Shown: one piece after another, positions 1-64,000 of the stretch
How the letters are laid out: every line of letters begins with the position of its first letter
Position numbering within the stretch: position 1 is the first letter of the stretch
Assembly (NCBI RefSeq): GCF_014055025.1
Contig: NZ_CP059571.1
Location: 1,302,001 to 1,366,000, forward strand
From: Neisseria bacilliformis
GTDB lineage: Bacteria; Pseudomonadota; Gammaproteobacteria; Burkholderiales; Neisseriaceae
Direction: 5' to 3'
DNA length: 64,000 nucleotides
The notes under the pieces: model-generated
The model's database searches: none
The model's input: the letters and a program-made list of their open reading frames with translations, nothing else
What the model was told of the DNA's origin: nothing
Position numbers and translations under genes: made by a program

Positions 1-577
1 CCAGCAGCGTCAGCATGGAGGAAAACCCCGTTTCGGCGGGGTTCATAATCAGACCGATCAGCGCGCTCACCAGCAGGATGGCCATCGGGTCGTTGCAGCC
101 GCTTTCCAGTTCCAGCGTGGCGAGGATGCGCGAATTGAGGCGCACGCCGCTGCTGCGCATCAGGGAAAACACCGCCGCCGCGTCGGTCGAGCCGACAATC
201 GCCGCCATCAAAAGCCCCATGCGCCAGTCGATATGGAGGAAGAAGGTGGTGAACGCGCCCAGCAGGGCGACGGTGGCAATCACGCCCCAGCTGGCCAGCA
301 CGGCGGCCGGTTTGAGCGCGAGGCGGAAGCTGTCGAACTTGGTGCGCAGGCCGCCGTCGAGCAGAATCACCGCCAGCGCAAGCTGGCCGATCATATTGGC
401 GGCGGCGAAATTGTCGAAATGGATGCCGCCCAAACCCTCGTCGCCCGCCAGCATGCCCACGCCGAGGAACACCAACAGCAGCGGCATGCCGAAACGGGTG
501 GACACGCGCGAGGCGACGACGCTGATAAACAGCAAAAGGGCGATGATCAGGAAAAAAGTATTGACGGATGACTCCAC
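1..577 (-). CDS. nhaP2: K+/H+ antiporter, NhaP2/CvrA type (5' part only)
   Basis: Reading from a GTG at 577, the protein begins VESSVNTFFLIIALLL and runs off the left window edge after about 192 residues. It resembles the N-terminal membrane half of CPA1-type potassium/proton antiporters: alternating hydrophobic helices, the stretch GMPLLLVFLGVGMLAG, ILLDGGLRT, and GSTDAAAVF followed by LELESGCNDPMA, which matches the conserved ion-binding region of E. coli NhaP2. The family exports K+ in exchange for H+ across the inner membrane. GTG is chosen because an in-frame stop lies just upstream (604-602) and no ATG lies between. The C-terminal cytoplasmic part lies outside the window. Confidence 0.85.
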   Translation of the reverse strand, partial: MESSVNTFFLIIALLLFISVVASRVSTRFGMPLLLVFLGVGMLAGDEGLGGIHFDNFAAANMIGQLALAVILLDGGLRTKFDSFRLALKPAAVLASWGVIATVALLGAFTTFFLHIDWRMGLLMAAIVGSTDAAAVFSLMRSSGVRLNSRILATLELESGCNDPMAILLVSALIGLIMNPAETGFSSMLTLL

Positions 578-697
578 GGACGGGCTTTCTGCGGTTGCGG
601 GTTATCGGGCGTGTCGGCAATTAAATTTGCAGCGGATTTCGCGGCAAAAAAACGGGCGGATTCTAGCACATGAATACGCACTATCAGCTATCGAGGC

Positions 698-729
698 CGT
701 CTGAAAACATCACGGCAGGTGTTTTCAGA
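698..729. terminator. Hairpin built on an uptake sequence, upstream of the antiporter and downstream of nnrS
   Basis: GGCCGTCTGAAAACA is followed about 12 bases later by TGTTTTCAG, giving a short stem with an uptake sequence in one arm. It lies just past the 3' end of nnrS on the minus strand. Only one arm carries the full DUS, so function as a terminator is inferred. Confidence 0.4.
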
Positions 730-766
730 AACGTCATCTCCGTGCAGGCGGGGACGGCCTCTGCGT

Positions 767-1876
767 TTATTCGGGGTCGGGATCGTCGCTAAACGCATGG
801 GCGCGGAATATCGGAATGAAGCCGTACAGATAAAGCGCAAACGCCGCCATCGCCAGCGCGGCGGGAACTGTGATTAAAAACAGCGGATGATACGCCGACA
901 GCACGGCGCGGCTGAGCGCGGCGGCGGCCAAACAGGCAAACGCGGCGCGGGCGGAGGCGGGGTAATCGAGGCGGGCAAACCCGCTGTGGCGCAGGCCGGC
1001 AGTGAGAAAAACCAGCATGATGGCACCGCACATCGCGCCGAGGGTAATCAGGTGCAGCGGCGCGCCCTGCCCCCTGCCGAGCAGCGTGTTCGCGCCCAGC
1101 CACAGATAACCCGCAGCGGCGGCAAGCTGGATGAGGTAGTAAAACGCCACATAATGTTTGCGCAGCAGTTCCCAATGGTGCAGCTCGCGCAGTTTCGCCA
1201 AAATCACAAAGCCGACGGCCAAAGCCATAAACCCTACCGCCTCGGGCGGCAGCCGCAACTCGGCGGCGGCATACAGCAGCAGAAACAAGATGGCCATGTT
1301 TTTATAGACAAAATTGGGGATGAACACCGGGTCTTTCAGACGGCATGATTTGAGTGCCTCCGCGCCCAAAACCACGCTCACGCGGAAAGACACCAGCATC
1401 ACGGCGGCGATGTTGAGATGAACCAGCGTGCGCAAAAAACGCCAATCTGCGGTGCAGGCAAAGGTCGTCTGAACGAGGGCAAACAGCAAAAGCAGCAGCA
1501 GGATGGCGAACTGATCGGTATTGCGCCCGCGCCATGCCAGCCAAGTGCAGAACGAAAACAGAATTGCCCAAGCCGCCGCCACGGCAAACGCAGCCGCCTG
1601 CGGGAAAAACGGCAGTGCAAGGGCGGCAAAGGCCAGCGGCGCGGCGAGCGTGAAAGCGATGGTTTTCAGACGGCCTTTATAGTCTGTCCAGTCTGGAAAT
1701 GCGGTTAACAAAAAACCGCTGTACGCGCACACCGGCAAAAGCTGCAAAAACACCAAGCGGTGAAACACCACCACATCGCTGCGCAGGAAAAACGCCGCCG
1801 CGCCGAATACCACCGCCGCTGCCGCCGCCGTGAAAAACGGGCGCATGGGATGAGTGAAAAATTGACCGGTATTCAA
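767..1876 (-). CDS. nnrS: NnrS family membrane protein
   Basis: A 369-residue integral membrane protein with about 12 hydrophobic segments. The N-terminal HPMRPFF and the later HLITLGAMCGAIMLVF match the NnrS family, haem/copper membrane proteins linked to nitric oxide and nitrite stress in denitrifiers. The only start that keeps the conserved HPMRPFF is a TTG at 1876 with AAAGG seven bases upstream; the first ATG would begin inside that motif. Two nitrate/nitrite transporters and molybdopterin genes lie at the other end of the window, consistent with a denitrifying lifestyle. The immediate neighbours are unrelated. Confidence 0.85.
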   Translation of the reverse strand: MNTGQFFTHPMRPFFTAAAAAVVFGAAAFFLRSDVVVFHRLVFLQLLPVCAYSGFLLTAFPDWTDYKGRLKTIAFTLAAPLAFAALALPFFPQAAAFAVAAAWAILFSFCTWLAWRGRNTDQFAILLLLLLFALVQTTFACTADWRFLRTLVHLNIAAVMLVSFRVSVVLGAEALKSCRLKDPVFIPNFVYKNMAILFLLLYAAAELRLPPEAVGFMALAVGFVILAKLRELHHWELLRKHYVAFYYLIQLAAAAGYLWLGANTLLGRGQGAPLHLITLGAMCGAIMLVFLTAGLRHSGFARLDYPASARAAFACLAAAALSRAVLSAYHPLFLITVPAALAMAAFALYLYGFIPIFRAHAFSDDPDPE

Positions 1877-1926
1877 TTTAAAACCTTTGCGACATTTCCG
1901 GCAAAAGGCCGGTAAAAAATGCCGTC

Positions 1927-2023
1927 ATTCCCGCGCAGGCGGAAATCTTGGCGGACGGCAGGCCATATTTTGCAACACACGCCATCGTTAAAATGCTGAC
2001 AAGATTCCCGCCTGCGCGGGAAT
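1927..2023. repeat. Pair of dRS3 repeats bracketing a short spacer
   Basis: Positions 2004-2023 read ATTCCCGCCTGCGCGGGAAT, a perfect dRS3 repeat (ATTCCC-N8-GGGAAT). Positions 1927-1946 hold a second copy in opposite orientation with one mismatch. The roughly 57 bases between them resemble the short repeat blocks that dRS3 copies commonly bracket in Neisseria. Confidence 0.8.
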
Positions 2024-2055
2024 GACGACACTGGGGAAACCCCAAATCTATCAAA

Positions 2056-2748
2056 CTATTCATAATATCGAATCCCGCCAAATTCCCGTGCCACGGCGGC
2101 TTCTTCGTAGGCCGAACCGCGCACCGACAGCGGCTCGGGCAGCAGAATGGTTTTTTCCACGCCCATGCCTTTGGGGGCAAGCAGCAGGATTTCGCGGCTC
2201 AAACGCGCGGCCTCGAAACGGTCGTGCGTTACCAGCAAACAAGCCCAGCCTTCGCGCTCGATTTTTTCCGCCAGCATGGCCGCCAGAATATCGCGCAAAT
2301 CCCTGTCCAGCCCCACAAAAGGCTCATCGAGCAAAGCCAAATCGCAGCCGCACAGCATCAGCCGCAAAAACGCCACCCGTTTGGCCATACCGCCTGAGAG
2401 TTCGGCCGGATATTTGTGCAGATCGCCCGCCGTGAGGCCGACTTTTTCCGCCAGTGCAACGATTTCACCTTCATTGGCACGCTCCATAAACACTGCGATA
2501 TTCTGCATCGCCGTGAGGTTGTCCAACAGGCGGTTTTCCTGAAACAGAAAACCCGTTTTGCGGAACGTGTTTTCCAAGCGGCCGGATTTGGGCGTTTCCA
2601 GCCCCGCCACCAGCCGCAGCACCGTGGTTTTGCCGCAGCCGCTGGGGCCGAACAGCGTTTTCACTTCGCCCGCAGCGAGCGTGAGCGAAAAATCGCGCAC
2701 CACCGCGTCGCGCAGAATCTCAAAGCGCAGATGTTCGATTGCCAGCAT
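2056..2748 (-). CDS. ABC transporter ATP-binding protein, NitT/TauT type
   Basis: A 230-residue nucleotide-binding subunit: Walker A GPSGCGKTT near residue 35, signature LSGGMAKR, Walker B LALLDEPF and H-loop VTHD. It closely resembles the SsuB/TauB/ThiZ group that energises import of sulfonates, nitrate or thiamine precursors. ATG at 2748 is chosen because it overlaps the permease stop (TGATG); a GTG at 2760 would also be in frame. No periplasmic binding protein lies in the cluster, so the substrate cannot be named. Confidence 0.85.
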   Translation of the reverse strand: MLAIEHLRFEILRDAVVRDFSLTLAAGEVKTLFGPSGCGKTTVLRLVAGLETPKSGRLENTFRKTGFLFQENRLLDNLTAMQNIAVFMERANEGEIVALAEKVGLTAGDLHKYPAELSGGMAKRVAFLRLMLCGCDLALLDEPFVGLDRDLRDILAAMLAEKIEREGWACLLVTHDRFEAARLSREILLLAPKGMGVEKTILLPEPLSVRGSAYEEAAVAREFGGIRYYE

Positions 2749-3545
2749 CAGCGTCTCCACGGCATAAACAGAATTTCCAAAGGCTTGATGATCAGATAGT
2801 CGAACAAGGCGACAAACGCAATCACCAGCACCACATAAGCCATCACGGCGGATGTTTCCAGCATCGCCCGCGCATCGGCAATCCGCGCCCCGATGCCCTC
2901 GCTTGCGCCCAAAAGCTCGGCCATAATCACCACCTTCACCCCCATCGCCACCGCCACGCCGATGCTCGAAATCAGATAGCCCGTGAGGTGCGGCAGATAG
3001 AGATAACGGATTTTTTTCAGACGGCCTAAACGGTAGGCGTCAAACAGCTCTTCGTTTTTCTTGTCCACGCTCGCCATCCCCACCGCCGCGCTTGCAAACG
3101 TGAGCGGCGCAACCAGCACAATCACGGCAAACAGCACGCTCGGATTGCCGAAACCGAACCAAAACAAAGCCATCACCACCCAAATAATCGGCGGCATCGC
3201 CAGCAGCACCGTCATCAGCGGTTTGAGCAAGGCCATCGCCGTTTTAAACCGCCCAGCCGCCAGCCCCGCCGCCACGCCCGACACCAGCGCAATCCCGATG
3301 CCCGCCGCCGCCCGCCACAGCGACACGCCGATTTCGGCGGTTTGAAACTGTTTGAGCAAATCCCAAGCGTGCGCAAACACTTCCGAGGGCGCAGGCAGCA
3401 TAAACGCGCCGAACACCGCACTGCCCCACGCCCACAATGCCACCGCCGCCATCGCCACGCCCAAGCCCGCAAAGCCGCTCCAAAGGTAGTCGGCAATGTA
3501 AAACAACACAGGCTGCGGCTTGCGGATTTTGTCGGTTTTGATCAT
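2748..3545 (-). CDS. ABC transporter permease, NitT/TauT type
   Basis: A 265-residue inner-membrane permease with about six helices. The EAA-loop region is visible as DAYRLGRLKKIRYLYLPHL, typical of SsuC/TauC-like permeases. The open frame extends upstream to 3596, but that extension is encoded by an uptake sequence (FQTA), so ATG at 3545 (MIKTDKIRKPQ) is preferred. Its stop overlaps the start of the ATPase gene, so the two are co-translated. The substrate is unknown because the binding protein is not adjacent. Confidence 0.8.
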   Translation of the reverse strand: MIKTDKIRKPQPVLFYIADYLWSGFAGLGVAMAAVALWAWGSAVFGAFMLPAPSEVFAHAWDLLKQFQTAEIGVSLWRAAAGIGIALVSGVAAGLAAGRFKTAMALLKPLMTVLLAMPPIIWVVMALFWFGFGNPSVLFAVIVLVAPLTFASAAVGMASVDKKNEELFDAYRLGRLKKIRYLYLPHLTGYLISSIGVAVAMGVKVVIMAELLGASEGIGARIADARAMLETSAVMAYVVLVIAFVALFDYLIIKPLEILFMPWRR

Positions 3546-3627
3546 GGCGGTTTGGTTTTTCGGGATACAGGCCGTCTGAAAGTGCGGCTTTGGCAAAGTC
3601 GGAAACAGTTTCAGACGGCCTCTCAGT

Positions 3628-4341
3628 TTATTCGGACAGGATTCTGTGGACGGCTTTGGCGATAAATGCTTCGTAATCGTTGCATATCAGGCCGATGCCG
3701 AAAGACGCGGCAACGGGCGCGGTGCGTAGGGTCAGTCCGTCGTTTTGCGCCAGCTTGAGGTACCGCCGCACATAGTCGTCTTTGTCGGCCGGTGCGTCGG
3801 TTTCGGGTAGATCGATAATGTAAAGCAGCGTTTTTGCGGGCGGGTGCACCCATGCCGAGTTGTTGTCGTACGACAGCTTCTGGTATTTGTCCAAATGACG
3901 GGCATTGAAGGTTTCCCATTTGCTGAATCCGCCGTTGTTTTTGTAATACGGCAGCCTGGACGGAATGATGAAAATCTGGAAATAGGGAATGCGCCTGCTT
4001 TGGATATTGGCGGTTTCGCCAAGCATGTTTTCAAAGTAGTTGTTGGCGTTTTGCGCGTAGTTCTGCATCACGAACTTGACGGCGATGCCTGCCACAGCGC
4101 GGTTTTGGCTGTCTGTTACGGTAATATCCACATTTTTGTCGATATACCGCCCTTCGATCTGCCCCTCTTTGCCGTTGCCGTAGCCAAGCGACTGTACGGT
4201 GTAATCCGCGCCCAGCCGTGCGGCCAAATCTGCGGCTATCGCGCCGTGCAGGATTTTCAGTTTTTCATTGCTGCGCGAATGGGTTTGCAGGAATTTGACA
4301 AACGATGCCTGTAAAACGCCCAGAAAACGATTGTTGTCCAT
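3628..4341 (-). CDS. Predicted Type II restriction endonuclease
   Basis: A 237-residue protein directly downstream of an adenine methyltransferase on the same strand, with a 24-base gap. Restriction function is inferred mainly from this pairing. Residues around KNVDITV and GIAVKFVMQNYAQNANNYFENMLGETANI look like the central strand-helix part of PD-(D/E)XK nucleases that cut at the site their partner methylates. The position expected to be Glu in the ExK half-motif is Ala here (AVK). That could mean a swapped catalytic residue, loss of activity, or that my alignment is wrong. Recognition sequence is not predictable by eye. Confidence 0.6.
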   Translation of the reverse strand: MDNNRFLGVLQASFVKFLQTHSRSNEKLKILHGAIAADLAARLGADYTVQSLGYGNGKEGQIEGRYIDKNVDITVTDSQNRAVAGIAVKFVMQNYAQNANNYFENMLGETANIQSRRIPYFQIFIIPSRLPYYKNNGGFSKWETFNARHLDKYQKLSYDNNSAWVHPPAKTLLYIIDLPETDAPADKDDYVRRYLKLAQNDGLTLRTAPVAASFGIGLICNDYEAFIAKAVHRILSE

Positions 4342-4365
4342 TGCCGTTTCTTTCTCTTGATTTAT

Positions 4366-5877
4366 TTAAAACAATGCGCTCTGCGCTGCGGGTGCGAAAA
4401 TTGGGAACTCTTTGATTTGTTTGGTGGAAACCGATTTGTAGCCGCCGGAGAAATCTTTACCGGTAAGGCGCACATAGTGAAAGAACTCGGGCGAGGAAAG
4501 GGTGTCGGCCAACAGCTGCCAGTCGCTGTGCTCAGACTTGGCGGCAATCAGAATACCCGAATAAACGCAGACTTTCTCCGGCAGCCTGAAAAACCGTATT
4601 TGATCGTAAACCAGTGTGCTCAATACGGTTTTTTCTTTGTCTGCGCTTTGGATGCCCTGGCTGCGTCCGAATTCGTACCATGCGGTTCTGTCGTCCAAAT
4701 CGCGTTTCAACAGTTCTTCTTTATGGCTTGCCAGATAGGTGTAGCCCAAAGGGAAACGTGAAGCCAGCTCGTCTTCGGTGTAGGGCGTCTGCCGTCCGTT
4801 TGCGCTTTTGTAATAAGGGAAAACAATCCGCTCGGCTTCGTCGTGCAGGCTGCCTTTGTAGCGCGATCCTTTGACGATTGGGCGCAGGAGGGCGGTTTCG
4901 ACGATCGCGCCGTTGAAGTCGGATGTGCCGTCGCCCCGGTCTGCCGCGCGGCCGATGAAGATTTTGTCGCGCAGGGTGGCAAAGCCGTATTGGATGTCGA
5001 AAAAGTCGCCGAGCCGTGCGTTTTTGCCGTCGGCAAGCCGCTGCAAAAACCGGCTGCTTTCGGGGGCGGACAACGCCCAGCGGGTGCTGTCGAGCGTGGC
5101 AAAAGGGATGCGGTTGACGGTTTTCAGACGGCCTGCCTCATACTCGGCGTAATCAAAGCATTCGGCATTTTTCCGTGCGAAGTCCATTATGGTAATCGCG
5201 GTGTAGGTGGAAAAGCCCGCGAACACTTTTTCCGCTTTCAGGTCGCACAGCGTTTTCAGGCTGCCCTGTTGCCGCAAAAAGGCGCGGAAACGGCGGTAGG
5301 AGGTGTTGTAGAGAAAGCTGTTGGGTGTGATGAAACCGAGTTTGCCGTCGGGTTTGAGCATAGCAAACGCCGTCTCGAAAAACACGGGATACATATCGGT
5401 TGTGCCGACGGCAAATTGGAAATGCCGTTTGATAAACCGGCGGGTGTCTTCGGGCAAGTTGTGGACGCGGACATAGGGCGGGTTGCCGATCACCCAGTCA
5501 AATGTCTGCGGGTAGTTTGCGTAAAGATGCAGGGTATCGCCGTGCATGATTTGCCATTGCACGCGAACGCTGCCGAGTGTTTCGGAAACTATTTTATCTA
5601 ATCTCGCCAAGCATTTGTGCCACATGTCTTCGTCGATTTCAATGCCGAAGATATATTTTGACAAGTCGGCGGCGGTTTGCTCCGGCGTCATACGCGCTTC
5701 TTTGGCGGCGGCGATATAGCGGCGCACGATTTCGGTTAGAAATGCACCGTCGCCGCAGGAAGGCTCCATGACAAAGCGGCCTAAAACCGCACAGCCCGAG
5801 TATCCGCACGCATCCAAAATGGCGCAGACGATGTGATGCGGCGTGAGCACCTGTCCGAGTGTTTTAGCTTTGTCCAT
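4366..5877 (-). CDS. Adenine-specific DNA methyltransferase of a Type II R-M system
   Basis: A 503-residue N6-adenine methyltransferase of the gamma (TaqI/Eco57I-like) order. Motif X GQVLTPHHIV lies at the N-terminus, motif I FVMEPSCGDGAF follows, then catalytic motif IV NPPY (in VIGNPPYVRVH). A long C-terminal part probably serves as target recognition domain. It would protect the host from the adjoining endonuclease. Start at 5877 (MDKAKTLG) is used because the longer frame to 5952 would run into the end of thyA. The gene follows thyA by about ten bases, separated by an uptake sequence. Confidence 0.85.
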   Translation of the reverse strand: MDKAKTLGQVLTPHHIVCAILDACGYSGCAVLGRFVMEPSCGDGAFLTEIVRRYIAAAKEARMTPEQTAADLSKYIFGIEIDEDMWHKCLARLDKIVSETLGSVRVQWQIMHGDTLHLYANYPQTFDWVIGNPPYVRVHNLPEDTRRFIKRHFQFAVGTTDMYPVFFETAFAMLKPDGKLGFITPNSFLYNTSYRRFRAFLRQQGSLKTLCDLKAEKVFAGFSTYTAITIMDFARKNAECFDYAEYEAGRLKTVNRIPFATLDSTRWALSAPESSRFLQRLADGKNARLGDFFDIQYGFATLRDKIFIGRAADRGDGTSDFNGAIVETALLRPIVKGSRYKGSLHDEAERIVFPYYKSANGRQTPYTEDELASRFPLGYTYLASHKEELLKRDLDDRTAWYEFGRSQGIQSADKEKTVLSTLVYDQIRFFRLPEKVCVYSGILIAAKSEHSDWQLLADTLSSPEFFHYVRLTGKDFSGGYKSVSTKQIKEFPIFAPAAQSALF

Positions 5878-5887
5878 ATTCTTGCTT

Positions 5888-6682
5888 TCAGACGGCCACG
5901 GCGGCTTTGATGTGCGGGTGCGGGTCGTAGCCGGTGAGTGTGAAGTCGTCAAATGTGAAGGCGGAAATGTCGCGAACGGCGGGATTCAGCGTCATTTTCG
6001 GCAGGGTTCGCGGTTCGCGGGTGAGTTGCAGCTTGGCCTGCTCGAAGTGGTTGCGGTAGAGATGGGCGTCGCCGAGGGTGTGGACGAATTCGCCCGCTTG
6101 CAGGCCGCATACTTGGGCGGCCATCATGGTTAGGAGGGCGTAGCTGGCGATGTTGAAGGGCACGCCGAGGAAGATGTCGGCGCTGCGCTGGTAGAGCTGG
6201 CAGGAAAGTTTGCCGTCGGCCACGTAAAACTGGAACAGGGCGTGGCAGGGGGGCAGCGCCATTTCGTCCACGAGGGCGGGATTCCAGGCGGAAACAATCA
6301 GGCGGCGGCTGTCGGGATTGGCTTTAATCTGCGCGATTACGTTGGCGATTTGGTCGATGTGGCGGCCGTCGGGGGCGGGCCAGGAACGCCACTGGTAGCC
6401 GTACACGGGGCCGAGTTCGCCATTTTCGTCGGCCCATTCGTCCCAGATGCTTACTTGGTTTTCGTGCAGGTAGCGGATGTTGGTGTCGCCGCGCAGAAAC
6501 CACAGCAGTTCGTGGATGATGGAGCGCAGGTGGAGCTTTTTGGTGGTTAGGAGCGGGAAGCCGTCCTGCAAATCGAAGCGCATCTGGTGGCCGAACACGG
6601 AGCGGGTGCCGGTGCCGGTGCGGTCGGATTTGTCGGTGCCGCTGTCGAGGACGCGGCGCATCAGGTCGAGGTATTGGCGCAT
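5888..6682 (-). CDS. thyA: Thymidylate synthase
   Basis: A 264-residue protein, the same length as E. coli ThyA. It makes dTMP from dUMP using methylenetetrahydrofolate. The catalytic cysteine is Cys146 in [11 protein letters not shown]; the folate/dUMP region [17 protein letters not shown] and the C-terminal [15 protein letters not shown] are intact (the last residues normally read KAPVAV or similar). Cytoplasmic. The restriction system follows immediately downstream on the same strand, so read-through transcription is likely. Confidence 0.97.
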
Positions 6683-6710
6683 GTTTTTCCTGTTTGTGTT
6701 GCCTGTGTTG

Positions 6711-6741
6711 AGGCCGTCTGAAAGGTTTCAGACGGCCTTTT
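6711..6741. terminator. Inverted uptake-sequence pair, likely bidirectional terminator
   Basis: AGGCCGTCTGAAA and its inverse TTTCAGACGGCCT lie two bases apart and are followed by TTTT on the plus strand. The hairpin stands between the nitroreductase gene and thyA. Confidence 0.75.
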
Positions 6742-6748
6742 GCGGGGT

Positions 6749-7309
6749 TTACCAATAGGTAACGAATTGTTCCAAATTGGTGTTTTTTTCTTCTTTCGGG
6801 AAGCTGTGCTGCGCGGTGCCGACCATGATGAAGCCGATGATGCGGTCTTTTTCGCCGCAGCCCATTTCTGCGCGCAAGACGGGGCTGCCGCACCACAGGC
6901 CGGTGATCCAGACGTTGTCGTAGCCCAGCGCGTTGGCGGCAAGCTGCACGGCGTAGGCGGCTGCACCCGCGCTGAGCAGCTGCTCCCATTCGGGCTTGGG
7001 TTTTTCCGCGCCGACGGCAATTTTGGAGATGACGGCGATGGCCATCGGCGCGAAGTCGGCGACTTTTTCCGCTTTTTTCATGCTCTCGTCGCCCAGCTTC
7101 ATTTGGACGACGGTTTCTTCAAGGGCGCGGCGGAAACGCGCTTTGGCTGCGTCGCCGTGGATCACGACGAACCGCCACGGGGTGAGGCCGCCGTGGTCGG
7201 GCACTTGGGTGGCGGATTGGAAGATGGTTTCCAGTTCGAGTTCGTCGGGGGCGGGGGCGGTGAGTTCGCGCACGGAGCGGCGGGTGGTGAGGAGGTCGAG
7301 TGCGTCCAT
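6749..7309 (-). CDS. Nitroreductase family protein, YdjA-like
   Basis: A 186-residue FMN-dependent oxidoreductase of the short YdjA/NfnB-like branch. The N-terminal MDALDLLTTRRSVRE carries the conserved RRS(V) phosphate-binding motif, followed by GGLTPWRFVVI and the C-terminal IIGFIMVGTA. The length matches E. coli YdjA (183 residues). It is expected to be a cytosolic dimer reducing nitro compounds or related electrophiles with NAD(P)H; the natural substrate is unknown. AAAGGA upstream of ATG 7309 supports the start. Confidence 0.85.
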   Translation of the reverse strand: MDALDLLTTRRSVRELTAPAPDELELETIFQSATQVPDHGGLTPWRFVVIHGDAAKARFRRALEETVVQMKLGDESMKKAEKVADFAPMAIAVISKIAVGAEKPKPEWEQLLSAGAAAYAVQLAANALGYDNVWITGLWCGSPVLRAEMGCGEKDRIIGFIMVGTAQHSFPKEEKNTNLEQFVTYW

Positions 7310-7734
7310 CGGGTGTCCTTTCGGGTTGGGGGCTGCCGGAAAACGGTTTTTGGCTGCGCCGAAACTGCGTTTTCAGACGGCCTGCGGGTGAAAACAGGCG
7401 CAATTATAGTGAAGCGCGGCGGGGAACGGCCATTTTCTCTTGGCGGTTTTTGCTGCGGGGAAACCGAAAGCGGGAGCGGATGCGGTTTGCGGGCGGCGGC
7501 GCGTTTGCCGCCTTGCGGGATTCGGACAGGCCGTCTGAAAACCCTTAATGCCGTTTTGGCTGCGCCGAAGCGGTGCTTTCGGAAACGTCATCCCCGCGTA
7601 GGCGGGGACGGTTTCTTTATGTTTTTCAGACGGCCTCCAAACCGCGTGCGTGGCAGAGCCGCACACCCTACATAAGCGGAGGCCGTCTGAAAATCCCCCC
7701 GCGACACGTTTTTGGCTGCGCCGAAGCTGCGCTT
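7310..7734. repeat. Intergenic block of uptake sequences and short palindromic repeats
   Basis: No gene is supported here. It contains several AG-DUS copies in both orientations (near 7373, 7530, 7627, 7680, 7732), a weak dRS3-like palindrome near 7587-7610, and a copy of the GTGTGCGGC-type palindrome (about 7640-7671) seen many times elsewhere in the window. The phrase TTGGCTGCGCCGAA recurs three times. Confidence 0.6.
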
Positions 7735-8775
7735 TCAGACGGCCTCTGCCGTGTCTGCCCTGCGGCCGGCTTTTTCCACTTCGCGCCACGCCCGCATAAT
7801 CAGTTCGGGGTCGTTGTCTTTTAACAGTTCCGCGTCGGAGAGCATGCGCCGCCACTGGCGCGCGCCGTTCAGGCCGTGCATCAGGCCGAGGCAGTGGCGG
7901 GTGATGTGGCGCAGGATGCTGCCGCGCCCGTCGGCCAGCCGTTCGGCGGCGTAGTCGCGCAGACGCTCTGCCAGTTCGGCGTATACGGCGGGTTCGCGCG
8001 TGTCGCCGTAAAACAGCCTGTCCCAGTCGCGCATCAGCATGGGGTTGTGGTAGCACTCGCGCCCGACCATCACGCCGTCGGTGTGTTGCAGATGCAGGGC
8101 GGCTTCGGCGTTGGTTTTTATGCCGCCGTTAAGGACGATTTGCAGCGCGGGAAACTCGCGTTTGAGGCGGTAGACATAATCGTATTTCAGGGGCGGCACG
8201 TCGCGGTTTTCCTTGGGCGAGAGGCCGTCAAGCCAGGCGTTGCGGGCGTGGACGATGAAGACGGTGCAGGCGGTTTTTTCCGAGAGCGTGCCGACGAAAT
8301 CGGCCAGCGGCTGATAGTCGGTCTGCCGGTCGATGCCGATGCGGTGCTTGACGGTAACGGCGCAGTCGGGCGCGGCGTCCTGCATGGCGTTGAGGCAGTC
8401 GGCCACCAGCGCAACCTCGTTCATCAGGCACGCGCCGAACGCGCCTTTCTGCACGCGCGGGCTGGGGCAGCCGCAGTTGAGGTTGATTTCGTCGTAGCCC
8501 CACGCCGCCGCTTCGGCCGCCGCTTTGGCCAGCAGCGCGGGTTCGCTGCCGCCCAGTTGCAGGGCGACGGGGTTTTCGCAGTCGTTTTTCAGCAGGAAAC
8601 GCGCCGCGTCGCCGTGTACCACCGCGCCGGCGTTGACCATTTCGGTGTACAAGAGGGCGTGGCGGCTGATTTGGCGGGCGAGGAAGCGGAAGTGGCGGTC
8701 GGTCCAGTCGAGCATGGGGGCGACGGAAAGGCGGCGGGGGAGGGTGTCGGGGGTGGTTTTTTCTGTTGGCGGCAT
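7735..8775 (-). CDS. dusA: tRNA-dihydrouridine(20/20a) synthase
   Basis: A 346-residue FMN enzyme reducing uridines in the tRNA D-loop. Typical DusA features: LSVAPMLDWTDRHFR at the N-terminus, LQLGGSEP, the catalytic-Cys region EINLNCGCPSPRVQKGAFGACLM, the HARNAWLDGLSPKENR loop, and NGGIKT with GVMVGRECYHNP binding FMN phosphate. The frame is open to 8979, but the upstream residues are encoded by uptake-sequence DNA and low-complexity sequence, so ATG at 8775 (MPPTEKTTPD) is taken. The last residues are also encoded by an uptake sequence. Monocistronic by context. Confidence 0.93.
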   Translation of the reverse strand: MPPTEKTTPDTLPRRLSVAPMLDWTDRHFRFLARQISRHALLYTEMVNAGAVVHGDAARFLLKNDCENPVALQLGGSEPALLAKAAAEAAAWGYDEINLNCGCPSPRVQKGAFGACLMNEVALVADCLNAMQDAAPDCAVTVKHRIGIDRQTDYQPLADFVGTLSEKTACTVFIVHARNAWLDGLSPKENRDVPPLKYDYVYRLKREFPALQIVLNGGIKTNAEAALHLQHTDGVMVGRECYHNPMLMRDWDRLFYGDTREPAVYAELAERLRDYAAERLADGRGSILRHITRHCLGLMHGLNGARQWRRMLSDAELLKDNDPELIMRAWREVEKAGRRADTAEAV

Positions 8776-8875
8776 GGGACGGGAAAGCAGTTGGGCGGGC
8801 GGCGGATTGTACCGAAAGCGGGGCGGTTGGTAAAAAGCGGCGGTTTGGCGCGTGTGTCGGCGGCGGACAAGTTCA

Positions 8876-8909
8876 AAGGCCGTCTGAAAGGTTTTCAGAC
8901 GGCCTTTTG
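8876..8909. terminator. Inverted uptake-sequence pair with T run
   Basis: AAAGGCCGTCTGAAA and TTTTCAGACGGCCTTTT form a near-perfect stem with a tiny loop, just after the DUF333 lipoprotein gene on the minus strand and upstream of dusA. Confidence 0.75.
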
Positions 8910-8912
8910 GGC

Positions 8913-9173
8913 TTACTCTTTGTGGTTTTTGCGGTAGTAGTCCCATTCGTCCACCACGCTGCCGTCGCTCAGGCGGCACATGCCGTATTCGTTGCCCTGT
9001 TCGTCTTTGCGCACTTCGGATTTGCCGCCCTGCTGTTCGCAGAAGACGGAGGCGGGGTTGGCCATGCCGACCATCGCGCCTTCGGGCTGCCCGACGGGTT
9101 TTTCCGCAGGGGCGGCGCAGGCGGCGAGGGCTGCGGCTGCGGCGAGGGTGCAGAGGGTTGTTGCGTTTTTCAT
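8913..9173 (-). CDS. DUF333 family lipoprotein
   Basis: An 86-residue protein with a lipoprotein signal peptide: MKNATTLCTLAAAAALAACA, lipobox LAAC with the acylated Cys at residue 19. After a short linker comes NPASVFCEQQGGKSEVRKDE followed by GNEYGMCRLSDGSVVDEWDYYR, which matches DUF333, a small domain in proteins loosely annotated as putative hemolysin. It should sit on a membrane facing the periplasm. Function is not established for the family. Confidence 0.8.
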   Translation of the reverse strand: MKNATTLCTLAAAAALAACAAPAEKPVGQPEGAMVGMANPASVFCEQQGGKSEVRKDEQGNEYGMCRLSDGSVVDEWDYYRKNHKE

Positions 9174-9210
9174 ATTTGTGCCTTTCTCTGTTGGCGGTTA
9201 GTCGGGTTTA

Positions 9211-9372
9211 CGGGGCTGTTTGCATTTGGTTTATGAAGCGGATTTTGCGTCATAAAACGGCAGATGCAAGACGCAAACCGCAGCAAGGTTGGACACTTTG
9301 CGAGGATTTGCAACGCGGCAGATGCCGTTTTAGGGCGCAAAAGCAGCCGTAAACCAAATGCCGACAGACCCT
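9211..9372. mobile_element. 162-bp MITE-like inverted repeat, degenerate copy
   Basis: The ends GGGGCTGTTTGCATTTGG and CCAAATGCCGACAGACCCT are imperfect inverted repeats. The interior shares AAAACGGCAGATGCAAG, GCAGCAAGGTTGGACAC and GATTTGCAACGCGGC with two other copies at 10241-10402 and 42822-42984. No coding capacity. Its right end supplies the CTA that is the TAG stop of tadA. Confidence 0.75.
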
Positions 9373-10084
9373 AGCGGCGGCTGCGGAAGAATGCCTGCAA
9401 GAGGGTGCGGCTTTCTTCGGCCATGATGCCGCCGAATACGGCGGTGTGGGCGTTGAGACGGGTGTCTGCAAAGAGGTTGCACACGCTGCCGGCCGCGCCG
9501 CTTTTGGGCTCGGCGGCGGCGAAGATAACACGTTTTATCCGCGCCTGCATCAGGGCGGAGGCGCACATGGGGCAGGGTTCGAGGGTGATGTAGGCGTCGC
9601 AGCTGTCGAGGCGCGGGGTGCCGAGGCTTTGTCCGGCGGCGGTGAGGGCGAGGATTTCGGCGTGGGCGGCGACGCTGTTTTGCGCGGCGCAGGCGTTGTG
9701 TGCGGCGGCAAGGATTTGTCCGTCGCGGACGATGAGTGCGCCGACGGGGACTTCGTTTTCGGCGGCGGCCTGCCGCGCTTTATCGAGGGCGGCGGCCATG
9801 AGGCGGGCGGCCTGGTCGGGCGGCGGGGGGAGGGCGGCGGGGGGGTGGTGTTTGAGGGTGTGGAGCAGGGTGGCTTTGTCGGGGGCAGGCAGTTGGTGTG
9901 CCGAAATGCCTGCTTCGGCGGCGGCCAGCTGCCAGAGGGTGCTGCGGGTGATGGTGAGGCCGGCGGCTTTGAGCAGGAGGAAGGCAGTGGCCGCGCCAGT
10001 TCGGCGCAGGTCGCTGCGGCTGCGGATGCCGAGGCTGTGCAGGGCGCGCAGGACGGAGGGGGCGAGGGGCGGGGTGGTGAGCAT
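9371..10084 (-). CDS. tadA: tRNA adenosine(34) deaminase with N-terminal TfoX-C-like domain
   Basis: A 237-residue protein. The C-terminal ~150 residues are TadA, which converts A34 to inosine in tRNA-Arg(ACG): zinc ligands His141 (HAEILAL, with catalytic Glu143), Cys171 and Cys174 (PCPMC), and the closing MAEESRTLLQAFFRSRR. Residues ~7-58 (LRALHSLGIRSRSDLRRTGA and following) resemble the helical TfoX C-terminal domain, absent from E. coli TadA. I recall similarly long TadA proteins in Neisseria, but did not check. The stop codon is formed by the end of a MITE-like element. Confidence 0.92.
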   Translation of the reverse strand: MLTTPPLAPSVLRALHSLGIRSRSDLRRTGAATAFLLLKAAGLTITRSTLWQLAAAEAGISAHQLPAPDKATLLHTLKHHPPAALPPPPDQAARLMAAALDKARQAAAENEVPVGALIVRDGQILAAAHNACAAQNSVAAHAEILALTAAGQSLGTPRLDSCDAYITLEPCPMCASALMQARIKRVIFAAAEPKSGAAGSVCNLFADTRLNAHTAVFGGIMAEESRTLLQAFFRSRR

Positions 10085-10240
10085 GGCTGGCGGTTGGGGT
10101 TTTTAACTTCGTTGAAGCTGTGCTTTCAGACGGCCTGTGGGGCTTTGAGGCCGTCTGAAAACGGGGTTGCGGGGTTTTTCTGCTGTTTGCGCGGCAGGCG
10201 GGAGCGGGAATGCGTGCGTCGCCTCGAGGCGGCACACTCT

Positions 10241-10402
10241 AGGGTCTGTTGACATTCAGCTTGCAAAGCGGTTTTTTGAGGAAAAATCCGCGTATGCGAG
10301 GAAAAAAGCGCAGCAAGGTTGGACACCTGCGGGCATTTTTGACGCGGCAGACGTGGATTTTTACCAAAAACACCGCCGCAAGGCTGATTGTCAACAGACC
10401 CT
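10241..10402. mobile_element. 162-bp MITE-like inverted repeat, diverged copy
   Basis: Bounded by AGGGTCTGTTGACATTCAGC and GATTGTCAACAGACCCT. The interior keeps GCAGCAAGGTTGGACAC and GACGCGGCAGA in common with the copy at 9211-9372, but the arms have diverged, keeping partial pairing (AAAAATCC...GGATTTTTACC). No transposase. Confidence 0.75.
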
Positions 10403-10447
10403 ACTTTATCGGCTTTATCGGCCGGGTTTGCGTTGTCTCTCAATATG

Positions 10448-10800
10448 TTTTCAGACGGCCTTTTGTGTTACGGGATGGTGGTAAAACGGGAACCGCGTGC
10501 GTGGCTGCGCCACACACCCTACTTCATCGCCCGCTTTTCCGTTGTGGGCAGGATGTTTGCTTTTGTTGTTCCGATATAGGTTTTCAGACGGCCTTTTGTG
10601 TTTCGGGATGGTGGTAAAACGGGAACCGCGTGCGTGGCTGCGCCGCACACCCTACTTCATCGCCTGTTTTGCCGTTGTGGGCGGAATGTTTGCTTTTGTT
10701 GTTCCGGTATGGGTTTTCAGACGGCCTTTTGTGTTCGGGAGAGTGGTAAAACAGGGGTCGCGTGCGTCGCCTTGGGGCGGCGCACACTACCTTGGCGGCA
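10448..10800. repeat. Tandem repeat, period 133 bp, about 2.7 copies
   Basis: Units begin with TTTTCAGACGGCCTTTTGTG at 10448, 10581 and 10714. Each carries an uptake sequence, a GGTGGTAAAAC segment, a GTGCGTGGC...GCCACACAC palindrome and a TTTGCTTTTGTTGTTCC tail. The third unit is diverged in the palindrome and shorter. Confidence 0.85.
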
Positions 10801-10822
10801 GAGGCCGTCTGAAAGCGGGGGG

Positions 10823-11947
10823 TTAGTTTTTCAGACGGCCTTTGTTGTCTTTTTTCTGGTTGGCGATGCCCATGAGCAGGGCGAGGATGGTCATGATGGA
10901 GAGGGTGGCGGTGCCGCCGTAGCTGACGAGGGGGAGGGGGACGCCGACGACGGGGAGGATGCCGCTGACCATGCCCATGTTGACGAAGGCGTAGCAGAAG
11001 AAGGTCATGGTGAGCGCGCCGGCGAGGGTGCGGCTGTACAGGTTGGGGGCTTGGGCGGCGATGTAGAGGCCGCGGGCGAGGATGATGAGGTAGACGGCCA
11101 GGAGCAGGAAGTTGCCGATGAGGCCGAATTCTTCGCCGTATACGGCGAAGATGAAGTCGGTGGTGGATTCGGGGATGTAGTCGAGGTGGGTTTGCGTGCC
11201 GTTGAGCCAGCCTTTGCCCCACACGCCGCCCGAGCCGATGGCGATCATGGATTGGATGATGTGGTAGCCGTCACCCAGGGGGTCTTTGGTGGGGTCGAGC
11301 AGGGTGAGGACGCGGGTTTTCTGGTAGTCGTGCATGACGTAGTTCCACATCAGGGGCAGGGCGGCGACGGCGGCGACGAGGGCGGCGAGGATGACTTTCC
11401 AGGGCAGGCCGGCGAAGAAGACGACGAAGAGGCCGGAGGCCATGATGAGGGTGGCGGTGCCCAGGTCGGGCTGTTTGAGGATGAGAAAGACGGGCACCAT
11501 GACGATGACGGTGGCGGTGAGGTAGTGGTGCCAGCGCAGGTTGCCGCTGTTGCGTTGCAGGTACCAGGCAACCATCATGGGCAGGGCGATTTTCATGATT
11601 TCGGAGGGCTGTATGCGGATGCCGAGGTTGAGCCAGCGGGTGGAGCCGTTGACGGTTACGCCGAAGAAGTGCACGCCGACGAGCATGAGTACGCCGAGCA
11701 GGTAGGCGGGCGGGGCGAATTTGGCGAGGGTTTGCGGTTTGGTGCGGGCGATGAGCCAGATGAGGGCGAAACCGATGACGGTGTGCATGGTTTTGCTTTC
11801 CAGGCGGCCGATGTCCTGCCCGTCGGCGGAGTAGAGCAAAAAGAGGCTCATGACGTAGATGATGAGCATGGCGTAAAACAGCCAGGGGTCGATGGGCTGC
11901 CAGATGAGGCGTTTGGCCTTGGCGATGATGTTTTCGTTCGGGTTCAT
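10823..11947 (-). CDS. rodA: Rod shape-determining glycan polymerase RodA
   Basis: A 374-residue SEDS-family membrane protein with about ten helices. It polymerises lipid II in the elongasome together with PBP2. Family motifs: LNLGIRIQPSEIMKIALPM, LKQPDLGTATLIMASGL, WGKGWLNGTQTHLDYIPEST and LPLVSYGGTATLSIM. Its ATG overlaps the PBP2 stop (ATGA). The last five residues (GRLKN) are encoded by an uptake sequence, which also forms the beginning of the terminator. RodA is the last gene of the mreBCD-mrdA-rodA operon. Confidence 0.96.
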   Translation of the reverse strand: MNPNENIIAKAKRLIWQPIDPWLFYAMLIIYVMSLFLLYSADGQDIGRLESKTMHTVIGFALIWLIARTKPQTLAKFAPPAYLLGVLMLVGVHFFGVTVNGSTRWLNLGIRIQPSEIMKIALPMMVAWYLQRNSGNLRWHHYLTATVIVMVPVFLILKQPDLGTATLIMASGLFVVFFAGLPWKVILAALVAAVAALPLMWNYVMHDYQKTRVLTLLDPTKDPLGDGYHIIQSMIAIGSGGVWGKGWLNGTQTHLDYIPESTTDFIFAVYGEEFGLIGNFLLLAVYLIILARGLYIAAQAPNLYSRTLAGALTMTFFCYAFVNMGMVSGILPVVGVPLPLVSYGGTATLSIMTILALLMGIANQKKDNKGRLKN

Positions 11948-14034
11948 GGCTTGGGCTCGGAGGCGGCGGAGGCGGGGAGGCCGTCTGAAACGGGTGCGGA
12001 GGCGGGTGTCTGCGCGGCTTCGGGCTGTGCGGCGCGGAAGGCGCGGGTAACGGGGTTTTCAGACGGCCTCTGTACTGCGCCGCCGGCCAGCAGGGGGTTG
12101 GCGACGGTGGTTTTGCCGCTGTTGTCGACGGGGATTTCGCGGTCGCCGCCGGCTTTGAGGGTGAGCAGGTAGTAGTCGGACAGGGCGCGGGCGAGGGGGG
12201 CGGCGTTCGCGCCCCAGCCGCCGTTCTCGAGGATGACGGCGATGGCGATTTTGGGTTTGTCCAGCGGGGCGAAGGCGATGAACCAGGCGTGGTCGCGGTG
12301 CTGCACGGCGAGGGCGGCGGCGTTGTAGGATTTGCCTTGGGCGATCTGCACGACTTGGGCGGTGCCGGTTTTGCCGCCCATGCTGTATTTGAGTCCCGCG
12401 CCGACTTTGCGGGCGGTGCCGCCCGGTTGCAGCACTTTGGCCATGGCGGCTTTGATGTAGTTGAAGTGTGCCTGTTTGAAGGGTAGGGTGCGGACGGGTT
12501 TGGGGTCGATGAGGGTGATTTGCTGTTTGTTGTGGTCGAGCAGTTCTTTGACGAGGTGGGGGCGGTATACCGTGCCGTTGTTGGCAAGGGTGGCGGTGGC
12601 GTGCGCCATTTGCAGGGGGGTGTAGGCGTTGTAGCCCTGGCCGATGCTGATGGGCACCATTTCGGCGACGTTCCATTTGCGCCGCGCGGGGGGGAGTTTG
12701 GCGAAGCGTTTTTCCTTCCATTCGGGCGAGGGCAGTACGCCTCTGTATTCGTGCGGCAGGTCGATGCCGGTTTGTTGGCCGAGGCCGAACTGGGACAGGT
12801 AGGGGTGGGCTTTTTCGATGCCCAGCTCGAAGCCGAGGCGGTAGAAGAAGGTGTCGGAGGAGACCTGTATCGCTTTCATCAGGTTGGCCGAGCCGTGGCC
12901 GCTGCGCACGGAGTCGCGGAACATGTGTTTGGTGCCGGGGATGCTCCACGTGCCGGGGGCGGGGACGACGGTGCCGGGGCCGATTTTGCCGCTTTCGAGC
13001 AGAGTCATGCCCATGAAGGGTTTGAAGGTGGAACCGGGCGGGTAGAGACCCTGGGTTACGCGGTTGATCATGGGTTTTTGCCAGTTTTCGTTGAGGGCTT
13101 TCCAGCTTTCGCTGTCGATGCCGTCGATAAACAGGTTGGGATCGAAGGAGGGGTTGGAGACAAAGGCCAGCACGCCGCCGGTTTGCGGGTCGATGGCCAC
13201 CATCGCGCCGCGTTTGCCCTTCATCAGGCGCATGGCGTACTGTTGCAGGCGGATGTCCATTGCCAGTTTGAGGGTTTGGCCGTTTTGCGGCGGCACGGTT
13301 TTGATGGTGCGGATGACGTTGCCGTAGGCGTCTTTTTCCACTTCGCGGTAGCCCGGAACGCCCAGGAGCTGGCGTTCGTAATAGCTTTCGAGGCCGGATT
13401 TGCCGATGTGGGTGCTGCCCCGGTAGAGGGCGGTGAGTTTTTCTTCGCTCAGCCGCGCCTGGTCTTTGTCGCTGATGCGGCCGATGTAGCCGAGAAAGTG
13501 GGCGGTTTGCTCGCCGTAGGGGTATTCGCGGAAGGTGCGGGCGTTGATTTCCACGCCGGGCAGGCGGTAGAGGCGGGCGGCGATGCGCGAGGCTTCGTCG
13601 GGCGTGAGTTTGAGTTTGAGCGGGATTTTTTCGTAGGAGCGGTATTCGGCGCGGAATTTTTTGAAGCGTTTGAGGTCGGTTTCGGTGATTTCGGCCAGCT
13701 TTTGCAGCTCGGCGACGGTGTCGTCGAGTTTGCCTTCGATGCGGCCGGGGATGATTTCGAGCGAGTAGGCGGGGTAGTTGTGCGCCAGCACCACGCCGTT
13801 GGCATCGACGATTTCGCCGCGTATCGGCGGGGTGGGGATCAGGGATATGCGGTTGGAGGCGGCCTGGGCGGTGAATTCGCCGTGTTTGTGGATTTGCAGG
13901 TAGGCAAAACGCGCCGCCAGTATGCCGAACAGGACGAAAACAAACACGAAGGCGGCAAACAGGCGGATGCGGAAATCGCGTTGGACGGAGGCGTTGTCGC
14001 TGCGCGAAGGGGGGTAGGGGCGGTATTTCTTCAT
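11944..14034 (-). CDS. mrdA: Penicillin-binding protein 2, peptidoglycan transpeptidase
   Basis: A 696-residue class B PBP. A single N-terminal membrane anchor lies at residues ~22-47, followed by the pedestal domain with RGEIVDANGVVLA. The transpeptidase domain has SxxK at Ser335-Lys338 (PGSTFKPF), SSD at 392-394 and KTG at 555-557 (GGKTGTAQ). It crosslinks peptidoglycan during rod elongation, in the periplasm. The ATG at 14034 (MKKYRPYPPS) overlaps the mreD stop; the frame continues upstream to 14367 inside mreD but that part is a shadow. The C-terminal ~40 residues are low-complexity, with uptake-sequence-encoded stretches. Confidence 0.96.
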   Translation of the reverse strand: MKKYRPYPPSRSDNASVQRDFRIRLFAAFVFVFVLFGILAARFAYLQIHKHGEFTAQAASNRISLIPTPPIRGEIVDANGVVLAHNYPAYSLEIIPGRIEGKLDDTVAELQKLAEITETDLKRFKKFRAEYRSYEKIPLKLKLTPDEASRIAARLYRLPGVEINARTFREYPYGEQTAHFLGYIGRISDKDQARLSEEKLTALYRGSTHIGKSGLESYYERQLLGVPGYREVEKDAYGNVIRTIKTVPPQNGQTLKLAMDIRLQQYAMRLMKGKRGAMVAIDPQTGGVLAFVSNPSFDPNLFIDGIDSESWKALNENWQKPMINRVTQGLYPPGSTFKPFMGMTLLESGKIGPGTVVPAPGTWSIPGTKHMFRDSVRSGHGSANLMKAIQVSSDTFFYRLGFELGIEKAHPYLSQFGLGQQTGIDLPHEYRGVLPSPEWKEKRFAKLPPARRKWNVAEMVPISIGQGYNAYTPLQMAHATATLANNGTVYRPHLVKELLDHNKQQITLIDPKPVRTLPFKQAHFNYIKAAMAKVLQPGGTARKVGAGLKYSMGGKTGTAQVVQIAQGKSYNAAALAVQHRDHAWFIAFAPLDKPKIAIAVILENGGWGANAAPLARALSDYYLLTLKAGGDREIPVDNSGKTTVANPLLAGGAVQRPSENPVTRAFRAAQPEAAQTPASAPVSDGLPASAASEPKP

Positions 14035-14534
14035 CGGCGGCGGCGGGAAAAATGCAGGATGGCCAGCATCAGTTTGTTGAGCATCGGCCAGGCCAGCGCG
14101 CCGACCACGGGGGCGAGCAGGCCGGGCAGGCCGATCAGGCGGTGTTCGGTAATCAGGTTGAGGAACAGGACGATCAGGCGGCCGGCCAAAAGGGCGGTGA
14201 ACACGGCCAGCGACTGGAAGGCGTAGCTTTGCAGGACGATGATGCGCTGGTAACGCTGCATGAAGAACACCATCGGCATATAGGCGAGCGCGTGCTGGCC
14301 GAGCGGGGCGGCGATACTGATGTCGATGAGCAGGCCGCAGGCGAAGGCGGTGAACACGCCGACCCACTGCGGGCGGTTGAGCGACCAGTAGAGCAGGGTG
14401 AGGGCGGTGGCTTCAGGCAGCCAGAACGACAGGTGCGCGGGAAAGGGGATCAGGTCAAACAGCAGCGACGCGGCGAAAGTGGCGGCGACCAGGCGTTTGG
14501 GAATCCGGTTGTGGAAGTCGTCGAAATCGTTCAT
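14031..14534 (-). CDS. mreD: Rod shape-determining protein MreD
   Basis: A 167-residue inner-membrane protein with about five helices, of usual MreD size (E. coli 162). Recognisable features are PFPAHLSFWLPEATALTLLYWSLNRPQ, GLLIDISIAAPLGQHALAY and a basic C-terminus. MreD links the MreC/MreB scaffold to cell-wall synthases. Its start overlaps the mreC stop by four bases and its stop overlaps the mrdA start, so the operon is translationally coupled throughout. Confidence 0.93.
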   Translation of the reverse strand: MNDFDDFHNRIPKRLVAATFAASLLFDLIPFPAHLSFWLPEATALTLLYWSLNRPQWVGVFTAFACGLLIDISIAAPLGQHALAYMPMVFFMQRYQRIIVLQSYAFQSLAVFTALLAGRLIVLFLNLITEHRLIGLPGLLAPVVGALAWPMLNKLMLAILHFSRRRR

Positions 14535-15415
14535 GGGCGTTGGGGTGTGGCGGGGGCGGCTTCGGAGGCCGTCTGAACGGGCGGCGGTTCGGTTTGCGGC
14601 AGCACCAAAACGTATTTGCTGCTGTGCAGGGCGGCGGGCAGGGAGAGGGTGGTGCGGTAGTAGGGCGTGCCGGAGGAGCGTTCGGCCTGATCGACGCGGG
14701 CAACGGGAATGCCGGCCGGGTAAACGGAATCCAGCCCGGAAGTTACCAGCAAATCGCCCGCCTGCAAGTCGGCGTCAACCGGAAAATAGCGCAGCACGAC
14801 GCCGCTGCCGTCGCCGTAGAGCAGGCTGCGCATGCCGGTACGTTCCACCATGACGGGCACGACCGATTGGGCGTTGGTGAGGACGGTGAGTTCGGAAACG
14901 AAGGGGTGGACGGCGGTAAGCTGGCCGATCAGGCCGTTGTTGTCCACCACCGCGTCGCCCGGGCGCAGGCCGTTGCTGCCGCCTTTGTTCAGCAGCAGCT
15001 TGTCGGAGAGCGGGTTTTTGCCGTTGGAGACGATTTGCGCCGCCGTGCCGCCGCCCAGGGCTTCGGTTTTCAGGCCGTTGAGCCGTTTGAGCTCGGCCAG
15101 CTCGCGCTGCGCCGCCGCGCTTTGGCGCAGCATGACCGCCAGCCGCAGGTTTTGCGCCGTCAAATCGCGGTTGGAAGCGATCAGCGACTGTTGGGTGTGC
15201 ATGAAGGTGCTGCCGTATTCGTACAGTTCGACGGGCTTGTCGGCCAGCCACTGCAAGGGTTTGAGGCTGGCCGACAGATAGGCTTTCATCTGCTGCACGG
15301 CGGCATAGCGTCCGTCGAGCACCATCAGCGCGACAGACGCAAGCGACAACACGATCAGCCGGTTGGCGGAACGGTTGCGGATGCGGCTGCGGGCGAAACT
15401 CAGGGGACGGGACAT
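14531..15415 (-). CDS. mreC: Rod shape-determining protein MreC
   Basis: A 294-residue bitopic protein: basic N-terminus, one membrane helix at ~18-35 (ANRLIVLSLASVALMVLDGR), a coiled-coil stretch and a periplasmic beta domain with GDAVVDNNGLIGQLTAVHP, DLLVTSGLDSVYPAGIPVARV. It scaffolds the elongasome. The C-terminal tail after LVLPQTEPP is Pro/Ala-rich and partly encoded by an uptake sequence (TASEAA). It is separated from mreB by 31 bases. Confidence 0.94.
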   Translation of the reverse strand: MSRPLSFARSRIRNRSANRLIVLSLASVALMVLDGRYAAVQQMKAYLSASLKPLQWLADKPVELYEYGSTFMHTQQSLIASNRDLTAQNLRLAVMLRQSAAAQRELAELKRLNGLKTEALGGGTAAQIVSNGKNPLSDKLLLNKGGSNGLRPGDAVVDNNGLIGQLTAVHPFVSELTVLTNAQSVVPVMVERTGMRSLLYGDGSGVVLRYFPVDADLQAGDLLVTSGLDSVYPAGIPVARVDQAERSSGTPYYRTTLSLPAALHSSKYVLVLPQTEPPPVQTASEAAPATPQRP

Positions 15416-15446
15416 GGCGTGCGGCGGGGCGGTTGGCGGATTGGGT

Positions 15447-16604
<1,158 letters not shown>

Positions 16605-16605
16605 T

Positions 16606-16611
16606 TATAAT
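16606..16611 (+). promoter_or_regulatory. Probable -10 box for gatC
   Basis: TATAAT in TCGGTTATAATTCCG lies about 75 bases before the gatC ATG. A weak -35 candidate (ATGACA, 16585-16590) leaves only a 15-base spacer, so only the -10 is well supported. Confidence 0.55.
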
Positions 16612-16687
16612 TCCGCGCCTGTGTGTGCAAAGCGCGCTATCATACCCTAAATTGCCATTATTGCTAATTAACTTTAAGGAAATTTTC

Positions 16688-16978
16688 ATGTCCCTCACCC
16701 CCGCCGACGTCGAAAAGATCGCCCGCCTCTCGCGTTTGGAGCTCAATGCGGACGAACAGGCCGCCATGCTCGGCGAACTCAACAGCGTGTTTGCCATGGT
16801 GGAAAAAATGCGCCAAACCGACACCGACGGCATCGCGCCGATGACCCACCCGCACGACCTGCCCCTGCGCCTGCGCGAAGACACCGTTACCGAAGCCGAT
16901 CACGCCGCCGAATACCAAGCCTGCGCCCCCGACGTGCGCAACCGGCTGTATATCGTGCCGCAGGTGATTGAGGAATAA
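16688..16978 (+). CDS. gatC: Aspartyl/glutamyl-tRNA amidotransferase subunit C
   Basis: A 96-residue GatC: MSLTPADVEKIARLSRLELN, then MRQTDTDGIAPMTHPHDLPLRLRED and the closing NRLYIVPQVIEE, all typical. It stabilises the GatCAB complex that amidates Glu-tRNA(Gln) and Asp-tRNA(Asn). TAAGGA upstream supports ATG 16688. Two unknown genes separate it from gatA, and gatB is not in the window, so the complex is encoded by dispersed genes here. Confidence 0.96.
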   Translation: MSLTPADVEKIARLSRLELNADEQAAMLGELNSVFAMVEKMRQTDTDGIAPMTHPHDLPLRLREDTVTEADHAAEYQACAPDVRNRLYIVPQVIEE

Positions 16979-17020
16979 TTTTCAGACGGCCTCAGCTGCG
17001 GCAAAAGGCCGTCTGAAAAT
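16979..17020 (+). terminator. Inverted uptake-sequence pair after gatC
   Basis: ATTTTCAGACGGCCT and AGGCCGTCTGAAAAT flank a 13-base loop immediately after the gatC stop. Confidence 0.75.
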
Positions 17021-17053
17021 GCGGCGCGCAAGATGAAAGAAACAGGAAACCCC

Positions 17054-17413
17054 ATGCCAAAATTGCGCGATATTCCCCATGCAGCAGCGCAAACCCGCGC
17101 TGCCCTGACTGCCCTGCTGGCAAGGGACGAGGCCGCGCTTGCAGGCTGCATCAGCCGCTACGGCACGGTAGCGGATTATTTGCGGATGTTCGATGAAAGT
17201 GCCGCCGGGGCTGCCTTGTCTGCCCCGCCTGCGGAAGAATTGCAGCGTTTGGAGTTGACGCCGCTCTATGCCGACACTGCGCTCGGCGAACAAATCGGCT
17301 ATGAGTTCGGCGTGGATTTGCGTCTGGCAAACGGGCAGGCATCCGATGTGCTGGTGGTGTTTTACCTCTACACCGGCGGCGGCGTGGAAATCGCCAATAT
17401 TTTTGTGCCCTAA
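17054..17413 (+). CDS. Hypothetical protein
   Basis: A 119-residue acidic, soluble protein that I do not recognise. AGGAAA five bases before ATG 17054 (MPKLRDIPH) makes this start better than the ATG at 17033. The N-terminal half is helical by composition (AAAQTRAALTALLARDEAALAG). The C-terminal half (EFGVDLRLANGQASDVLVVF then EIANIFVP) looks like a small alpha/beta fold. No signal peptide or membrane segment. A second unknown gene follows after 31 bases, probably in the same transcript. Codon use and GC match the neighbours, so I see no sign of recent acquisition. Confidence 0.65.
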   Translation: MPKLRDIPHAAAQTRAALTALLARDEAALAGCISRYGTVADYLRMFDESAAGAALSAPPAEELQRLELTPLYADTALGEQIGYEFGVDLRLANGQASDVLVVFYLYTGGGVEIANIFVP

Positions 17414-17444
17414 GCCTGCGCCATCCAACCAACCGAGAAACCCC

Positions 17445-18014
17445 ATGCAGATTACCACCCTCCAACCAGCCAACCTCGAAACCGTCATCGAACACCTGAT
17501 TTTCCGCATCCGCGCCGCCAGCCGCGCCCGAAACGCCGCCCGCTCCTTCGGCTGGCTGTTTGTGCACGGCTTTGAAGAAGGCGCGGCGTTCGAGTTTGGC
17601 GCGGGCGCGGCGGTGAGCGACCCGCAGCTGCCGCTGGAATACGAAACAGGCGGCGAAATTTGGGACTATGCCGACGCTTATGAAAACAAGGCTGACGACG
17701 AAGTTCCCGGCGCGCGCGAGCTGGAAGGCGTGTACGAGTGGAGCGAAGCCGACTGGCGGCTGCAAGAGGGCGAAGAGCGCGGCGAAATCACACTGCAATC
17801 CGGCACTTGGCAGATTATTTCCAACGGCACGGAATGGCAAACCGTCGGCTTCACCGCAGAAAACGAAGCGGACAACGTGTTCAGCCAACACGTTTACCGC
17901 CGCATTCTCGCCGAAGCTGCCCGCCGCTATCCCGATGAAATCCAAGGCTTCGTGCTGGAAATGCACGACAGCGCGCTGCCCCGCCTCTGGATAGACGCCG
18001 CCGCACCCGATTGA
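17445..18014 (+). CDS. Hypothetical protein
   Basis: A 189-residue strongly acidic cytosolic protein, not recognised. The ATG at 17445 ([20 protein letters not shown]) is preferred over the long upstream frame, which overlaps the previous gene. Visible features: an amphipathic N-terminus, [18 protein letters not shown], an acidic middle ([20 protein letters not shown]), then alternating strands [25 protein letters not shown] and a C-terminal helix. It sits between gatC and gatA. No membrane segment or catalytic motif is apparent. Confidence 0.65.
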
Positions 18015-18047
18015 GCCAAACCGTTTTAGCTTCACTGAAACGCAGTT

Positions 18048-18182
18048 TTCAGGTAGCCTCCAAGCCGATTACAGGCTGCCTGAAAGCGAAGTTTCAACGC
18101 AGCGAAAACAAAATTCCCGCAACACCAAAGCCCGAACCCCACCTTTCAGACGGCCTCAAAGGCTACCTGAAAACACCTTTCC
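18048..18182. repeat. Mixed-dialect uptake-sequence cluster before gatA
   Basis: Within 135 bases there are four uptake-type sequences in three dialects: TTCAGGTAGCCT (inverse of the Eikenella-type AGGCTACCTGAA), AGGCTGCCTGAA (Simonsiella-type), TTCAGACGGCCT (inverse of AG-DUS) and AGGCTACCTGAA (Eikenella-type). Confidence 0.85.
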
Positions 18183-18210
18183 ACCCTTTTCCAAACAAAG
18201 ACCCGAAACC

Positions 18211-19659
18211 ATGCCCCAATACACCCTCAAACAAGCCTCCGCCCTCCTGCAATCCAAACAAATCTCCGCCGTCGAATTGGCCGGCGAATATCTCAAAGCC
18301 ATCGCCGCGCACAATCCCGCGCTCAACGCCTACATCACCCTCGACGAAGAAAAAACCCTCGCCGAAGCCCGCGCCGCCGACGCGCGTATCGCCGCAGGCA
18401 GCGCAACCGCCCTCACCGGCGTACCCATAGCCTACAAAGACATCTTCTGCCAAACCGGCTGGCGCAGCGCGTGTGCCAGCAAAATGCTTGACAACTTCGT
18501 CTCCCCCTACACCGCCACCGTCGTGCAAAACCTGCTCGATGAAGGCATGGTAACCCTCGGCCGCGTCAACATGGACGAATTTGCCATGGGCTCGTGCAAC
18601 GAAAACTCCTACTACGGCGCAACCCGCAACCCCTGGAACACCGCCCACGTCCCCGGCGGCTCCTCCGGCGGCTCCGCCGCAGCCGTCGCCGCCCGCCTCG
18701 CCCCCGCCGCCCTCGGCTCCGACACCGGCGGCTCCATCCGCCAGCCCGCCTCACATTGCGGCATCACCGGCCTCAAACCCACCTACGGCACCGTTTCCCG
18801 CTTCGGCATGATTGCCTACGCATCCAGCCTCGACCAGGCCGGCCCCATGGCGCAAACCGCCGAAGACTGCGCCATCCTCCTCAACACCATTGCCGGCTTC
18901 GACGAGCGCGACTCCACCAGCATCGAACGCGCTAAAGAAGACTACACCCGCGATTTGAACCGCCCCCTAAAAGGCCTGCGCATCGGCCTGCCCAAAGAAT
19001 ACTTTGCCGACGGCGCGGACGAGGGCGTACAGGCCGCCCTGCAAAACACCATCGCCCTGTTGCGCGAACAAGGCGCGCAAACCGTCGAAGTCTCCCTGCC
19101 GCAAACCGCCCTCTCCATCCCCGCCTACTACGTCATCGCCTCCGCCGAAGCCAGCACCAACCTCTCCCGCTACGACGGCGTGCGCTACGGACACCGCGCC
19201 GCGCAGTTTGCCAACCTCGACGAAATGTACAGCCGCAGCCGCGCCGAAGGCTTCGGCAGCGAAGTCAAACGCCGCATCATGATCGGCACTTATGTATTGA
19301 GCCATGGCTACTACGATGCCTACTACCTCAAAGCCCAAAAACTGCGCCGCCTCGTCGCCCAAGACTTTCAGACGGCCTTTGAGCAGTGCGACCTCATCCT
19401 CGCCCCCGCCGCCCCCACCGCCGCCCCGATAATCGGCAGCAGCAGCGACCCCGTGCAAACCTACCTGTCCGACATCTACACCATCGCCGTCAACCTCGCC
19501 GGCCTGCCCGCCCTCAGCCTGCCCGCAGGCTTCGCCGCCAACAGCCTGCCCATCGGCGCACAGCTTATCGGCAACCACTTCACCGAAGCCCGCCTGCTCG
19601 GCGCAGCCCACCAAATCCAGCTTGCGAGCGACTGGCACAGCCAAGCCCCCGCGCTGTAA
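18211..19659 (+). CDS. gatA: Aspartyl/glutamyl-tRNA amidotransferase subunit A
   Basis: A 482-residue amidase-signature enzyme that releases ammonia from glutamine for tRNA amidation. The Ser-cis-Ser-Lys triad is Lys76 (IAYKDIF), Ser151 (GGSSGGS) and Ser175 ([10 protein letters not shown]), with spacing equal to characterised GatA proteins. The central and C-terminal regions, including [17 protein letters not shown] and LPIGAQLIG, are intact. An uptake sequence lies inside the gene and encodes FQTAF near residue 390. gatB does not follow; a restriction system does. Confidence 0.96.
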
Positions 19660-19685
19660 ACAGCACAAGGCAGCCTGAAAACAGA

Positions 19686-19729
19686 AAAGGCCGTCTGAAA
19701 AACCGTTACACCACTTTTCAGACGGCCTC
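19686..19729 (+). terminator. Inverted uptake-sequence pair after gatA
   Basis: AAAAGGCCGTCTGAAAA and TTTTCAGACGGCCT form a hairpin 27 bases after gatA. A Kingella-type uptake sequence (AGGCAGCCTGAAAA) precedes it at 19672. Confidence 0.75.
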
Positions 19730-19849
19730 CAACCCGTAGGTCGGATACTTGTATCCTACACCCGCAAGGCAGCCTGAAACCAACGCGTAGGGTGTGTGGC
19801 TCTGCCACGCACGCGGTTTATCAAAGATAGCCACCAAAGGAAACAAAAA
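19730..19849. repeat. Two short palindromic repeats upstream of the restriction system
   Basis: GTAGGTCGGATACTTGTATCC (around 19736-19756, read in two parts) belongs to the GTAGGTCGG-type palindromes, and 19788-19818 is a GTGTGTGGC...GCCACGCAC palindrome. A Kingella-type uptake sequence lies between them. Confidence 0.65.
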
Positions 19850-20164
19850 ATGAACACCCAATATGAATCAACCGACACTTTCATCTACTCAGGCTCCAAT
19901 GATGAAAATACATTAGACATTGAAATTACATATGATGAAGAAGCCTGCCTGTATTCTGTTTTCTTATTCATCTCATCCATTAGGAATCATGATGAAGCCT
20001 TTTACGATAATTTCGATATTGAAGATGACGAAATGACTCTCGAAGAAGTTATTGAGGAAGCACAAGGTTGGATTCTCGACCGCGCCACAGATGCCCAAAT
20101 GACCAAAATGTCCCCCGAAGCACTGGCGCAACTCAAAGCCAACCAAGCCTTGTTTGCAGCCTGA
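19850..20164 (+). CDS. Small acidic hypothetical protein ahead of the R-M genes
   Basis: A 104-residue, very acidic protein (MNTQYESTDTFIYSGSNDEN at the start; IEDDEMTLEEVIEEAQGW in the middle), unrecognised. ATG 19850 has AAAGGAAAC seven bases upstream; the longer frame is repeat DNA. It is AT-richer than gatA and stops five bases before the first methyltransferase. Position suggests co-transcription with the restriction genes. It has no helix-turn-helix like a classical controller protein. It could be an accessory or inhibitor, or an unrelated passenger. Confidence 0.6.
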   Translation: MNTQYESTDTFIYSGSNDENTLDIEITYDEEACLYSVFLFISSIRNHDEAFYDNFDIEDDEMTLEEVIEEAQGWILDRATDAQMTKMSPEALAQLKANQALFAA

Positions 20165-20169
20165 AACCC

Positions 20170-20979
20170 ATGTCCAAACCCTTTCTCAAATGGGCGGGCG
20201 GCAAATACAAGCTCGCTCATTTCATTGAAACCCATCTGCCAAGCCCCACCCGCAAACGCCTGATTGAACCGTTTGCGGGTTCGGCTGCTGTGTCATTGTC
20301 TTTGGAATTTGAGTCTTACCTCTTAAATGACACCAATGCCGACCTTATCGGCCTGTTTCAAAGCCTGAAAAACCAAAAGCAGGAATTTATCGCCTACGCC
20401 TGTTCGTTTTTCACAGCCGCAAACAACGAAAGCGGCCGCTATTACGAATTACGTGAACAGTTTAACAACAGCCGCGATACCGTCGAACGCGCCGCTCTGT
20501 TTGTCTACCTGAACCGCCACGCCTTTAACGGCTTGTGCCGCTACAACAGCAAAGGCGGGTTTAACGTGCCGTTCGGCAAATACAAAGCCCCGTATTTCCC
20601 CGAAGCCGAAATACTGGCATTTTTGCAAAAAGCCGACCGCATAGAATTAATGTGCGCAGATTTTCAGGCTGCCTTAAACGCAGTAGGTTCAGACGACCTG
20701 ATTTATTGCGACCCGCCCTACGCACCGTTAAGCGAGACCGCCTCATTTACCGCCTACGCGCAAAACAGCTTTAACGCCGACGACCAACGCCGCCTTGCTG
20801 CCACCGCCGAACGCGTAGCCAAACAGTCGCAAGGCGTGCTGATTTCCAACCATGACACGCCGTTTACCCGCGATCTTTACCGCCACGCCCGCTTGGAAGC
20901 CATCGAAGTGCAGCGCAACATCGCCGCCAAAGGCAGCAGCAGGCAGAAAGTTGGCGAGATTCTGGCCGTTTATGAATAA
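20170..20979 (+). CDS. Dam-like DNA adenine methyltransferase (M1)
   Basis: A 269-residue alpha-class N6-adenine methyltransferase. It opens with PFLKWAGGKYKL, the Dam/DpnM SAM-binding motif, followed by LIEPFAGSAAVSL (motif I), FVYLNRHAFNGLCRYN typical of Dam proteins, and catalytic DPPY in LIYCDPPYAPLS. Dam and DpnM methylate GATC; whether this enzyme does is inference. It overlaps the next methyltransferase by eight bases and forms a three-gene restriction operon. A DpnII/MboI-like organisation is suggested. Confidence 0.85.
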   Translation: MSKPFLKWAGGKYKLAHFIETHLPSPTRKRLIEPFAGSAAVSLSLEFESYLLNDTNADLIGLFQSLKNQKQEFIAYACSFFTAANNESGRYYELREQFNNSRDTVERAALFVYLNRHAFNGLCRYNSKGGFNVPFGKYKAPYFPEAEILAFLQKADRIELMCADFQAALNAVGSDDLIYCDPPYAPLSETASFTAYAQNSFNADDQRRLAATAERVAKQSQGVLISNHDTPFTRDLYRHARLEAIEVQRNIAAKGSSRQKVGEILAVYE

Positions 20980-21781
20980 AAATCTGTTAGCCGAAGCCGC
21001 CGCGCCGTATCAAAGCAGCCTGAAAAAACACGTTTCAGACGGCCTCGTGCTGTATCACGAAGACGCGCTGACCGTCATGCGGAAAATCTTAGACAAACAC
21101 CCGGAAGGCTGTTTCGACATGATTTTTGCCGACCCGCCGTATTTTCTTTCAAACAACGGCTTTACCTGCCAAAACGGGCAAATGGTTTCCGTCAATAAAG
21201 GCGGCTGGGACAAATCGCAGGGCATGGCGGCGGATATGGAGTTTTACGAAGAATGGCTGAGATTGTGCTATGCCCTACTCAAACCCAACGGCACAATCTG
21301 GGTATGCGGCACGCAACACAATATTTATCTTGTCGGCTACCTCATGCAGAGCGTCGGCTACCATATTTTGAACAACATCACATGGGAAAAGCCCAACCCG
21401 CCACCTAATTTGTCTTGCCGTTTTTTCACGCATTCAACAGAAACATTACTGTGGGCAAAGAAAAACAAAACTGCCAAACACACGTTTCACTACAAAGTCA
21501 TGAAAGCGCAAAACGGCGGCAAACAAATGAAATCAGTTTGGCAGCTTACCCCGCCAAACAAAACGGAAAAAACGCACGGCAAACACCCTACCCAAAAGCC
21601 GCTTGCCCTGCTGGAACGCTGCATACTGGCTGCTTCCAATATCGGCGACTTGGTTTTCGACCCGTTCGCAGGCAGCGGCACAACCGGCGCAGCGGCGTTG
21701 AAACACGGACGAAGATTTTGCGGATGTGAAAAGGAAGAAGAGTTTTTTGAGTTGGCTAAGAAGAGGCTAAAAAATGATTAA
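20972..21781 (+). CDS. Second adenine methyltransferase (M2), DpnA-like beta class
   Basis: A 269-residue beta-class methyltransferase: catalytic motif DPPY comes first (MIFADPPYFLSNNGF), and the SAM-binding motif comes late (DLVFDPFAGSGTTGAAALKHGR), preceded by KHPTQKPLALLERCI. This order matches DpnA/MboC-type enzymes that accompany a Dam-like methylase. Starts at ATG 20972 inside the end of M1 and ends inside the nuclease gene. An internal AG-DUS encodes VSDGL, and a near-Kingella-type sequence (AGCAGCCTGAA) lies next to it. Confidence 0.85.
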   Translation: MNKNLLAEAAAPYQSSLKKHVSDGLVLYHEDALTVMRKILDKHPEGCFDMIFADPPYFLSNNGFTCQNGQMVSVNKGGWDKSQGMAADMEFYEEWLRLCYALLKPNGTIWVCGTQHNIYLVGYLMQSVGYHILNNITWEKPNPPPNLSCRFFTHSTETLLWAKKNKTAKHTFHYKVMKAQNGGKQMKSVWQLTPPNKTEKTHGKHPTQKPLALLERCILAASNIGDLVFDPFAGSGTTGAAALKHGRRFCGCEKEEEFFELAKKRLKND

Positions 21782-22316
21782 AGGTGGAAAAGGTGGTGGC
21801 AACACCACAACAGGTTTGCATTTTGAGCATCGTACAGACATCAAACGATTATTTGAGCAAATCGATGGGTACTCTTTGAAAGAATCTGAAAACAAGACTG
21901 GATATGAAATTTGGTTTAATGGAGAAAAACTTGCTTACTGTTTCAAAAAAAGAGAGCTGTATCGCTTCTTGGAGCAAGAACCATATAACGTCAAATGGCA
22001 AGATCATTTGTCTAAACGCTTAGAGCCTGATAATGCGCTATTTGTTATTGTGCGTGATACGTTATTTATCATTGAAATCAAATTCCAACAGGTTGAAGGT
22101 TCTGTTGATGAGAAGCTACAAACCTGTGATTTTAAGAGAAAGCAATACACCAAATTAGTACATAATTTAGGCTGGCGGGTTGAGTATGTTTATGTATTGA
22201 GCGATTGGTTCAAGCAAGAAAAATATAAAGATACGCTTGATTATATTCACAGTATGAACTGCCATTATCTGTTTAATGAAATTCCACTTAAATGGTTGGG
22301 ATTGCCCAATAAATGA
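21774..22316 (+). CDS. Predicted Type II restriction endonuclease, PD-(D/E)XK type
   Basis: A 180-residue protein overlapping the end of M2 by eight bases. The N-terminal KGGKGGGNTTTGLHFEHRTD is a motif seen in several restriction nucleases. The probable catalytic core is PDNALFVIVRDTLFIIEIKF (Asp ... Glu-x-Lys), followed by GSVDEKLQTCDFKRKQY. It is noticeably AT-richer than both neighbours and than the methylases, a common sign of acquired restriction genes. Shorter than DpnII or MboI nucleases (~280 residues), so the target may not be GATC. Confidence 0.75.
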   Translation: MIKGGKGGGNTTTGLHFEHRTDIKRLFEQIDGYSLKESENKTGYEIWFNGEKLAYCFKKRELYRFLEQEPYNVKWQDHLSKRLEPDNALFVIVRDTLFIIEIKFQQVEGSVDEKLQTCDFKRKQYTKLVHNLGWRVEYVYVLSDWFKQEKYKDTLDYIHSMNCHYLFNEIPLKWLGLPNK

Positions 22317-22408
22317 TTAATGCTCCAATAAAAGCAGCCTGAAAAGCCGTCCGAAACCTATTTTCAGACGGCCTCCTCCCAACCCCGACACACACCCTAA
22401 AAAACACC
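22317..22408. terminator. Uptake-sequence hairpin after the R-M operon
   Basis: AAGCAGCCTGAAAAG, a degenerate GCCGTCCGAAA and TTTTCAGACGGCC lie close together; the last two pair as a hairpin at about 22345-22373. Confidence 0.55.
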
Positions 22409-23278
22409 ATGCCCCAGCCCTTCACCTTCCCCGACTACCCCACCGTTTACACCCAAACCCCCAAGCTCAGCAGCCAATACCTCAAATACACCCTGCGCAC
22501 CCTGCTGCACCGCCGCCACATCCGCGCCTTTGAAACCCTCATCAACAGCCGCCCCGAATACCAAGCTCTGTATGAGAAACGCCCGCAGGACGCCTACCCC
22601 CTGCTGCACGCCTTTATCGACAAACGCCTCAACGCCACCCAACGCCTCGCCGCCATCGAATACGACCTCGCCGCCGCCGTCCGCCACTTCCCCGCCGCCA
22701 CCCTCGCCCGGCTCGACACCCCCGACACCCCCGTCCCCCTCGCCACCCTTTCAGACGGCCTCACCCTCGTCCTCAACCGCAACGGCATCTGCACCGACGA
22801 AGGCATGTGGGCGCTCACCCTCACCGACGAAAACCGCAGCCGCCTCTACACCGCCACCTTCGCCTTCACCCGTGCCGGCCTGCTCGCCGCCTCCGTGCAA
22901 GGCCCCGCCGGCAGCGAAGCCAAAGACACCGTGCGCCGCCTCACCAAACAACTCCACGGCCTGCGCCCCCAGCAGCTCATGACCGCCGCCCTGCAATACC
23001 TCGCCGCCGCCCTCGGCCTCAATGCCCTCGGCATCGCCCACAGCCGCCAAGCCAAACTGCGCTGGAAACTCAAAAAACGCGTCAAAATGAACTACGACCA
23101 CTTCTGGCAGGAATCCGGCGCCGCATTGGGCAGCGACGGCCACTGGCACCTCCCTGCCGAACCCCAGCGCAAAGACATAGCCGACATCGAAAGCAAAAAA
23201 CGCTCCATGTACCGCAAACGCTACCAAATGCTCGACGACCTTGAAGCAGCTTTGAAAACACATTTTCAGACGGCCTGA
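22409..23278 (+). CDS. VirK/YbjX family (DUF535) protein
   Basis: A 289-residue protein with the family's characteristic C-terminal half: GLLAASVQGPAG, TKQLHGLRPQQLMTAALQYL, MNYDHFWQESGA, and KDIADIESKKRSMYRKRYQML. Members in enteric bacteria (VirK, YbjX) have been linked to virulence and resistance to antimicrobial peptides, but no enzymatic activity is established. The start ATG 22409 matches the usual family length. An internal uptake sequence encodes LSDGL, and the last residues (HFQTA) are encoded by another. Confidence 0.8.
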   Translation: MPQPFTFPDYPTVYTQTPKLSSQYLKYTLRTLLHRRHIRAFETLINSRPEYQALYEKRPQDAYPLLHAFIDKRLNATQRLAAIEYDLAAAVRHFPAATLARLDTPDTPVPLATLSDGLTLVLNRNGICTDEGMWALTLTDENRSRLYTATFAFTRAGLLAASVQGPAGSEAKDTVRRLTKQLHGLRPQQLMTAALQYLAAALGLNALGIAHSRQAKLRWKLKKRVKMNYDHFWQESGAALGSDGHWHLPAEPQRKDIADIESKKRSMYRKRYQMLDDLEAALKTHFQTA

Positions 23279-23349
23279 AAACGTGTTTTCAGACGGCCTG
23301 CGTTCATTCCCACCCGATTGCAACACATTGCCCGATAAAGGGAATCAAA

Positions 23350-23514
23350 ATGTCCAAACCCAACCTGTTTTATTGCGCCGCCCTCGTCCTTCTGTGGGCG
23401 TAGCCCGCCACCGCGTGCAATCCGCACCACAACGATTACCACGGCTGCATTTACCACCAGCAACGGCTCGCGCACGAACAGCAACTGCAATTCTTACAAC
23501 AACAAATGCTTTGA
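23350..23514 (+). pseudogene. Broken small exported protein (amber codon)
   Basis: The frame from ATG 23350 reads MSKPNLFYCAALVLLWA, then TAG at 23401-23403, then PATACNPHHNDYHGCIYHQQ and about 17 further residues to a TGA. Without the TAG this is a 54-residue secreted or lipid-anchored peptide: a signal sequence ending PATAC, then a His/Gln-rich tail. One base change from CAG (Gln) would create the TAG. The MORN-repeat gene follows in another frame after eight bases, so these may be pieces of one gene. Confidence 0.6.
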
Positions 23515-23522
23515 CCCACGAA

Positions 23523-24080
23523 ATGGGTCTTAACGCACAAAACCAATTGGACGGCATATATAAAGACTACTACCCCGACGGCAGTATCAAATCAATCTCC
23601 CAATACCGCAACGGCAAACTCGACGGCGAAATGCGCCGGTTCTACCCCGGCGGCAAACCCGAATACTCCGTGTTTTTCCGAAACGACCAAAAGCACGGCT
23701 CGTATAAAGGCTGGTATCGGAACGGCCAACTCATGTTTTCCACGCAAAACTGCAACGGACGCCGCTGCGCCCCTGTGCTGGAATACGACGAGCAGGGAAA
23801 CTTGGAAATGCGCCAAGAATTTGACGACAACGGCGCGTTCAAACGCCAGCAGCACTACGACCCGCAGGGCAGGCCGCACGGCCTCGAAATTTTCGGCCTC
23901 TACCGCGACGGCCGGCCCGTTCTCAACAAAGAAGGCAAAGTGATGATGGATTGCACCGTACAATGGAAACACGGCGTCAAAGACGGCGACGAAACCCACT
24001 ACAAAGACCGCCCCAAAAGCGGCAAACAACGCGTGGACTACGTCATCAAATGGCAAGACGGGCAGCAACTGCCGCGCTGA
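23523..24080 (+). CDS. MORN-repeat (YwqK-like) protein, probably missing its N-terminus
   Basis: A 185-residue protein with several copies of the YwqK-type motif: GIYKDYYPDGSIKSISQYRN, GKLDGEMRRFYPGGKPE, KHGSYKGWYRNGQLMFS and GRPHGLEIFGLYRDGRPV. Such repeats occur in antitoxins of contact-dependent toxins and in uncharacterised exported proteins. The first plausible ATG (23523) has no clear ribosome-binding site and the protein lacks a signal peptide, whereas the preceding broken frame carries one. I infer the original protein was exported and has been split by a frameshift plus an amber codon. Confidence 0.6.
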   Translation: MGLNAQNQLDGIYKDYYPDGSIKSISQYRNGKLDGEMRRFYPGGKPEYSVFFRNDQKHGSYKGWYRNGQLMFSTQNCNGRRCAPVLEYDEQGNLEMRQEFDDNGAFKRQQHYDPQGRPHGLEIFGLYRDGRPVLNKEGKVMMDCTVQWKHGVKDGDETHYKDRPKSGKQRVDYVIKWQDGQQLPR

Positions 24081-24091
24081 ACCCGCACGAA

Positions 24092-24137
24092 ACAGGCCGT
24101 CTGAAAAGCACGCGATACGGCTTTTCAGACGGCCTCC
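24092..24137 (+). terminator. Inverted uptake-sequence pair after the MORN gene
   Basis: AGGCCGTCTGAAAAGC and GCTTTTCAGACGGCCT flank a 14-base loop. Confidence 0.75.
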
Positions 24138-24502
24138 GCTGTTTTTAGGTGGTGTCGCCCCAAGGCGACGCACGCGTTCTATGCTCTTCAACGGCCGTCT
24201 GAAAATCCCCGCAACACGGTTTTCGATAGCCTTCTGCATTGCCAACACCACAATAACCGTCCAACCCAAAAACCGCGTGCGTGGCTGCGCCACACACCCT
24301 GCCCCAGCAGGTAAGCAGGTAGATTGGGTTCAACGGCAGAGGCCGTCTGAAAATGCCGTAGGTCGGATTCTCGAATCCGACGTTTCCCCGCAGGGTTGTC
24401 CTGCCGCGCGGGATGTCGGATACAGTTATCCGACCTACGGTTTGCATACGGGCAGAGGCCGTCTGAAAACTGTTTTTCAGACGGCCTCTGTGCCGCTGCG
24501 GT
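24138..24502. repeat. Intergenic repeat block between MORN gene and tehB
   Basis: Contains two GTGTGTGGC-type palindromes (about 24147-24177 and 24270-24301), a GTAGGTCGG-type palindromic pair (24358-24443, with GTCGGATTCTCGAATCCGAC and GGATACAGTTATCC), and an uptake-sequence hairpin at 24458-24487 that probably terminates tehB. No gene is supported. Confidence 0.65.
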
Positions 24503-25366
24503 TTATTGCGGTTTTCTCGCCAGCATGGTGGCGAATTTGAAGCGGATGGGGTTGCCGGCGTCGTCGGTGGCGTGCATTGCACCGGGTTCTTCGCTGTATT
24601 CGAGCATTTCCCAGCCGGCGTAGTATTCGCGCAGTTCGTTTTCTTTGAATTTGAACGGGAAGGGCATGGGGCAGGGGTAGTCGGGGGTGTCCATGGCGGA
24701 GACGATGAGGTTGCAGCCGCCGGGGAGGGTGTGCGCCTGCATGTCGGCGATGACGGCGGGGACGCGCGCGGGGTTGAGGAACATGAAGACGACGGTGGCG
24801 GCGATGAAGCCGTAGTCTTCATCGAGGGCGGCGGCGTTGATGTCGTAGGTGGCGGGCTGTACGGGCAGGTTTTCCTGCGCGGCCAGGTCGGCGAGGGCGT
24901 AGAGGGGGGCGGGGTTTTGGTCGACGGCGGTTACGTCGAAGCCTTTGAGGGCGAGGTAGAGGGCGTTGCGTCCTTGTCCGCAGCCTAGGTCGAGTGCCGC
25001 GCAGGGGGCGATGCGGGCGGCAGCGGCTTTGACGGCGGAGTGGGTGGCGGTCATGCCGTATTTTTTGCGGAAGTAGTCGGCTTTGTCGCAGTGGAATTCG
25101 AGCCGCATGGAAAGGTCGTCGCCGAGGGGTTGGATTTTGTGCCACTGCTGCGGTTCGATGGTGTGGGTGCCGGATTCGGGGGTGAGTTCGGTTGCGGCGA
25201 GGATGTTGTCTTGTTCGTCGAGCAGGAAGAATTTCAGACGGCCTGTGAGGACGCGCAGTTTGCCCCATGTGCCTTCCTGGGTGTTGTGGCGGGCGAGGAA
25301 GGCGGCGGGGACGGTGTCGGCGTGCCAGACGGGCATTTGTTTGTAGCAGATGAGATCGGGGGTCAT
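24503..25366 (-). CDS. tehB: Tellurite resistance methyltransferase TehB, long form
   Basis: A 287-residue protein in two parts. Residues 1-~90 (ICYKQMPVWHADTVPAAFLA, RHNTQEGTWGKLRVLTGRLKFF) are the DUF1971 cupin-like domain. The rest is a SAM-dependent methyltransferase with motif I ALDLGCGQGRNALYLA and PCPMPFPFKFKENELREYY. The long form is known from Haemophilus and Neisseria, whereas E. coli TehB lacks the N-terminal domain. It confers tellurite and possibly oxidative-stress resistance. AAAGGAAAC upstream supports the start. Uptake-sequence DNA encodes TGRLKFF inside the first domain. Confidence 0.92.
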   Translation of the reverse strand: MTPDLICYKQMPVWHADTVPAAFLARHNTQEGTWGKLRVLTGRLKFFLLDEQDNILAATELTPESGTHTIEPQQWHKIQPLGDDLSMRLEFHCDKADYFRKKYGMTATHSAVKAAAARIAPCAALDLGCGQGRNALYLALKGFDVTAVDQNPAPLYALADLAAQENLPVQPATYDINAAALDEDYGFIAATVVFMFLNPARVPAVIADMQAHTLPGGCNLIVSAMDTPDYPCPMPFPFKFKENELREYYAGWEMLEYSEEPGAMHATDDAGNPIRFKFATMLARKPQ

Positions 25367-25404
25367 GGCGGGTTTCCTTTGGGTAAGCGGGTGGGGCGGT
25401 GGTT

Positions 25405-25449
25405 TGAGGCCGTCTGAAAAACCGTTTTCATGGTTTTTCAGGCGGCCTT
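25405..25449. terminator. Hairpin after aroC with one variant uptake arm
   Basis: AGGCCGTCTGAAAAACC pairs with GGTTTTTCAGGCGGCCT; the second arm has an A-to-G change. It lies just downstream of aroC on the minus strand. Confidence 0.7.
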
Positions 25450-25456
25450 TTTGGGC

Positions 25457-26551
25457 TTAGCGGCGTTCGATGTCGGGGGTGAACACTTCCACGCCGGCGT
25501 TTTGGGCTCTGTGGCGCAGGGCGTGGTCGATGAGGACGAGGGCGATCATGGCTTCGGCGACGGGGGCGGCGCGCAGGCCGACGCAGGGGTCGTGGCGGCC
25601 GTGGGTGGCGATGGTTACGGGTTCGCCCTGGATGTCGATGCTGCGGCGGGGGGTGGCGATGGAGCTGGTGGGCTTCACGGCAAATTCAGCGCGGAGGGTT
25701 TGGCCGGTGGAGATGCCGCCGAGGATGCCGCCGGCGTGGTTGGAGGCGAAGCCCTGCGGGGTGAGTTCGTCGCCGTGGAAGCTGCCGCGCTGGGATACGA
25801 CGTCGAAGCCGTCGCCGACGGCCACGGCTTTGACGGCGTTGATGGACATCAGGGCGCGGGCGATGTCGGCATCCAGCCGGTCGAACACGGGTTCGCCCCA
25901 GCCGACGGGCACGTTGCGCGCTTCTACGGCGAGGCGCGCGCCGACGGAGTCGAGGTCTTTGCGCACGCTGTCCATGTAGTGTTCGAGTTCGGCGATTTGC
26001 GAGTGGTTGGCGGCGAAGAAGGGGTTGCGGGCGATGTGTTCGTAGCCCTCGAAGGCGATTTTTTTCTCGCCGACCTGGGTTACGTGGGCGATGATGTCGA
26101 TGGCAAACTGCTCGCGCAGCCATTTTTTTGCCACTGCGCCGGCGGCGACGCGGGCGGCAGTTTCGCGGGCGGAGCTTCTGCCGCCGCCCCGGTAGTCGCG
26201 GATGCCGTATTTGTGCCAGTAGGTGTAGTCGGCGTGGCCGGGGCGGAACTGGCGGGCGATTGCACCGTAGTCTTTGCTGCGCTGGTCGGTGTTGCGGATG
26301 AAGAGGGCGATGGGGGTGCCGGTGGTTGTGCCTTCAAACACGCCGGAGAGGATTTCCACTTGGTCGGCTTCGCGGCGTTGGGTAACGTGGCGGCTGGTGC
26401 CGGGTTTGCGGCGGTCGAGGTCGGCTTGGATGTCGGCTTCGCAGAGGGCGAGGCCGGGCGGGCAGCCGTCGATGACGCAGCCGATGCCCGCGCCGTGGCT
26501 TTCGCCGAAGGTGGTAATGGTGAAGAGTTGTCCGAAGGTGTTGCCTGCCAT
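25457..26551 (-). CDS. aroC: Chorismate synthase
   Basis: A 364-residue FMN-dependent enzyme making chorismate from EPSP, the last step of the shikimate pathway. Signatures: [50 protein letters not shown], and [14 protein letters not shown] 26551 ([10 protein letters not shown]) is used: CAGGAG lies eight bases upstream and the family starts with this sequence; the frame continues to 26605 without support. The gene is GC-rich like the core genome and marks the left border of the AT-rich island. Confidence 0.97.
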
Positions 26552-26750
26552 GTTTTGCTCCTGTGCGGCGGTGTGCGCCAACGCCAAATTAGCGAATTCT
26601 AGCACGGCAGCCGTCTGAAAACAGAGATTGGAAAAATGGACATTGCGGATCAGATTAAGACAAATGACAAAAACAAATCAAAATTGACAAAAAAAAAATA
26701 TGATAATTTTGAAAGCAAGTTATAAATATATGGAAGATACTCAAAGCACC

Positions 26751-27917
26751 ATGTCTATATTCCTTAATTTTGATATTGCACCTGAAACTTTCAGGCAAGA
26801 ATATCTATACCAAAAACCAAAGTTGTTCAAGAATGCAGTAATAAACCTTGAAGCCGTATCATGGGATGAGATCAACGGGCTTTACCAACGTGCCAATCCT
26901 GCTGCTCCATTGTTTCATTTGCGCAAAAAAGGCGTGATTGTTCCCAAAGAAGAATATGTCGAAATATTTGATGACTTGGGAAATATCCGCCACCGTTTTA
27001 TCAAACCCGTTATCTATGAACACATGCGTAACGGTGCGTCACTTATTTATAATCATATTAACAACGAACCGTTTTCAGACGGCATCGCCCGGCAAATCGG
27101 CGCATTAGCGCAGGCGCATACCGTAACCAGTGCCTATCTTTGCTTTGGTAGCGACGAATCCTACAAAAACCATTGGGATACGCGCGACGTATATGCCGTT
27201 CAGCTTGTCGGTAAAAAACGCTGGTATCTTTCCGCCCCTAATTTTCCACAGCCGCTGTATATGCAGCAAACCAAAGATTTGAATGTTACAGAACCCGATA
27301 CTGTTGATTACGACATTGTGCTTGAAGCGGGCGATGTGCTCTACATTCCGCGCGGCTGGTGGCACAATCCGATACCGATGGGTTGCGAATCTTTCCATCT
27401 TGCCGTTGGTACATTTCCGCCCAACGGCTATGACTACCTTGAATGGCTGATGTGGAAAGGACAAGGCAAAATTCCCGAAATTGAAAGCCTGCGCCATAGC
27501 TTTACAGACTGGCAAACCGATAAAGAACGTCTTGTTGATGTCGCTGAAAAAATTGCCTGTATCATCTGTTCGCCTGAACGCTACGCTGCCTTTTTGGAAG
27601 AATTTTTAGGCGAGAAGCGCACCGACAGCATATTTAATTTGGAAAAATTTGCCAATCCTCAAGCCTCCATCCTTGCAGACGACCTTAAGGTCCGCCTGAA
27701 TACCGTTAACGCATCGACTGCGAAACAGGGGCTTCTGATTGCCAACGGTACGAAAATTAACGCGCAAGGAGCAGGATGTGAAGTTTTGGCTTTTATTTCC
27801 ACGCATCAACCGGTTGCCATTAGTAAGGTACTGGCGCAGTTCGATGCCGCCAAGCATGAGGAAATCAGAGAGCTTTTGACGCGATTGGCCGATTTGGATG
27901 CGGTGGAGGTTTTCTAA
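26751..27917 (+). CDS. Cupin-like (JmjC) Fe(II) oxygenase
   Basis: A 388-residue protein starting MSIFLNFDIAPETFRQEYLY. Residues ~135-230 hold a JmjC/cupin core: NHWDTRDVYAVQLVGKKRW supplies the His-x-Asp and GDVLYIPRGWWHNP the distal His of a 2-oxoglutarate/Fe(II) site. These proteins hydroxylate peptides or ribosomal proteins. Earlier ATGs at 26730 and 26700 are in frame; the start is uncertain. SD-led small genes follow at once (27919, 28174), so modification of the small peptide encoded downstream is a reasonable guess but unproven. AT-rich relative to aroC. The 26552-26700 stretch is very AT-rich and contains TTGACA at 26684. Confidence 0.7.
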   Translation: MSIFLNFDIAPETFRQEYLYQKPKLFKNAVINLEAVSWDEINGLYQRANPAAPLFHLRKKGVIVPKEEYVEIFDDLGNIRHRFIKPVIYEHMRNGASLIYNHINNEPFSDGIARQIGALAQAHTVTSAYLCFGSDESYKNHWDTRDVYAVQLVGKKRWYLSAPNFPQPLYMQQTKDLNVTEPDTVDYDIVLEAGDVLYIPRGWWHNPIPMGCESFHLAVGTFPPNGYDYLEWLMWKGQGKIPEIESLRHSFTDWQTDKERLVDVAEKIACIICSPERYAAFLEEFLGEKRTDSIFNLEKFANPQASILADDLKVRLNTVNASTAKQGLLIANGTKINAQGAGCEVLAFISTHQPVAISKVLAQFDAAKHEEIRELLTRLADLDAVEVF

Positions 27918-27918
27918 A

Positions 27919-28131
27919 ATGGAATATTGGACTTTTTTTATTGTGAAATTTATTTATTTTATGTTTGTTTTTTTAATAGGGTTCTTGTTGTTATTTGGTA
28001 TGTATTTTGGAAAAGATGTTGTATTATCGAAAACAGGTGTATTAAATATCTTATTTGGATCATTTTTAGGTGCATCTCTTGGTTCAATATTTGAAACATT
28101 ATCTAGATATATACAAGAAGATGTAAAATAG
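27919..28131 (+). CDS. Small membrane protein, possible immunity protein
   Basis: A 70-residue, very hydrophobic protein: helix one is FFIVKFIYFMFVFLIGFLLL, helix two around GVLNILFGSFLGASLGSIF, with a charged C-terminus RYIQEDVK. GGAGG ten bases before ATG 27919 is a strong ribosome-binding site, and it overlaps the end of the oxygenase gene. Two-helix proteins of this size next to microcin precursors are often self-immunity proteins. That role is inferred only from position and topology. Confidence 0.6.
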   Translation: MEYWTFFIVKFIYFMFVFLIGFLLLFGMYFGKDVVLSKTGVLNILFGSFLGASLGSIFETLSRYIQEDVK

Positions 28132-28173
28132 AAGCTAAATTAAAATTTATTAATATAATATTAAGGATTATTA

Positions 28174-28509
28174 ATGAAAGAATTGAGTATTAAAGATCTA
28201 TGTTTGGTTGTTGCTGGGGCATCAGTTTCCCCAAGCAGAGGAAATGCAAGCTCCCCTAGTAAGCGGGAATTAGCAAAAGAATGTAGGGATGACATAGTTA
28301 TGGGTATAGGTGCAGGAGCATCTGTGGGGGCTTTGACAAAAAATGTCTATGCGGCAGGAGTTCTTTCATTAGTTGGAGGAGCTGTAGCAACAAAGATAAG
28401 TTCGGAATGCCAAGCTTTTATTAAAATGAATGAATCAAATGCAATGAAATCTTCTTCCGGAAGAGACAAAACCGGCAATGGCTATTCGGACGGCTGTGAT
28501 TATTGCTGA
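28174..28509 (+). CDS. Candidate microcin/bacteriocin precursor
   Basis: A 111-residue peptide preceded by AAGGA. The N-terminus MKELSIKDLCLVVAGASVSP resembles a double-glycine-type leader (ELS...L...VxGA) although the Gly-Gly is Gly-Ala or absent. The middle is Gly/Ala-rich and hydrophobic (VMGIGAGASVGALTKNVYAA, GVLSLVGGAVATKISS), typical of pore-forming class II microcins. The tail is Ser/Gly-rich and ends NGYSDGCDYC, with two Cys. An HlyD/CvaA-type exporter gene follows. No homologue is recalled with confidence. Confidence 0.6.
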   Translation: MKELSIKDLCLVVAGASVSPSRGNASSPSKRELAKECRDDIVMGIGAGASVGALTKNVYAAGVLSLVGGAVATKISSECQAFIKMNESNAMKSSSGRDKTGNGYSDGCDYC

Positions 28510-28594
28510 TTCCTTTTTAAACGGCTTATTTTCAAGGCCGTCTGAAACATTATCATCAACCCCCGATTTGTAAAAAGAAACCGTTTGAACAATC

Positions 28595-29869
28595 ATGGAT
28601 GATCCGACCCCCTTTTTCCGTCCTGAAGTATTTGATGCCCGGCAAAACCGCTGGACGGGCAGGATTGTCCTGTCGCGCCCGTATTCGGGCGTGGTGCTGA
28701 CTTGGTGTGCGGCAGCGGCGGCTTCGGCGGTGCTGCTGTTCCTGATATTCGGTAGTTACACGGAAAAAACCACGGTTGAGGGGCAGCTGCTGCCTGTGTC
28801 GGGTGTAGTACGCGTGTATGCGCCGGATACGGGTGTGATTACGGAAAAATATGTCGGAGACGAGATAAAAGTAAATGCCGGCGACAAGCTGTTTGCACTT
28901 TCAACTTCTCGTTTTGACGGCAGTGGCAGCATCCAGCAGCGGTTGGCGAAAGAAGCTGTTTTGAAGAAAACACTGGCGCAGCAGGAATTGGTGCGGCTGA
29001 AGTTAATTCATGACAATGAAACGCGCAGCCTTCGTAATACGATAAATCGTCTCAACAGTCAGCTCCTGTATATTAAAGGGCAGGTTGAAAGTCAAAAACG
29101 GAGGGTAAAACTTACTGGAGAGTTGTTGCATAAATACCGTTTTCTCGCCACCAGTGATGCCGCTTCAAAACAAGAAGAGATGAATGCGGAAGCCGATATG
29201 CTTGAGCAGAAAGCCAAGCTTGATGCTTACCGGCGTGAGGAAGTGGGGCTGATGCAGGAAATCAAAGCGCAGGAACTGTCTGCTGCCAGCCTTCCTCAAC
29301 GCCATCAAACCGAACAAAGCCAACTTGAACGGGCAATTGCCGATATTTCTCAGGAAATATTGGATTTTGAAATGCGTTCGGAACAAATCATCCGTGCCCC
29401 ACGTTCGGGCTACGCGGCCACACCGAATGTGGAGGTTGGACAACAGGTCGATCCGTCAAAACTTTTGATGAGCATTGTGCCTGAACACAGTGAACTTTAT
29501 GCCAATCTATATGTGCCGAGCAAAGCGGCAGGCTTCATTAAGCCGGGTAAAAAGGTAGTACTGCGTTATTAGGCTTATCCGTATCAGAAATTTGGTCATG
29601 CCGAAGGTGTGATCGTATCAATTGCCAAAACCTCACTTGGAAAGCAGGAATTTGCAGGATTAGGACAGGTTTTCACTAATTTAACATTACCGAATGAACC
29701 GGTATATTTGGTAAAGGCTAAGCTGGACAGGCAGACAATAACGGCTTACGGTGAAGAAAAATCTTTGCAAATCGGCATGACGTTGGAAGCGGATATTTTG
29801 CATGAAAACAAGAAATTATATGAATGGATACTTGATCCTTTGTACAGTGTTACAGGGAGGATGAATTGA
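28595..29869 (+). pseudogene. HlyD/CvaA-type secretion adaptor interrupted by one amber codon
   Basis: The first open part (325 residues) begins MDDPTPFFRPEVFDARQNRW, has one membrane helix (~31-53), a lipoyl-like half (VYAPDTGVITEKYVGDEIKV), a long coiled coil and the second lipoyl half (IIRAPRSGYAATPNVEVGQQ). It ends KKVVLRY then TAG (29570-29572). The same frame goes on AYPYQKFGHAEGVIVSIAKT to MTLEADILHENKKLYEWIL and stops at 29869. RYQAYPYQKFGH is the normal family reading, so CAG has become TAG. The ABC exporter expected next is missing; an IS begins four bases after this gene. Confidence 0.85.
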
Positions 29870-29873
29870 ATAA

Positions 29874-30585
29874 GGGGCTGTACTAGATAAGCCCTAAATT
29901 CCACACCACCGACGCAGCACTTTGAGCTGCTCGGAAGGTGTGCCAAAGTTAAAACGGAACTCGCATTCTTTCAAGAACAGCGGGAAAGATTTTCGGTCGA
30001 TTCCGTTGTATTTGCGCAGTACGCGCTTTGCCTGATTCCAGAAATTTTCAATGCCGTTGATGTGGTTCTGCCTGTCGGCAAACAGCTTGCTGTGGTTGAT
30101 GCGTTGGTGGGTAAAGCCACTCACATCCAATACGTCATAGCTGCCCAGGCAATCCGTATAGACAATGCTGTCCGGCATGATTTTCTTTGTGATAACAGTC
30201 AGTAAGGTTTCTCTTTTGGCGTTTTCAACCACTACGGTATAGACCTTGCCGCCGCGTTTGAGAATACCGAAAACCGCCGCCTTGCCTGCCGCACCGCGCC
30301 CGCGTTTGCCTTTGCGGTGTCCGCCGAAATAACTCTCGTCCAACTCGACCGAGCCGTTAAAAACCATATCGGCTTCCAACGAGAGATGATGGCTGATGAC
30401 TACGCGAACCTTGCGGTAAAACAGCACTGCCGAATTGGGGTGGATGCCCAATAAATTGGCAGCTGAACGGGCGGTAACTTCGAGTACAAAAAATTGGAGC
30501 AGTTTCTTTTGAATACTCTTTTTAGCTTACAACGGGTTATCTTCGTTTTTGCAGTCTAACATGACTGCTTATCTAGTACAGCCCC
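29874..30585 (-). mobile_element. IS1016-like element (IS1595 family), copy 1, damaged
   Basis: 712 bp bounded by GGGGCTGTACTAGATAAGC and its inverse GCTTATCTAGTACAGCCCC. It is nearly identical to the copy at 36832-37544. It sits directly after the export adaptor gene, where an ABC transporter gene would be expected. Confidence 0.85.
29894..30546 (-). pseudogene. IS1016-like transposase, 5' end broken
   Basis: Most of the IS1595-family DDE transposase is intact (185 residues from MGIHPNSAVLFYRK to LKVLRRWCGI; SVELDESYFGGHRKGKRGRG and the IENFWNQAKRVLRKYNGI region present). Compared with the full copy at 36871, the start codon is ACG instead of ATG and one A is missing in the run after the eighth codon, so the N-terminal ~30 residues are out of frame. 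Probably inactive. Confidence 0.75.
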
Positions 30586-30665
30586 TTTAACTTTGGCACA
30601 CCTTCCGAGCAGCTCAAAGTGCTGCGTCGGTGGTGTGGAATTTAGGGCTTATCTAGTACAGCCCC
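30586..30665 (+). mobile_element. IS1016-like 3' end fragment in opposite orientation
   Basis: About 78 bases identical to the end of the IS (encoding the last residues FGTPSEQLKVLRRWCGI and the right terminal repeat) lie directly against copy 1 but inverted. This implies an older copy in plus orientation that was cut by the insertion or by recombination. Confidence 0.8.
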
Positions 30666-31766
30666 TTTAATTTTGGTGCATAACCTGTTGTGCCGATATC
30701 GCCATAAAGAAAATGCTGTTTGTTACGGATTTGATTATAAGTAGTTTGAAGAGAAAGATTAGAATTAAAAAAGTGCTTGTATTCAATAAAAAAAATTGTC
30801 ATTTATTTGCTTGTCAAACGCCCAGTCTGCGCCGTTATTGAAATTCGGCGGGGTGTCGCGGGCATCTATCCATTCCAGTTTCTCTTCATATGTATTGGGG
30901 TCTAGCCCCAAATTGACGCGGGAGTAGCGGGAAACCCCTCTGCGTGGTGCGCCGCGTACAACACGGTGCTGGTGGCGGTGGCCGAAGGTGAGAAAGTTTT
31001 TATTGTCGGGCGACCATTCGACTACGCTGTAGAGCGCGTGCGAACGCTGCCTTACTCTGTCTAGAAAGCTGTTGCTGTGCCCGAGCGTGGCGACAAAGCG
31101 GCCTTTGAGGGTTTTCGATTCGTTTAACGCGCCGCCGTAGTCGAATTCGATGCGCTTGTCGTTCCACGAGCCGTATTTCAGATTTAACGCCCCCGCTTTG
31201 GTGGCAGTGGGACGTTTGCGCATAAAATTGATGCTGGACGAAGGATCGCCCGCGCCCGTTGTCAGCCCCGTCGAGCCGCGCACCACTTCCACGCGGTCGT
31301 ATAAAAAGCTGTCTTGCGCGGTGCGCCCGCCAAGCATAGAACAGCTGACCATCACGCCGTCGAGCTGGTAGTTATCCACAGGAAAGCCGCGCGAATAGTA
31401 TTCCGCATCGCTCACGCCGGGTATGGAATCGTTAATTACCGTAATGCCCGGGGTTTCTTCGAGAATATCGTTGAGGTTTTGCAGGTTCTGATCCTGCATC
31501 TGCTGCTGGGTGAACACGCTGATGCTCTGCGGCGTTTCTTTGAGTTTCAAATCGAGCTTGGCAGCGGAGGTGCTGCCTTTGACGGTGTAATTGTCGCCGC
31601 TCTGGCGCGGGGTGTTGCGGCTGCCGCGCACCACCACGGCGGCAACTTTTCCTTCCGCCTCAACGGCTTCGGCGGCGGTGTTCTGCTCGGGCGGCTTGGC
31701 CTCTTCGGCCTGCGCATAAGCGGCAAACAGCGCGGCAATCACGACGGGCAGGGTTTTCGGGGACAT
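30666..31766 (-). pseudogene. TonB-dependent siderophore receptor, truncated and frameshifted
   Basis: Starts with signal peptide MSPKTLPVVIAALFAAYAQA, then a plug domain of FhuE/FpvA type: KETPQSISVFTQQQMQDQNL, LEETPGITVINDS, SRGFPVDNYQLDGV and YDRVEVVRGSTGLTTGAGDP, and the first barrel strands. The frame stops after NDNFFY at 30783, at a run of eight A (30788-30795). Removing one base restores IEYKHFFNSNLSLQTTYNQI and continues to the IS fragment at 30665. Only about half the receptor remains. It may have been the uptake receptor tied to the microcin or a siderophore locus. Confidence 0.85.
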
Positions 31767-32127
31767 TCTTTGCTCCTTGTCTGTTGATGTAAAATGCGGT
31801 TTACGGGATTTTACAGAAAGAGCCGGGAGATTTTCAAGAATTGGAATCAGTTGGTGGGCGGGTAGGGGTTTTCAGACGGCCTCTGTTGTTCAAGTAGGGT
31901 GGGTCTTGACCCACCAAAACCGCCGCAACGCGCCGCTTCCTGCAACGGTGGGTCGAGACCCATCCTACCCGTCGCGCAAAACGCAGAGGCCGTCTGAAAA
32001 TCGGGTTTGGGGATTTTAACTTCGTTGAAGCCGCACTTTCAGACGGCCTCTGAACTGTGGAAACCGCGTGCGTGGCTGCGCCACACACCCTACGCCAGCC
32101 CCAACCGCCGTCATTCCCGCCTGCGCG
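31767..32127. repeat. Intergenic repeats and half dRS3 left of the IS4-like element
   Basis: Contains GTAGGGTGGGTCTTGACCCACC with a second arm near 31945-31970, two uptake-sequence copies (31870, 32036) and one inverse copy (31986), a GTGTGTGGC-type palindrome (~32059-32091), and at 32113-32127 the left part of a dRS3 repeat. No gene seen. Confidence 0.65.
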
Positions 32128-33465
32128 CACTACTGTCCGGAATAAAAATCCCCACCCCAAAACAAAAAGGTTGCAGCCCAACGTTTTTACGGGTAAACCC
32201 CAGAGCGTCAACTCAAAAACATCAGGACTGCAACCATGTACAGCATAAGCCGACTCCAACAAATCATCAAGCCCATCATGCACGGACGCTTCCGGCACCA
32301 CATCCGCAAATATCAGGCAGACAAACACAATAAAGGCTTCGGCTGCCACAACCTACTGGTTTCCATGGTTTACGCCCACCTCAGCCACAGCAACAGCCTG
32401 CGCACCCTGGAACAATCCTTTAACGCCAACAGCAGCCACCACTACCACCTCAACGTCCGCAGCATCCGCCGCTCCACCCTGTCCGAAGCCCTCGCCAAAC
32501 GCGACACCCGCCCCTTTGCCGATATGCTCGCCGAACTGATGCGCACATGCAGCCGCACCCTGCGCAAACCCACACAAGAAACCGCCGACTTACCCTACCT
32601 CATCGATTCCACCCCCATCGCCCTCAAAGGACGCGGCTTTGACCAATGGGTCAGTAACAACGGACGCATTGCTGGTTTAAAGATTCATATACTGATGAAC
32701 CATGCCAACGGCTGTCCCACCGCCCAAAGCATCACCGATGCCACCATCAACGACATCGACCAACGCCACATCGTGCAGCCTGAAAAAGGCGCGGCCTATG
32801 TTTTTGACAAAGGCTATTGCGATGACAACTGGTGGGCAGAACCGGATAACGCAGGAGCCTGTTTCGTTACCCGTCTTAAAGCCAATGCCGCCGTTCAAGT
32901 GGTAGAACGCATAACGTCATCTGAAAACCCAAACACCAATGCAACCATCTTGGCAGACGAATACATCCGCTTCAAACACAAGAAGAACAGCAACCGACTC
33001 AACCATTACCACAGCAAAACCCTACGCCGCATTACCGTCAAACGCGAAGACAAAGCCCCTTTGGTGCTAGTGAGCAATAACCTGACCGCCCCCGCCCAAG
33101 AGATTGCCGATACCTACAAACAACGCTGGCAGATTGAATTACTGTTCAAATGGCTCAAACAACATTTGCAGCTCAAACGCTTTTTCGGACGCAATGCCAA
33201 TGCGGTGAAACTGCAACTGTTGTGCGCGATGATGGCGTATCTGCTGTTGAAGCTGTACCAACAAAGTACACGAACCTACGACAGCCTGCATTTGCTGTAC
33301 GCACGGATTGCGGGTTGTTTGTTTGAACGACCGCAAACACTGTATGCCTGCTATGCGCAGCGAAGGCGGGAGAGGGAGGTGTGGATGGAGGCGCAGGAAA
33401 GGTTGATTTGATGTCAAGTGTGTAGGGTGTTGATGTTTAAGGGGGATTTATTCCGGACAGTAGTG
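32128..33465 (+). mobile_element. IS4-family insertion sequence, copy 1 (1338 bp)
   Basis: Terminal inverted repeats CACTACTGTCCGGAATAAA and TTTATTCCGGACAGTAGTG. A 10-base duplication CGCCTGCGCG flanks it (32118-32127 and 33466-33475); removing the element and one copy restores a perfect dRS3 repeat. The copy at 37685-39022 has the same length, orientation and target position. Confidence 0.93.
32236..33411 (+). CDS. IS4-family transposase (copy 1)
   Basis: A 391-residue DDE transposase with the DUF4372-type N-terminus (MYSISRLQQIIKPIMHGRF). The catalytic Asp residues are in YLIDSTPIALKG and AYVFDKGYCDD, and the Glu in the IS4 signature YKQRWQIELLFKWLKQHLQL. Full length with no stop or frameshift, and identical in translation to the copy at 37793. 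Likely active or recently active. Confidence 0.93.
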   Translation: MYSISRLQQIIKPIMHGRFRHHIRKYQADKHNKGFGCHNLLVSMVYAHLSHSNSLRTLEQSFNANSSHHYHLNVRSIRRSTLSEALAKRDTRPFADMLAELMRTCSRTLRKPTQETADLPYLIDSTPIALKGRGFDQWVSNNGRIAGLKIHILMNHANGCPTAQSITDATINDIDQRHIVQPEKGAAYVFDKGYCDDNWWAEPDNAGACFVTRLKANAAVQVVERITSSENPNTNATILADEYIRFKHKKNSNRLNHYHSKTLRRITVKREDKAPLVLVSNNLTAPAQEIADTYKQRWQIELLFKWLKQHLQLKRFFGRNANAVKLQLLCAMMAYLLLKLYQQSTRTYDSLHLLYARIAGCLFERPQTLYACYAQRRREREVWMEAQERLI

Positions 33466-33475
33466 CGCCTGCGCG

Positions 33476-33874
33476 GGAATGATGGCGGGTCATACGTAGG
33501 GTGCGTCGCCCGAGGCGGCGCACGCGTTCTCTGCCGCACAAAGGCCGTCTGAAAATACAAATTGCGGATTTTCAGTGGAGTAGGTCGGGCATTCATGCCC
33601 GACAAACACCGGTAAATTTGAAGGATGTCGGGCATAAATGCCCGATCTACTGAACGTATCGCGCCGTGCCGAACCTGTTGCAGGGCAGCGGGTAGGTTGG
33701 GTTGCGAACCCAACATCGGCAGATTACGCGGATGCTGGGTCTCGCCCCGACCTACCTTATTGCCGCGAAGCCCAAACCGCGTGCGTGGCTTGCGCCACAC
33801 ACCCTACCTAAACGGCAGAGGCCGTCTGAAAAAGCAAAACCCGCTTTTCAGACGGCCTCATACCCAAGCAGCCA
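33476..33874. repeat. REP-like palindromes between IS4 copy 1 and rnfB
   Basis: Holds a GCGTCGCCC...GGGCGGCGCAC-type palindrome (~33493-33523), GTAGGTCGGGCATTCATGCC with a partner at ~33624-33655, a GGTAGGTTGGGTTGCGAACC palindrome (~33690-33720), another GTGTGTGGC-type palindrome (~33777-33808), and an uptake-sequence hairpin at 33822-33860 just after rnfB. No gene. Confidence 0.65.
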
Positions 33875-34720
33875 CTAAACCCCCTCCTGCTCCGCCTGAT
33901 GCCGCCGCAGCCATTCGATTGCGGCGGCTTTTTCCTGCGGGCTGCCGTATTGCGCGTCGCGGCGGTAACGGCGCAGGGCGGCTTTTTGGCGGTCGGCTTC
34001 GATTTGCTGCGTTTGGAAACGGGTGCGGTTGGCGGGTGTGCTGCGCTGCGCCTGTTGCGCGTCGGCACGCGCCATGGCCTGCGCAATCAGGCTTGCGGGG
34101 TCGAAGGCAGGTTTGGCGGACGGCGCGGCGGCGGGATTTTGGGCGGCGGCGCGGGCGGCGGCTTCTTTGGCGGCGCGCTCGGCCTGTTTTTCCTCCGCCT
34201 CGCGGCTTTTGCGCGTTTCGCGGTTCTGCCAGCGGGCGCGGGCGTGGGCGGCGGCGGCGAAACGGGGCGCGAGGCCGGGTGCGGCGAGGCTGCACGCCTG
34301 CGGCAGGACGCTGTTTTCAGACGGCCTCATATGGATGCAGTCCACCGGACAGGGGGCGACGCACAGGCCGCAGCCGGTGCATTCTGCGGCGATGACGGTG
34401 TGCATGAGTTTGGACGCGCCCATGATGGCGTCCACGGGGCAGGCGCGGATGCAGGCGGTGCAGCCGATGCAGGCGGCTTCATCTATCCACGCCAGCGCGG
34501 GGGTTTGGATTTTGACGGGGGCGAGCGGCGGTTTGCCGAGCAATCCGGCGATGTCGCGCATCACGGCCTCGCCGCCGGGGGTGCACAGGTTCACCGCCGC
34601 TTCGCCGGCCGCGAGGGCTTGGGCATAGGGCAGGCAGCCGTCGTAGCCGCATTCGCGGCATTGGGTCTGCGGCAGCAGGCGGTCGATTTGGGCGGCACAA
34701 GCGGCGGTCATGGCAGGCAT
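33875..34720 (-). CDS. rnfB: RnfB/RsxB-like ferredoxin, soluble form
   Basis: A 281-residue iron-sulfur protein. [19 protein letters not shown] binds one 4Fe-4S cluster, and two ferredoxin-type clusters follow: [16 protein letters not shown] and [16 protein letters not shown]. The last ~130 residues are charged and Ala-rich ([20 protein letters not shown]). Canonical RnfB starts with a membrane helix and belongs to the RnfABCDGE complex; here the N-terminal helix and all partner genes are absent. It is therefore probably a stand-alone soluble electron carrier. ATG 34711 is an equally possible start. An internal uptake sequence encodes MRPSEN. Confidence 0.85.
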
Positions 34721-34888
34721 CCGTAAACGTAAACGGCGGTATTTTAACAGATTGTCCGTAGCAGCAGCCCGACGCCGTTTTTCAGACGGCCTGCAAACCC
34801 GTTTACCCGCCGCAGCGGCAATAAATTAGACAAAAAGTCTTAAAACGAGTTTTCAGACATGGGATGCACACAATTTTTACTTTTTATG

Positions 34889-34916
34889 TTGTCAAAATGT
34901 CCAATTTCAGTATAAT
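34889..34916 (+). promoter_or_regulatory. Sigma-70-type promoter of the HTH-leuA gene
   Basis: TTGTCA (34889-34894), a 16-base spacer and TATAAT (34911-34916). A transcript starting near 34923 would include ATG 34942 but not the longer open frame from 34864. Confidence 0.75.
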
Positions 34917-34941
34917 CGCGGCTTCTTTAAAGAACTGCCCG

Positions 34942-35199
34942 ATGACGATTGGACAAAACATGCAACTGAACATCGACCGCTTAATCGCCTATTTCGGCGG
35001 CGTGAACGCGCTGGCCGAGGCTTTGAAGCAGCAAGACCCCGAAAACGCCGCCAGCACGGCCGCCATCTACAAATGGCGCGTGCGCGGCTCGCTGCCGCTC
35101 GCCCAGCTCAACAGGCTGATCGCTCTGGCCGAAGCGCAGGGGCGGCCGTTGGACTTGAATGCCTTTATGCAGCAGCAAACCACCTTGGAGAAAAACACC
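34942..35199 (+). other. Helix-turn-helix domain encoded in frame ahead of leuA
   Basis: From ATG 34942 or 34960 the frame encodes about 80 residues: [40 protein letters not shown] then [20 protein letters not shown]. This is a Cro-like helix-turn-helix in which [10 protein letters not shown] and [13 protein letters not shown] form the two helices. No stop codon separates it from leuA: the frame reads through [10 protein letters not shown] into MTTSQNNRV. leuA also has its own GGAG nine bases before its ATG. The product could be a fused regulator-enzyme, a separate LeuA, or both. Confidence 0.7.
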
Positions 35200-36753
<1,554 letters not shown>

Positions 36754-36770
36754 ACCGCCGACGATACACA

Positions 36771-36813
36771 AAGGCCGTTTGAAAAACGCATCGCGCGGTT
36801 TTTCAGACGGCCT
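36771..36813 (+). terminator. Hairpin after leuA with one variant uptake arm
   Basis: AAAGGCCGTTTGAAAAACGC pairs with GCGGTTTTTCAGACGGCCT; the first arm has C-to-T within the uptake sequence. Confidence 0.7.
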
Positions 36814-36831
36814 ACGATATATAAAAATAAA

Positions 36832-37544
36832 GGGGCTGTACTAGATAAGCAGTCATGTTAGACTGTAAAAATGAAGATAACCCGTTGTAAACTAAAAAAG
36901 AGTATTCAAAAGAAACTGCTCCAATTTTTTGTACTCGAAGTTACCGCCCGTTCAGCTGCCAATTTATTGGGCATCCACCCCAATTCGGCAGTGCTGTTTT
37001 ACCGCAAGGTTCGCGTAGTCATCAGCCATCATCTCTCGTTGGAAGCCGATATGGTTTTTGACGGCTCGGTCGAGTTGGACGAGAGTTATTTCGGCGGACA
37101 CCGCAAAGGCAAACGCGGGCGCGGTGCGGCAGGCAAGGCGGCGGTTTTCGGTATTCTCAAACGCGGCGGCAAGGTCTATACCGTAGTGGTTGAAAACGCC
37201 AAAAGAGAAACCTTACTGCCTGTTATCACAAAGAAAATCATGCCGGACAGCATTGTCTATACGGATTGCCTGGGCAGCTATGACGTATTGGATGTGAGTG
37301 GCTTTACCCACCAACGCATCAACCACAGCAAGCTGTTTGCCGACAGGCAGAACCACATCAGCGGCATTGAAAACTTTTGGAATCAGGCAAAGCGCGTACT
37401 GCGCAAATACAACGGAATCGACCGAAAATCTTTCCCGCTGTTCTTGAAAGAATGCGGGTTCCGTTTTAACTTTGGCACACCTTCCGGGCAGCTCAAAGTG
37501 CTGCGTCGGTGGTGTGGAATTTAGGGCTTATCTAGTACAGCCCC
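36832..37544 (+). mobile_element. IS1016-like element (IS1595 family), copy 2, intact
   Basis: 713 bp with ends GGGGCTGTACTAGATAAGC and GCTTATCTAGTACAGCCCC. Same element as at 29874-30585 but without the 5' lesions. Confidence 0.88.
36871..37524 (+). CDS. IS1595-family (IS1016 group) transposase
   Basis: A 217-residue transposase: short N-terminus MKITRCKLKKSIQKKLLQFF, recognition helix region RSAANLLGIHPNSAVLFYRK, then the ISXO2-like DDE core (VELDESYFGGHRKGKRGRGA, IVYTDCLGSYDVLD, HINHSKLFADRQNHI-like segment and IENFWNQAKRVLRKYNGIDR). Full length. It differs from copy 1 at several residues (D for N at VFDGS, P for T at LLPVITK, G for E at CGFRFN and SGQLK). Confidence 0.88.
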   Translation: MKITRCKLKKSIQKKLLQFFVLEVTARSAANLLGIHPNSAVLFYRKVRVVISHHLSLEADMVFDGSVELDESYFGGHRKGKRGRGAAGKAAVFGILKRGGKVYTVVVENAKRETLLPVITKKIMPDSIVYTDCLGSYDVLDVSGFTHQRINHSKLFADRQNHISGIENFWNQAKRVLRKYNGIDRKSFPLFLKECGFRFNFGTPSGQLKVLRRWCGI

Positions 37545-37684
37545 AAAATAAAAGCAGGCACTGGGTCGGCAATACAAATGTAAAGACGGCGCACGCGGCC
37601 TTTGTTGCACAGGCCGTCTGAAAGCGCAACCTCACTGGTTGCGGCGGGGAAACGTTTTTCAGAAACGTCATTCCCGCCTGCGCG
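37545..37684. repeat. Short spacer with uptake sequence and half dRS3
   Basis: An AG-DUS at about 37612 and the left half of a dRS3 repeat (37670-37684) interrupted by the second IS4-like copy. Confidence 0.7.
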
Positions 37685-39022
37685 CACTACTGTCCGGAAT
37701 AAAAATCCCCACCCCAAAACAAAAAGGTTGCAGCCCAACGTTTTTACGGGTAAACCCCAGAGCGTCAACTCAAAAACATCAGGACTGCAACCATGTACAG
37801 CATAAGCCGACTCCAACAAATCATCAAGCCCATCATGCACGGACGCTTCCGGCACCACATCCGCAAATATCAGGCAGACAAACACAATAAAGGCTTCGGC
37901 TGCCACAACCTACTGGTTTCCATGGTTTACGCCCACCTCAGCCACAGCAACAGCCTGCGCACCCTGGAACAATCCTTTAACGCCAACAGCAGCCACCACT
38001 ACCACCTCAACGTCCGCAGCATCCGCCGCTCCACCCTGTCCGAAGCCCTCGCCAAACGCGACACCCGCCCCTTTGCCGATATGCTCGCCGAACTGATGCG
38101 CACATGCAGCCGCACCCTGCGCAAACCCACACAAGAAACCGCCGACTTACCCTACCTCATCGATTCCACCCCCATCGCCCTCAAAGGACGCGGCTTTGAC
38201 CAATGGGTCAGTAACAACGGACGCATTGCTGGTTTAAAGATTCATATACTGATGAACCATGCCAACGGCTGTCCCACCGCCCAAAGCATCACCGATGCCA
38301 CCATCAACGACATCGACCAACGCCACATCGTGCAGCCTGAAAAAGGCGCGGCCTATGTTTTTGACAAAGGCTATTGCGATGACAACTGGTGGGCAGAACC
38401 GGATAACGCAGGAGCCTGTTTCGTTACCCGTCTTAAAGCCAATGCCGCCGTTCAAGTGGTAGAACGCATAACGTCATCTGAAAACCCAAACACCAATGCA
38501 ACCATCTTGGCAGACGAATACATCCGCTTCAAACACAAGAAGAACAGCAACCGACTCAACCATTACCACAGCAAAACCCTACGCCGCATTACCGTCAAAC
38601 GCGAAGACAAAGCCCCTTTGGTGCTAGTGAGCAATAACCTGACCGCCCCCGCCCAAGAGATTGCCGATACCTACAAACAACGCTGGCAGATTGAATTACT
38701 GTTCAAATGGCTCAAACAACATTTGCAGCTCAAACGCTTTTTCGGACGCAATGCCAATGCGGTGAAACTGCAACTGTTGTGCGCGATGATGGCGTATCTG
38801 CTGTTGAAGCTGTACCAACAAAGTACACGAACCTACGACAGCCTGCATTTGCTGTACGCACGGATTGCGGGTTGTTTGTTTGAACGACCGCAAACACTGT
38901 ATGCCTGCTATGCGCAGCGAAGGCGGGAGAGGGAGGTGTGGATGGAGGCGCAGGAAAGGTTGATTTGATGTCAAGTGTGTAGGGTGTTGATGTTTAAGGG
39001 GGATTTATTCCGGACAGTAGTG
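37685..39022 (+). mobile_element. IS4-family insertion sequence, copy 2 (1338 bp)
   Basis: Same ends, length and orientation as copy 1. Target duplication CGCCTGCGCG at 37675-37684 and 39023-39032, again splitting a dRS3 repeat at the same base. Confidence 0.93.
37793..38968 (+). CDS. IS4-family transposase (copy 2)
   Basis: 391 residues, identical in translation to the product at 32236-33411, including the two Asp motifs and the YKQRWQIELLFKWLK signature. No lesion seen. Identity between the two copies indicates very recent transposition or gene conversion. Confidence 0.93.
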   Translation: MYSISRLQQIIKPIMHGRFRHHIRKYQADKHNKGFGCHNLLVSMVYAHLSHSNSLRTLEQSFNANSSHHYHLNVRSIRRSTLSEALAKRDTRPFADMLAELMRTCSRTLRKPTQETADLPYLIDSTPIALKGRGFDQWVSNNGRIAGLKIHILMNHANGCPTAQSITDATINDIDQRHIVQPEKGAAYVFDKGYCDDNWWAEPDNAGACFVTRLKANAAVQVVERITSSENPNTNATILADEYIRFKHKKNSNRLNHYHSKTLRRITVKREDKAPLVLVSNNLTAPAQEIADTYKQRWQIELLFKWLKQHLQLKRFFGRNANAVKLQLLCAMMAYLLLKLYQQSTRTYDSLHLLYARIAGCLFERPQTLYACYAQRRREREVWMEAQERLI

Positions 39023-39549
39023 CGCCTGCGCGGGAATCTTGCCGGAATTCAAGCAATATTTTGTTTTTCAAGAATTGTTTAATCTCCACCAAGATTCCCA
39101 CCTGCGCGGGAATGACGGAACAAGGGTTTTGGCTGCGCCGAAGCTGTGCTTTCAGACGGCCTCTGCCATTGAGGTAGGGTGTGTGGCGCAAGCCACGCAC
39201 GCGGTTTCGGTTTTTGGGGAAACGCGGATTCGTTGGGCGGCAGGGAACGCGTGCGCCGCCTCGGGGTGACACACCCTGCCTACGGACTACCCATCGCAGG
39301 CCGGGCTTCAGCCCGGCAAAATATCGTGGAAATAGTGAATTAGCCGAGCTAAAGCCCAGCCTACGCCCCGCCTGCGACGGATACTTTTGATTTATATCCA
39401 CTATAAAAATGTCGGGCATGAATACCCGATCTGCGGATTGCGGACGAAGCGGCACAAACCGCATGCGTGGTTCAGCCGCACACCCTACGGAGCGGGCATG
39501 AAGAGGCCGTTTGAAAAACGAATTTCAGACGGCCTCATGCTTTGCCGGT
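39023..39549. repeat. dRS3 remnants, REP-like palindromes and terminator before alaA
   Basis: Right half of the interrupted dRS3 (39023-39037), a dRS3 with one spacer change at 39094-39113, two GTGTGTGGC-type palindromes (~39175-39209, ~39247-39282), GCCGGGCTTCAGCCCGGC (~39300), GTCGGGCATGAATACCCGA (~39412), and an uptake-sequence hairpin (39503-39536) that probably terminates alaA. No gene is supported. Confidence 0.65.
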
Positions 39550-40764
39550 TTACTGGCGGTAGTTTTTCAGGAAGCGTTCGAGTTTTTCCATGGCTTCTTC
39601 GATTTGGTAGACGTGCGGCAGGGTTACGATGCGGAAGTGGTCGGGGCGCGTCCAGTTGAAGCCGGTGCCGTGCACGAGCAGGACTTTTTCCTGTACCAGC
39701 AGGTCGTAGATGAATTTCATGTCGTCTTTGATGCCGTACATTTCGGTGTCGATTTTAGGGAACATGTAGAGCGCGCCCATGGGTTTGGCGCAGGTAATGC
39801 CGGGGATTCGGGTTACCATTTCCCAGGCTTTGTTGCGCTGTTCCAAAAGCCGCCCGCCGGGGAGGATAAATTCGTTGATGCTCTGGTAGCCGCCGAGGGC
39901 GGTTTGGATGGCGTGCTGCATGGGGGTGGTGGCGCACAGGCGCATGGAGGCGAGCATGTCCAGCCCTTCGATGTAGCCTTTGGCGTGCTGCTTGGGGCCG
40001 TTGAGCAGCATCCAGCCCATGCGGAAGCCGGCCACGCGGTAGGCTTTGGAGAGGCCGTTGAAGGTTACGGTGAGCAAATCGGGAGCGAGGGCGGCGATGT
40101 GGTGGTGTTGTGCGCCGTCGTAGAGGATTTTGTCGTAGATTTCGTCGGCGTAGATGATGAGGCCGTGGCGGCGGGCAAGCTCGGCGATTTCGAGCAGGAT
40201 TTCTTTGCTGTACACCGCGCCGGTGGGGTTGTTGGGGTTGATGACGACGATGGCTTTGGTTTTGGGGGTGATTTTGGCTTCGATGTCGGCGAGGTTGGGA
40301 AACCAGTCGTTTTCTTCGTCGCACAGGTAGTGGCGCACGGTGCCGCCGGCGAGGGTGGCGGCGGCCGTCCACAGGGGGTAGTCGGGCGCGGGGATGAGGA
40401 TTTCGTCGCCGTCGTTCAAAAGTGCCTGCATGGACATGGTGATGAGTTCGGAGACGCCGTTGCCGATGTAGACGTCGTTGACGGTTACGTCGCGCAGCCC
40501 TTTGGTTTGGTAGTAGTGGACGATGGCTTTGCGGGCGGAATACAGCCCTTTGGAGTCGCAATAGCCCTGCGAGGTGGGCAGGTTGCGGATGACGTCCACG
40601 AGGATTTCGTCGGGGGCGTCGAAGCCGAAGGTGGCGGGGTTGCCGATGTTGAGTTTGAGGATTTTGTGGCCTTCTTCTTCGAGTTGGAGGGCTTTTTTGT
40701 GAACCGGGCCGCGGATGTCGTAGCAGACGTGGTCGAGTTTGGAGGATTTGGCGAATTGTTCCAT
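39550..40764 (-). CDS. alaA: Alanine-synthesising pyruvate aminotransferase
   Basis: A 404-residue class I PLP aminotransferase closely resembling E. coli AlaA (YfbQ). It opens SSKLDHVCYDIRGPVHKKAL with LKLNIGNPATFGFDAPDEI. INPNNPTGAVY and YADEIYDKILYDG are the cofactor-site motifs, TFNGLSKAYRVAGFRMGW contains the Schiff-base Lys, and VHGTGFNWTRPDHFRIVTLP the substrate-carboxylate Arg. It makes alanine from pyruvate and glutamate. Family length is normal. Confidence 0.94.
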   Translation of the reverse strand: MEQFAKSSKLDHVCYDIRGPVHKKALQLEEEGHKILKLNIGNPATFGFDAPDEILVDVIRNLPTSQGYCDSKGLYSARKAIVHYYQTKGLRDVTVNDVYIGNGVSELITMSMQALLNDGDEILIPAPDYPLWTAAATLAGGTVRHYLCDEENDWFPNLADIEAKITPKTKAIVVINPNNPTGAVYSKEILLEIAELARRHGLIIYADEIYDKILYDGAQHHHIAALAPDLLTVTFNGLSKAYRVAGFRMGWMLLNGPKQHAKGYIEGLDMLASMRLCATTPMQHAIQTALGGYQSINEFILPGGRLLEQRNKAWEMVTRIPGITCAKPMGALYMFPKIDTEMYGIKDDMKFIYDLLVQEKVLLVHGTGFNWTRPDHFRIVTLPHVYQIEEAMEKLERFLKNYRQ

Positions 40765-40827
40765 GGTGCGTGTTCCGTAAAAAGATGCAAACAGGGCGTA
40801 AATGTACTCTGTTTGCCCCGCGATGGC

Positions 40828-40867
40828 AAAAGGCCGTCTGAAAAATGTTTTTCAGACGGCCTTTTGT
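40828..40867. terminator. Inverted uptake-sequence pair between alaA and ilvD
   Basis: AAAAGGCCGTCTGAAAAA and TTTTTCAGACGGCCTTTT form a near-perfect stem with a tiny loop; a further uptake sequence lies at 40880-40893, next to the ilvD stop. Confidence 0.75.
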
Positions 40868-40893
40868 GTGCCGAAAGCGGGTTTTCAGACGGC

Positions 40894-42753
40894 CTAACGC
40901 TCAATCTGCGACACATCCCGCACCGCGCCTTTGTCGGCGGAGGTGGCCATTGCGCCGTAGGCGCGCAGGGCGGCGGAGACGTAGCGATCGCGGTTTTCCG
41001 GTTTCCACGCTTTGCTGCCGCGTGCTTCCATTTCGGCGCGGCGTTTTGCGAGTTCTTCGTCGGACACTTTCAGGTTGATGCTGCGGTTGAGGATGTCGAT
41101 TTCAATCGTATCGCCTTCGTGCACCAAACCGATGGCGCCGCCTTCCGCTGCTTCGGGTGAGGCGTGGCCGATGGACAGGCCTGATGTGCCGCCGGAGAAG
41201 CGTCCGTCGGTTAAAAGGGCGCAGGCTTTGCCGAGGCCTTTGGATTTCAGGTAGGAAGTCGGATACAGCATTTCCTGCATACCAGGGCCGCCTTTCGGGC
41301 CTTCGTAGCGGATGATGACGATGTCGCCGGCGACGATTTGGTTGCCCAAAATGCCTTCGACGGCGGCTTCCTGGCTTTCGAACACGCGGGCGCGGCCGGT
41401 GAATTTGAGGATGCTCTCGTCCACGCCCGCGGTTTTCACCACGCAGCCGCGTTCGGCGATGTTGCCGAACAAGACCGCCAAACCGCCGTCTTGCGAGTAG
41501 GCGTGTTCGACGTTGCGGATACAGCCTTTTTCGCGGTCGAGGTCGAGGGTTTTCCACATGCGGTTTTGCGAGAACGCTTGGGTGGTGCGCACGCCGCCGG
41601 GCGCGGCTTTGAAGCGTTCGATGGCGTGGGTGTTTTCGGGATTGGTTACGTCCCATTGTTCAATCGCTTCTTTCAGCGTTGGCGCGTGGATGGTGTACAC
41701 GTCGGTGTGCAGTTTGCCCGCTTTGTCCAATTCTTTCAGGATGGCGAAGATGCCGCCGGCGCGGTGCACGTCTTCCATGTAGTAGTCGTGGTTGTTAGGC
41801 GCGGTTTTGCAGATGCAGGGGACGACGCGGCTTAAGCGGTCGATGTCGGCCATTTTGAAATCCACGCCCGCTTCGTTGGCAACGGCGAGCAAATGCAGGA
41901 TGGTGTTGGTGGAACCGCCCATGGCGATGTCCATGGTCATGGCGTTTTCAAACGCTTTTTTGGTGGCGATGCTGCGCGGCAACACGGTTTCGTCGTCTTG
42001 CTCGTAATAGCGTTTGGTGATTTCGACAATCATGCGGCCGGCTTCGAGGAACAATTCTTTGCGGCCGGCGTGGGTGGCGAGGTAGGAGCCGTTGCCGGGC
42101 AGGGACAGACCGAGTGCTTCGGTCAGGCAGTTCATGGAGTTGGCGGTGAACATGCCGGAGCAGGAGCCGCAGGTCGGGCAGGCGTTTTGTTCGACTTCTT
42201 CGACCTGTTGGTTGCTGACATTGTCGTCCGCCGATTCAATCATGGCGTCAATCAAGTCCAAGCGGCGTTCGGGCTGGATGTTGGCCACGCCGATGACCTT
42301 GCCCGCTTCCATCGGACCGCCGGAAACGAAGATGGTCGGGATGTTCAGGCGCATGGCGGCAATCAGCATTCCCGGGGTGATTTTGTCGCAGTTGGAAATG
42401 CACACCAGCGCGTCGGCGCAGTGGGCGTTGACCATATATTCGATGGAGTCGGCAATCAAATCGCGGCTGGGCAGGGAATACAGCATGCCGCTGTGCCCCA
42501 TGGCGATGCCGTCGTCGATGGCGATGGTGTTGAATTCTTTAGCGATTGCGCCGGCTTTTTCGATTTCGCGGGCAACCAGTTGGCCCATGTTGTGCAGGTG
42601 AACATGGCCGGGCACGAATTGGGTGAACGAGTTGGCAACGGCGATGATGGGCTTGCCGAAGTCGGTTTCCATCACGCCGGTGGCGCGCCACAATGCGCGT
42701 GCACCCGCCATATTGCGGCCATGGGTGGAGGTTTTGGAGCGGTAGTCGGGCAT
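40894..42753 (-). CDS. ilvD: Dihydroxy-acid dehydratase
   Basis: A 619-residue Fe-S enzyme of branched-chain amino acid synthesis, forming 2-oxoisovalerate and 2-oxo-3-methylvalerate. Motifs: [20 protein letters not shown] at the start, [20 protein letters not shown] and [20 protein letters not shown] (cluster ligands), [20 protein letters not shown] near the end. Length matches the E. coli enzyme (616). AAGGA precedes ATG 42753. Together with leuA and alaA the region is rich in pyruvate/branched-chain amino acid genes, but they are not in one operon. Confidence 0.97.
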
Positions 42754-42821
42754 GGGGTGTGTCCTTGGTTTGTTGTTTGTTGTAATGAAAGGCCGTCTGA
42801 AAGCCTTTTTTCAGACGACCT

Positions 42822-42984
42822 AGGGTCTGTTGACATTCAACTTTTGCAGCGGCTTTTGCGTCATAAAACGGCAGATGCAAGGCGCAAATGCGAGCCTGTG
42901 CAGTCCATTGCGGGTATTTGCAACGCGGCGGATGCCGTTTTATGACGCAAAAGCCGCTGCAAAAGTTGAATGTCAACAGACCCT
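42822..42984. mobile_element. 163-bp MITE-like element with 52-base perfect arms
   Basis: The outer 52 bases on each side are exact inverse complements (from AGGGTCTGTTGACATTCAAC to CATAAAACGGCA). The 59-base centre includes GCGCAAATGCGAGCC and ATTTGCAACGCGG, shared with the other two copies. No open frame. Directly next to an AGGTCGTCTGAA-type uptake sequence (inverse at 42809-42821). Confidence 0.9.
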
Positions 42985-43215
42985 GGATAGGTCGGCATTC
43001 TATACCAGCGGGGCATGGCGGGAAAGCGGGGGCGGGGCGGCGGGAAGCTGCAAAACGGCTTTTTCAGACGGCCTGTTGTGAGGTTGGCGGGACATGGCTG
43101 CCGTTGGTGAGACCGAAACCGCGTGCGTCGCCTGGGGCGACACACCCTACCTTAGGATCGGCATGGGCAGAGTAGGAAGAGGCCGTCTGAAAACGGCGCA
43201 ACGGTTTTTCAGACC

Positions 43216-45051
43216 CTAATGCAGATGTTCGTAAATCTTCTCGGCCAGTGCTTTGCTGATGCCTTCGACTTGGGCGAGGTCTTCTTTGCTGGCGGCGGTT
43301 ACGCCGCGCAGGCCGCCGAAGCGGGTGAGCAGGGCTTGGCGGCGTTTGCCGCCCACGCCGGGGATGTCGCTGAGCGAGGAGGTAATGCGGGCTTTGTCGC
43401 GTTTTTTGCGGTGGCCGGTGATGGCGAAGCGGTGCGATTCGTCGCGCACGGTCTGCAAGAGGTGCAGGGCGGGGCTGTTTGGGGGCAGGCGGAAGGTTTC
43501 GCCGGTAAAGGGCAGGATGAGTTCTTCCATGCCGGCTTTGCGCTCGGGGCCTTTGGCGATGCCGACAAGGGGGATGGTGAGACCGAGTTCTTCCCACACG
43601 GCCACGGCCACGCCGATTTGGCCTTTGCCGCCGTCGATGAGCACGACATCCGGCCATTTGACGGTTTCGCCCGCCGCTTCGGCCTGTTGCATTTTGCCGT
43701 AGCGGCGGGTGAGCACTTCGCGCATGGCGGCGTAGTCGTCGCCGGGTTTGGCGGTGGTGATGTTGTAGCGGCGGTATTGGTCGGGGCGGATGTTTTGTTC
43801 GTCGTACACTACGCAGGATGCGATGGTGGCTTCGCCCTGGGTGTGGCTGATGTCGAAACATTCGAGGCGGTTGAGGCCGTCGGCATCCATGTTGAGGATT
43901 TTGGCCAGCTCGCTGATGCGCTGCTGCTGGCCGGTGTGTTGCAGGCGGCGTTGGCCGATGGCGATCATGGCGTTTTGTTCGGCCATGTTGAGCCAGACTT
44001 TTCGCTCGCCTATGGTTTTGTTTACAAACTGGATTTGCCTGCCGTGTTCGCTTTCTAAGGCTTCGCGCAGGCTTTCGGGTATGGGAAAGTTGCTGATGAT
44101 GATGTCGGGCTTGGCTTTGCCCAGATAATGTTGGGCGACAAAGGCTTCGGCGTATTCCTGTCCTTGCGGGTCGGGGTCGTTTTTGAGGTCGGGGAAGAAA
44201 CTTTTGTCGCCGACGTGCCGTCCGCCGCGTATGCTCACCCAGTGCACGCAGACGAGGCCGTCTGAAACGGCCAGCGCGAGCAGGTCGATGTCGTTGGGGT
44301 TGTAGGGGTTTTTGCTGTCGATAAACTGGCTGCTCTGCATAATGCCGAGGGCTTGGATCTGGTCGCGGCAGCGGGCGGCTTCTTCAAATTCGAGGTTGTC
44401 GGCGGCCTGCTGCATTTTGCGCTGCAAATCTTGGATCACGCCGTCGGTTTTGCCGTTGAGAAACGCGGCGGCGCGGCGCACGCTGTCGCGGTAGTCTGCT
44501 TCACCGATATGGCCGACGCAGGGCGCGGTGCAGCGTTTGATCTGGTAGAGCAGGCAGGGGCGGTCGCGGTTGGCAAACACGTTGTCTTCGCAGGTGCGCA
44601 GCATGAACACTTTTTGCAGAATCTGGATGCTGTCGCGCACGGCCGTGCCGTTGGGGTAGGGGCCGAAGTATTGGTTGGGCTTTTTCAGCGTGCCGCGATA
44701 GTAGGCCATCTGCGGGAAGGCGTGGCCGCTGAGCATGAGGTAGGGATAGCTTTTGTCGTCGCGAAAAAGAATATTGTATTTGGGCGACAGGGCTTTGATG
44801 AAGTTGTTTTCAAGAATCAGGGCTTCGGCTTCGGAGCGGGTAACGGTGGTTTCGATGTGGCGGATTTGTTTCACCATCAGCGCGATGCGCGGCGAATGGT
44901 CGTTTTTCTGAAAATAGCCCGACACGCGCCGTTTGAGGTTGACCGCCTTGCCGACATACAGCACATTGCCGCCGCTGTCGAAAAAGCGGTATACGCCGGG
45001 CAGGTTAGGCAGGTTTTTCAAAAAGGCGGGAATATCGAAATCGGGCTGCAT
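43216..45051 (-). CDS. uvrC: Excinuclease ABC subunit C
   Basis: A 611-residue nucleotide-excision-repair nuclease. N-terminal GIY-YIG domain (LPGVYRFFDSGGNVLYVGKA), UVR domain (LEFEEAARCRDQIQAL), C-terminal RNase H-like domain (ECFDISHTQGEATIASCVVY, WPDVVLIDGGKGQI) and a double HhH ending LAQVEGISKALAEKIYEHLH. ATG 45051 (MQPDFDIPAFLKNLP) is chosen; the frame extends to 45159 through uptake-sequence DNA (FSDGLQS), which is rejected as coding. Confidence 0.96.
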   Translation of the reverse strand: MQPDFDIPAFLKNLPNLPGVYRFFDSGGNVLYVGKAVNLKRRVSGYFQKNDHSPRIALMVKQIRHIETTVTRSEAEALILENNFIKALSPKYNILFRDDKSYPYLMLSGHAFPQMAYYRGTLKKPNQYFGPYPNGTAVRDSIQILQKVFMLRTCEDNVFANRDRPCLLYQIKRCTAPCVGHIGEADYRDSVRRAAAFLNGKTDGVIQDLQRKMQQAADNLEFEEAARCRDQIQALGIMQSSQFIDSKNPYNPNDIDLLALAVSDGLVCVHWVSIRGGRHVGDKSFFPDLKNDPDPQGQEYAEAFVAQHYLGKAKPDIIISNFPIPESLREALESEHGRQIQFVNKTIGERKVWLNMAEQNAMIAIGQRRLQHTGQQQRISELAKILNMDADGLNRLECFDISHTQGEATIASCVVYDEQNIRPDQYRRYNITTAKPGDDYAAMREVLTRRYGKMQQAEAAGETVKWPDVVLIDGGKGQIGVAVAVWEELGLTIPLVGIAKGPERKAGMEELILPFTGETFRLPPNSPALHLLQTVRDESHRFAITGHRKKRDKARITSSLSDIPGVGGKRRQALLTRFGGLRGVTAASKEDLAQVEGISKALAEKIYEHLH

Positions 45052-45236
45052 GGCGGGATAGGAGTTGCTTTGGAGGCCGTCTGAAAAGCTGCAAACGGTA
45101 TTTTCAGACGGCCTTTGTGTTGTCGGGCGGCGGAGACCGCGTGTGTGCCTGCGGCACACACCCTACTCAGGGCAGAGGCTGTCTGAAAACTGTGTAAACG
45201 GCCTTTTCAGACGGCCTTTTCCTTTTTCAGACAGCC
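45052..45236. terminator. Two uptake-sequence hairpins and a palindrome between uvrC and the GTPase gene
   Basis: AGGCCGTCTGAAAAG/TTTTCAGACGGCCT at ~45075-45116, AGGCTGTCTGAAAAC with TTTTCAGACGGCCTTTTCC at ~45177-45218, a second inverse variant TTTTTCAGACAGCCT at ~45222-45236, and a GTGTGTGCC-type palindrome at ~45130-45164. Confidence 0.65.
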
Positions 45237-46568
45237 TTACAGCCGTGCGGCCAGGGTTTTGACGGCAGCGGCTTTGCCTTCGCCCGCGTCGGTGTCCGCG
45301 CCGTTGAGCGGCGACCAGCGGGGGCGGTTGCGGGCTTTTTGCAGCTCGGGCGGCAGTTTGGCGGGCGGCCACGGGGTTTTGCCGCTTTGCAGGACGACGG
45401 GGCTTTGCGCGGCGTGGCCGCGCGTTTGCAGGGCGGCGAGCAGGTCGAGGGCGCGGGCGGCGAGCAGGGTGAGGGTTTCGGGGGCGGCGAGCAGGGTTTG
45501 CCTGCCGCTGAGTTTGTCGGACAAATCGTTCACATTGGGCAGCACGCCGCCGAGCAGGCTGCCGATGGCGGTGCCCAGCCCGAGCGAGCCGCCGAGGGTG
45601 GCCAAGTCGAGGCCGAGGCCGATGAGCGCGCCGGCCGCCGCGCCGGTGCCGGTGCGGATGCCGTATTCTTTGAGCGTGTTGCCGTCGAAGGGGTCTTGCC
45701 GTTGCGCGGCCAGCACCCATTGCGCGCTTTCCACGCCGTCGGTGTAGAAGCGGTAGAGGTGCAGCAGGTTTTGGTGCAGACGCTGTTCGAGGCTGCGCAC
45801 GGCTTCCTGCATTTGGGCGGCGAGCGCGGCGGTGTCGTCGTTTTCACCCGCTTCGCGGCGGCAGGCGGCCGCTTCGATAAGGAACAGGGCGACGGCTTCC
45901 CTGGCTTCGCGGCCGAGTGTGTCCCATTCGCGGCGGCGTGCGGCGGTGAGGCGTTCGAGGATGCGGCCGTCAGGGAGCATGGTGGCGAGGTTCTGCCACA
46001 GGCGGATTTCGCCGTCAAAATCGAAGGCGACGGTGTCGAAGCTGCTGCACACGTGCAGGCCGCGCCGCGCCAGCATAGCCGTCCACGCCGAAAGGTCGCG
46101 TCCGGCGGTGAAGTTGAACACGGGCATCACGGGCTTGGCGCACCACGACAAAACGGTGAGTTCGTCTTTGTATTTTTCCAGCACCGGCTCGCGCGCGTCG
46201 ATGATATACAGCGCGGCGTCGCTGTCGAGCAGCTGGCGCAGGACTTTGGCTTCCTGGTTGAACTCGGCGGCGGCTTCGGGCGAGGCGAGGAACTGTTGCA
46301 GGCGTTCGATGCCGTCGGCGCGGGCACTTGTGTGCGTTTCCAGCCAGTCGAGCACACCGCCCGCGTCTTCCAGCCCGGGGGTGTCGTAGAGCAGGGCGAG
46401 GGTGTCCGCGCCGTCGGTTATGGCGGAGCGTTCGACGTGGCGGGTGGTGGAGGGGGCGTTTTTCACTTCGCCGAAGGCCGCGTCGCGCAGCAGGGTGCGC
46501 ATCAGCGAGGTTTTGCCGGTGTTGGTGTGGCCGACGACGGCGAGATTGAGGACGGGAGAGTCGGACAT
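45237..46568 (-). CDS. GTPase with DUF3482 domain
   Basis: A 443-residue protein. The N-terminal ~200 residues are a P-loop GTPase: G1 VVGHTNTGKTSLMRTLL, G3 LLYDTPGLEDAG. The remainder matches DUF3482, with a helical region and a Gly-rich hydrophobic segment (GAAAGALIGLGLDLATLGGS then GLGTAIGSLLGGVLPNV) that could insert into or associate with the membrane. ATG 46568 is used rather than a TTG nine bases upstream. It starts 15 bases after the upstream lipoprotein gene ends, so they are probably co-transcribed. Cellular role unknown. Confidence 0.8.
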   Translation of the reverse strand: MSDSPVLNLAVVGHTNTGKTSLMRTLLRDAAFGEVKNAPSTTRHVERSAITDGADTLALLYDTPGLEDAGGVLDWLETHTSARADGIERLQQFLASPEAAAEFNQEAKVLRQLLDSDAALYIIDAREPVLEKYKDELTVLSWCAKPVMPVFNFTAGRDLSAWTAMLARRGLHVCSSFDTVAFDFDGEIRLWQNLATMLPDGRILERLTAARRREWDTLGREAREAVALFLIEAAACRREAGENDDTAALAAQMQEAVRSLEQRLHQNLLHLYRFYTDGVESAQWVLAAQRQDPFDGNTLKEYGIRTGTGAAAGALIGLGLDLATLGGSLGLGTAIGSLLGGVLPNVNDLSDKLSGRQTLLAAPETLTLLAARALDLLAALQTRGHAAQSPVVLQSGKTPWPPAKLPPELQKARNRPRWSPLNGADTDAGEGKAAAVKTLAARL

Positions 46569-46583
46569 GGCGCGCAACGGGTT

Positions 46584-47114
46584 TTACCTGCCGGACACCT
46601 GCGCAGCGGCGGCGGACACGCCCTGCGAGAGCGATTGCAGCATGGCTTCGTAGCCGTCGCCCCGCTGCGGCGTTTCGGCGCGGAAGCGGCGGCTGCCGGC
46701 ATCGGAGCGGACGTAGCCTTCGACCACGGTGCTGCCTTTATATGTGCCCTGGAAGGCTTCGAGATAGACGGTGAGCGACTGCGCCGCGCTGCTTTGGTGG
46801 GCGGGGACAAAATAACGCCGTGCGTCGCCCGCGCGGTTGAATTCGTTGGCGAAACGGGCGGCGGCGGCCTGATCCAGCGGCTGCGCCCACAGATGGCTGC
46901 GGGCGTGGTTCAGTTGCAGCGCGTCGGGCTGGTAGGCCAGGCCGCCACGGTTCAGCGGCTCGGCAAGGACGACGCGCACGGCGGTTTCGCTTTTGCCCTG
47001 CGTGTGCTCGGGCATTTGGAAGCGGCTGTCGGGCAGGGTGAAATAGGCAGCGGGCGGCGAGGCGCAGGCAGCCAGCACGCAGACGGCGGCGGCAGAGAGA
47101 AGGGCTTTGTTCAT
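46584..47114 (-). CDS. PqiC-like (ABC transport auxiliary) lipoprotein
   Basis: A 176-residue lipoprotein: signal MNKALLSAAAVCVLAACA with lipobox LAAC, then SPPAAYFTLPDSRFQMP, typical of the PqiC/YmbA family, and QPLDQAAAARFANEFNRAG with VYLEAFQGTYKGSTVVEGYV. PqiC usually works with PqiA and PqiB in lipid transport across the periplasm; those genes are not adjacent here. ATG 47114 is chosen because the hydrophobic signal begins there. Confidence 0.8.
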   Translation of the reverse strand: MNKALLSAAAVCVLAACASPPAAYFTLPDSRFQMPEHTQGKSETAVRVVLAEPLNRGGLAYQPDALQLNHARSHLWAQPLDQAAAARFANEFNRAGDARRYFVPAHQSSAAQSLTVYLEAFQGTYKGSTVVEGYVRSDAGSRRFRAETPQRGDGYEAMLQSLSQGVSAAAAQVSGR

Positions 47115-47451
47115 AGTGTGCGAAGACGTGGCTCGGGCTGAAACGGCGGGCATTATACACGAGGGGTAGGGGAGGCCGTCTGAAAACGCCGAAACCGTGT
47201 TTTAACTTCGTTGAAGCTGCGCTTTCAGACGGCCTCTGCCGCTTATGCAGGGTGTGTGGCGCAGCCACGCACGCGGCCTCTGTGTTGCGGCGGTTTTTGG
47301 CTTGAACGGCAAAACCTGTGGCACACCTTGTCTTACCAGCGTAAGACCGTCCCCGCCAGTACCCCTTCGGGGCATAAACGCGGGGATGACGTTTCTGAAA
47401 ACGCAGCTTCGGCACAGCCAAAACTGCGAAACGGCATTTTTCAGACGGCCT
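47115..47451. repeat. Intergenic repeats left of IS1106-like copy A
   Basis: An AG-DUS at 47173, inverse copies at 47223 and 47439, a GTGTGTGGC-type palindrome (~47245-47277), an inverted CTTACCAGCGTAAG (47332-47345), and a weak dRS3-like GTCCCCGCC...GCGGGGATG pair. No gene. Confidence 0.6.
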
Positions 47452-48669
47452 GAGACCTTTGCAAAATTTCTTTTCCCCCAACAGCCGAAACCCAAACACA
47501 GGTTTTCGGCTGTTTCCGCCCCAAATCACTCCTGATTTTACCCAAATACCCCCTTAATCCTCCCCGGATACCCCATAATCAGGCATCCGGGCCGCCTTTT
47601 AGGCGGCAACAGGCACACTTAGCCTGTTAGCCGCTTTCAACAGGTTTAAACACATCGCCTTCAGATGGCTTTGCGCACTCACTTTAATCAGCCCGAAATA
47701 GGCTGCCCGGGCGTAGCGGAATTTACGGTGCAGCGTCCCGAAGCTCTGTTCGACCACATAACGGGTTTTCGACAAATATCGGTTACGTTTGGTTTGCGCT
47801 TCCGTCAGCGGACGGTTGCGGTGGGCTTTGCGCATAATGCCGTCCAGCAACCGATGCTCTTCCAGATGTTGCCGGTTTTCCGCACTGTCGTAGCCTTTAT
47901 CGGCATAGACGGTCGTGCCTTCGGCTATCCCTTCCAGCAAAGGCGACAGATGGTTGCACTCATGGGTATTGGCGGGGGTAATGTGCAGTTTCTCGATATA
48001 GCCTTCCTCATCGGTGCGGGTATGTTGTTTGTAACCGAGTTTGTAGAGGCCGTTTTTCTTTGTCCAGCGAGCATCTTTATCTTTGCTCGGTGTGGTTTGG
48101 CCGCTGACTTGTCCTTCGTCATCGACTTCTATGGCTTGACGCTGTTTGCTGCCGGCGGTTTGAATAATGGTGGCGTCAATGACGGCGGCGGATGCTTTCT
48201 CTACTTTTAGGTTTTTTTCGGTCAGTTGGCGGTTAATCGGTTCCAGCAATTCGGACAGGGTGTCGTCTTGCGCCGCTGGTTGCGGTAGCGGCACAAGGTG
48301 CTGTAATCGGGGATGCTCAGTTCGTCGAAACGGCAAAACAGGTTGAAATCGATGCGGGTGATGAGGCTGTGTTCGAGTTCGGGATCGGAGAGACTGTGCC
48401 ATTGTCCGGGCAGGACGGCTTTGAACATGGATAACAGGGGATAGGCGGGACGGCCGCGGTGGTCTCGAAGGTAACGGGTTCTTTGACGATTCAGGTACTG
48501 TTCGATCGGCTGCCAATCAATCACCTGATCCAACTTTAGCAATGGGAAGCGGTCGATGTGTTTGGCAATCATGGCTTGTGCGGTTTGCCGGAAGAAGGTG
48601 CTCATGAGAAATCCCCTAAATGTCTTGATGGGAATTTAGGGGATTTTGGGGGGATTTTGCAAAGGTCTC
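47452..48669 (-). mobile_element. IS1106-like element (IS5 family), copy A (1218 bp)
   Basis: Bounded by GAGACCTTTGCAAAATTTC and the inverse AAATTTTGCAAAGGTCTC-type end (last bases GGTCTC at 48669). Same length as copies C and D. Forms the left border of the NAD gene cluster. Confidence 0.88.
47599..48605 (-). pseudogene. IS5-family transposase, two overlapping frames (copy A)
   Basis: Frame one from ATG 48605 encodes MSTFFRQTAQAMIAKHIDRF to IPDYSTLCRYRNQ and closes at 48222. Frame two continues AAQDDTLSELLEPINRQL, VIDATIIQTAGSKQRQA, VYADKGYDSAENRQHLEEHR and RYVVEQSFGTLHRKFRYARA to 47599. Joining them needs a -1 shift near codon 110. The same break is present in copies C and D, so either frameshifting is programmed or a defective element was spread in trans. 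I see no obvious A-run slippery site. Confidence 0.75.
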
Positions 48670-48684
48670 GATGTGTAATTGAAC

Positions 48685-49566
48685 TTACGCCACGAAATCC
48701 AAACCTATGTCCAGCGATCGGCTGCTGTGAGTCAGATAGCCGAGGGCGATGCCGTCCACGCCGGTTTGCGCTACGCGCTTCAGGCGGTCGAAGCCGATGC
48801 CGCCCGATGCTTCGCAATAGATGGTGTGTGTGTGGGTGGTTTGCGTGTGGCAGCGGTTTGCCGCTTCTTTCAGGGTTTCATCGTCCATGTTGTCCAGCAA
48901 AATCCGTTCCGCGCCCGCCACGATGACTTCGTCCAGTTGTGCCAACGTGTCCACTTCGATTTCTACGCAAGTCAACGGTCCGACCGCCCGTTTTGCCTGC
49001 CGAACTGCTTGGGCGATGTTGTCGCAATAGGCGAGGTGGTTGTCTTTGATGAGTACGGCGTCGTCCAAACCCATGCGGTGGTTCACGCCGCCGCCCGCCC
49101 TGACGGCGTATTTTTGCAGGACGCGCAGCAGGGGGATGGTTTTGCGGCTGCACACGATGTCTGTACCGTATTCGGCGACTTCGGCAACGGCAAGCGCGGT
49201 GGCGGTGGCGATGCCGCTTAAGTGCGTGAGGTAGTTGAGCGCGGTGCGTTCGGCGGCAAGCAGTGCGCGGGCGTTGCCTTCGACGGCAGCCAGCGTCTGA
49301 CCTGCGCGGACGGCTTGCCCGTCGTGGATTTCGGCTTGGAAGCGGACAGACGGATCCATCGTCTGAAAGGCGAGACGCGCCAAGTCCATGCCGGCGATGA
49401 CGCCGTCTTCGCGGCTGACAAGGAAGAGTTTGGCGGTTTTGTCGGGCGCGATGACGGCGGCGGACGTAATGTCGCCGCGCCTGCCCAAATCTTCGCTTAG
49501 GGCTTGTTCGACTATGGGGTGCAGCAGGGTGTCGGGCAGGGGGAAGAGGGTGTTTTCAGACGACAT
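48685..49566 (-). CDS. nadC: Nicotinate-nucleotide pyrophosphorylase (quinolinate PRTase)
   Basis: A 293-residue enzyme converting quinolinate and PRPP to nicotinate mononucleotide. Visible motifs: EDLGRRGDITSAAVIAPDKT, ERTALNYLTHLSGIATAT, CSRKTIPLLRVLQKYAVRAG (usually TRKTIPGLR...CGGG), VEIEVDTLAQLDE and LLDNMDDETLKEAA, ASGGIGFDRLKRVAQTGVDG. ATG 49566 lies within a variant uptake sequence (TTCAGACGACAT). It starts 15 bases past IS copy A and belongs to a NAD cluster with nadA, nadB and a regulator. Confidence 0.94.
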   Translation of the reverse strand: MSSENTLFPLPDTLLHPIVEQALSEDLGRRGDITSAAVIAPDKTAKLFLVSREDGVIAGMDLARLAFQTMDPSVRFQAEIHDGQAVRAGQTLAAVEGNARALLAAERTALNYLTHLSGIATATALAVAEVAEYGTDIVCSRKTIPLLRVLQKYAVRAGGGVNHRMGLDDAVLIKDNHLAYCDNIAQAVRQAKRAVGPLTCVEIEVDTLAQLDEVIVAGAERILLDNMDDETLKEAANRCHTQTTHTHTIYCEASGGIGFDRLKRVAQTGVDGIALGYLTHSSRSLDIGLDFVA

Positions 49567-49615
49567 GGGGTTTCCTTTGTTGAAAAAGATTGATGTTGCA
49601 CCGATGGGCAAAACT

Positions 49616-50578
49616 TCATTTGAGGTCGTCTGAAAACGGGCAACGGCTGCCCAGCGGCAGTCCGATGTCCGAAATCAGCCTGTCGGGCAGGACGTCGTCG
49701 CGGAAGCGGTAAAGCTGCGCGGGACGGCCTTTGCTGCCCGATACGCCGGTATCCGACGGCTCGATGAGGTTTTGCTGCTGAATTTGGCGGCGGAAGTTTT
49801 GCTTGTGTAGTAATCTGCCGCTGATGGCTTCGACGCTGTTTTGCAGTTGCAGCAGCGTGAATTCGGGCGGCATCAGTTCGAAAATCACGGGGCGGTATTT
49901 GATTTTGGCACGCAGGCGGGACAGGGCGGTTGCTAACACGCGGCGGTGGTCGTGGCGCATGGGCTGCCCCGTGAGCGCGAAGTCGAAGTTTGCCTGCGGC
50001 TCGGCGGCTTCCACTATCAGGCCGCTTTCATACAGCATTTCATAGCGTTGCAAAACGTATTCTTCCGACCAGTTTTCCAGTTCGACCCCCCAACACAAAT
50101 GAATGCGTTTGAGCCGCTTTTGGCGGACTTCCTCCGTGTCCGCCGAGTTTGCCCAAATGCGCAGGCGGCTGACGATGGCGTCTCGCTGCCCGCCGTCGGT
50201 GCGCAAGTCTTCCCACGGGAAATAGTCGTAGCAGTCCTGCCATTTCGCGTCGGGATGCAGGATGCTGTCGGCTGCCTCGTGCACCAGCCCCAAGTAGCTG
50301 ACGTACAAGACGGGCATGCCGTGTTCGTTGCGACGGTGGGTATCGACAAAGGTGTAAAGCTGTTCCACATAGCCCATAGGCTGCGAAGTCTGCTTGGCGA
50401 CCCACAGCTTCACGCCTGCCTGCAGGGAATTGCGCAGGGGGGAGAGCGGGCCGTTGGGCAGGAGCGTGCCTTGGGCGACGGTCAACACCCGCAGGCCGCC
50501 ATCGGTAACGGCAATCAATACGGGAACCAGCTCGACGATGCTTTGTGGCGGGGCTTCGGCTTCGGAGTAGGCATCCAT
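49616..50578 (-). CDS. nrtR: NrtR-type regulator (Nudix-like + winged helix)
   Basis: A 320-residue protein. The N-terminal ~170 residues are Nudix-like (IVELVPVLIAVTDGGLRVLT ... MGYVEQLYTFVDTHRRNEHG, VLYVSYLGLVHEA) but the hydrolase box is degenerate. The C-terminal part is a winged helix (VIFELMPPEFTLLQLQNSVE, QNFRRQIQQQNLIEPSDTGV, GRPAQLYRFRDD) as in NrtR repressors, which sense ADP-ribose and control NAD synthesis. It is divergent from nadA, with a strong palindrome in the shared intergenic region. Uptake sequences of the AGGTCGTCTGAA dialect flank it; the last codons are encoded by one. Confidence 0.85.
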   Translation of the reverse strand: MDAYSEAEAPPQSIVELVPVLIAVTDGGLRVLTVAQGTLLPNGPLSPLRNSLQAGVKLWVAKQTSQPMGYVEQLYTFVDTHRRNEHGMPVLYVSYLGLVHEAADSILHPDAKWQDCYDYFPWEDLRTDGGQRDAIVSRLRIWANSADTEEVRQKRLKRIHLCWGVELENWSEEYVLQRYEMLYESGLIVEAAEPQANFDFALTGQPMRHDHRRVLATALSRLRAKIKYRPVIFELMPPEFTLLQLQNSVEAISGRLLHKQNFRRQIQQQNLIEPSDTGVSGSKGRPAQLYRFRDDVLPDRLISDIGLPLGSRCPFSDDLK

Positions 50579-50688
50579 GCTCGGCTTTCTGCGGGTGGGA
50601 AAGGTTTTATTGTAAACCAAAGCGGTTTGTCGGAACGAAGCGGGTCGGTTTTGCGGTATCGCAAACCTGTTTTCAGACGACCTTGCAT

Positions 50689-50711
50689 ATTATACTCAAA
50701 TTGAGCATAAT
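50689..50711. promoter_or_regulatory. 23-bp palindrome, likely NrtR operator
   Basis: ATTATACTCAA-A-TTGAGCATAAT is symmetric except for one base pair in each arm. It lies between nrtR and nadA and overlaps -10-like TATAAT/TATAAA sequences on both strands, as expected for a repressor controlling divergent promoters. Confidence 0.7.
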
Positions 50712-50778
50712 ATAAAACTGTTTGAAAAACAGACGGCAAACCTTCATGTCGTCTGAAAACCAGCTACAAGGAAACATC

Positions 50779-51891
50779 ATGCAAACCGCCACCCGCCGCT
50801 CGTTCGACTACGATATGCCCCTCATCCAAACGCCGACTTCCGCCTGCCAAATCCGTCAGGCGTGGGCGAAGGTTGCCGATACGCCCGACCGCGAGACGGC
50901 AGGTCGTCTGAAAGACGAAATCAAGGCTTTGCTGAAGGAGAAAAACGCGGTTTTGGTGGCGCATTATTATGTTGATCCGCTGATTCAGGATTTGGCTTTG
51001 GAAACGGGCGGATGTGTGGGCGATTCGCTGGAAATGGCGCGCTTCGGTGCGGAACATGAAGCCGGTACATTGGTGGTGGCGGGCGTGCGCTTCATGGGCG
51101 AGAGCGCGAAAATCCTCTGCCCTGAAAAAACGGTGCTGATGCCTGATTTGGAAGCGGAATGTTCTTTGGATTTGGGTTGTCCGGAAGAAGCGTTTTCGGC
51201 GTTTTGCGACCAACACCCCGACCGTACGGTGGTAGTGTACGCCAATACTTCCGCCGCCGTGAAAGCGTGTGCCGATTGGGTGGTAACGTCTTCGGTGGCG
51301 TTGGAAATCGTGTCGTATCTGAAATCGCGCGGTGAGAAGTTGATTTGGGGGCCCGACCGCCACCTCGGCGACTACATCCGCCGCGAAACGGGCGCGGATA
51401 TGCTGTTGTGGCAGGGTTCGTGCATCGTCCATAACGAATTCAAAGGGCAGGAGCTGGCGGTGTTGAAAGCGGAACACCCCGACGCGGTGGTGCTGGTTCA
51501 TCCCGAATCGCCGCAAAGCGTCATCGAACTGGGCGACGTGGTCGGCTCGACCAGCAAACTGCTCAAAGCCGCCGTATCGCGCCCTGAAAAGAAATTCATC
51601 GTGGCGACCGATTTGGGCATCCTGCACGAAATGCAAAAGCAGGCGCCCGACAAAGAATTTATCGCCGCACCGACGGCGGGCAACGGCGGAAGCTGCAAAA
51701 GCTGTGCGTTCTGCCCGTGGATGGCGATGAATTCGCTGGGCGGCATCAAATACGCCCTGACAAGCGGACACAACGAAATCCTGTTGGACAGAAAGCTGGG
51801 CGAAGCCGCCAAACTGCCTTTGCAGCGTATGCTCGACTTCGCGGCAGGACTCAAACGCGGGGATGTGTTCAACGGCATGGGCCCTGCCTGA
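50779..51891 (+). CDS. nadA: Quinolinate synthase
   Basis: A 370-residue 4Fe-4S enzyme condensing iminoaspartate with dihydroxyacetone phosphate. Motifs: [72 protein letters not shown], and the last cluster Cys region in [23 protein letters not shown] before ATG 50779 decides the start over the in-frame ATG at 50722. An AGGTCGTCTGAA uptake sequence lies inside the gene (~50903), encoding GRLKD. Followed 51 bases later by nadB; together they supply quinolinate to NadC. Confidence 0.96.
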
Positions 51892-51942
51892 TTTGCCGTC
51901 AATATTGCCGTTTCAGACGGCCTCTCAAACAAGGACAACACC

Positions 51943-53487
51943 ATGCAAACCGATTGCGACGTATTGATTGCCGGAAACGGGCTGGCGGCACTGACGCTCG
52001 CCCTGTCTCTGCCTGAATCGTTCCGCATCGTCATTTTGTGCAAAAACCGGCTGGACGACACCGCCAGCCGTCATGCGCAAGGCGGGATTGCGGCGGCGTG
52101 GTCGGGAGAGGACGACATCGAAAAACACGTTGCCGATACCTTAGAAGCGGGCGCGGGTTTGTGCGACGAAGCCGCCGTCTGCACTATCCTGTCGCAGGGC
52201 AAACCGGCAATCGAATGGCTGTTGGCGCAGGGCGTGGCGTTCGACCGGAATCATAACGACCTGCACCTGACGCGCGAAGGCGGGCATACCTGCCGCCGAA
52301 TCGCCCACGTCGCCGACTACACGGGCGAAGCCGTCATGCAGAGCCTGATTGCCCAAATACGCCGCCGCCCGAACATCCGCGTTTACGAGCAGCAGATAGC
52401 GTTGGATATCCAAACCGAATCAGGCGCGGCGTACGGACTGACCGTCCTCGACCGCCAAACGCAAGAAACCTACCGCATCCGCGCCCGCTATACCGTACTC
52501 GCGGGCGGCGGCCTCGGGCAAATTTACGCCGCCACCACCACGCCACCCGAATGCACGGGCGACGCCATCGCCATGGCGATACGCGCAGGCTGCGCAGTCG
52601 AAAACCTCGAATTTATCCAATTCCACCCCACAGGCTTGGCAAGGTCGTCTGAAAACGGACGCACCTTCCTGATTTCCGAAGCCGTGCGCGGCGAAGGCGG
52701 CATTCTGACCAACCAAGCGGGTGAACGGTTTATGCCGCATTACGACCGCCGCGCCGAACTCGCGCCGCGCGACATCGTTGCCCGCGCCATCGCCGCCGAA
52801 ATCGCCAAACAAACGCAAGATTTCGTCTCGCTCGACATCAGCCGCCAACCTGCAGAGTTCGTCCGTCAGCATTTCCCGTCCATCCATCGGCACTGCCTGT
52901 CCCAATGCGGTTTGGACATCACGCGCCAAGCCATCCCCGTCCGCCCCGTGCAACACTACACCTGCGGCGGTATCCAAACCGACCCCAGTGGCAGAACCTC
53001 CCTGCCGCAGCTCTACGCCTTAGGCGAAACCGCCTGCACAGGGCTACACGGAGCCAACCGCCTCGCCAGCAACTCCCTGCTCGAATGCGTCGTTACCGCC
53101 AGGCTTGCCGCCCAAACCATCGCAGACGGACAAGCATTCCAAACCGCACCGCCCCAAAGGTCGTCTGAAAAACCCTCCGCCGAAGCAGGCATCTTTTCAG
53201 ACGACCTCCAAAACACATTCAGCCGCCCCGTCCTGCAAGCGTTCAACCAACGCCATCTCGGCATCCTCCGCAACGATACCGGCCTGCGCCGCGCCATCGC
53301 CCAACTGCGGCTTTGGAAGCAAAACCAAGCCGAGCCGCACACCGCGTCCGAATACGAAAACCGCAACCTGCTCGAATGCAGCCTCGCCGTCGCCCAAGCC
53401 GCATACGCAAGGCGGCAAAACATCGGCGCACATTTCAATACCGATTTGGCGGCATGTTTCAACTGGCAGGAGCGGGAAGTAGGCTGA
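51943..53487 (+). CDS. nadB: L-aspartate oxidase
   Basis: A 514-residue flavoprotein oxidising aspartate to iminoaspartate for NadA. FAD-binding N-terminus [97 protein letters not shown] and [15 protein letters not shown] are typical. Three AGGTCGTCTGAA-dialect uptake sequences lie inside (near 52643, 53158, 53197), encoding SSENG, SSEKP and FSDDL. The stop codon shares its last bases with the start of an IS1106-like remnant. Confidence 0.96.
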
Positions 53488-53816
53488 GACCTTTGCAAAA
53501 TCCCCCCAAAATCCCCTAAATTACCACCAAGACATTTAGGGGATTTTCCATGAGCACCTTCTTCCAACAAACCACACAAGCCATGATTGCCAAACACATC
53601 GACCGCTTCCCACTATTGAAGTTGGATCAAGTGATTGATTGGCAACCGATCGAACAGTACCTGAATCGTCAAAGAACCCGTTACCTTCGAGACCACCGCG
53701 GCCGTCCCGCCTATCCCCTGTTGTCCATGTTCAAAGCCGTCCTGCTCGGACAATGGCACAGCCTCTCCGATCCCGAAGGCGATGTGTTTGAACCTGTTGA
53801 AAGCGGCTAACAGGCT

Positions 53817-55034
53817 GAGACCTTTGCAAAATCCCCCCCAAATCCCCTAAATTCCCACCAAGACATTTAGGGGATTTCTCATGGGCACCTTCTTTCAGCA
53901 AACCGCACAAGCCATGATTGCCAAACACATCGATCGCTTCCCACTATTAAAGCTGGATCAAGTGATTGATTGGCAACCGATCGAACAGTACCTGAATCGT
54001 CAAAGAACCCGTTACCTCCGAGACCACCGCGGCCGTCCCGCCTATCCCCTGCTGTCCATGTTCAAAGCCATCCTGCTCGAACAATGGCACAGCCTCTCCG
54101 ATCCCGAACTCGAACACAGCCTCGTTACCCGCATCGATTTCAACCTGTTTTGCCGTTTTGACGAACTGAGCATCCCCGATGACAGCACCTTATGCCGCTA
54201 CCGCAACCGGCGGCGCAAGACGACACCCTGTCCGAATTGCTGGAACTGATTAACTGCCAACTGACCGAAAAAAACCTAAAAGTAGAGAAAGCATCCGCCG
54301 CCGTCATTGACGCCACCATTATTCAAACCGCCGGCAGCAAACAGCGTCAAGCCATAGAAGTCGATGACGAAGGACAAGTCAGCAGCCAAACCACACCGAG
54401 CAAAGATAAAGATGCTCGCTGGACAAAGAAAAACGGCCTCTACAAACTCGGTTACAAACAACATACCCGCACCGATGAGGAAGGCTATATCGAGAAACTG
54501 CACATTACCCCCGCCAATACCCATGAGTGCAACCATCTGTCGCCTTTGCTGGAAGGGATAGCCGAAGGCACGACCGTCTATGCCGATAAAGGCTACGACA
54601 GTGCGGAAAACCGGCAACATCTGGAAGAGCATCGGTTGCTGGACGGCATTATGCGCAAAGCCCACCGCAACCGTCCGCTGACGGAAGCGCAAACCAAACG
54701 TAACCGATATTTGTCGAAAACCCGTTATGTGGTCGAACAGAGCTTCGGTACGCTGCACCGTAAATTCCGCTACGCCCGGGCAGCCTATTTTGGGCTGATT
54801 AAAGTGAGTGCGCAAAGCCATCTGAAGGCGATGTGTTTAAACCTGTTGAAAGCGGCTAATAGGCTAAGTGTGCCTGTTGCTGCCTAAAAGGCGGCTCGGA
54901 TGCCTGATTATCAGGTATCCGGGGAGGATTAAGGGGGTATTGGGGTAGAATCAGTGGATATTTGAAACAAAAACAGCCAAAAATCTTTATTTAGGTTTCG
55001 GCTGTCGGGGAAAAAGGAATTTTGCAAAGGTCTC
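53817..55034 (+). mobile_element. IS1106-like element (IS5 family), copy C (1218 bp), nested
   Basis: Ends GAGACCTTTGCAAAATCCCC and GGAATTTTGCAAAGGTCTC. Lies wholly within the remnant copy B. Confidence 0.88.
53881..54887 (+). pseudogene. IS5-family transposase, two frames (copy C)
   Basis: MGTFFQQTAQAMIAKHIDRF to DSTLCRYRNRRRKTTPCPNC in the first frame (53881-54249); the second frame resumes around AAQDDTLSELLELINCQLTE and runs to NRLSVPVAA at 54887. The break is at the same place as in copies A and D. Confidence 0.75.
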
Positions 55035-55223
55035 AGGCTAAGTGTGCCTGTTGCCGCCTAAAAGGCGGCCGGATGCCTGATTAATCAGGTATCCAAGGGG
55101 GATTAAGGGGGGGTATTTGAGTAGAATCAGTGGATATTTGAAACAAAAACAGCCGAAAATCTTTAATTAGATTTCGGCTGTCGGGGAAAAAGGAATTTTG
55201 CAAAGGTCTCTGCCTGTCCGATT

Positions 55224-57512
55224 TTAAAACTTCACGTTCACGCCGCCGGTAAAGCTGCGGCCCATTTGCGGCGTATCAGAGAGGAAGCTGCTATGGGCGT
55301 AAACGGATTGGTTGAGCAGATTGTCGGCTTTGACATACCAATTCCACTCGCCATAGCGCGTATTGCGGCGGTAGTTTGCGCCGAGGTTGAGCATATGGTG
55401 TCCGGGCGTGCGTGTTTCGTAGCGGGCGAGTTTGTTTTGGGCGAACACGCGGTAGTAGTCCAAATTGGCATCGATACGGTCGGTCAGCGAGGCTTTCAGG
55501 TGGAAGCCGAGGCGCGCAGCCGGAACGCGAGGCGCGTTTTGGTCGTCCTGTGCGATGAAAGGACGGTTACCGTAAGCATCTTCTCTGCCGGGTAGGGAAG
55601 GCAGGTTTTTCAGACGGCCTCGTACATAGTCGCCGGAAACGCCGATGCGGTAGCGCGGTGTCGGTTTGAAGTAGATTTCGCCTTCCGCGCCGTAGAAGTC
55701 GGCGCCGGATTGGTTGTAGCGCACGAGCTTCATTTCGCTGTCGTCTTCGATGGATTTGGGGCCACGTCCGTCGTTTAAGGTTTGGGCGTAAATGTAGTTG
55801 CCGAAACGGTTGCGGTAGAGTGCCAGATTGTATTGCCAGCGGTCGCCTTCGTAGCCCAGCGCGAGTTCGATATTGTTGGAACGCTCTTTGTTGAGGTGGT
55901 TGTTGCCGACTTCAAAGGTGTTGGTGGCAACGTGTTTGCCGTGTGCGTACAGTTCTTGCGTTGACGGCAGGCGTTCCTGATGGGAGGCGGTCAGGCTGAG
56001 TTTGTGGTGTGGCGTGAAATACCAGTTGCCCGAAAGTGCGAACGAGCGGGCGGTTTGGCGGTGCGCACCGAGGTCAGGCAGGGGTTGGTTGTAGTAGTTT
56101 TCTCGATCAATCAATGCTTTGTCGTACTGGATGGAGGCTTTTTGTTTTTCCACGCGTACGCCGCCTTCAAGCGTGAAGTTGTCCCAGTTTGCCTGTTCTA
56201 CACCGAAAAAGCTGTAATGGCGCACATTGTTGTCAATCAACATCGGTTGTTGGACGGTTTCGGGAATGGCGGAAAGCGCGCTGGATTTTTGTCCCAAATA
56301 TTGTACGCCCCAGCTGCCTTTCAGACGGCCTATGGGTTGGTGGCGTAACTCGATACGGGCGTTGTGTGTTTTATTGTTGAAGAAGTTTTCTACTGCATCA
56401 CCTGCTTTTTCGTCGTGGTGATAGTCATTGCGGCTCAGGTGTACGCGCAGGGCTTCAAAACCGGGGAACGGTTGCTTCCATTCGGCGCGGAGTTCGTAGC
56501 GTTTGTTGCGCAGGTCTATCCACGGTTTGCCGTTGTGGACATGGGTGTGTGCATTATCATCGTCGTGGAAACCGCAGCTCAAACCCGGATTGTCGTAATC
56601 GATGTCTTCTTCGGTCAAGAGGTGCGGATAAAGCTGCAAATAGCGTTTGTTAATCAAACTTTTCTGCCAGATGATGTCGGCGTGGCAGTCGTCGTAGAGA
56701 TGGCTGTGGGCAGGCAGGCCGTAGCGGTCGCGACGGTCGCTGTACGCCACGCCGAGGAAACCTTTATCCCCAACCCAAGACAGGCCGATGCTGCCTGTTT
56801 TTGAATCGGCATGGCTGTCGGGCAGTCGTTTCAGACGGCCTTCTTCTTTTTGATAGCGCGGTACAGCGTAATCGCCTGATTTGCGGTACAAGCCTTCAGT
56901 ATGCAGCACGAAGTTGTTGCCCAAGCCGATATTGATGCCTGCGGATGTCAGTTTTTCCAAATTGCCGCTGCTCAAACGTAATCCGGCTTCGCCCGATACG
57001 CCGTTTTCAGGCATTTTTTCGGGGATTTTTCCATCGGCAACATCGACCAAACCGGCTACATTGCCCGAGCTGTACAAAAGCGTAACCGGACCGCGCAGGA
57101 TTTCGACTTGTTGCGACAAGGCGCTGTCCACCATCAAGGCATGGTCGGGCGAGAAGTCCGCCATGTCGCCCGTTTCGCCGTGATGGTTCAATACTTTAAT
57201 CCGTCTGCCTGTTTGACCGCGAATAACGGGAGCGGATGCGCCGCCGCCGTATTGCGAGGCATGAATGCCCGGTACGCCGTCTAAAGCATCACCCAAGTTG
57301 ACGGCTTTTTGGCGCAAGGTATCGCCGGAGATGATTTTGTCGGAGGCGGTCAAAGTGTGCAACAGACCCGAAGTGGCGCGCGGACGGCTTTTACCGACGA
57401 CGGTAACCTCTTCCAAGTCAACCGACTGCTCGGTTTCATGCGCTTGGGAGAGGATGGGAGTGCTGATTAAAAGAATAGATAAAACGATGGGTTTGAGTGT
57501 GGTTTGTGTCAT
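55224..57512 (-). CDS. znuD: TonB-dependent zinc receptor ZnuD
   Basis: A 762-residue outer-membrane receptor. Signal peptide MTQTTLKPIVLSILLISTPI ending about LSQA, TonB box EEVTVVGKS, plug (LGDALDGVPGIHASQYGGGA, SALSQQVEILRGPVTLLYSS) and a 22-strand barrel ending GGVNVKF. His/Asp-rich loops (CGFHDDDNAHTHVHNGK, RNDYHHDEKAG) are the metal-capturing feature of meningococcal ZnuD. It imports zinc (and haem in some strains) with TonB-ExbB-ExbD. Intact. Isolated between IS1106-like copies. A Zur-box-like site lies 29 bases upstream. Confidence 0.95.
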   Translation of the reverse strand: MTQTTLKPIVLSILLISTPILSQAHETEQSVDLEEVTVVGKSRPRATSGLLHTLTASDKIISGDTLRQKAVNLGDALDGVPGIHASQYGGGASAPVIRGQTGRRIKVLNHHGETGDMADFSPDHALMVDSALSQQVEILRGPVTLLYSSGNVAGLVDVADGKIPEKMPENGVSGEAGLRLSSGNLEKLTSAGINIGLGNNFVLHTEGLYRKSGDYAVPRYQKEEGRLKRLPDSHADSKTGSIGLSWVGDKGFLGVAYSDRRDRYGLPAHSHLYDDCHADIIWQKSLINKRYLQLYPHLLTEEDIDYDNPGLSCGFHDDDNAHTHVHNGKPWIDLRNKRYELRAEWKQPFPGFEALRVHLSRNDYHHDEKAGDAVENFFNNKTHNARIELRHQPIGRLKGSWGVQYLGQKSSALSAIPETVQQPMLIDNNVRHYSFFGVEQANWDNFTLEGGVRVEKQKASIQYDKALIDRENYYNQPLPDLGAHRQTARSFALSGNWYFTPHHKLSLTASHQERLPSTQELYAHGKHVATNTFEVGNNHLNKERSNNIELALGYEGDRWQYNLALYRNRFGNYIYAQTLNDGRGPKSIEDDSEMKLVRYNQSGADFYGAEGEIYFKPTPRYRIGVSGDYVRGRLKNLPSLPGREDAYGNRPFIAQDDQNAPRVPAARLGFHLKASLTDRIDANLDYYRVFAQNKLARYETRTPGHHMLNLGANYRRNTRYGEWNWYVKADNLLNQSVYAHSSFLSDTPQMGRSFTGGVNVKF

Positions 57513-57540
57513 TTTAGTTTCTCATCATATTTCGAAAGGC

Positions 57541-57555
57541 TGTTATTATATAGCA
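57541..57555. promoter_or_regulatory. Zur-box-like operator of znuD
   Basis: TGTTATTATATAGCA is a palindrome with one mismatch and fits the neisserial Zur consensus TGTTATDWHATAACA as I recall it, with one change. It is 28 bases before the znuD ATG, where Zur would repress transcription in zinc-replete cells. Confidence 0.65.
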
Positions 57556-57596
57556 TTCCATTGTTTATATGATAAGATTTTTGAGAAAAAAAGGCC

Positions 57597-58814
57597 GAGA
57601 CCTTTGCAAAATTCCTTTTTCCCCGACAGCCGAAACCTAAATAAAGATTTTTGGCTGTTTTTGTTTCAAATATCCACTGATTCTACCCCAATACCCCCTT
57701 AATCCTCCCCGGATACCTGATAATCAGGCATCCGAGCCGCCTTTTAGGCAGCAACAGGCACACTTAGCCTATTAGCCGCTTTCAACAGGTTTAAACACAT
57801 CGCCTTCAGATGGCTTTGCGCACTCACTTTAATCAGCCCAAAATAGGCTGCCCGGGCGTAGCGGAATTTACGGTGCAGCGTACCAAAGCTTTGTTCGACC
57901 ACATAACGGGTCTTCGACAAATATCGGTTACGTTTGGTTTGCGCTTCCGTCAGCGGACGGTTGCGGTGGGCTTTGCGCATAATGCCGTCCAGCAACCGAT
58001 GCTCTTCCAGATGTTGCCGGTTTTCCGCACTGTCGTAGCCTTTATCGGCATAGACGGTCGTGCCTTCGGCTATCCCTTCCAGCAAAGGCGACAGATGGTT
58101 GCACTCATGGGTATTGGCGGGGGTAATGTGCAGTTTCTCGATATAGCCTTCCTCATCGGTGCGGGTATGTTGTTTGTAACCGAGTTTGTAGAGGCCGTTT
58201 TTCTTTGTCCAACGGGCATCTTTATCTTTACTCGGTGTGGTTTGGCCGCTGACTTGTCCTTCTTCATCGACTTCTATGGCCTGACGCTGTTTGCTGCCGG
58301 CGGTCTGAATAATGGTGGCGTCAATGACGGCGGCGGATGCCTTCTCTACTTTTAGGTTTTTCTCGGCCAGTTGGCGGTTGATCAGTTCCAGCAGTTCGGA
58401 CAGGGTGTCGTCTTGCGCCGCTGGTTGCGGTAGCGGCACAAGGTGCTGTAATCGGGGATGCTCAGTTCGTCGAAACGGCAAAACAGGTTGAAGTCGATGC
58501 GGGTGATGAGGCTGTGTTCGAGTTCGGGATCGGAGAGGCTGTGCCATTGTCCGAGCAGGACGGCTTTGAACATGGACAGCAGGGGATAGGCGGGACGGCC
58601 GCGGTGGTCTCGGAGGTAACGGGTTCTTTGACGATTCAGGTACTGTTCGATCGGTTGCCAATCAATCACTTGATCCAGCTTTAATAGTGGGAAGCGATCG
58701 ATGTGTTTGGCAATCATGGCTTGTGCGGTTTGCTGAAAGAAGGTGCCCATGAGAAATCCCCTAAATGTCTTGGTGGGAATTTAGGGGATTTGGGGGGGAT
58801 TTTGCAAAGGTCTC
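57597..58814 (-). mobile_element. IS1106-like element (IS5 family), copy D (1218 bp)
   Basis: Ends GAGACCTTTGCAAAATTCC and TTTTGCAAAGGTCTC. GGCC occurs directly on both sides (57593-57596 and 58815-58818), a likely target duplication. Same length as copies A and C. Confidence 0.88.
57744..58750 (-). pseudogene. IS5-family transposase, two frames (copy D)
   Basis: ATG 58750 encodes MGTFFQQTAQAMIAKHIDRF to DYSTLCRYRNQRRK and closes at 58382; the second frame covers DDTLSELLELINRQLAEKNL to the end at 57744. Identical break to copies A and C. Confidence 0.75.
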
Positions 58815-58895
58815 GGCCTGCTGTGTGATTGACGGGATGGGTCTGTCGTTTGAATGCGAAACCGCGTGCGTGGCTGCGCCACACCCCCTGCCTTA

Positions 58896-58946
58896 GAGAC
58901 AAGAGGCCGTCTGAAATTTGTTTTTCAGACGGCCTCTTGTCTCCTA
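58896..58946. terminator. Long uptake-sequence hairpin after moaE
   Basis: GAGACAAGAGGCCGTCTGAA and its exact inverse TTCAGACGGCCTCTTGTCTC surround a loop of a few bases, extending the usual 12-base uptake stem to about 21 pairs. Confidence 0.8.
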
Positions 58947-58964
58947 TTCGGCAAAAACTGCGGC

Positions 58965-59399
58965 TCACTGCGCCCCGTGCGATTCGGGATTGACCAGCCA
59001 CGCGCCCTCGTTTTTGCCGGTGTAAAACTCTTCTTTCCAAATCGGCACTTGGGCTTTGACGGTATCGATAATAAAGCGGCAGGCGGCAAAGCCTGCGTCG
59101 CGGTGTCCGGCGGCCACGCCCACCCACACGGCCATTTCGCCCACTTCGAGGCGGCCGTAGCGGTGCACGCACACGGCATCGGCAATGGCAAAGCGGCGTT
59201 TGGCTTCCTCGATGACGGCATTGCCCGCGTTGAGCGCGAGTTCGCGGTAGGTGCTGTACACCAGATATTCGACGCGGCTGCCTTCGTTTTGGCGGCGCAC
59301 CCAGCCCTCGAAGCTGTTGAATGCGCCGCAGTTTTCGTTGCCGAGCAGCCGAACGCGCAGGGCGGCGGCATCGATGGGGTATTCGGTCAGTTCAAACAT
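58965..59399 (-). CDS. moaE: Molybdopterin synthase catalytic subunit
   Basis: A 144-residue MoaE. It converts precursor Z (cPMP) to molybdopterin using thiocarboxylated MoaD. Features: GAFNSFEGWVRRQNEG (the usual xGTVRxxNxG strand), VYSTYRELALN, VCVHRYGRLEVGEMAVWVGV, and the active-site lysine region VPIWKEEFYTG. ATG 59399 (MFELTEYPID) starts one base after the moaD stop, so synthesis is coupled; a longer in-frame start at 59414 would overlap moaD. Confidence 0.94.
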   Translation of the reverse strand: MFELTEYPIDAAALRVRLLGNENCGAFNSFEGWVRRQNEGSRVEYLVYSTYRELALNAGNAVIEEAKRRFAIADAVCVHRYGRLEVGEMAVWVGVAAGHRDAGFAACRFIIDTVKAQVPIWKEEFYTGKNEGAWLVNPESHGAQ

Positions 59400-59400
59400 T

Positions 59401-59655
59401 TCAACCTCCGGCAACGGGTGGGATAAAGGCCAGGATGTCGCCCGCTTTCAGGGCGGTTTCCCATGCGGCGAACCGGTGGTTGACCGCGCAGCGCAGCCGC
59501 TCCTGCGGCAGGGTGAAACCGTATTGCGCGGCCAGTTGCGCGTAAACAGATGCGGCGGTTGCGCCGTTAGGCAGGGCAACGGTTTCGCCCTCTTTGCCTG
59601 CCGTTTCGCGCAGGGCGGCGAAATATAAAATCCGGATTTCAGCGGGTAAAGTCAT
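59401..59655 (-). CDS. moaD: Molybdopterin synthase sulfur carrier subunit
   Basis: An 84-residue ubiquitin-like protein ending DILAFIPPVAGG; the terminal Gly-Gly is the site of adenylation and thiocarboxylation. The N-terminal ILYFAALRETAGKEGE and middle VNHRFAAWETALKAGD fit MoaD. Overlaps the end of moaC by 17 bases and is followed at once by moaE. Confidence 0.93.
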   Translation of the reverse strand: MTLPAEIRILYFAALRETAGKEGETVALPNGATAASVYAQLAAQYGFTLPQERLRCAVNHRFAAWETALKAGDILAFIPPVAGG

Positions 59656-60112
59656 GTTTGCCTCCGGTTTTGTGCAGCAGGCGCACGTTTTGGATTTCGA
59701 TGTCGTGGCTGAGGGCTTTGGTCATGTCGTACACGGTGAGCGCGGCCACGGTAACGGCGGTAAGGGCTTCCATTTCCACGCCGGTTTTGTGGGTAACGGC
59801 GGCTTCGGCGGTGATGTTCAGGCTGCATGACGCGTCGTCGTATTCAAATTCGAGTTTGCAGCGTTCGAGCATCATCGGGTGGCACATCGGAATCAGCGAC
59901 GCGGTGTTTTTGGCGGCCATAATGCCGGCGATGCGGGCGACTTCGGCAACCGCGCCTTTGGCGGTCTGCCCGTTGGCCGCCTGAATCTGCGCGTAAACCT
60001 CGGGCGGGAACACAACGCGGCCGCCCGCCACGGCCACACGGCGGGTTACGGCTTTTTCGCCGACATCGACCATGCGGCTTTTGCCCTGGTCGTCCAAATG
60101 GGTGAGGGACAT
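59639..60112 (-). CDS. moaC: Cyclic pyranopterin monophosphate synthase
   Basis: A 157-residue MoaC forming cPMP, an early step of molybdenum cofactor synthesis. Signatures: LTHLDDQGKSRMVDVGEKAV, AGIMAAKNTASLIPMCHPMM, and TGVEMEALTAVTVAALTVYD with MTKALSHDIEI. GAAAGGAAAC upstream fits ATG 60112. First gene of a moaC-moaD-moaE operon. The cofactor would serve nitrate reductase, in keeping with the nitrate transporters that follow. Confidence 0.95.
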   Translation of the reverse strand: MSLTHLDDQGKSRMVDVGEKAVTRRVAVAGGRVVFPPEVYAQIQAANGQTAKGAVAEVARIAGIMAAKNTASLIPMCHPMMLERCKLEFEYDDASCSLNITAEAAVTHKTGVEMEALTAVTVAALTVYDMTKALSHDIEIQNVRLLHKTGGKHDFTR

Positions 60113-60345
60113 GGGTTTCCTTTCGGGATGGAATGCAAAAAACGGCGCATCATGCAGGCTTTGCCCCGCGCTGGCAAGTGCGGCGGGAAAAGGCCGTCTG
60201 AAAAGCGGGAAGCTGGGTTTTCAGACGGCCTGCGCAGCGGCGGAGGACACGTGCGCTGCCGAGGCGTTCTCTTGCTATTGAAGGTAAATCCGACCTGAAA
60301 AAATCACTATAATCCCCCTTTTCAACCCACCCAAAGGAAACCACC
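60113..60345. promoter_or_regulatory. Divergent region moaC / nitroreductase, with a -10 box
   Basis: An inverted uptake-sequence pair at ~60190-60231, then TATAAT at 60308-60313 ahead of the nitroreductase gene. The TTGAAG at 60278 is too far upstream (24 bases) to be a clear -35. Confidence 0.5.
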
Positions 60346-61014
60346 ATGACCACATTCTTCACCCCCGCCCAAATCCTCCCCGCCTACCAATACCGCAAGT
60401 CCTGCCGCCACTACGACCCCAGCCGCAAAATCAGCGCCGAAGATTTCAACTACATTCTAGAACTCGCCCGCCTCTCCCCCAGCTCCGTGGGCAGCGAGCC
60501 GTGGCGGTTCCTCGTCGTGCAAAACCCCGAGCTGCGCCAAAAGCTCAAACCCTTCTCATGGGGCATGGCCGCCACGCTGGACACCGCCAGCCACATCGTC
60601 GTCATTCTTGCCAAGAAAAACGCCCGCTACGACAGCCCCTTTATGCTGGACGGCATCAAACGGCGCGGCATCACCGAGCCCGAAGCCATCGGCAAAACCC
60701 TCGCCAAATACCACAGCTTCCAAGCCGACGATGCCCACCTGCTTGATAACGAGCGCACCCTGTTTGACTGGTGCAGCAAACAAACCTACATCGCCCTGGC
60801 CAACATGATGACAGGCGCAGCCCTTATCGGCATAGACAGCTGCCCGATTGAAGGCTTCAACTACGACGACATGAACCGCACCCTCGCCGCAACAGGCGCA
60901 TTTGACCCCGCCGAATGGGGTGTATCCGTAGCCGTAACCTTTGGCTACCGCGCCAAAGACATCGCTCCCAAGGCACGCAAAGCCATGGAAGACGTGGTAA
61001 CTTGGTTAGAGTAA
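60346..61014 (+). CDS. NAD(P)H-dependent nitroreductase
   Basis: A 222-residue FMN nitroreductase of the NfsB-like group. YQYRKSCRHYDPSRKISAED carries the FMN-phosphate motif, LARLSPSSVGSEPWRFLVVQ is typical, and FDWCSKQTYIALANMMTGAA, IGIDSCPIEGFN and WGVSVAVTFGYRAKD follow. It should reduce nitro compounds or quinones in the cytosol; physiological role unknown. AAAGGAAAC precedes the ATG. Not closely similar to the shorter YdjA-like protein at 6749-7309. Confidence 0.88.
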   Translation: MTTFFTPAQILPAYQYRKSCRHYDPSRKISAEDFNYILELARLSPSSVGSEPWRFLVVQNPELRQKLKPFSWGMAATLDTASHIVVILAKKNARYDSPFMLDGIKRRGITEPEAIGKTLAKYHSFQADDAHLLDNERTLFDWCSKQTYIALANMMTGAALIGIDSCPIEGFNYDDMNRTLAATGAFDPAEWGVSVAVTFGYRAKDIAPKARKAMEDVVTWLE

Positions 61015-61027
61015 AGTCCAGCCCAAG

Positions 61028-61079
61028 GCAGCCTGAAAACGAGTGAAGCTAAAACGCCCGATACGTTTTCAGGCTGCCT
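61028..61079 (+). terminator. Hairpin made of Kingella-type uptake sequences
   Basis: AAGGCAGCCTGAAAACG and CGTTTTCAGGCTGCCT form the stem. Unlike most terminators in this window, both arms are the AGGCAGCCTGAA dialect. Confidence 0.8.
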
Positions 61080-61107
61080 CAATCCACAAAACCTACAAAG
61101 AAACCTT

Positions 61108-61701
61108 ATGCCCCGCAACATCCTAACTACCGCCCTGCTTACCGCATCGCTCGCCCTCGCTGCCCCCGCCCTCGCCGCACCCAAAGCCGCCAAGCCAACC
61201 AAAGCAGAAACCCAAGCCCAAAGGCAGCCTGAAAATGAGCGCAGCGAATTTCGGCATAGCCAAAACGACAGCCCCATGCAACTCGCCCAACACATCCAAA
61301 CCGAAGACCTTATCGGCGTATGGGGTCAAGGCGTTACAATAGACGAAGGCTCAATGCTCAATATGACGATAATGAGCCAAGACGGCACGGGTACAGACTT
61401 AATGATTCTCACAAAAAACAACCCCAAAAGCAGCCTGAAAATCAGACAACAATTCACATGGCAATTTAACGAAAAAACACAAACCTTCACCCAACGCATC
61501 ACCGATTTTTCCACCACCCGCGACAATGATCCCACCCAACAAGACAAATCCCAAATCGGCAAAACCAGCACCGCCAAAGCGCGTATGCTGCTGTGGGACG
61601 GCAAACCCGATATGCTGGAACTCACCGACCAAGCCAGCGGCGAAAAACAAAGCTACTTCAAGCAAGACCTCAACAAACTGCGCGAAATCTTAAAACCTTA
61701 A
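61108..61701 (+). CDS. Exported hypothetical protein
   Basis: A 197-residue protein with a Sec signal peptide (NILTTALLTASLALAAPALA, cleavage after ALA near residue 23). A low-complexity linker AAPKAAKPTKAETQAQ is followed by QPENERSEFRHSQND, which is encoded by a Kingella-type uptake sequence plus adjoining repeat. The mature domain begins about residue 57 (MQLAQHIQTEDLIGVWGQGV) and resembles a small beta-rich lipocalin-like domain, but I do not recognise the family. A second near-Kingella-type sequence encodes SSLKI. Probably periplasmic. Confidence 0.65.
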   Translation: MPRNILTTALLTASLALAAPALAAPKAAKPTKAETQAQRQPENERSEFRHSQNDSPMQLAQHIQTEDLIGVWGQGVTIDEGSMLNMTIMSQDGTGTDLMILTKNNPKSSLKIRQQFTWQFNEKTQTFTQRITDFSTTRDNDPTQQDKSQIGKTSTAKARMLLWDGKPDMLELTDQASGEKQSYFKQDLNKLREILKP

Positions 61702-61785
61702 ACCAACCCACCTATATCCAAGCAAGCGCAGCGTGCATGGGCAGGGTGTATCACCCGGCAACGCACACGTCCTTTTCCCTTTGAG

Positions 61786-61829
61786 AGGCCGTCTGAAAAC
61801 GAAAAGTCCCGTTTTCAGACGGCCTTTTT
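61786..61829 (+). terminator. Inverted uptake-sequence pair with T run
   Basis: AGGCCGTCTGAAAACG and CGTTTTCAGACGGCCT are followed by TTTTTTT, a strong intrinsic terminator. Confidence 0.85.
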
Positions 61830-61961
61830 TTGCCTTTTCCCCCGACTCGGGCAAACGATAGTGCCAATCGGATACAAAAGGGTTAGCCGCGCTACTTCTT
61901 TCGGGTAGGGTGGTTTCCGCATTAGGGCAACTGATTTTTTCGCGGGGCGGCGCATAGAATG

Positions 61962-61992
61962 GGAATATGCCGTTTGGTATGGCGCATATTCC
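61962..61992. promoter_or_regulatory. Inverted repeat in the narK leader
   Basis: GGAATATGCC and GGCGCATATTCC flank nine bases, about 75 bases before the narK ATG. It could be an operator or a transcript hairpin. The rest of 61830-62066 shows a TAGAAT -10 candidate at 61955 but no convincing FNR box. Confidence 0.45.
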
Positions 61993-62066
61993 GCGTAAGG
62001 CGGGGTGTGTTGTGCAAGCGGTTGATTTGTCGCAAAACCCGTTTAATCAAACAAAGGAAGTCGGAA

Positions 62067-63314
62067 ATGAAATCCGAAAATTACAAACGTTATTCGGTAT
62101 TGGTGTCGAGCACGGTGTCGTTTACCGTGTGCTTTATGATTTGGATGATGCTGGCGGTAATCGGCGTGCCGATTCAGAAACAGCTTGGTTTGACCGAAGC
62201 GCAGTTCGGCATCCTTACTGCCATTCCCGTGCTTTCGGGCTCGCTGGTGCGCGTGCCGCTGGGGATTCTCACCGACAAATTCGGCGGCCGCATCGTGCTG
62301 TTTGTGCTGATGCTGGCGAGTGTGCCGTTTATTTTCCTGATGCAGTTTGCCACCGAATACTGGCAGTTTCTCGCCATCGGCCTGGTGATGGGTCTGGCGG
62401 GCGGTTCGTTTTCGGTCGGTACGCCCTATGTTGCCCGCTGGTTTCCGAAGGAGCAGCAGGGTTTGGCGATGGGGGTGTTCGGCGCGGGCAATGCGGGTAG
62501 CGCGCTTACCAAGCTGATTGCGCCGCAGCTGATCAAATGGGCACCGGCCGCGATGGTGGCGGCGGGCGCGTGGAAAATCGTGCCGAACGTGTATGCGGCG
62601 ATTATGCTGATTACTGCGATTTTGTTCTGGTTTACCAGTTACCACGATCCGAAGCACCTTACCGATTCCAAAGTGAGCATCAAAGACCAGCTCGCGCTGA
62701 TGAAAGACCCGGGCGTGCTGCGTTACAGCCAGTATTATTCCGTAGTATTCGGCGGCTATGTCGGCCTTGCGCTGTGGATGACCCACTACTACATCGGCGA
62801 ATACGGCATGAGTTTGCAGACGGCCGCGCTGCTGGCGGCGTGTTTCTCGCTGCCGGGCGGCGTGCTGCGGGCTCTGGGCGGTTATCTCTCCGACAAATTC
62901 GGCGCGTACAAGGTTACTTGGTATGTGATGTGGGTACTGTGGGTATGCTTCTTTATCCTGTCGTATCCGCAGACTGATTTTGTGGTGGCCAGCACCAAAG
63001 GGGCGCAGAGCTTCCATATCGGGCTGAACGTGGTGGTGTTCACGCTGCTGATGTTTACCGCCGGCATCGCGATGGCGGTGGGCAAGGCTTCGGTGTTCAA
63101 ATTCGTGGCCAACGATTATCCCGACAACATCGGTGCGGTCTCCGGCGTGGTAGGCTTGGCGGGCGGCTTGGGCGGTTTCCTGCTGCCGATTATGTTCGGC
63201 ATCCTGCTGGACTACACCGGCATCCGCTCCACCGCGTTTATGCTGCTCTACGGCACTGTGTGCGTATCCCTGATTTGGATGCACTTTTCTTTCAAACCCA
63301 ATCGCGGGCAGTAA
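62067..63314 (+). CDS. narK: Nitrate/nitrite transporter, NarK1-like
   Basis: A 415-residue MFS protein with 12 helices. The nitrate signature is visible as GLAGGSFSVGTPYVARWFPK after helix 4 and again as GLAGGLGGFLLPIMFGIL late in the protein; the loop LGILTDKFGGR is the MFS motif. It lies ahead of a second NarK-like gene, an arrangement found as narK1-narK2 tandems in denitrifiers, one being a nitrate/proton symporter and the other a nitrate/nitrite antiporter. ATG 62067 has AAGGAAG upstream; the frame to 61959 is unsupported. Confidence 0.9.
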   Translation: MKSENYKRYSVLVSSTVSFTVCFMIWMMLAVIGVPIQKQLGLTEAQFGILTAIPVLSGSLVRVPLGILTDKFGGRIVLFVLMLASVPFIFLMQFATEYWQFLAIGLVMGLAGGSFSVGTPYVARWFPKEQQGLAMGVFGAGNAGSALTKLIAPQLIKWAPAAMVAAGAWKIVPNVYAAIMLITAILFWFTSYHDPKHLTDSKVSIKDQLALMKDPGVLRYSQYYSVVFGGYVGLALWMTHYYIGEYGMSLQTAALLAACFSLPGGVLRALGGYLSDKFGAYKVTWYVMWVLWVCFFILSYPQTDFVVASTKGAQSFHIGLNVVVFTLLMFTAGIAMAVGKASVFKFVANDYPDNIGAVSGVVGLAGGLGGFLLPIMFGILLDYTGIRSTAFMLLYGTVCVSLIWMHFSFKPNRGQ

Positions 63315-63319
63315 ACAGC

Positions 63320-63362
63320 AAGGCAGCCTGAAAACCGGAAAAACGGTTTTTCAGGCTGCCTG
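63320..63362 (+). terminator. Hairpin made of Kingella-type uptake sequences after narK
   Basis: AAGGCAGCCTGAAAACC and GGTTTTTCAGGCTGCCT, one stem. Confidence 0.8.
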
Positions 63363-63707
63363 ATGTGCTTTCAGACGGCCTGTAAGGCAGGCAACGCCAC
63401 TTGCAGCCCGAACAAGATTCCCGCCTGCGCGGGAATGACGGCAACGGGAAGCAAGCCGTAGGGTGTGTGGCTCTGCCACGCACGCAGTTGGCAGAAATGC
63501 CCAAGCAAAGGGCGGCAGCACCACCAAACCGCGTGCGTGCCTTGCGGCACACACCCTACGAAGGCTAGTTTCAGACGACCCGAGCCAAACGGTAAAAGCA
63601 GCCTGAAACCCCAAAGGCTACCTGAAAACCAAAGGCAGTCTGAAACGCAACACAGGCCGTCTGAAAAAACCGCCAACCCCATTCCAACCCCTCCCCGAGG
63701 AGAACCC
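63363..63707. repeat. Repeat cluster between the two nitrate transporters
   Basis: A perfect dRS3 at 63417-63436, two GTGTGTGGC-type palindromes (~63460-63487, ~63527-63559), and six uptake-type sequences of differing dialect: AG-DUS (63370 inverse, 63655), AGACGACC (63570 inverse), AGCAGCCTGAA (63599), AGGCTACCTGAA (63615) and a hybrid AGGCAGTCTGAA (63634). No gene. Confidence 0.7.
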
Positions 63708-64000
63708 ATGTCCCACCTTATCCAAGACTGGCGGCCGGAAGACCCCCAATTCTGGCAAACCACCGGCAAAAAGACTGCCAAACGCAACCTGTGGATTTCC
63801 ATCCCCGCCCTGTTTCTCGCCTTTGCCATGTGGCAGGTGTGGAGCGTCGCCACGCTCAACCTGCCCAACATCGGCTTCCAGTTCACCAAAAACCAGCTCT
63901 TCTGGCTCGCCGCCGTGCCCGCCCTTTCCGGCTCCACCCTGCGCGCCGTCTATTCCTTTATGGTGCCCATTTTCGGCGGCCGCCGCTGGACGGCCATCTC
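63708..64000 (+). CDS. narK2: Nitrate/nitrite transporter, NarK2/NarU-like (5' part)
   Basis: From ATG 63708 (GAGGAG just upstream) the protein reads MSHLIQDWRPEDPQFWQTTG, RNLWISIPALFLAFAMWQVW, NIGFQFTKNQLFWLAAVPAL then SGSTLRAVYSFMVPIFGGRR and leaves the window at residue 97. This matches E. coli NarK/NarU closely (DWRPEDPxFW, RNLWIS, SFMVPIFGGRRW). Nitrate reductase genes may follow outside the window. Confidence 0.9.
   Translation, partial: MSHLIQDWRPEDPQFWQTTGKKTAKRNLWISIPALFLAFAMWQVWSVATLNLPNIGFQFTKNQLFWLAAVPALSGSTLRAVYSFMVPIFGGRRWTAI

Follow-up and report, generated by a model that had tools for sequence, protein, structure and literature searches.

Class II microcin loci with a cupin gene have been published before: that of Mcc17978 (mcaB) and, more distantly, that of Mcc1229 (mctC). 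Mcc17978 of Acinetobacter baumannii is encoded by mcaABCD, in which the microcin, a cupin-like gene, HlyD and a SunT-type exporter share one locus; the leader ends in GA, a Fur-like box is reported by the authors, and the peptide enters via the catecholate receptors Fiu/PiuA (PMC10333792). The class IIb microcins (MccE492, MccH47 and MccM) resemble the Mcc17978 type in their Fiu entry (PMC10333792) and functional C-terminus; that C-terminus carries a siderophore made separately (PMC6071977). In E. coli Mcc1229 (mctABC), the cupin gene is required for an active microcin: deletion of mctC abolishes activity, which is restored in trans, the receptor is CirA and iron limitation induces the system (PMC8853679). 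Moraxella catarrhalis plasmid pLQ510 (mcbABCI) encodes a proven bacteriocin with HlyD and a C39-type ABC exporter (PMC2761928). The JmjC protein BipG, of biphenomycin biosynthesis, is a proven ornithine hydroxylase acting on a ribosomal precursor peptide (PMC12707348); the related BpmG/PbsQ are predictions (PMC12257519).

We analyzed a 64,000-nucleotide stretch of Neisseria bacilliformis DNA (the window), in which a decayed microcin-type cassette had been predicted at 26700..31766. All the parts named in that original prediction were recovered from the ORF list and profile matches:

26700..27917, + strand: JmjC_2/ROXA-like-wH oxygenase (McaB-type), intact (PF08007 E 1.3e-27, PF20514 E 1.7e-6)
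27919..28131, + strand: 70-aa two-helix membrane protein, likely the cognate immunity protein (hydrophobic segments 7-25 and 40-58; GGAGG upstream)
28174..28509, + strand: 111-aa precursor with leader MKELSIKDLCLVVAGA, Gly-rich core and tail (AAGGA upstream)
28465..28506, + strand: conserved C-terminal tail DKTGNGYSDGCDYC, a motif common to oxygenase-plus precursors
28595..29869, + strand: HlyD/CvaA-type adaptor with an in-frame stop at 29570-29572; the two pieces match HlyD families separately
29894..30451, − strand: IS1595-family transposase remnant (PF12762 E 4.1e-31; 185 aa vs 217 aa in the copy at 36871)
30783..31766, − strand: N-terminal fragment of a TonB-dependent siderophore receptor (FauA/FhuE-like; 327 aa, positions 10-270 of 727 in the FauA model)

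The intact JmjC oxygenase, two-helix membrane protein, leader-type precursor and stop-interrupted adaptor occupy 26.7-29.9 kb. Their layout is of the class II microcin type, as proposed; in relatives, the same oxygenase and precursors of the leader type have intact HlyD and C39-ABC genes as neighbors. The cupin gene, which had been thought a non-standard member, is present, but has the published precedents given above. The AT-rich island described between GC-rich genes is bounded on its upstream side: by windowed GC, 33-48% across 26.5-28.75 kb compares with 54-69% across 24.0-26.75 kb, whereas the downstream 43-60% (29.5-32 kb) is not sharply different. The Neisseria nap island is likewise AT-rich and holds double-glycine peptides, but its published description, with napA/B/C, NapP/NapF and no oxygenase in the available text, sets it apart as an identity for this locus (PMC11798529).

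Unlike Mcc17978, the window locus is a decayed relic and not a working system. A whole-genome search of HlyD showed one TAG inside the frame, and the siderophore receptor is represented by its N-terminal part only, in agreement with the predicted decay. The exporter ATPase, noted as missing, was absent more widely: in the window's genome (G000), none of 20 matches to the C39-ABC exporter (E <= 1e-10) covered query residues 1-223, the region of the peptidase domain, and the best was 28% identical over residues 224-694 of 698. As the genome search turned up no C39 exporter, the strain probably cannot export the peptide. The transposase remnant downstream of hlyD occupies the position that the C39-ABC exporter has in relatives. 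With HlyD interrupted and the exporter gone, the precursor, oxygenase and putative immunity gene are left as a probable non-producing remnant, and the strain is possibly still protected. The receptor fragment, originally counted as a cassette member, probably lies outside it; when the relatives' ORF lists were read and compared with the window genes by BLAST, it was not a conserved neighbor of the oxygenase.

Oxygenases in relatives begin at the residue matching ATG 26751, which is therefore probably the true start. The metal triad H147-W-D149 ... H211 (numbering of frame 26733-27914) is present, and H147, D149 and H211 were invariant in alignments of eight and of seven sequences, each including the window protein. 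Its HxD...H stretch aligns with NO66, which is among the top PDB matches together with MINA and the L16 arginine hydroxylase. The protein has the triad of the ROX group and is predicted to be an Fe(II)/2-oxoglutarate-type JmjC enzyme. The JmjC_2 domain and triad are shared with RoxA, NO66 and MINA. The match to a ROXA-like winged helix is seen in the window protein (E 1.7e-6) but not evenly in its homologs; its E value is 0.061 (below the cut-off) in G277, a genome from another family of the order, and it was unlisted at E 0.1 in an Acinetobacter plasmid homolog (oxygenases 38% and 42% identical to the window's, respectively). The AlphaFold model is poor (mean pLDDT 53) and confident only in the C-terminal part, from about residue 311. 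A full-length oxygenase was found in 8 of 46 genus genomes, all eight with an hlyD match of the cassette type, and in none of the 31 that lack hlyD. At E 1e-30, hits came from 2 of 398, 1 of 399 and 1 of 369 genomes; apart from the window's own genome, G277 alone had one. A search of viral contigs returned no relative.

The 111-aa peptide matched no Pfam family at E 1 and no PDB entry at E 10, and occurred whole in 3 of 83 family genomes, the window's own included. Its leader is of the double-glycine type, ending in GA where relatives have GG, GA or GS, with one more residue before GA than in most relatives. Occurrence of the peptide apart from export genes or the oxygenase had been regarded as adverse to the prediction, and on this point the outcome is mixed; the core does occur in this way, at L030 8876-9127 and at the N-terminus of an RTX protein in L031, but both copies are tail-less. 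Adjoining the former, L030 8611-8856 is related to the 70-aa membrane protein (33% identical, E 7e-5, residues 5-46). This small protein is likely to confer immunity; both antibacterial activity and cognate immunity are predicted by analogy with Mcc17978 and McbC.

The suggestion that related Neisseria might hold the oxygenase next to a CvaA/CvaB-type pair was borne out. Complete clusters (L021, L022, L023 and L025) contain the oxygenase, tailed precursors, HlyD (called lengths 423-475 aa) and exporter ORFs spanning 697-727 aa; the one exporter tested, from L021, has Peptidase_C39 at 5e-36. Small membrane proteins also lie near the precursors in relatives' clusters, several Neisseria clusters have more than one precursor, and one oxygenase can be paired with several dissimilar precursors. 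On the A. baumannii plasmid pMC23.1 (L037), the 42% identical oxygenase and a tailed precursor stand in the mcaABCD gene order. An upstream oxygenase frame in pLQ510 (L036) is 57% identical to the window's over residues 12-279, but broken, and goes unnamed in the available text of its paper, which has neither cupin nor oxygenase (PMC2761928). That plasmid has a tail-like remnant (DKSDNNYSD) before hlyD and a tail-less McbC, and differs from the window in having precursor and immunity genes downstream of the exporter. On plasmid L086, used for comparison with Mcc1229, the cupin that gene order points to as MctC shares only 23% identity with the window's, the presumed MctA (232 aa) has a Cys-rich end and no window-type tail, and the annotation gives an ABC transporter as exporter, with HlyD unlisted. 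Siderophore microcins of class IIb are recognized by siderophore-attachment genes and a Ser-rich C-terminus; the window tail, in contrast, is not Ser-rich, and the ORF lists as read revealed an oxygenase and no recognizable attachment gene.

Precursors from oxygenase-bearing clusters, though otherwise unlike one another, have a single C-terminal tail in common, and this is new; a literature search of limited scope found no description of it in the texts available. The tail reads DKTGNGYSDGCDYC in the window, AGNDYCEDGGNY in the A. baumannii plasmid precursor (the peptide used for comparison, in place of Mcc17978 itself) and DKSGANYQDGSNYQK in G277. It is of the type G-N-x-Y-x-D-G-x-[DN]-Y, with an Asn position that is not invariant (G-A-N-Y in G277). 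Two tails in L021 differ at 7 of 14 codons, all synonymously. Across 15 peptides (105 pairs), median pairwise identity was 25% for cores and 58% for tails, a comparison that is partly circular in that the tail stretch was chosen by motif.

The tail was present on 13 of 23 leader ORFs from 10 oxygenase-plus loci and on 0 of 50 from 8 oxygenase-minus loci (Fisher p 1.3e-8, which overstates independence because the loci are related). Per locus, 8 of 10 oxygenase-plus loci had it under the strict rule, and 10 of 10 when frame-disrupted precursors were included, vs 0 of 8. The suspicion of a tailored peptide holds up, with the tail restricted to oxygenase-plus loci in a fixed-rule count. We stress that this count was not blind, because the tail pattern was derived from oxygenase-plus loci, albeit ahead of retrieval of the oxygenase-minus loci, and both kinds had been seen by the time the leader rule was set. 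Eighteen of 24 loci examined were counted; the remainder were L027, L028 and L029 (oxygenase fragments), L036 (broken oxygenase), L043 (a near-copy of L020) and L074 (hlyD fragment). Among these, the tail occurs on a precursor in L029 and in a leader-less frame in L027 and L043. Oxygenase-plus loci have 10 leader ORFs that lack the tail; some resemble membrane proteins or internal starts that the pattern picked up, and in L019 and L020 they are frame-disrupted precursors with the tail in another frame. The filters missed L022 7766-8155, which is tailed, and L020 10341-10688, an untailed leader peptide with a Cys-rich end; the tail is also absent from L024 13828-14133 and L040 10633-10734 in oxygenase-plus loci.

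Leaders of oxygenase-minus loci look much like those of oxygenase-plus loci, and the tail was the only shared feature found to be specific to the latter. A single genome, G051, has an oxygenase-plus locus with tails (L024) and an oxygenase-minus locus without them (L073). The two kinds interleave on a tree of the exporter adaptor HlyD, where the oxygenase-plus label required four changes, at least three of them forced by starred branches (two, if the oxygenase-minus label is the one counted); tail and oxygenase thus travel together across several switches. The label is partly clustered (12-13 of 500 shuffles gave an equally low count), and four long branches, including L040, are unsure.

Other candidates were set aside. 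Plasmid HlyD loci of Klebsiella (L087), Janthinobacterium (L088) and Paraburkholderia (L089), three of 696 records, taken in addition to the oxygenase-bearing ones, had no cupin annotated in the stretches shown, and scans of L087 and L088 found no tailed leader peptide. An A. lwoffii plasmid cupin (24% identity) lies beside a methyltransferase and an MFS transporter, with no microcin genes annotated. When plasmid RepM served as bait for Acinetobacter chromosomes, 7 of 339 genomes matched; the best two, G1135 and G1156, were taken as non-Acinetobacter on a G+C of 41-49% and 43-44% in small stretches.

We propose, with a probability of roughly 0.6, that the locus is a decayed oxygenase-associated class II microcin of the mcaABCD type, whose oxygenase hydroxylates a precursor tail that serves uptake. 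The precursor would comprise a leader, a Gly-rich core acting as warhead and the short conserved tail. The JmjC oxygenase would most likely hydroxylate at least one tail residue (Asn, Asp or Tyr) before the leader is cleaved and the peptide secreted by a C39-ABC/HlyD/TolC exporter. The tail would most likely be the uptake part, binding a TonB-dependent iron receptor on target cells; immunity would come from the small membrane protein. Two points weigh against this reading. The class IIa microcin MccN also enters via Fiu (PMC10333792), so the identity of the receptor is no proof of an iron-binding tail. When nine upstream regions were compared with shuffles for a Fur-like box, only L025 stood out (14/19 matches, P 0.03), and none stood out upstream of the window oxygenase or the Acinetobacter plasmid precursor. 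The BipG pathway differs in that ornithine is hydroxylated in a macrocycle and in its MFS transporter, with no C39 exporter in the gene list available (PMC12707348).

The main rival is that the oxygenase is itself the immunity protein, as Bisaro et al. (2023) take McaB to be, neutralizing or altering incoming or leftover microcin via the common tail; the available text of that paper describes no hydroxylase or tail motif (PMC10333792). Plasmid-borne mcaB alone protected a sensitive strain (PMC10333792), the window oxygenase has stayed intact despite exporter loss, and the tail-oxygenase linkage would be expected here too. We nevertheless consider this unlikely, since the clusters have small membrane ORFs close to their precursors (on the Acinetobacter plasmid, an unannotated two-helix ORF of 76 aa immediately precedes the precursor), several dissimilar precursors can face one oxygenase, and the fully conserved metal triad would be needless for simple binding. 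For the distant cupin MctC, moreover, the requirement is for activity, and immunity comes from mctDE (PMC8853679).

More doubtful is a tail that works simply as a receptor-binding or export signal, with the core or leader as the part modified by the oxygenase. RRE-like folds fused to PF08007 JmjC domains, and bacterial homologs in RiPP-like contexts, are described (PMC12710340) and fit such a role, but the cores are dissimilar where the tails are alike (with the circularity noted above), and the leaders hardly distinguish the two kinds of locus. A RoxA/YcfD-like hydroxylase of ribosomal proteins that happens to sit beside microcin genes is very unlikely, for although domain architecture and PDB matches agree with one, the gene is rare, its full-length genus copies occur only alongside the export adaptor, and the tail linkage would be left unexplained; the substrate is probably the precursor.

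The hydroxylated-tail reading allows a bolder version, in which the peptide is a ribosomally encoded siderophore mimic: the oxygenase would make the tail Asp/Asn (or Tyr) iron-binding, giving a "Trojan horse" tail for catecholate-type receptors. We hold this to be improbable as it stands. If true, a siderophore mimic would add a third kind of chemistry to those of the unmodified (IIa) and siderophore-conjugated (IIb) microcins, one in which warheads are interchangeable and a single modified tail does the delivery. If the tail is modified as we propose, these microcins would be modular peptides, in which one enzyme-modified tail carries unrelated warheads across the outer membrane. Such a modular tail would aid the search for new microcins beyond Enterobacterales and the design of narrow-spectrum antibacterials.

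The island at 26.7–29.9 kb adjoins aroC (recognised from its translation) and begins AT-rich, with a GC content of 33–48% in windows covering 26.5–28.75 kb versus 54–69% upstream (24.0–26.75 kb). It contains the following features:

26700-27917, + strand, JmjC oxygenase
27919-28131, + strand, 70-aa membrane protein
28174-28509, + strand, 111-aa peptide (precursor)
28595-29869, + strand, HlyD-type adaptor, broken by an in-frame stop
after hlyD, - (opposite) strand, IS1595-family transposase remnant, then a truncated siderophore-receptor gene

The first three genes are tightly spaced, with GGAGG 5' of the second and AAGGA 5' of the third. The original prediction of a decayed cassette with a missing exporter ATPase was borne out. 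The hlyD frame is stopped, the receptor gene is truncated, and the genome (2.49 Mb, a single contig) has no ABC match at E 1e-10 that spans the C39 peptidase part of the exporter. The broken hlyD is the sole match of its type in this genome (E 1e-20). What this strain retains of the system is a relic that lacks an exporter. The leuA region is flanked by two DDE transposase genes of 391 codons each, apparently alike in translation (32236-33411 and 37793-38968).

Related Neisseria, in which a search for the oxygenase next to an export pair had been suggested, do carry complete clusters (loci L021, L022, L023, L024 and L025). These comprise the oxygenase, precursors with double-glycine-type leaders (e.g., MRQLDIKDLEIVTGA and MKEITIRELEMVVGG), small membrane ORFs, HlyD and an exporter ORF, confirmed as C39-ABC in L021. 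Two further clusters (L019 and L020) show partial decay. Of 83 genomes of the family, 12 have the oxygenase, all of the same genus (eight full-length, four fragments). An hlyD match of this type occurs in 8/8 genomes with the full-length enzyme (15 of 46 genomes are hlyD-positive); the 31 hlyD-negative genomes lack a full-length copy, although all four fragments are found among them. Outside the genus the oxygenase is rare: at E 1e-30 it was detected in one of 399 genomes (G277) of another family of the order, and among 369 genomes of the class only in the window's own. Acinetobacter baumannii plasmids carry homologues (42% identity), some interrupted by an IS. On one of these, pMC23.1 (L037), a 76-aa two-helix ORF absent from the record's gene table (10699-10929) lies directly 5' of the precursor and is a candidate immunity gene. 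In L024 (9643-11774, genome G051), two repeated 3' oxygenase-gene fragments are interspersed with precursors and small membrane ORFs, a pattern suggesting cassettes (oxygenase end, immunity gene, precursor) that are exchanged or stored as units.

The precursor cores of the oxygenase-plus clusters are unlike each other; their C-terminal ends are alike:

window precursor, DKTGNGYSDGCDYC
L021 (present twice), DPAGNNYCDDGTDY
L024, DKSGNNYDGTNY
L025, DQSGNDYGDGCNY
A. baumannii plasmid pMC23.1, AGNDYCEDGGNY
G277 (another family), DKSGANYQDGSNYQK

Between the L021 tails, 7 of the 14 codons differ and every change is synonymous, indicating that the amino-acid sequence is what is conserved. The motif G-(x)-N-(x)-Y, sought in the last 24 residues, was present in 13/23 leader ORFs from 10 oxygenase-plus loci versus 0/50 from eight hlyD export loci lacking the oxygenase. 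The motif was derived from the oxygenase-plus loci before the latter were retrieved; the single leader rule applied to all loci was written after both sets had been seen. Untailed leader ORFs within oxygenase-plus loci include L020 10341-10688, L024 13828-14133 and L040 10633-10734. G051 holds a locus of each kind. On the HlyD-adaptor tree the two kinds interleave, with four label changes, at least three of them forced by well-supported branches (four long branches are unsurely placed, and the oxygenase-plus label is somewhat clustered), so the linkage of tail and oxygenase is more than the exporter's common descent.

Homologues of the peptide occurring consistently without export genes or oxygenase would have spoken against the original prediction. 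One such core homologue does lie beside a membrane ORF in G015, a genome with no oxygenase match, but it ends before the tail. At this site (L030, 8611-9127) the neighbouring ORF is related to the membrane protein of the window and no adjacent oxygenase or exporter was recognised; from sequence, it is a putative orphan precursor–immunity pair. In L031 (8791-12837, genome G082), the window peptide core (KECRDD...SPEC) recurs at the N-terminal end of an RTX protein of 1348 aa with 17 HemolysinCabind stretches, putatively the same warhead on a different delivery system.

The HxD...H metal triad of the enzyme (H147, D149 and H211, numbered from 26733-27914) is invariant in two alignments of eight and seven sequences. 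Among solved structures the enzyme matches NO66 best, followed by a JmjC protein (C2orf60), MINA and the L16 arginine hydroxylase; the AlphaFold model was too poor for use. The NO66/MINA-type group hydroxylates ribosomal proteins. For one JmjC protein, the ornithine hydroxylase BipG, action on a ribosomal precursor is established (PMC12707348).

We infer, as the most likely mechanism, that the oxygenase hydroxylates the tail of every precursor. The C39-ABC/HlyD exporter would cut off the leader and secrete the peptide, whose tail would engage an iron receptor of the target cell for uptake; the core would be the killing part, and the small membrane protein would shield the producer. This model is supported by two published microcins: Mcc17978, whose locus has the same gene set as L037, enters via the catecholate receptors Fiu and PiuA (PMC10333792), and Mcc1229 requires the distant cupin MctC and enters via CirA (PMC8853679). 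Speaking against it, Bisaro et al. found that a sensitive strain is protected by mcaB, the Acinetobacter cupin gene, on its own, and proposed a role in immunity (PMC10333792). We rank this reading second to tail hydroxylation.

In the Moraxella catarrhalis plasmid pLQ510 (L036, 3-1430), the oxygenase frame is broken and, together with a tail-like remnant, is located 5' of mcbA in a proven bacteriocin locus. The remnant precedes hlyD. McbC, the bacteriocin proven there, lacks the tail. The words 'cupin' and 'oxygenase' are both absent from the text of the pLQ510 paper (PMC2761928). A second, oxygenase-free hlyD locus in an N. gonorrhoeae record (L075, 8388-8845) encodes a leader peptide ending FGFSKKW, then a small lipoprotein-like ORF; by eye the pair resembles McbC/McbI, McbC ending VGVTKKW. 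Another oxygenase-free export locus (L070, 2598-7460, genome G018) arrays 14 short double-glycine leader peptides.

No description of the tail was found in a literature search of partial coverage. The cluster type is already known from Acinetobacter; new are its Neisseria and G277 members, the common tail, the linkage between that tail and the oxygenase, and the remnant of the enzyme on pLQ510.
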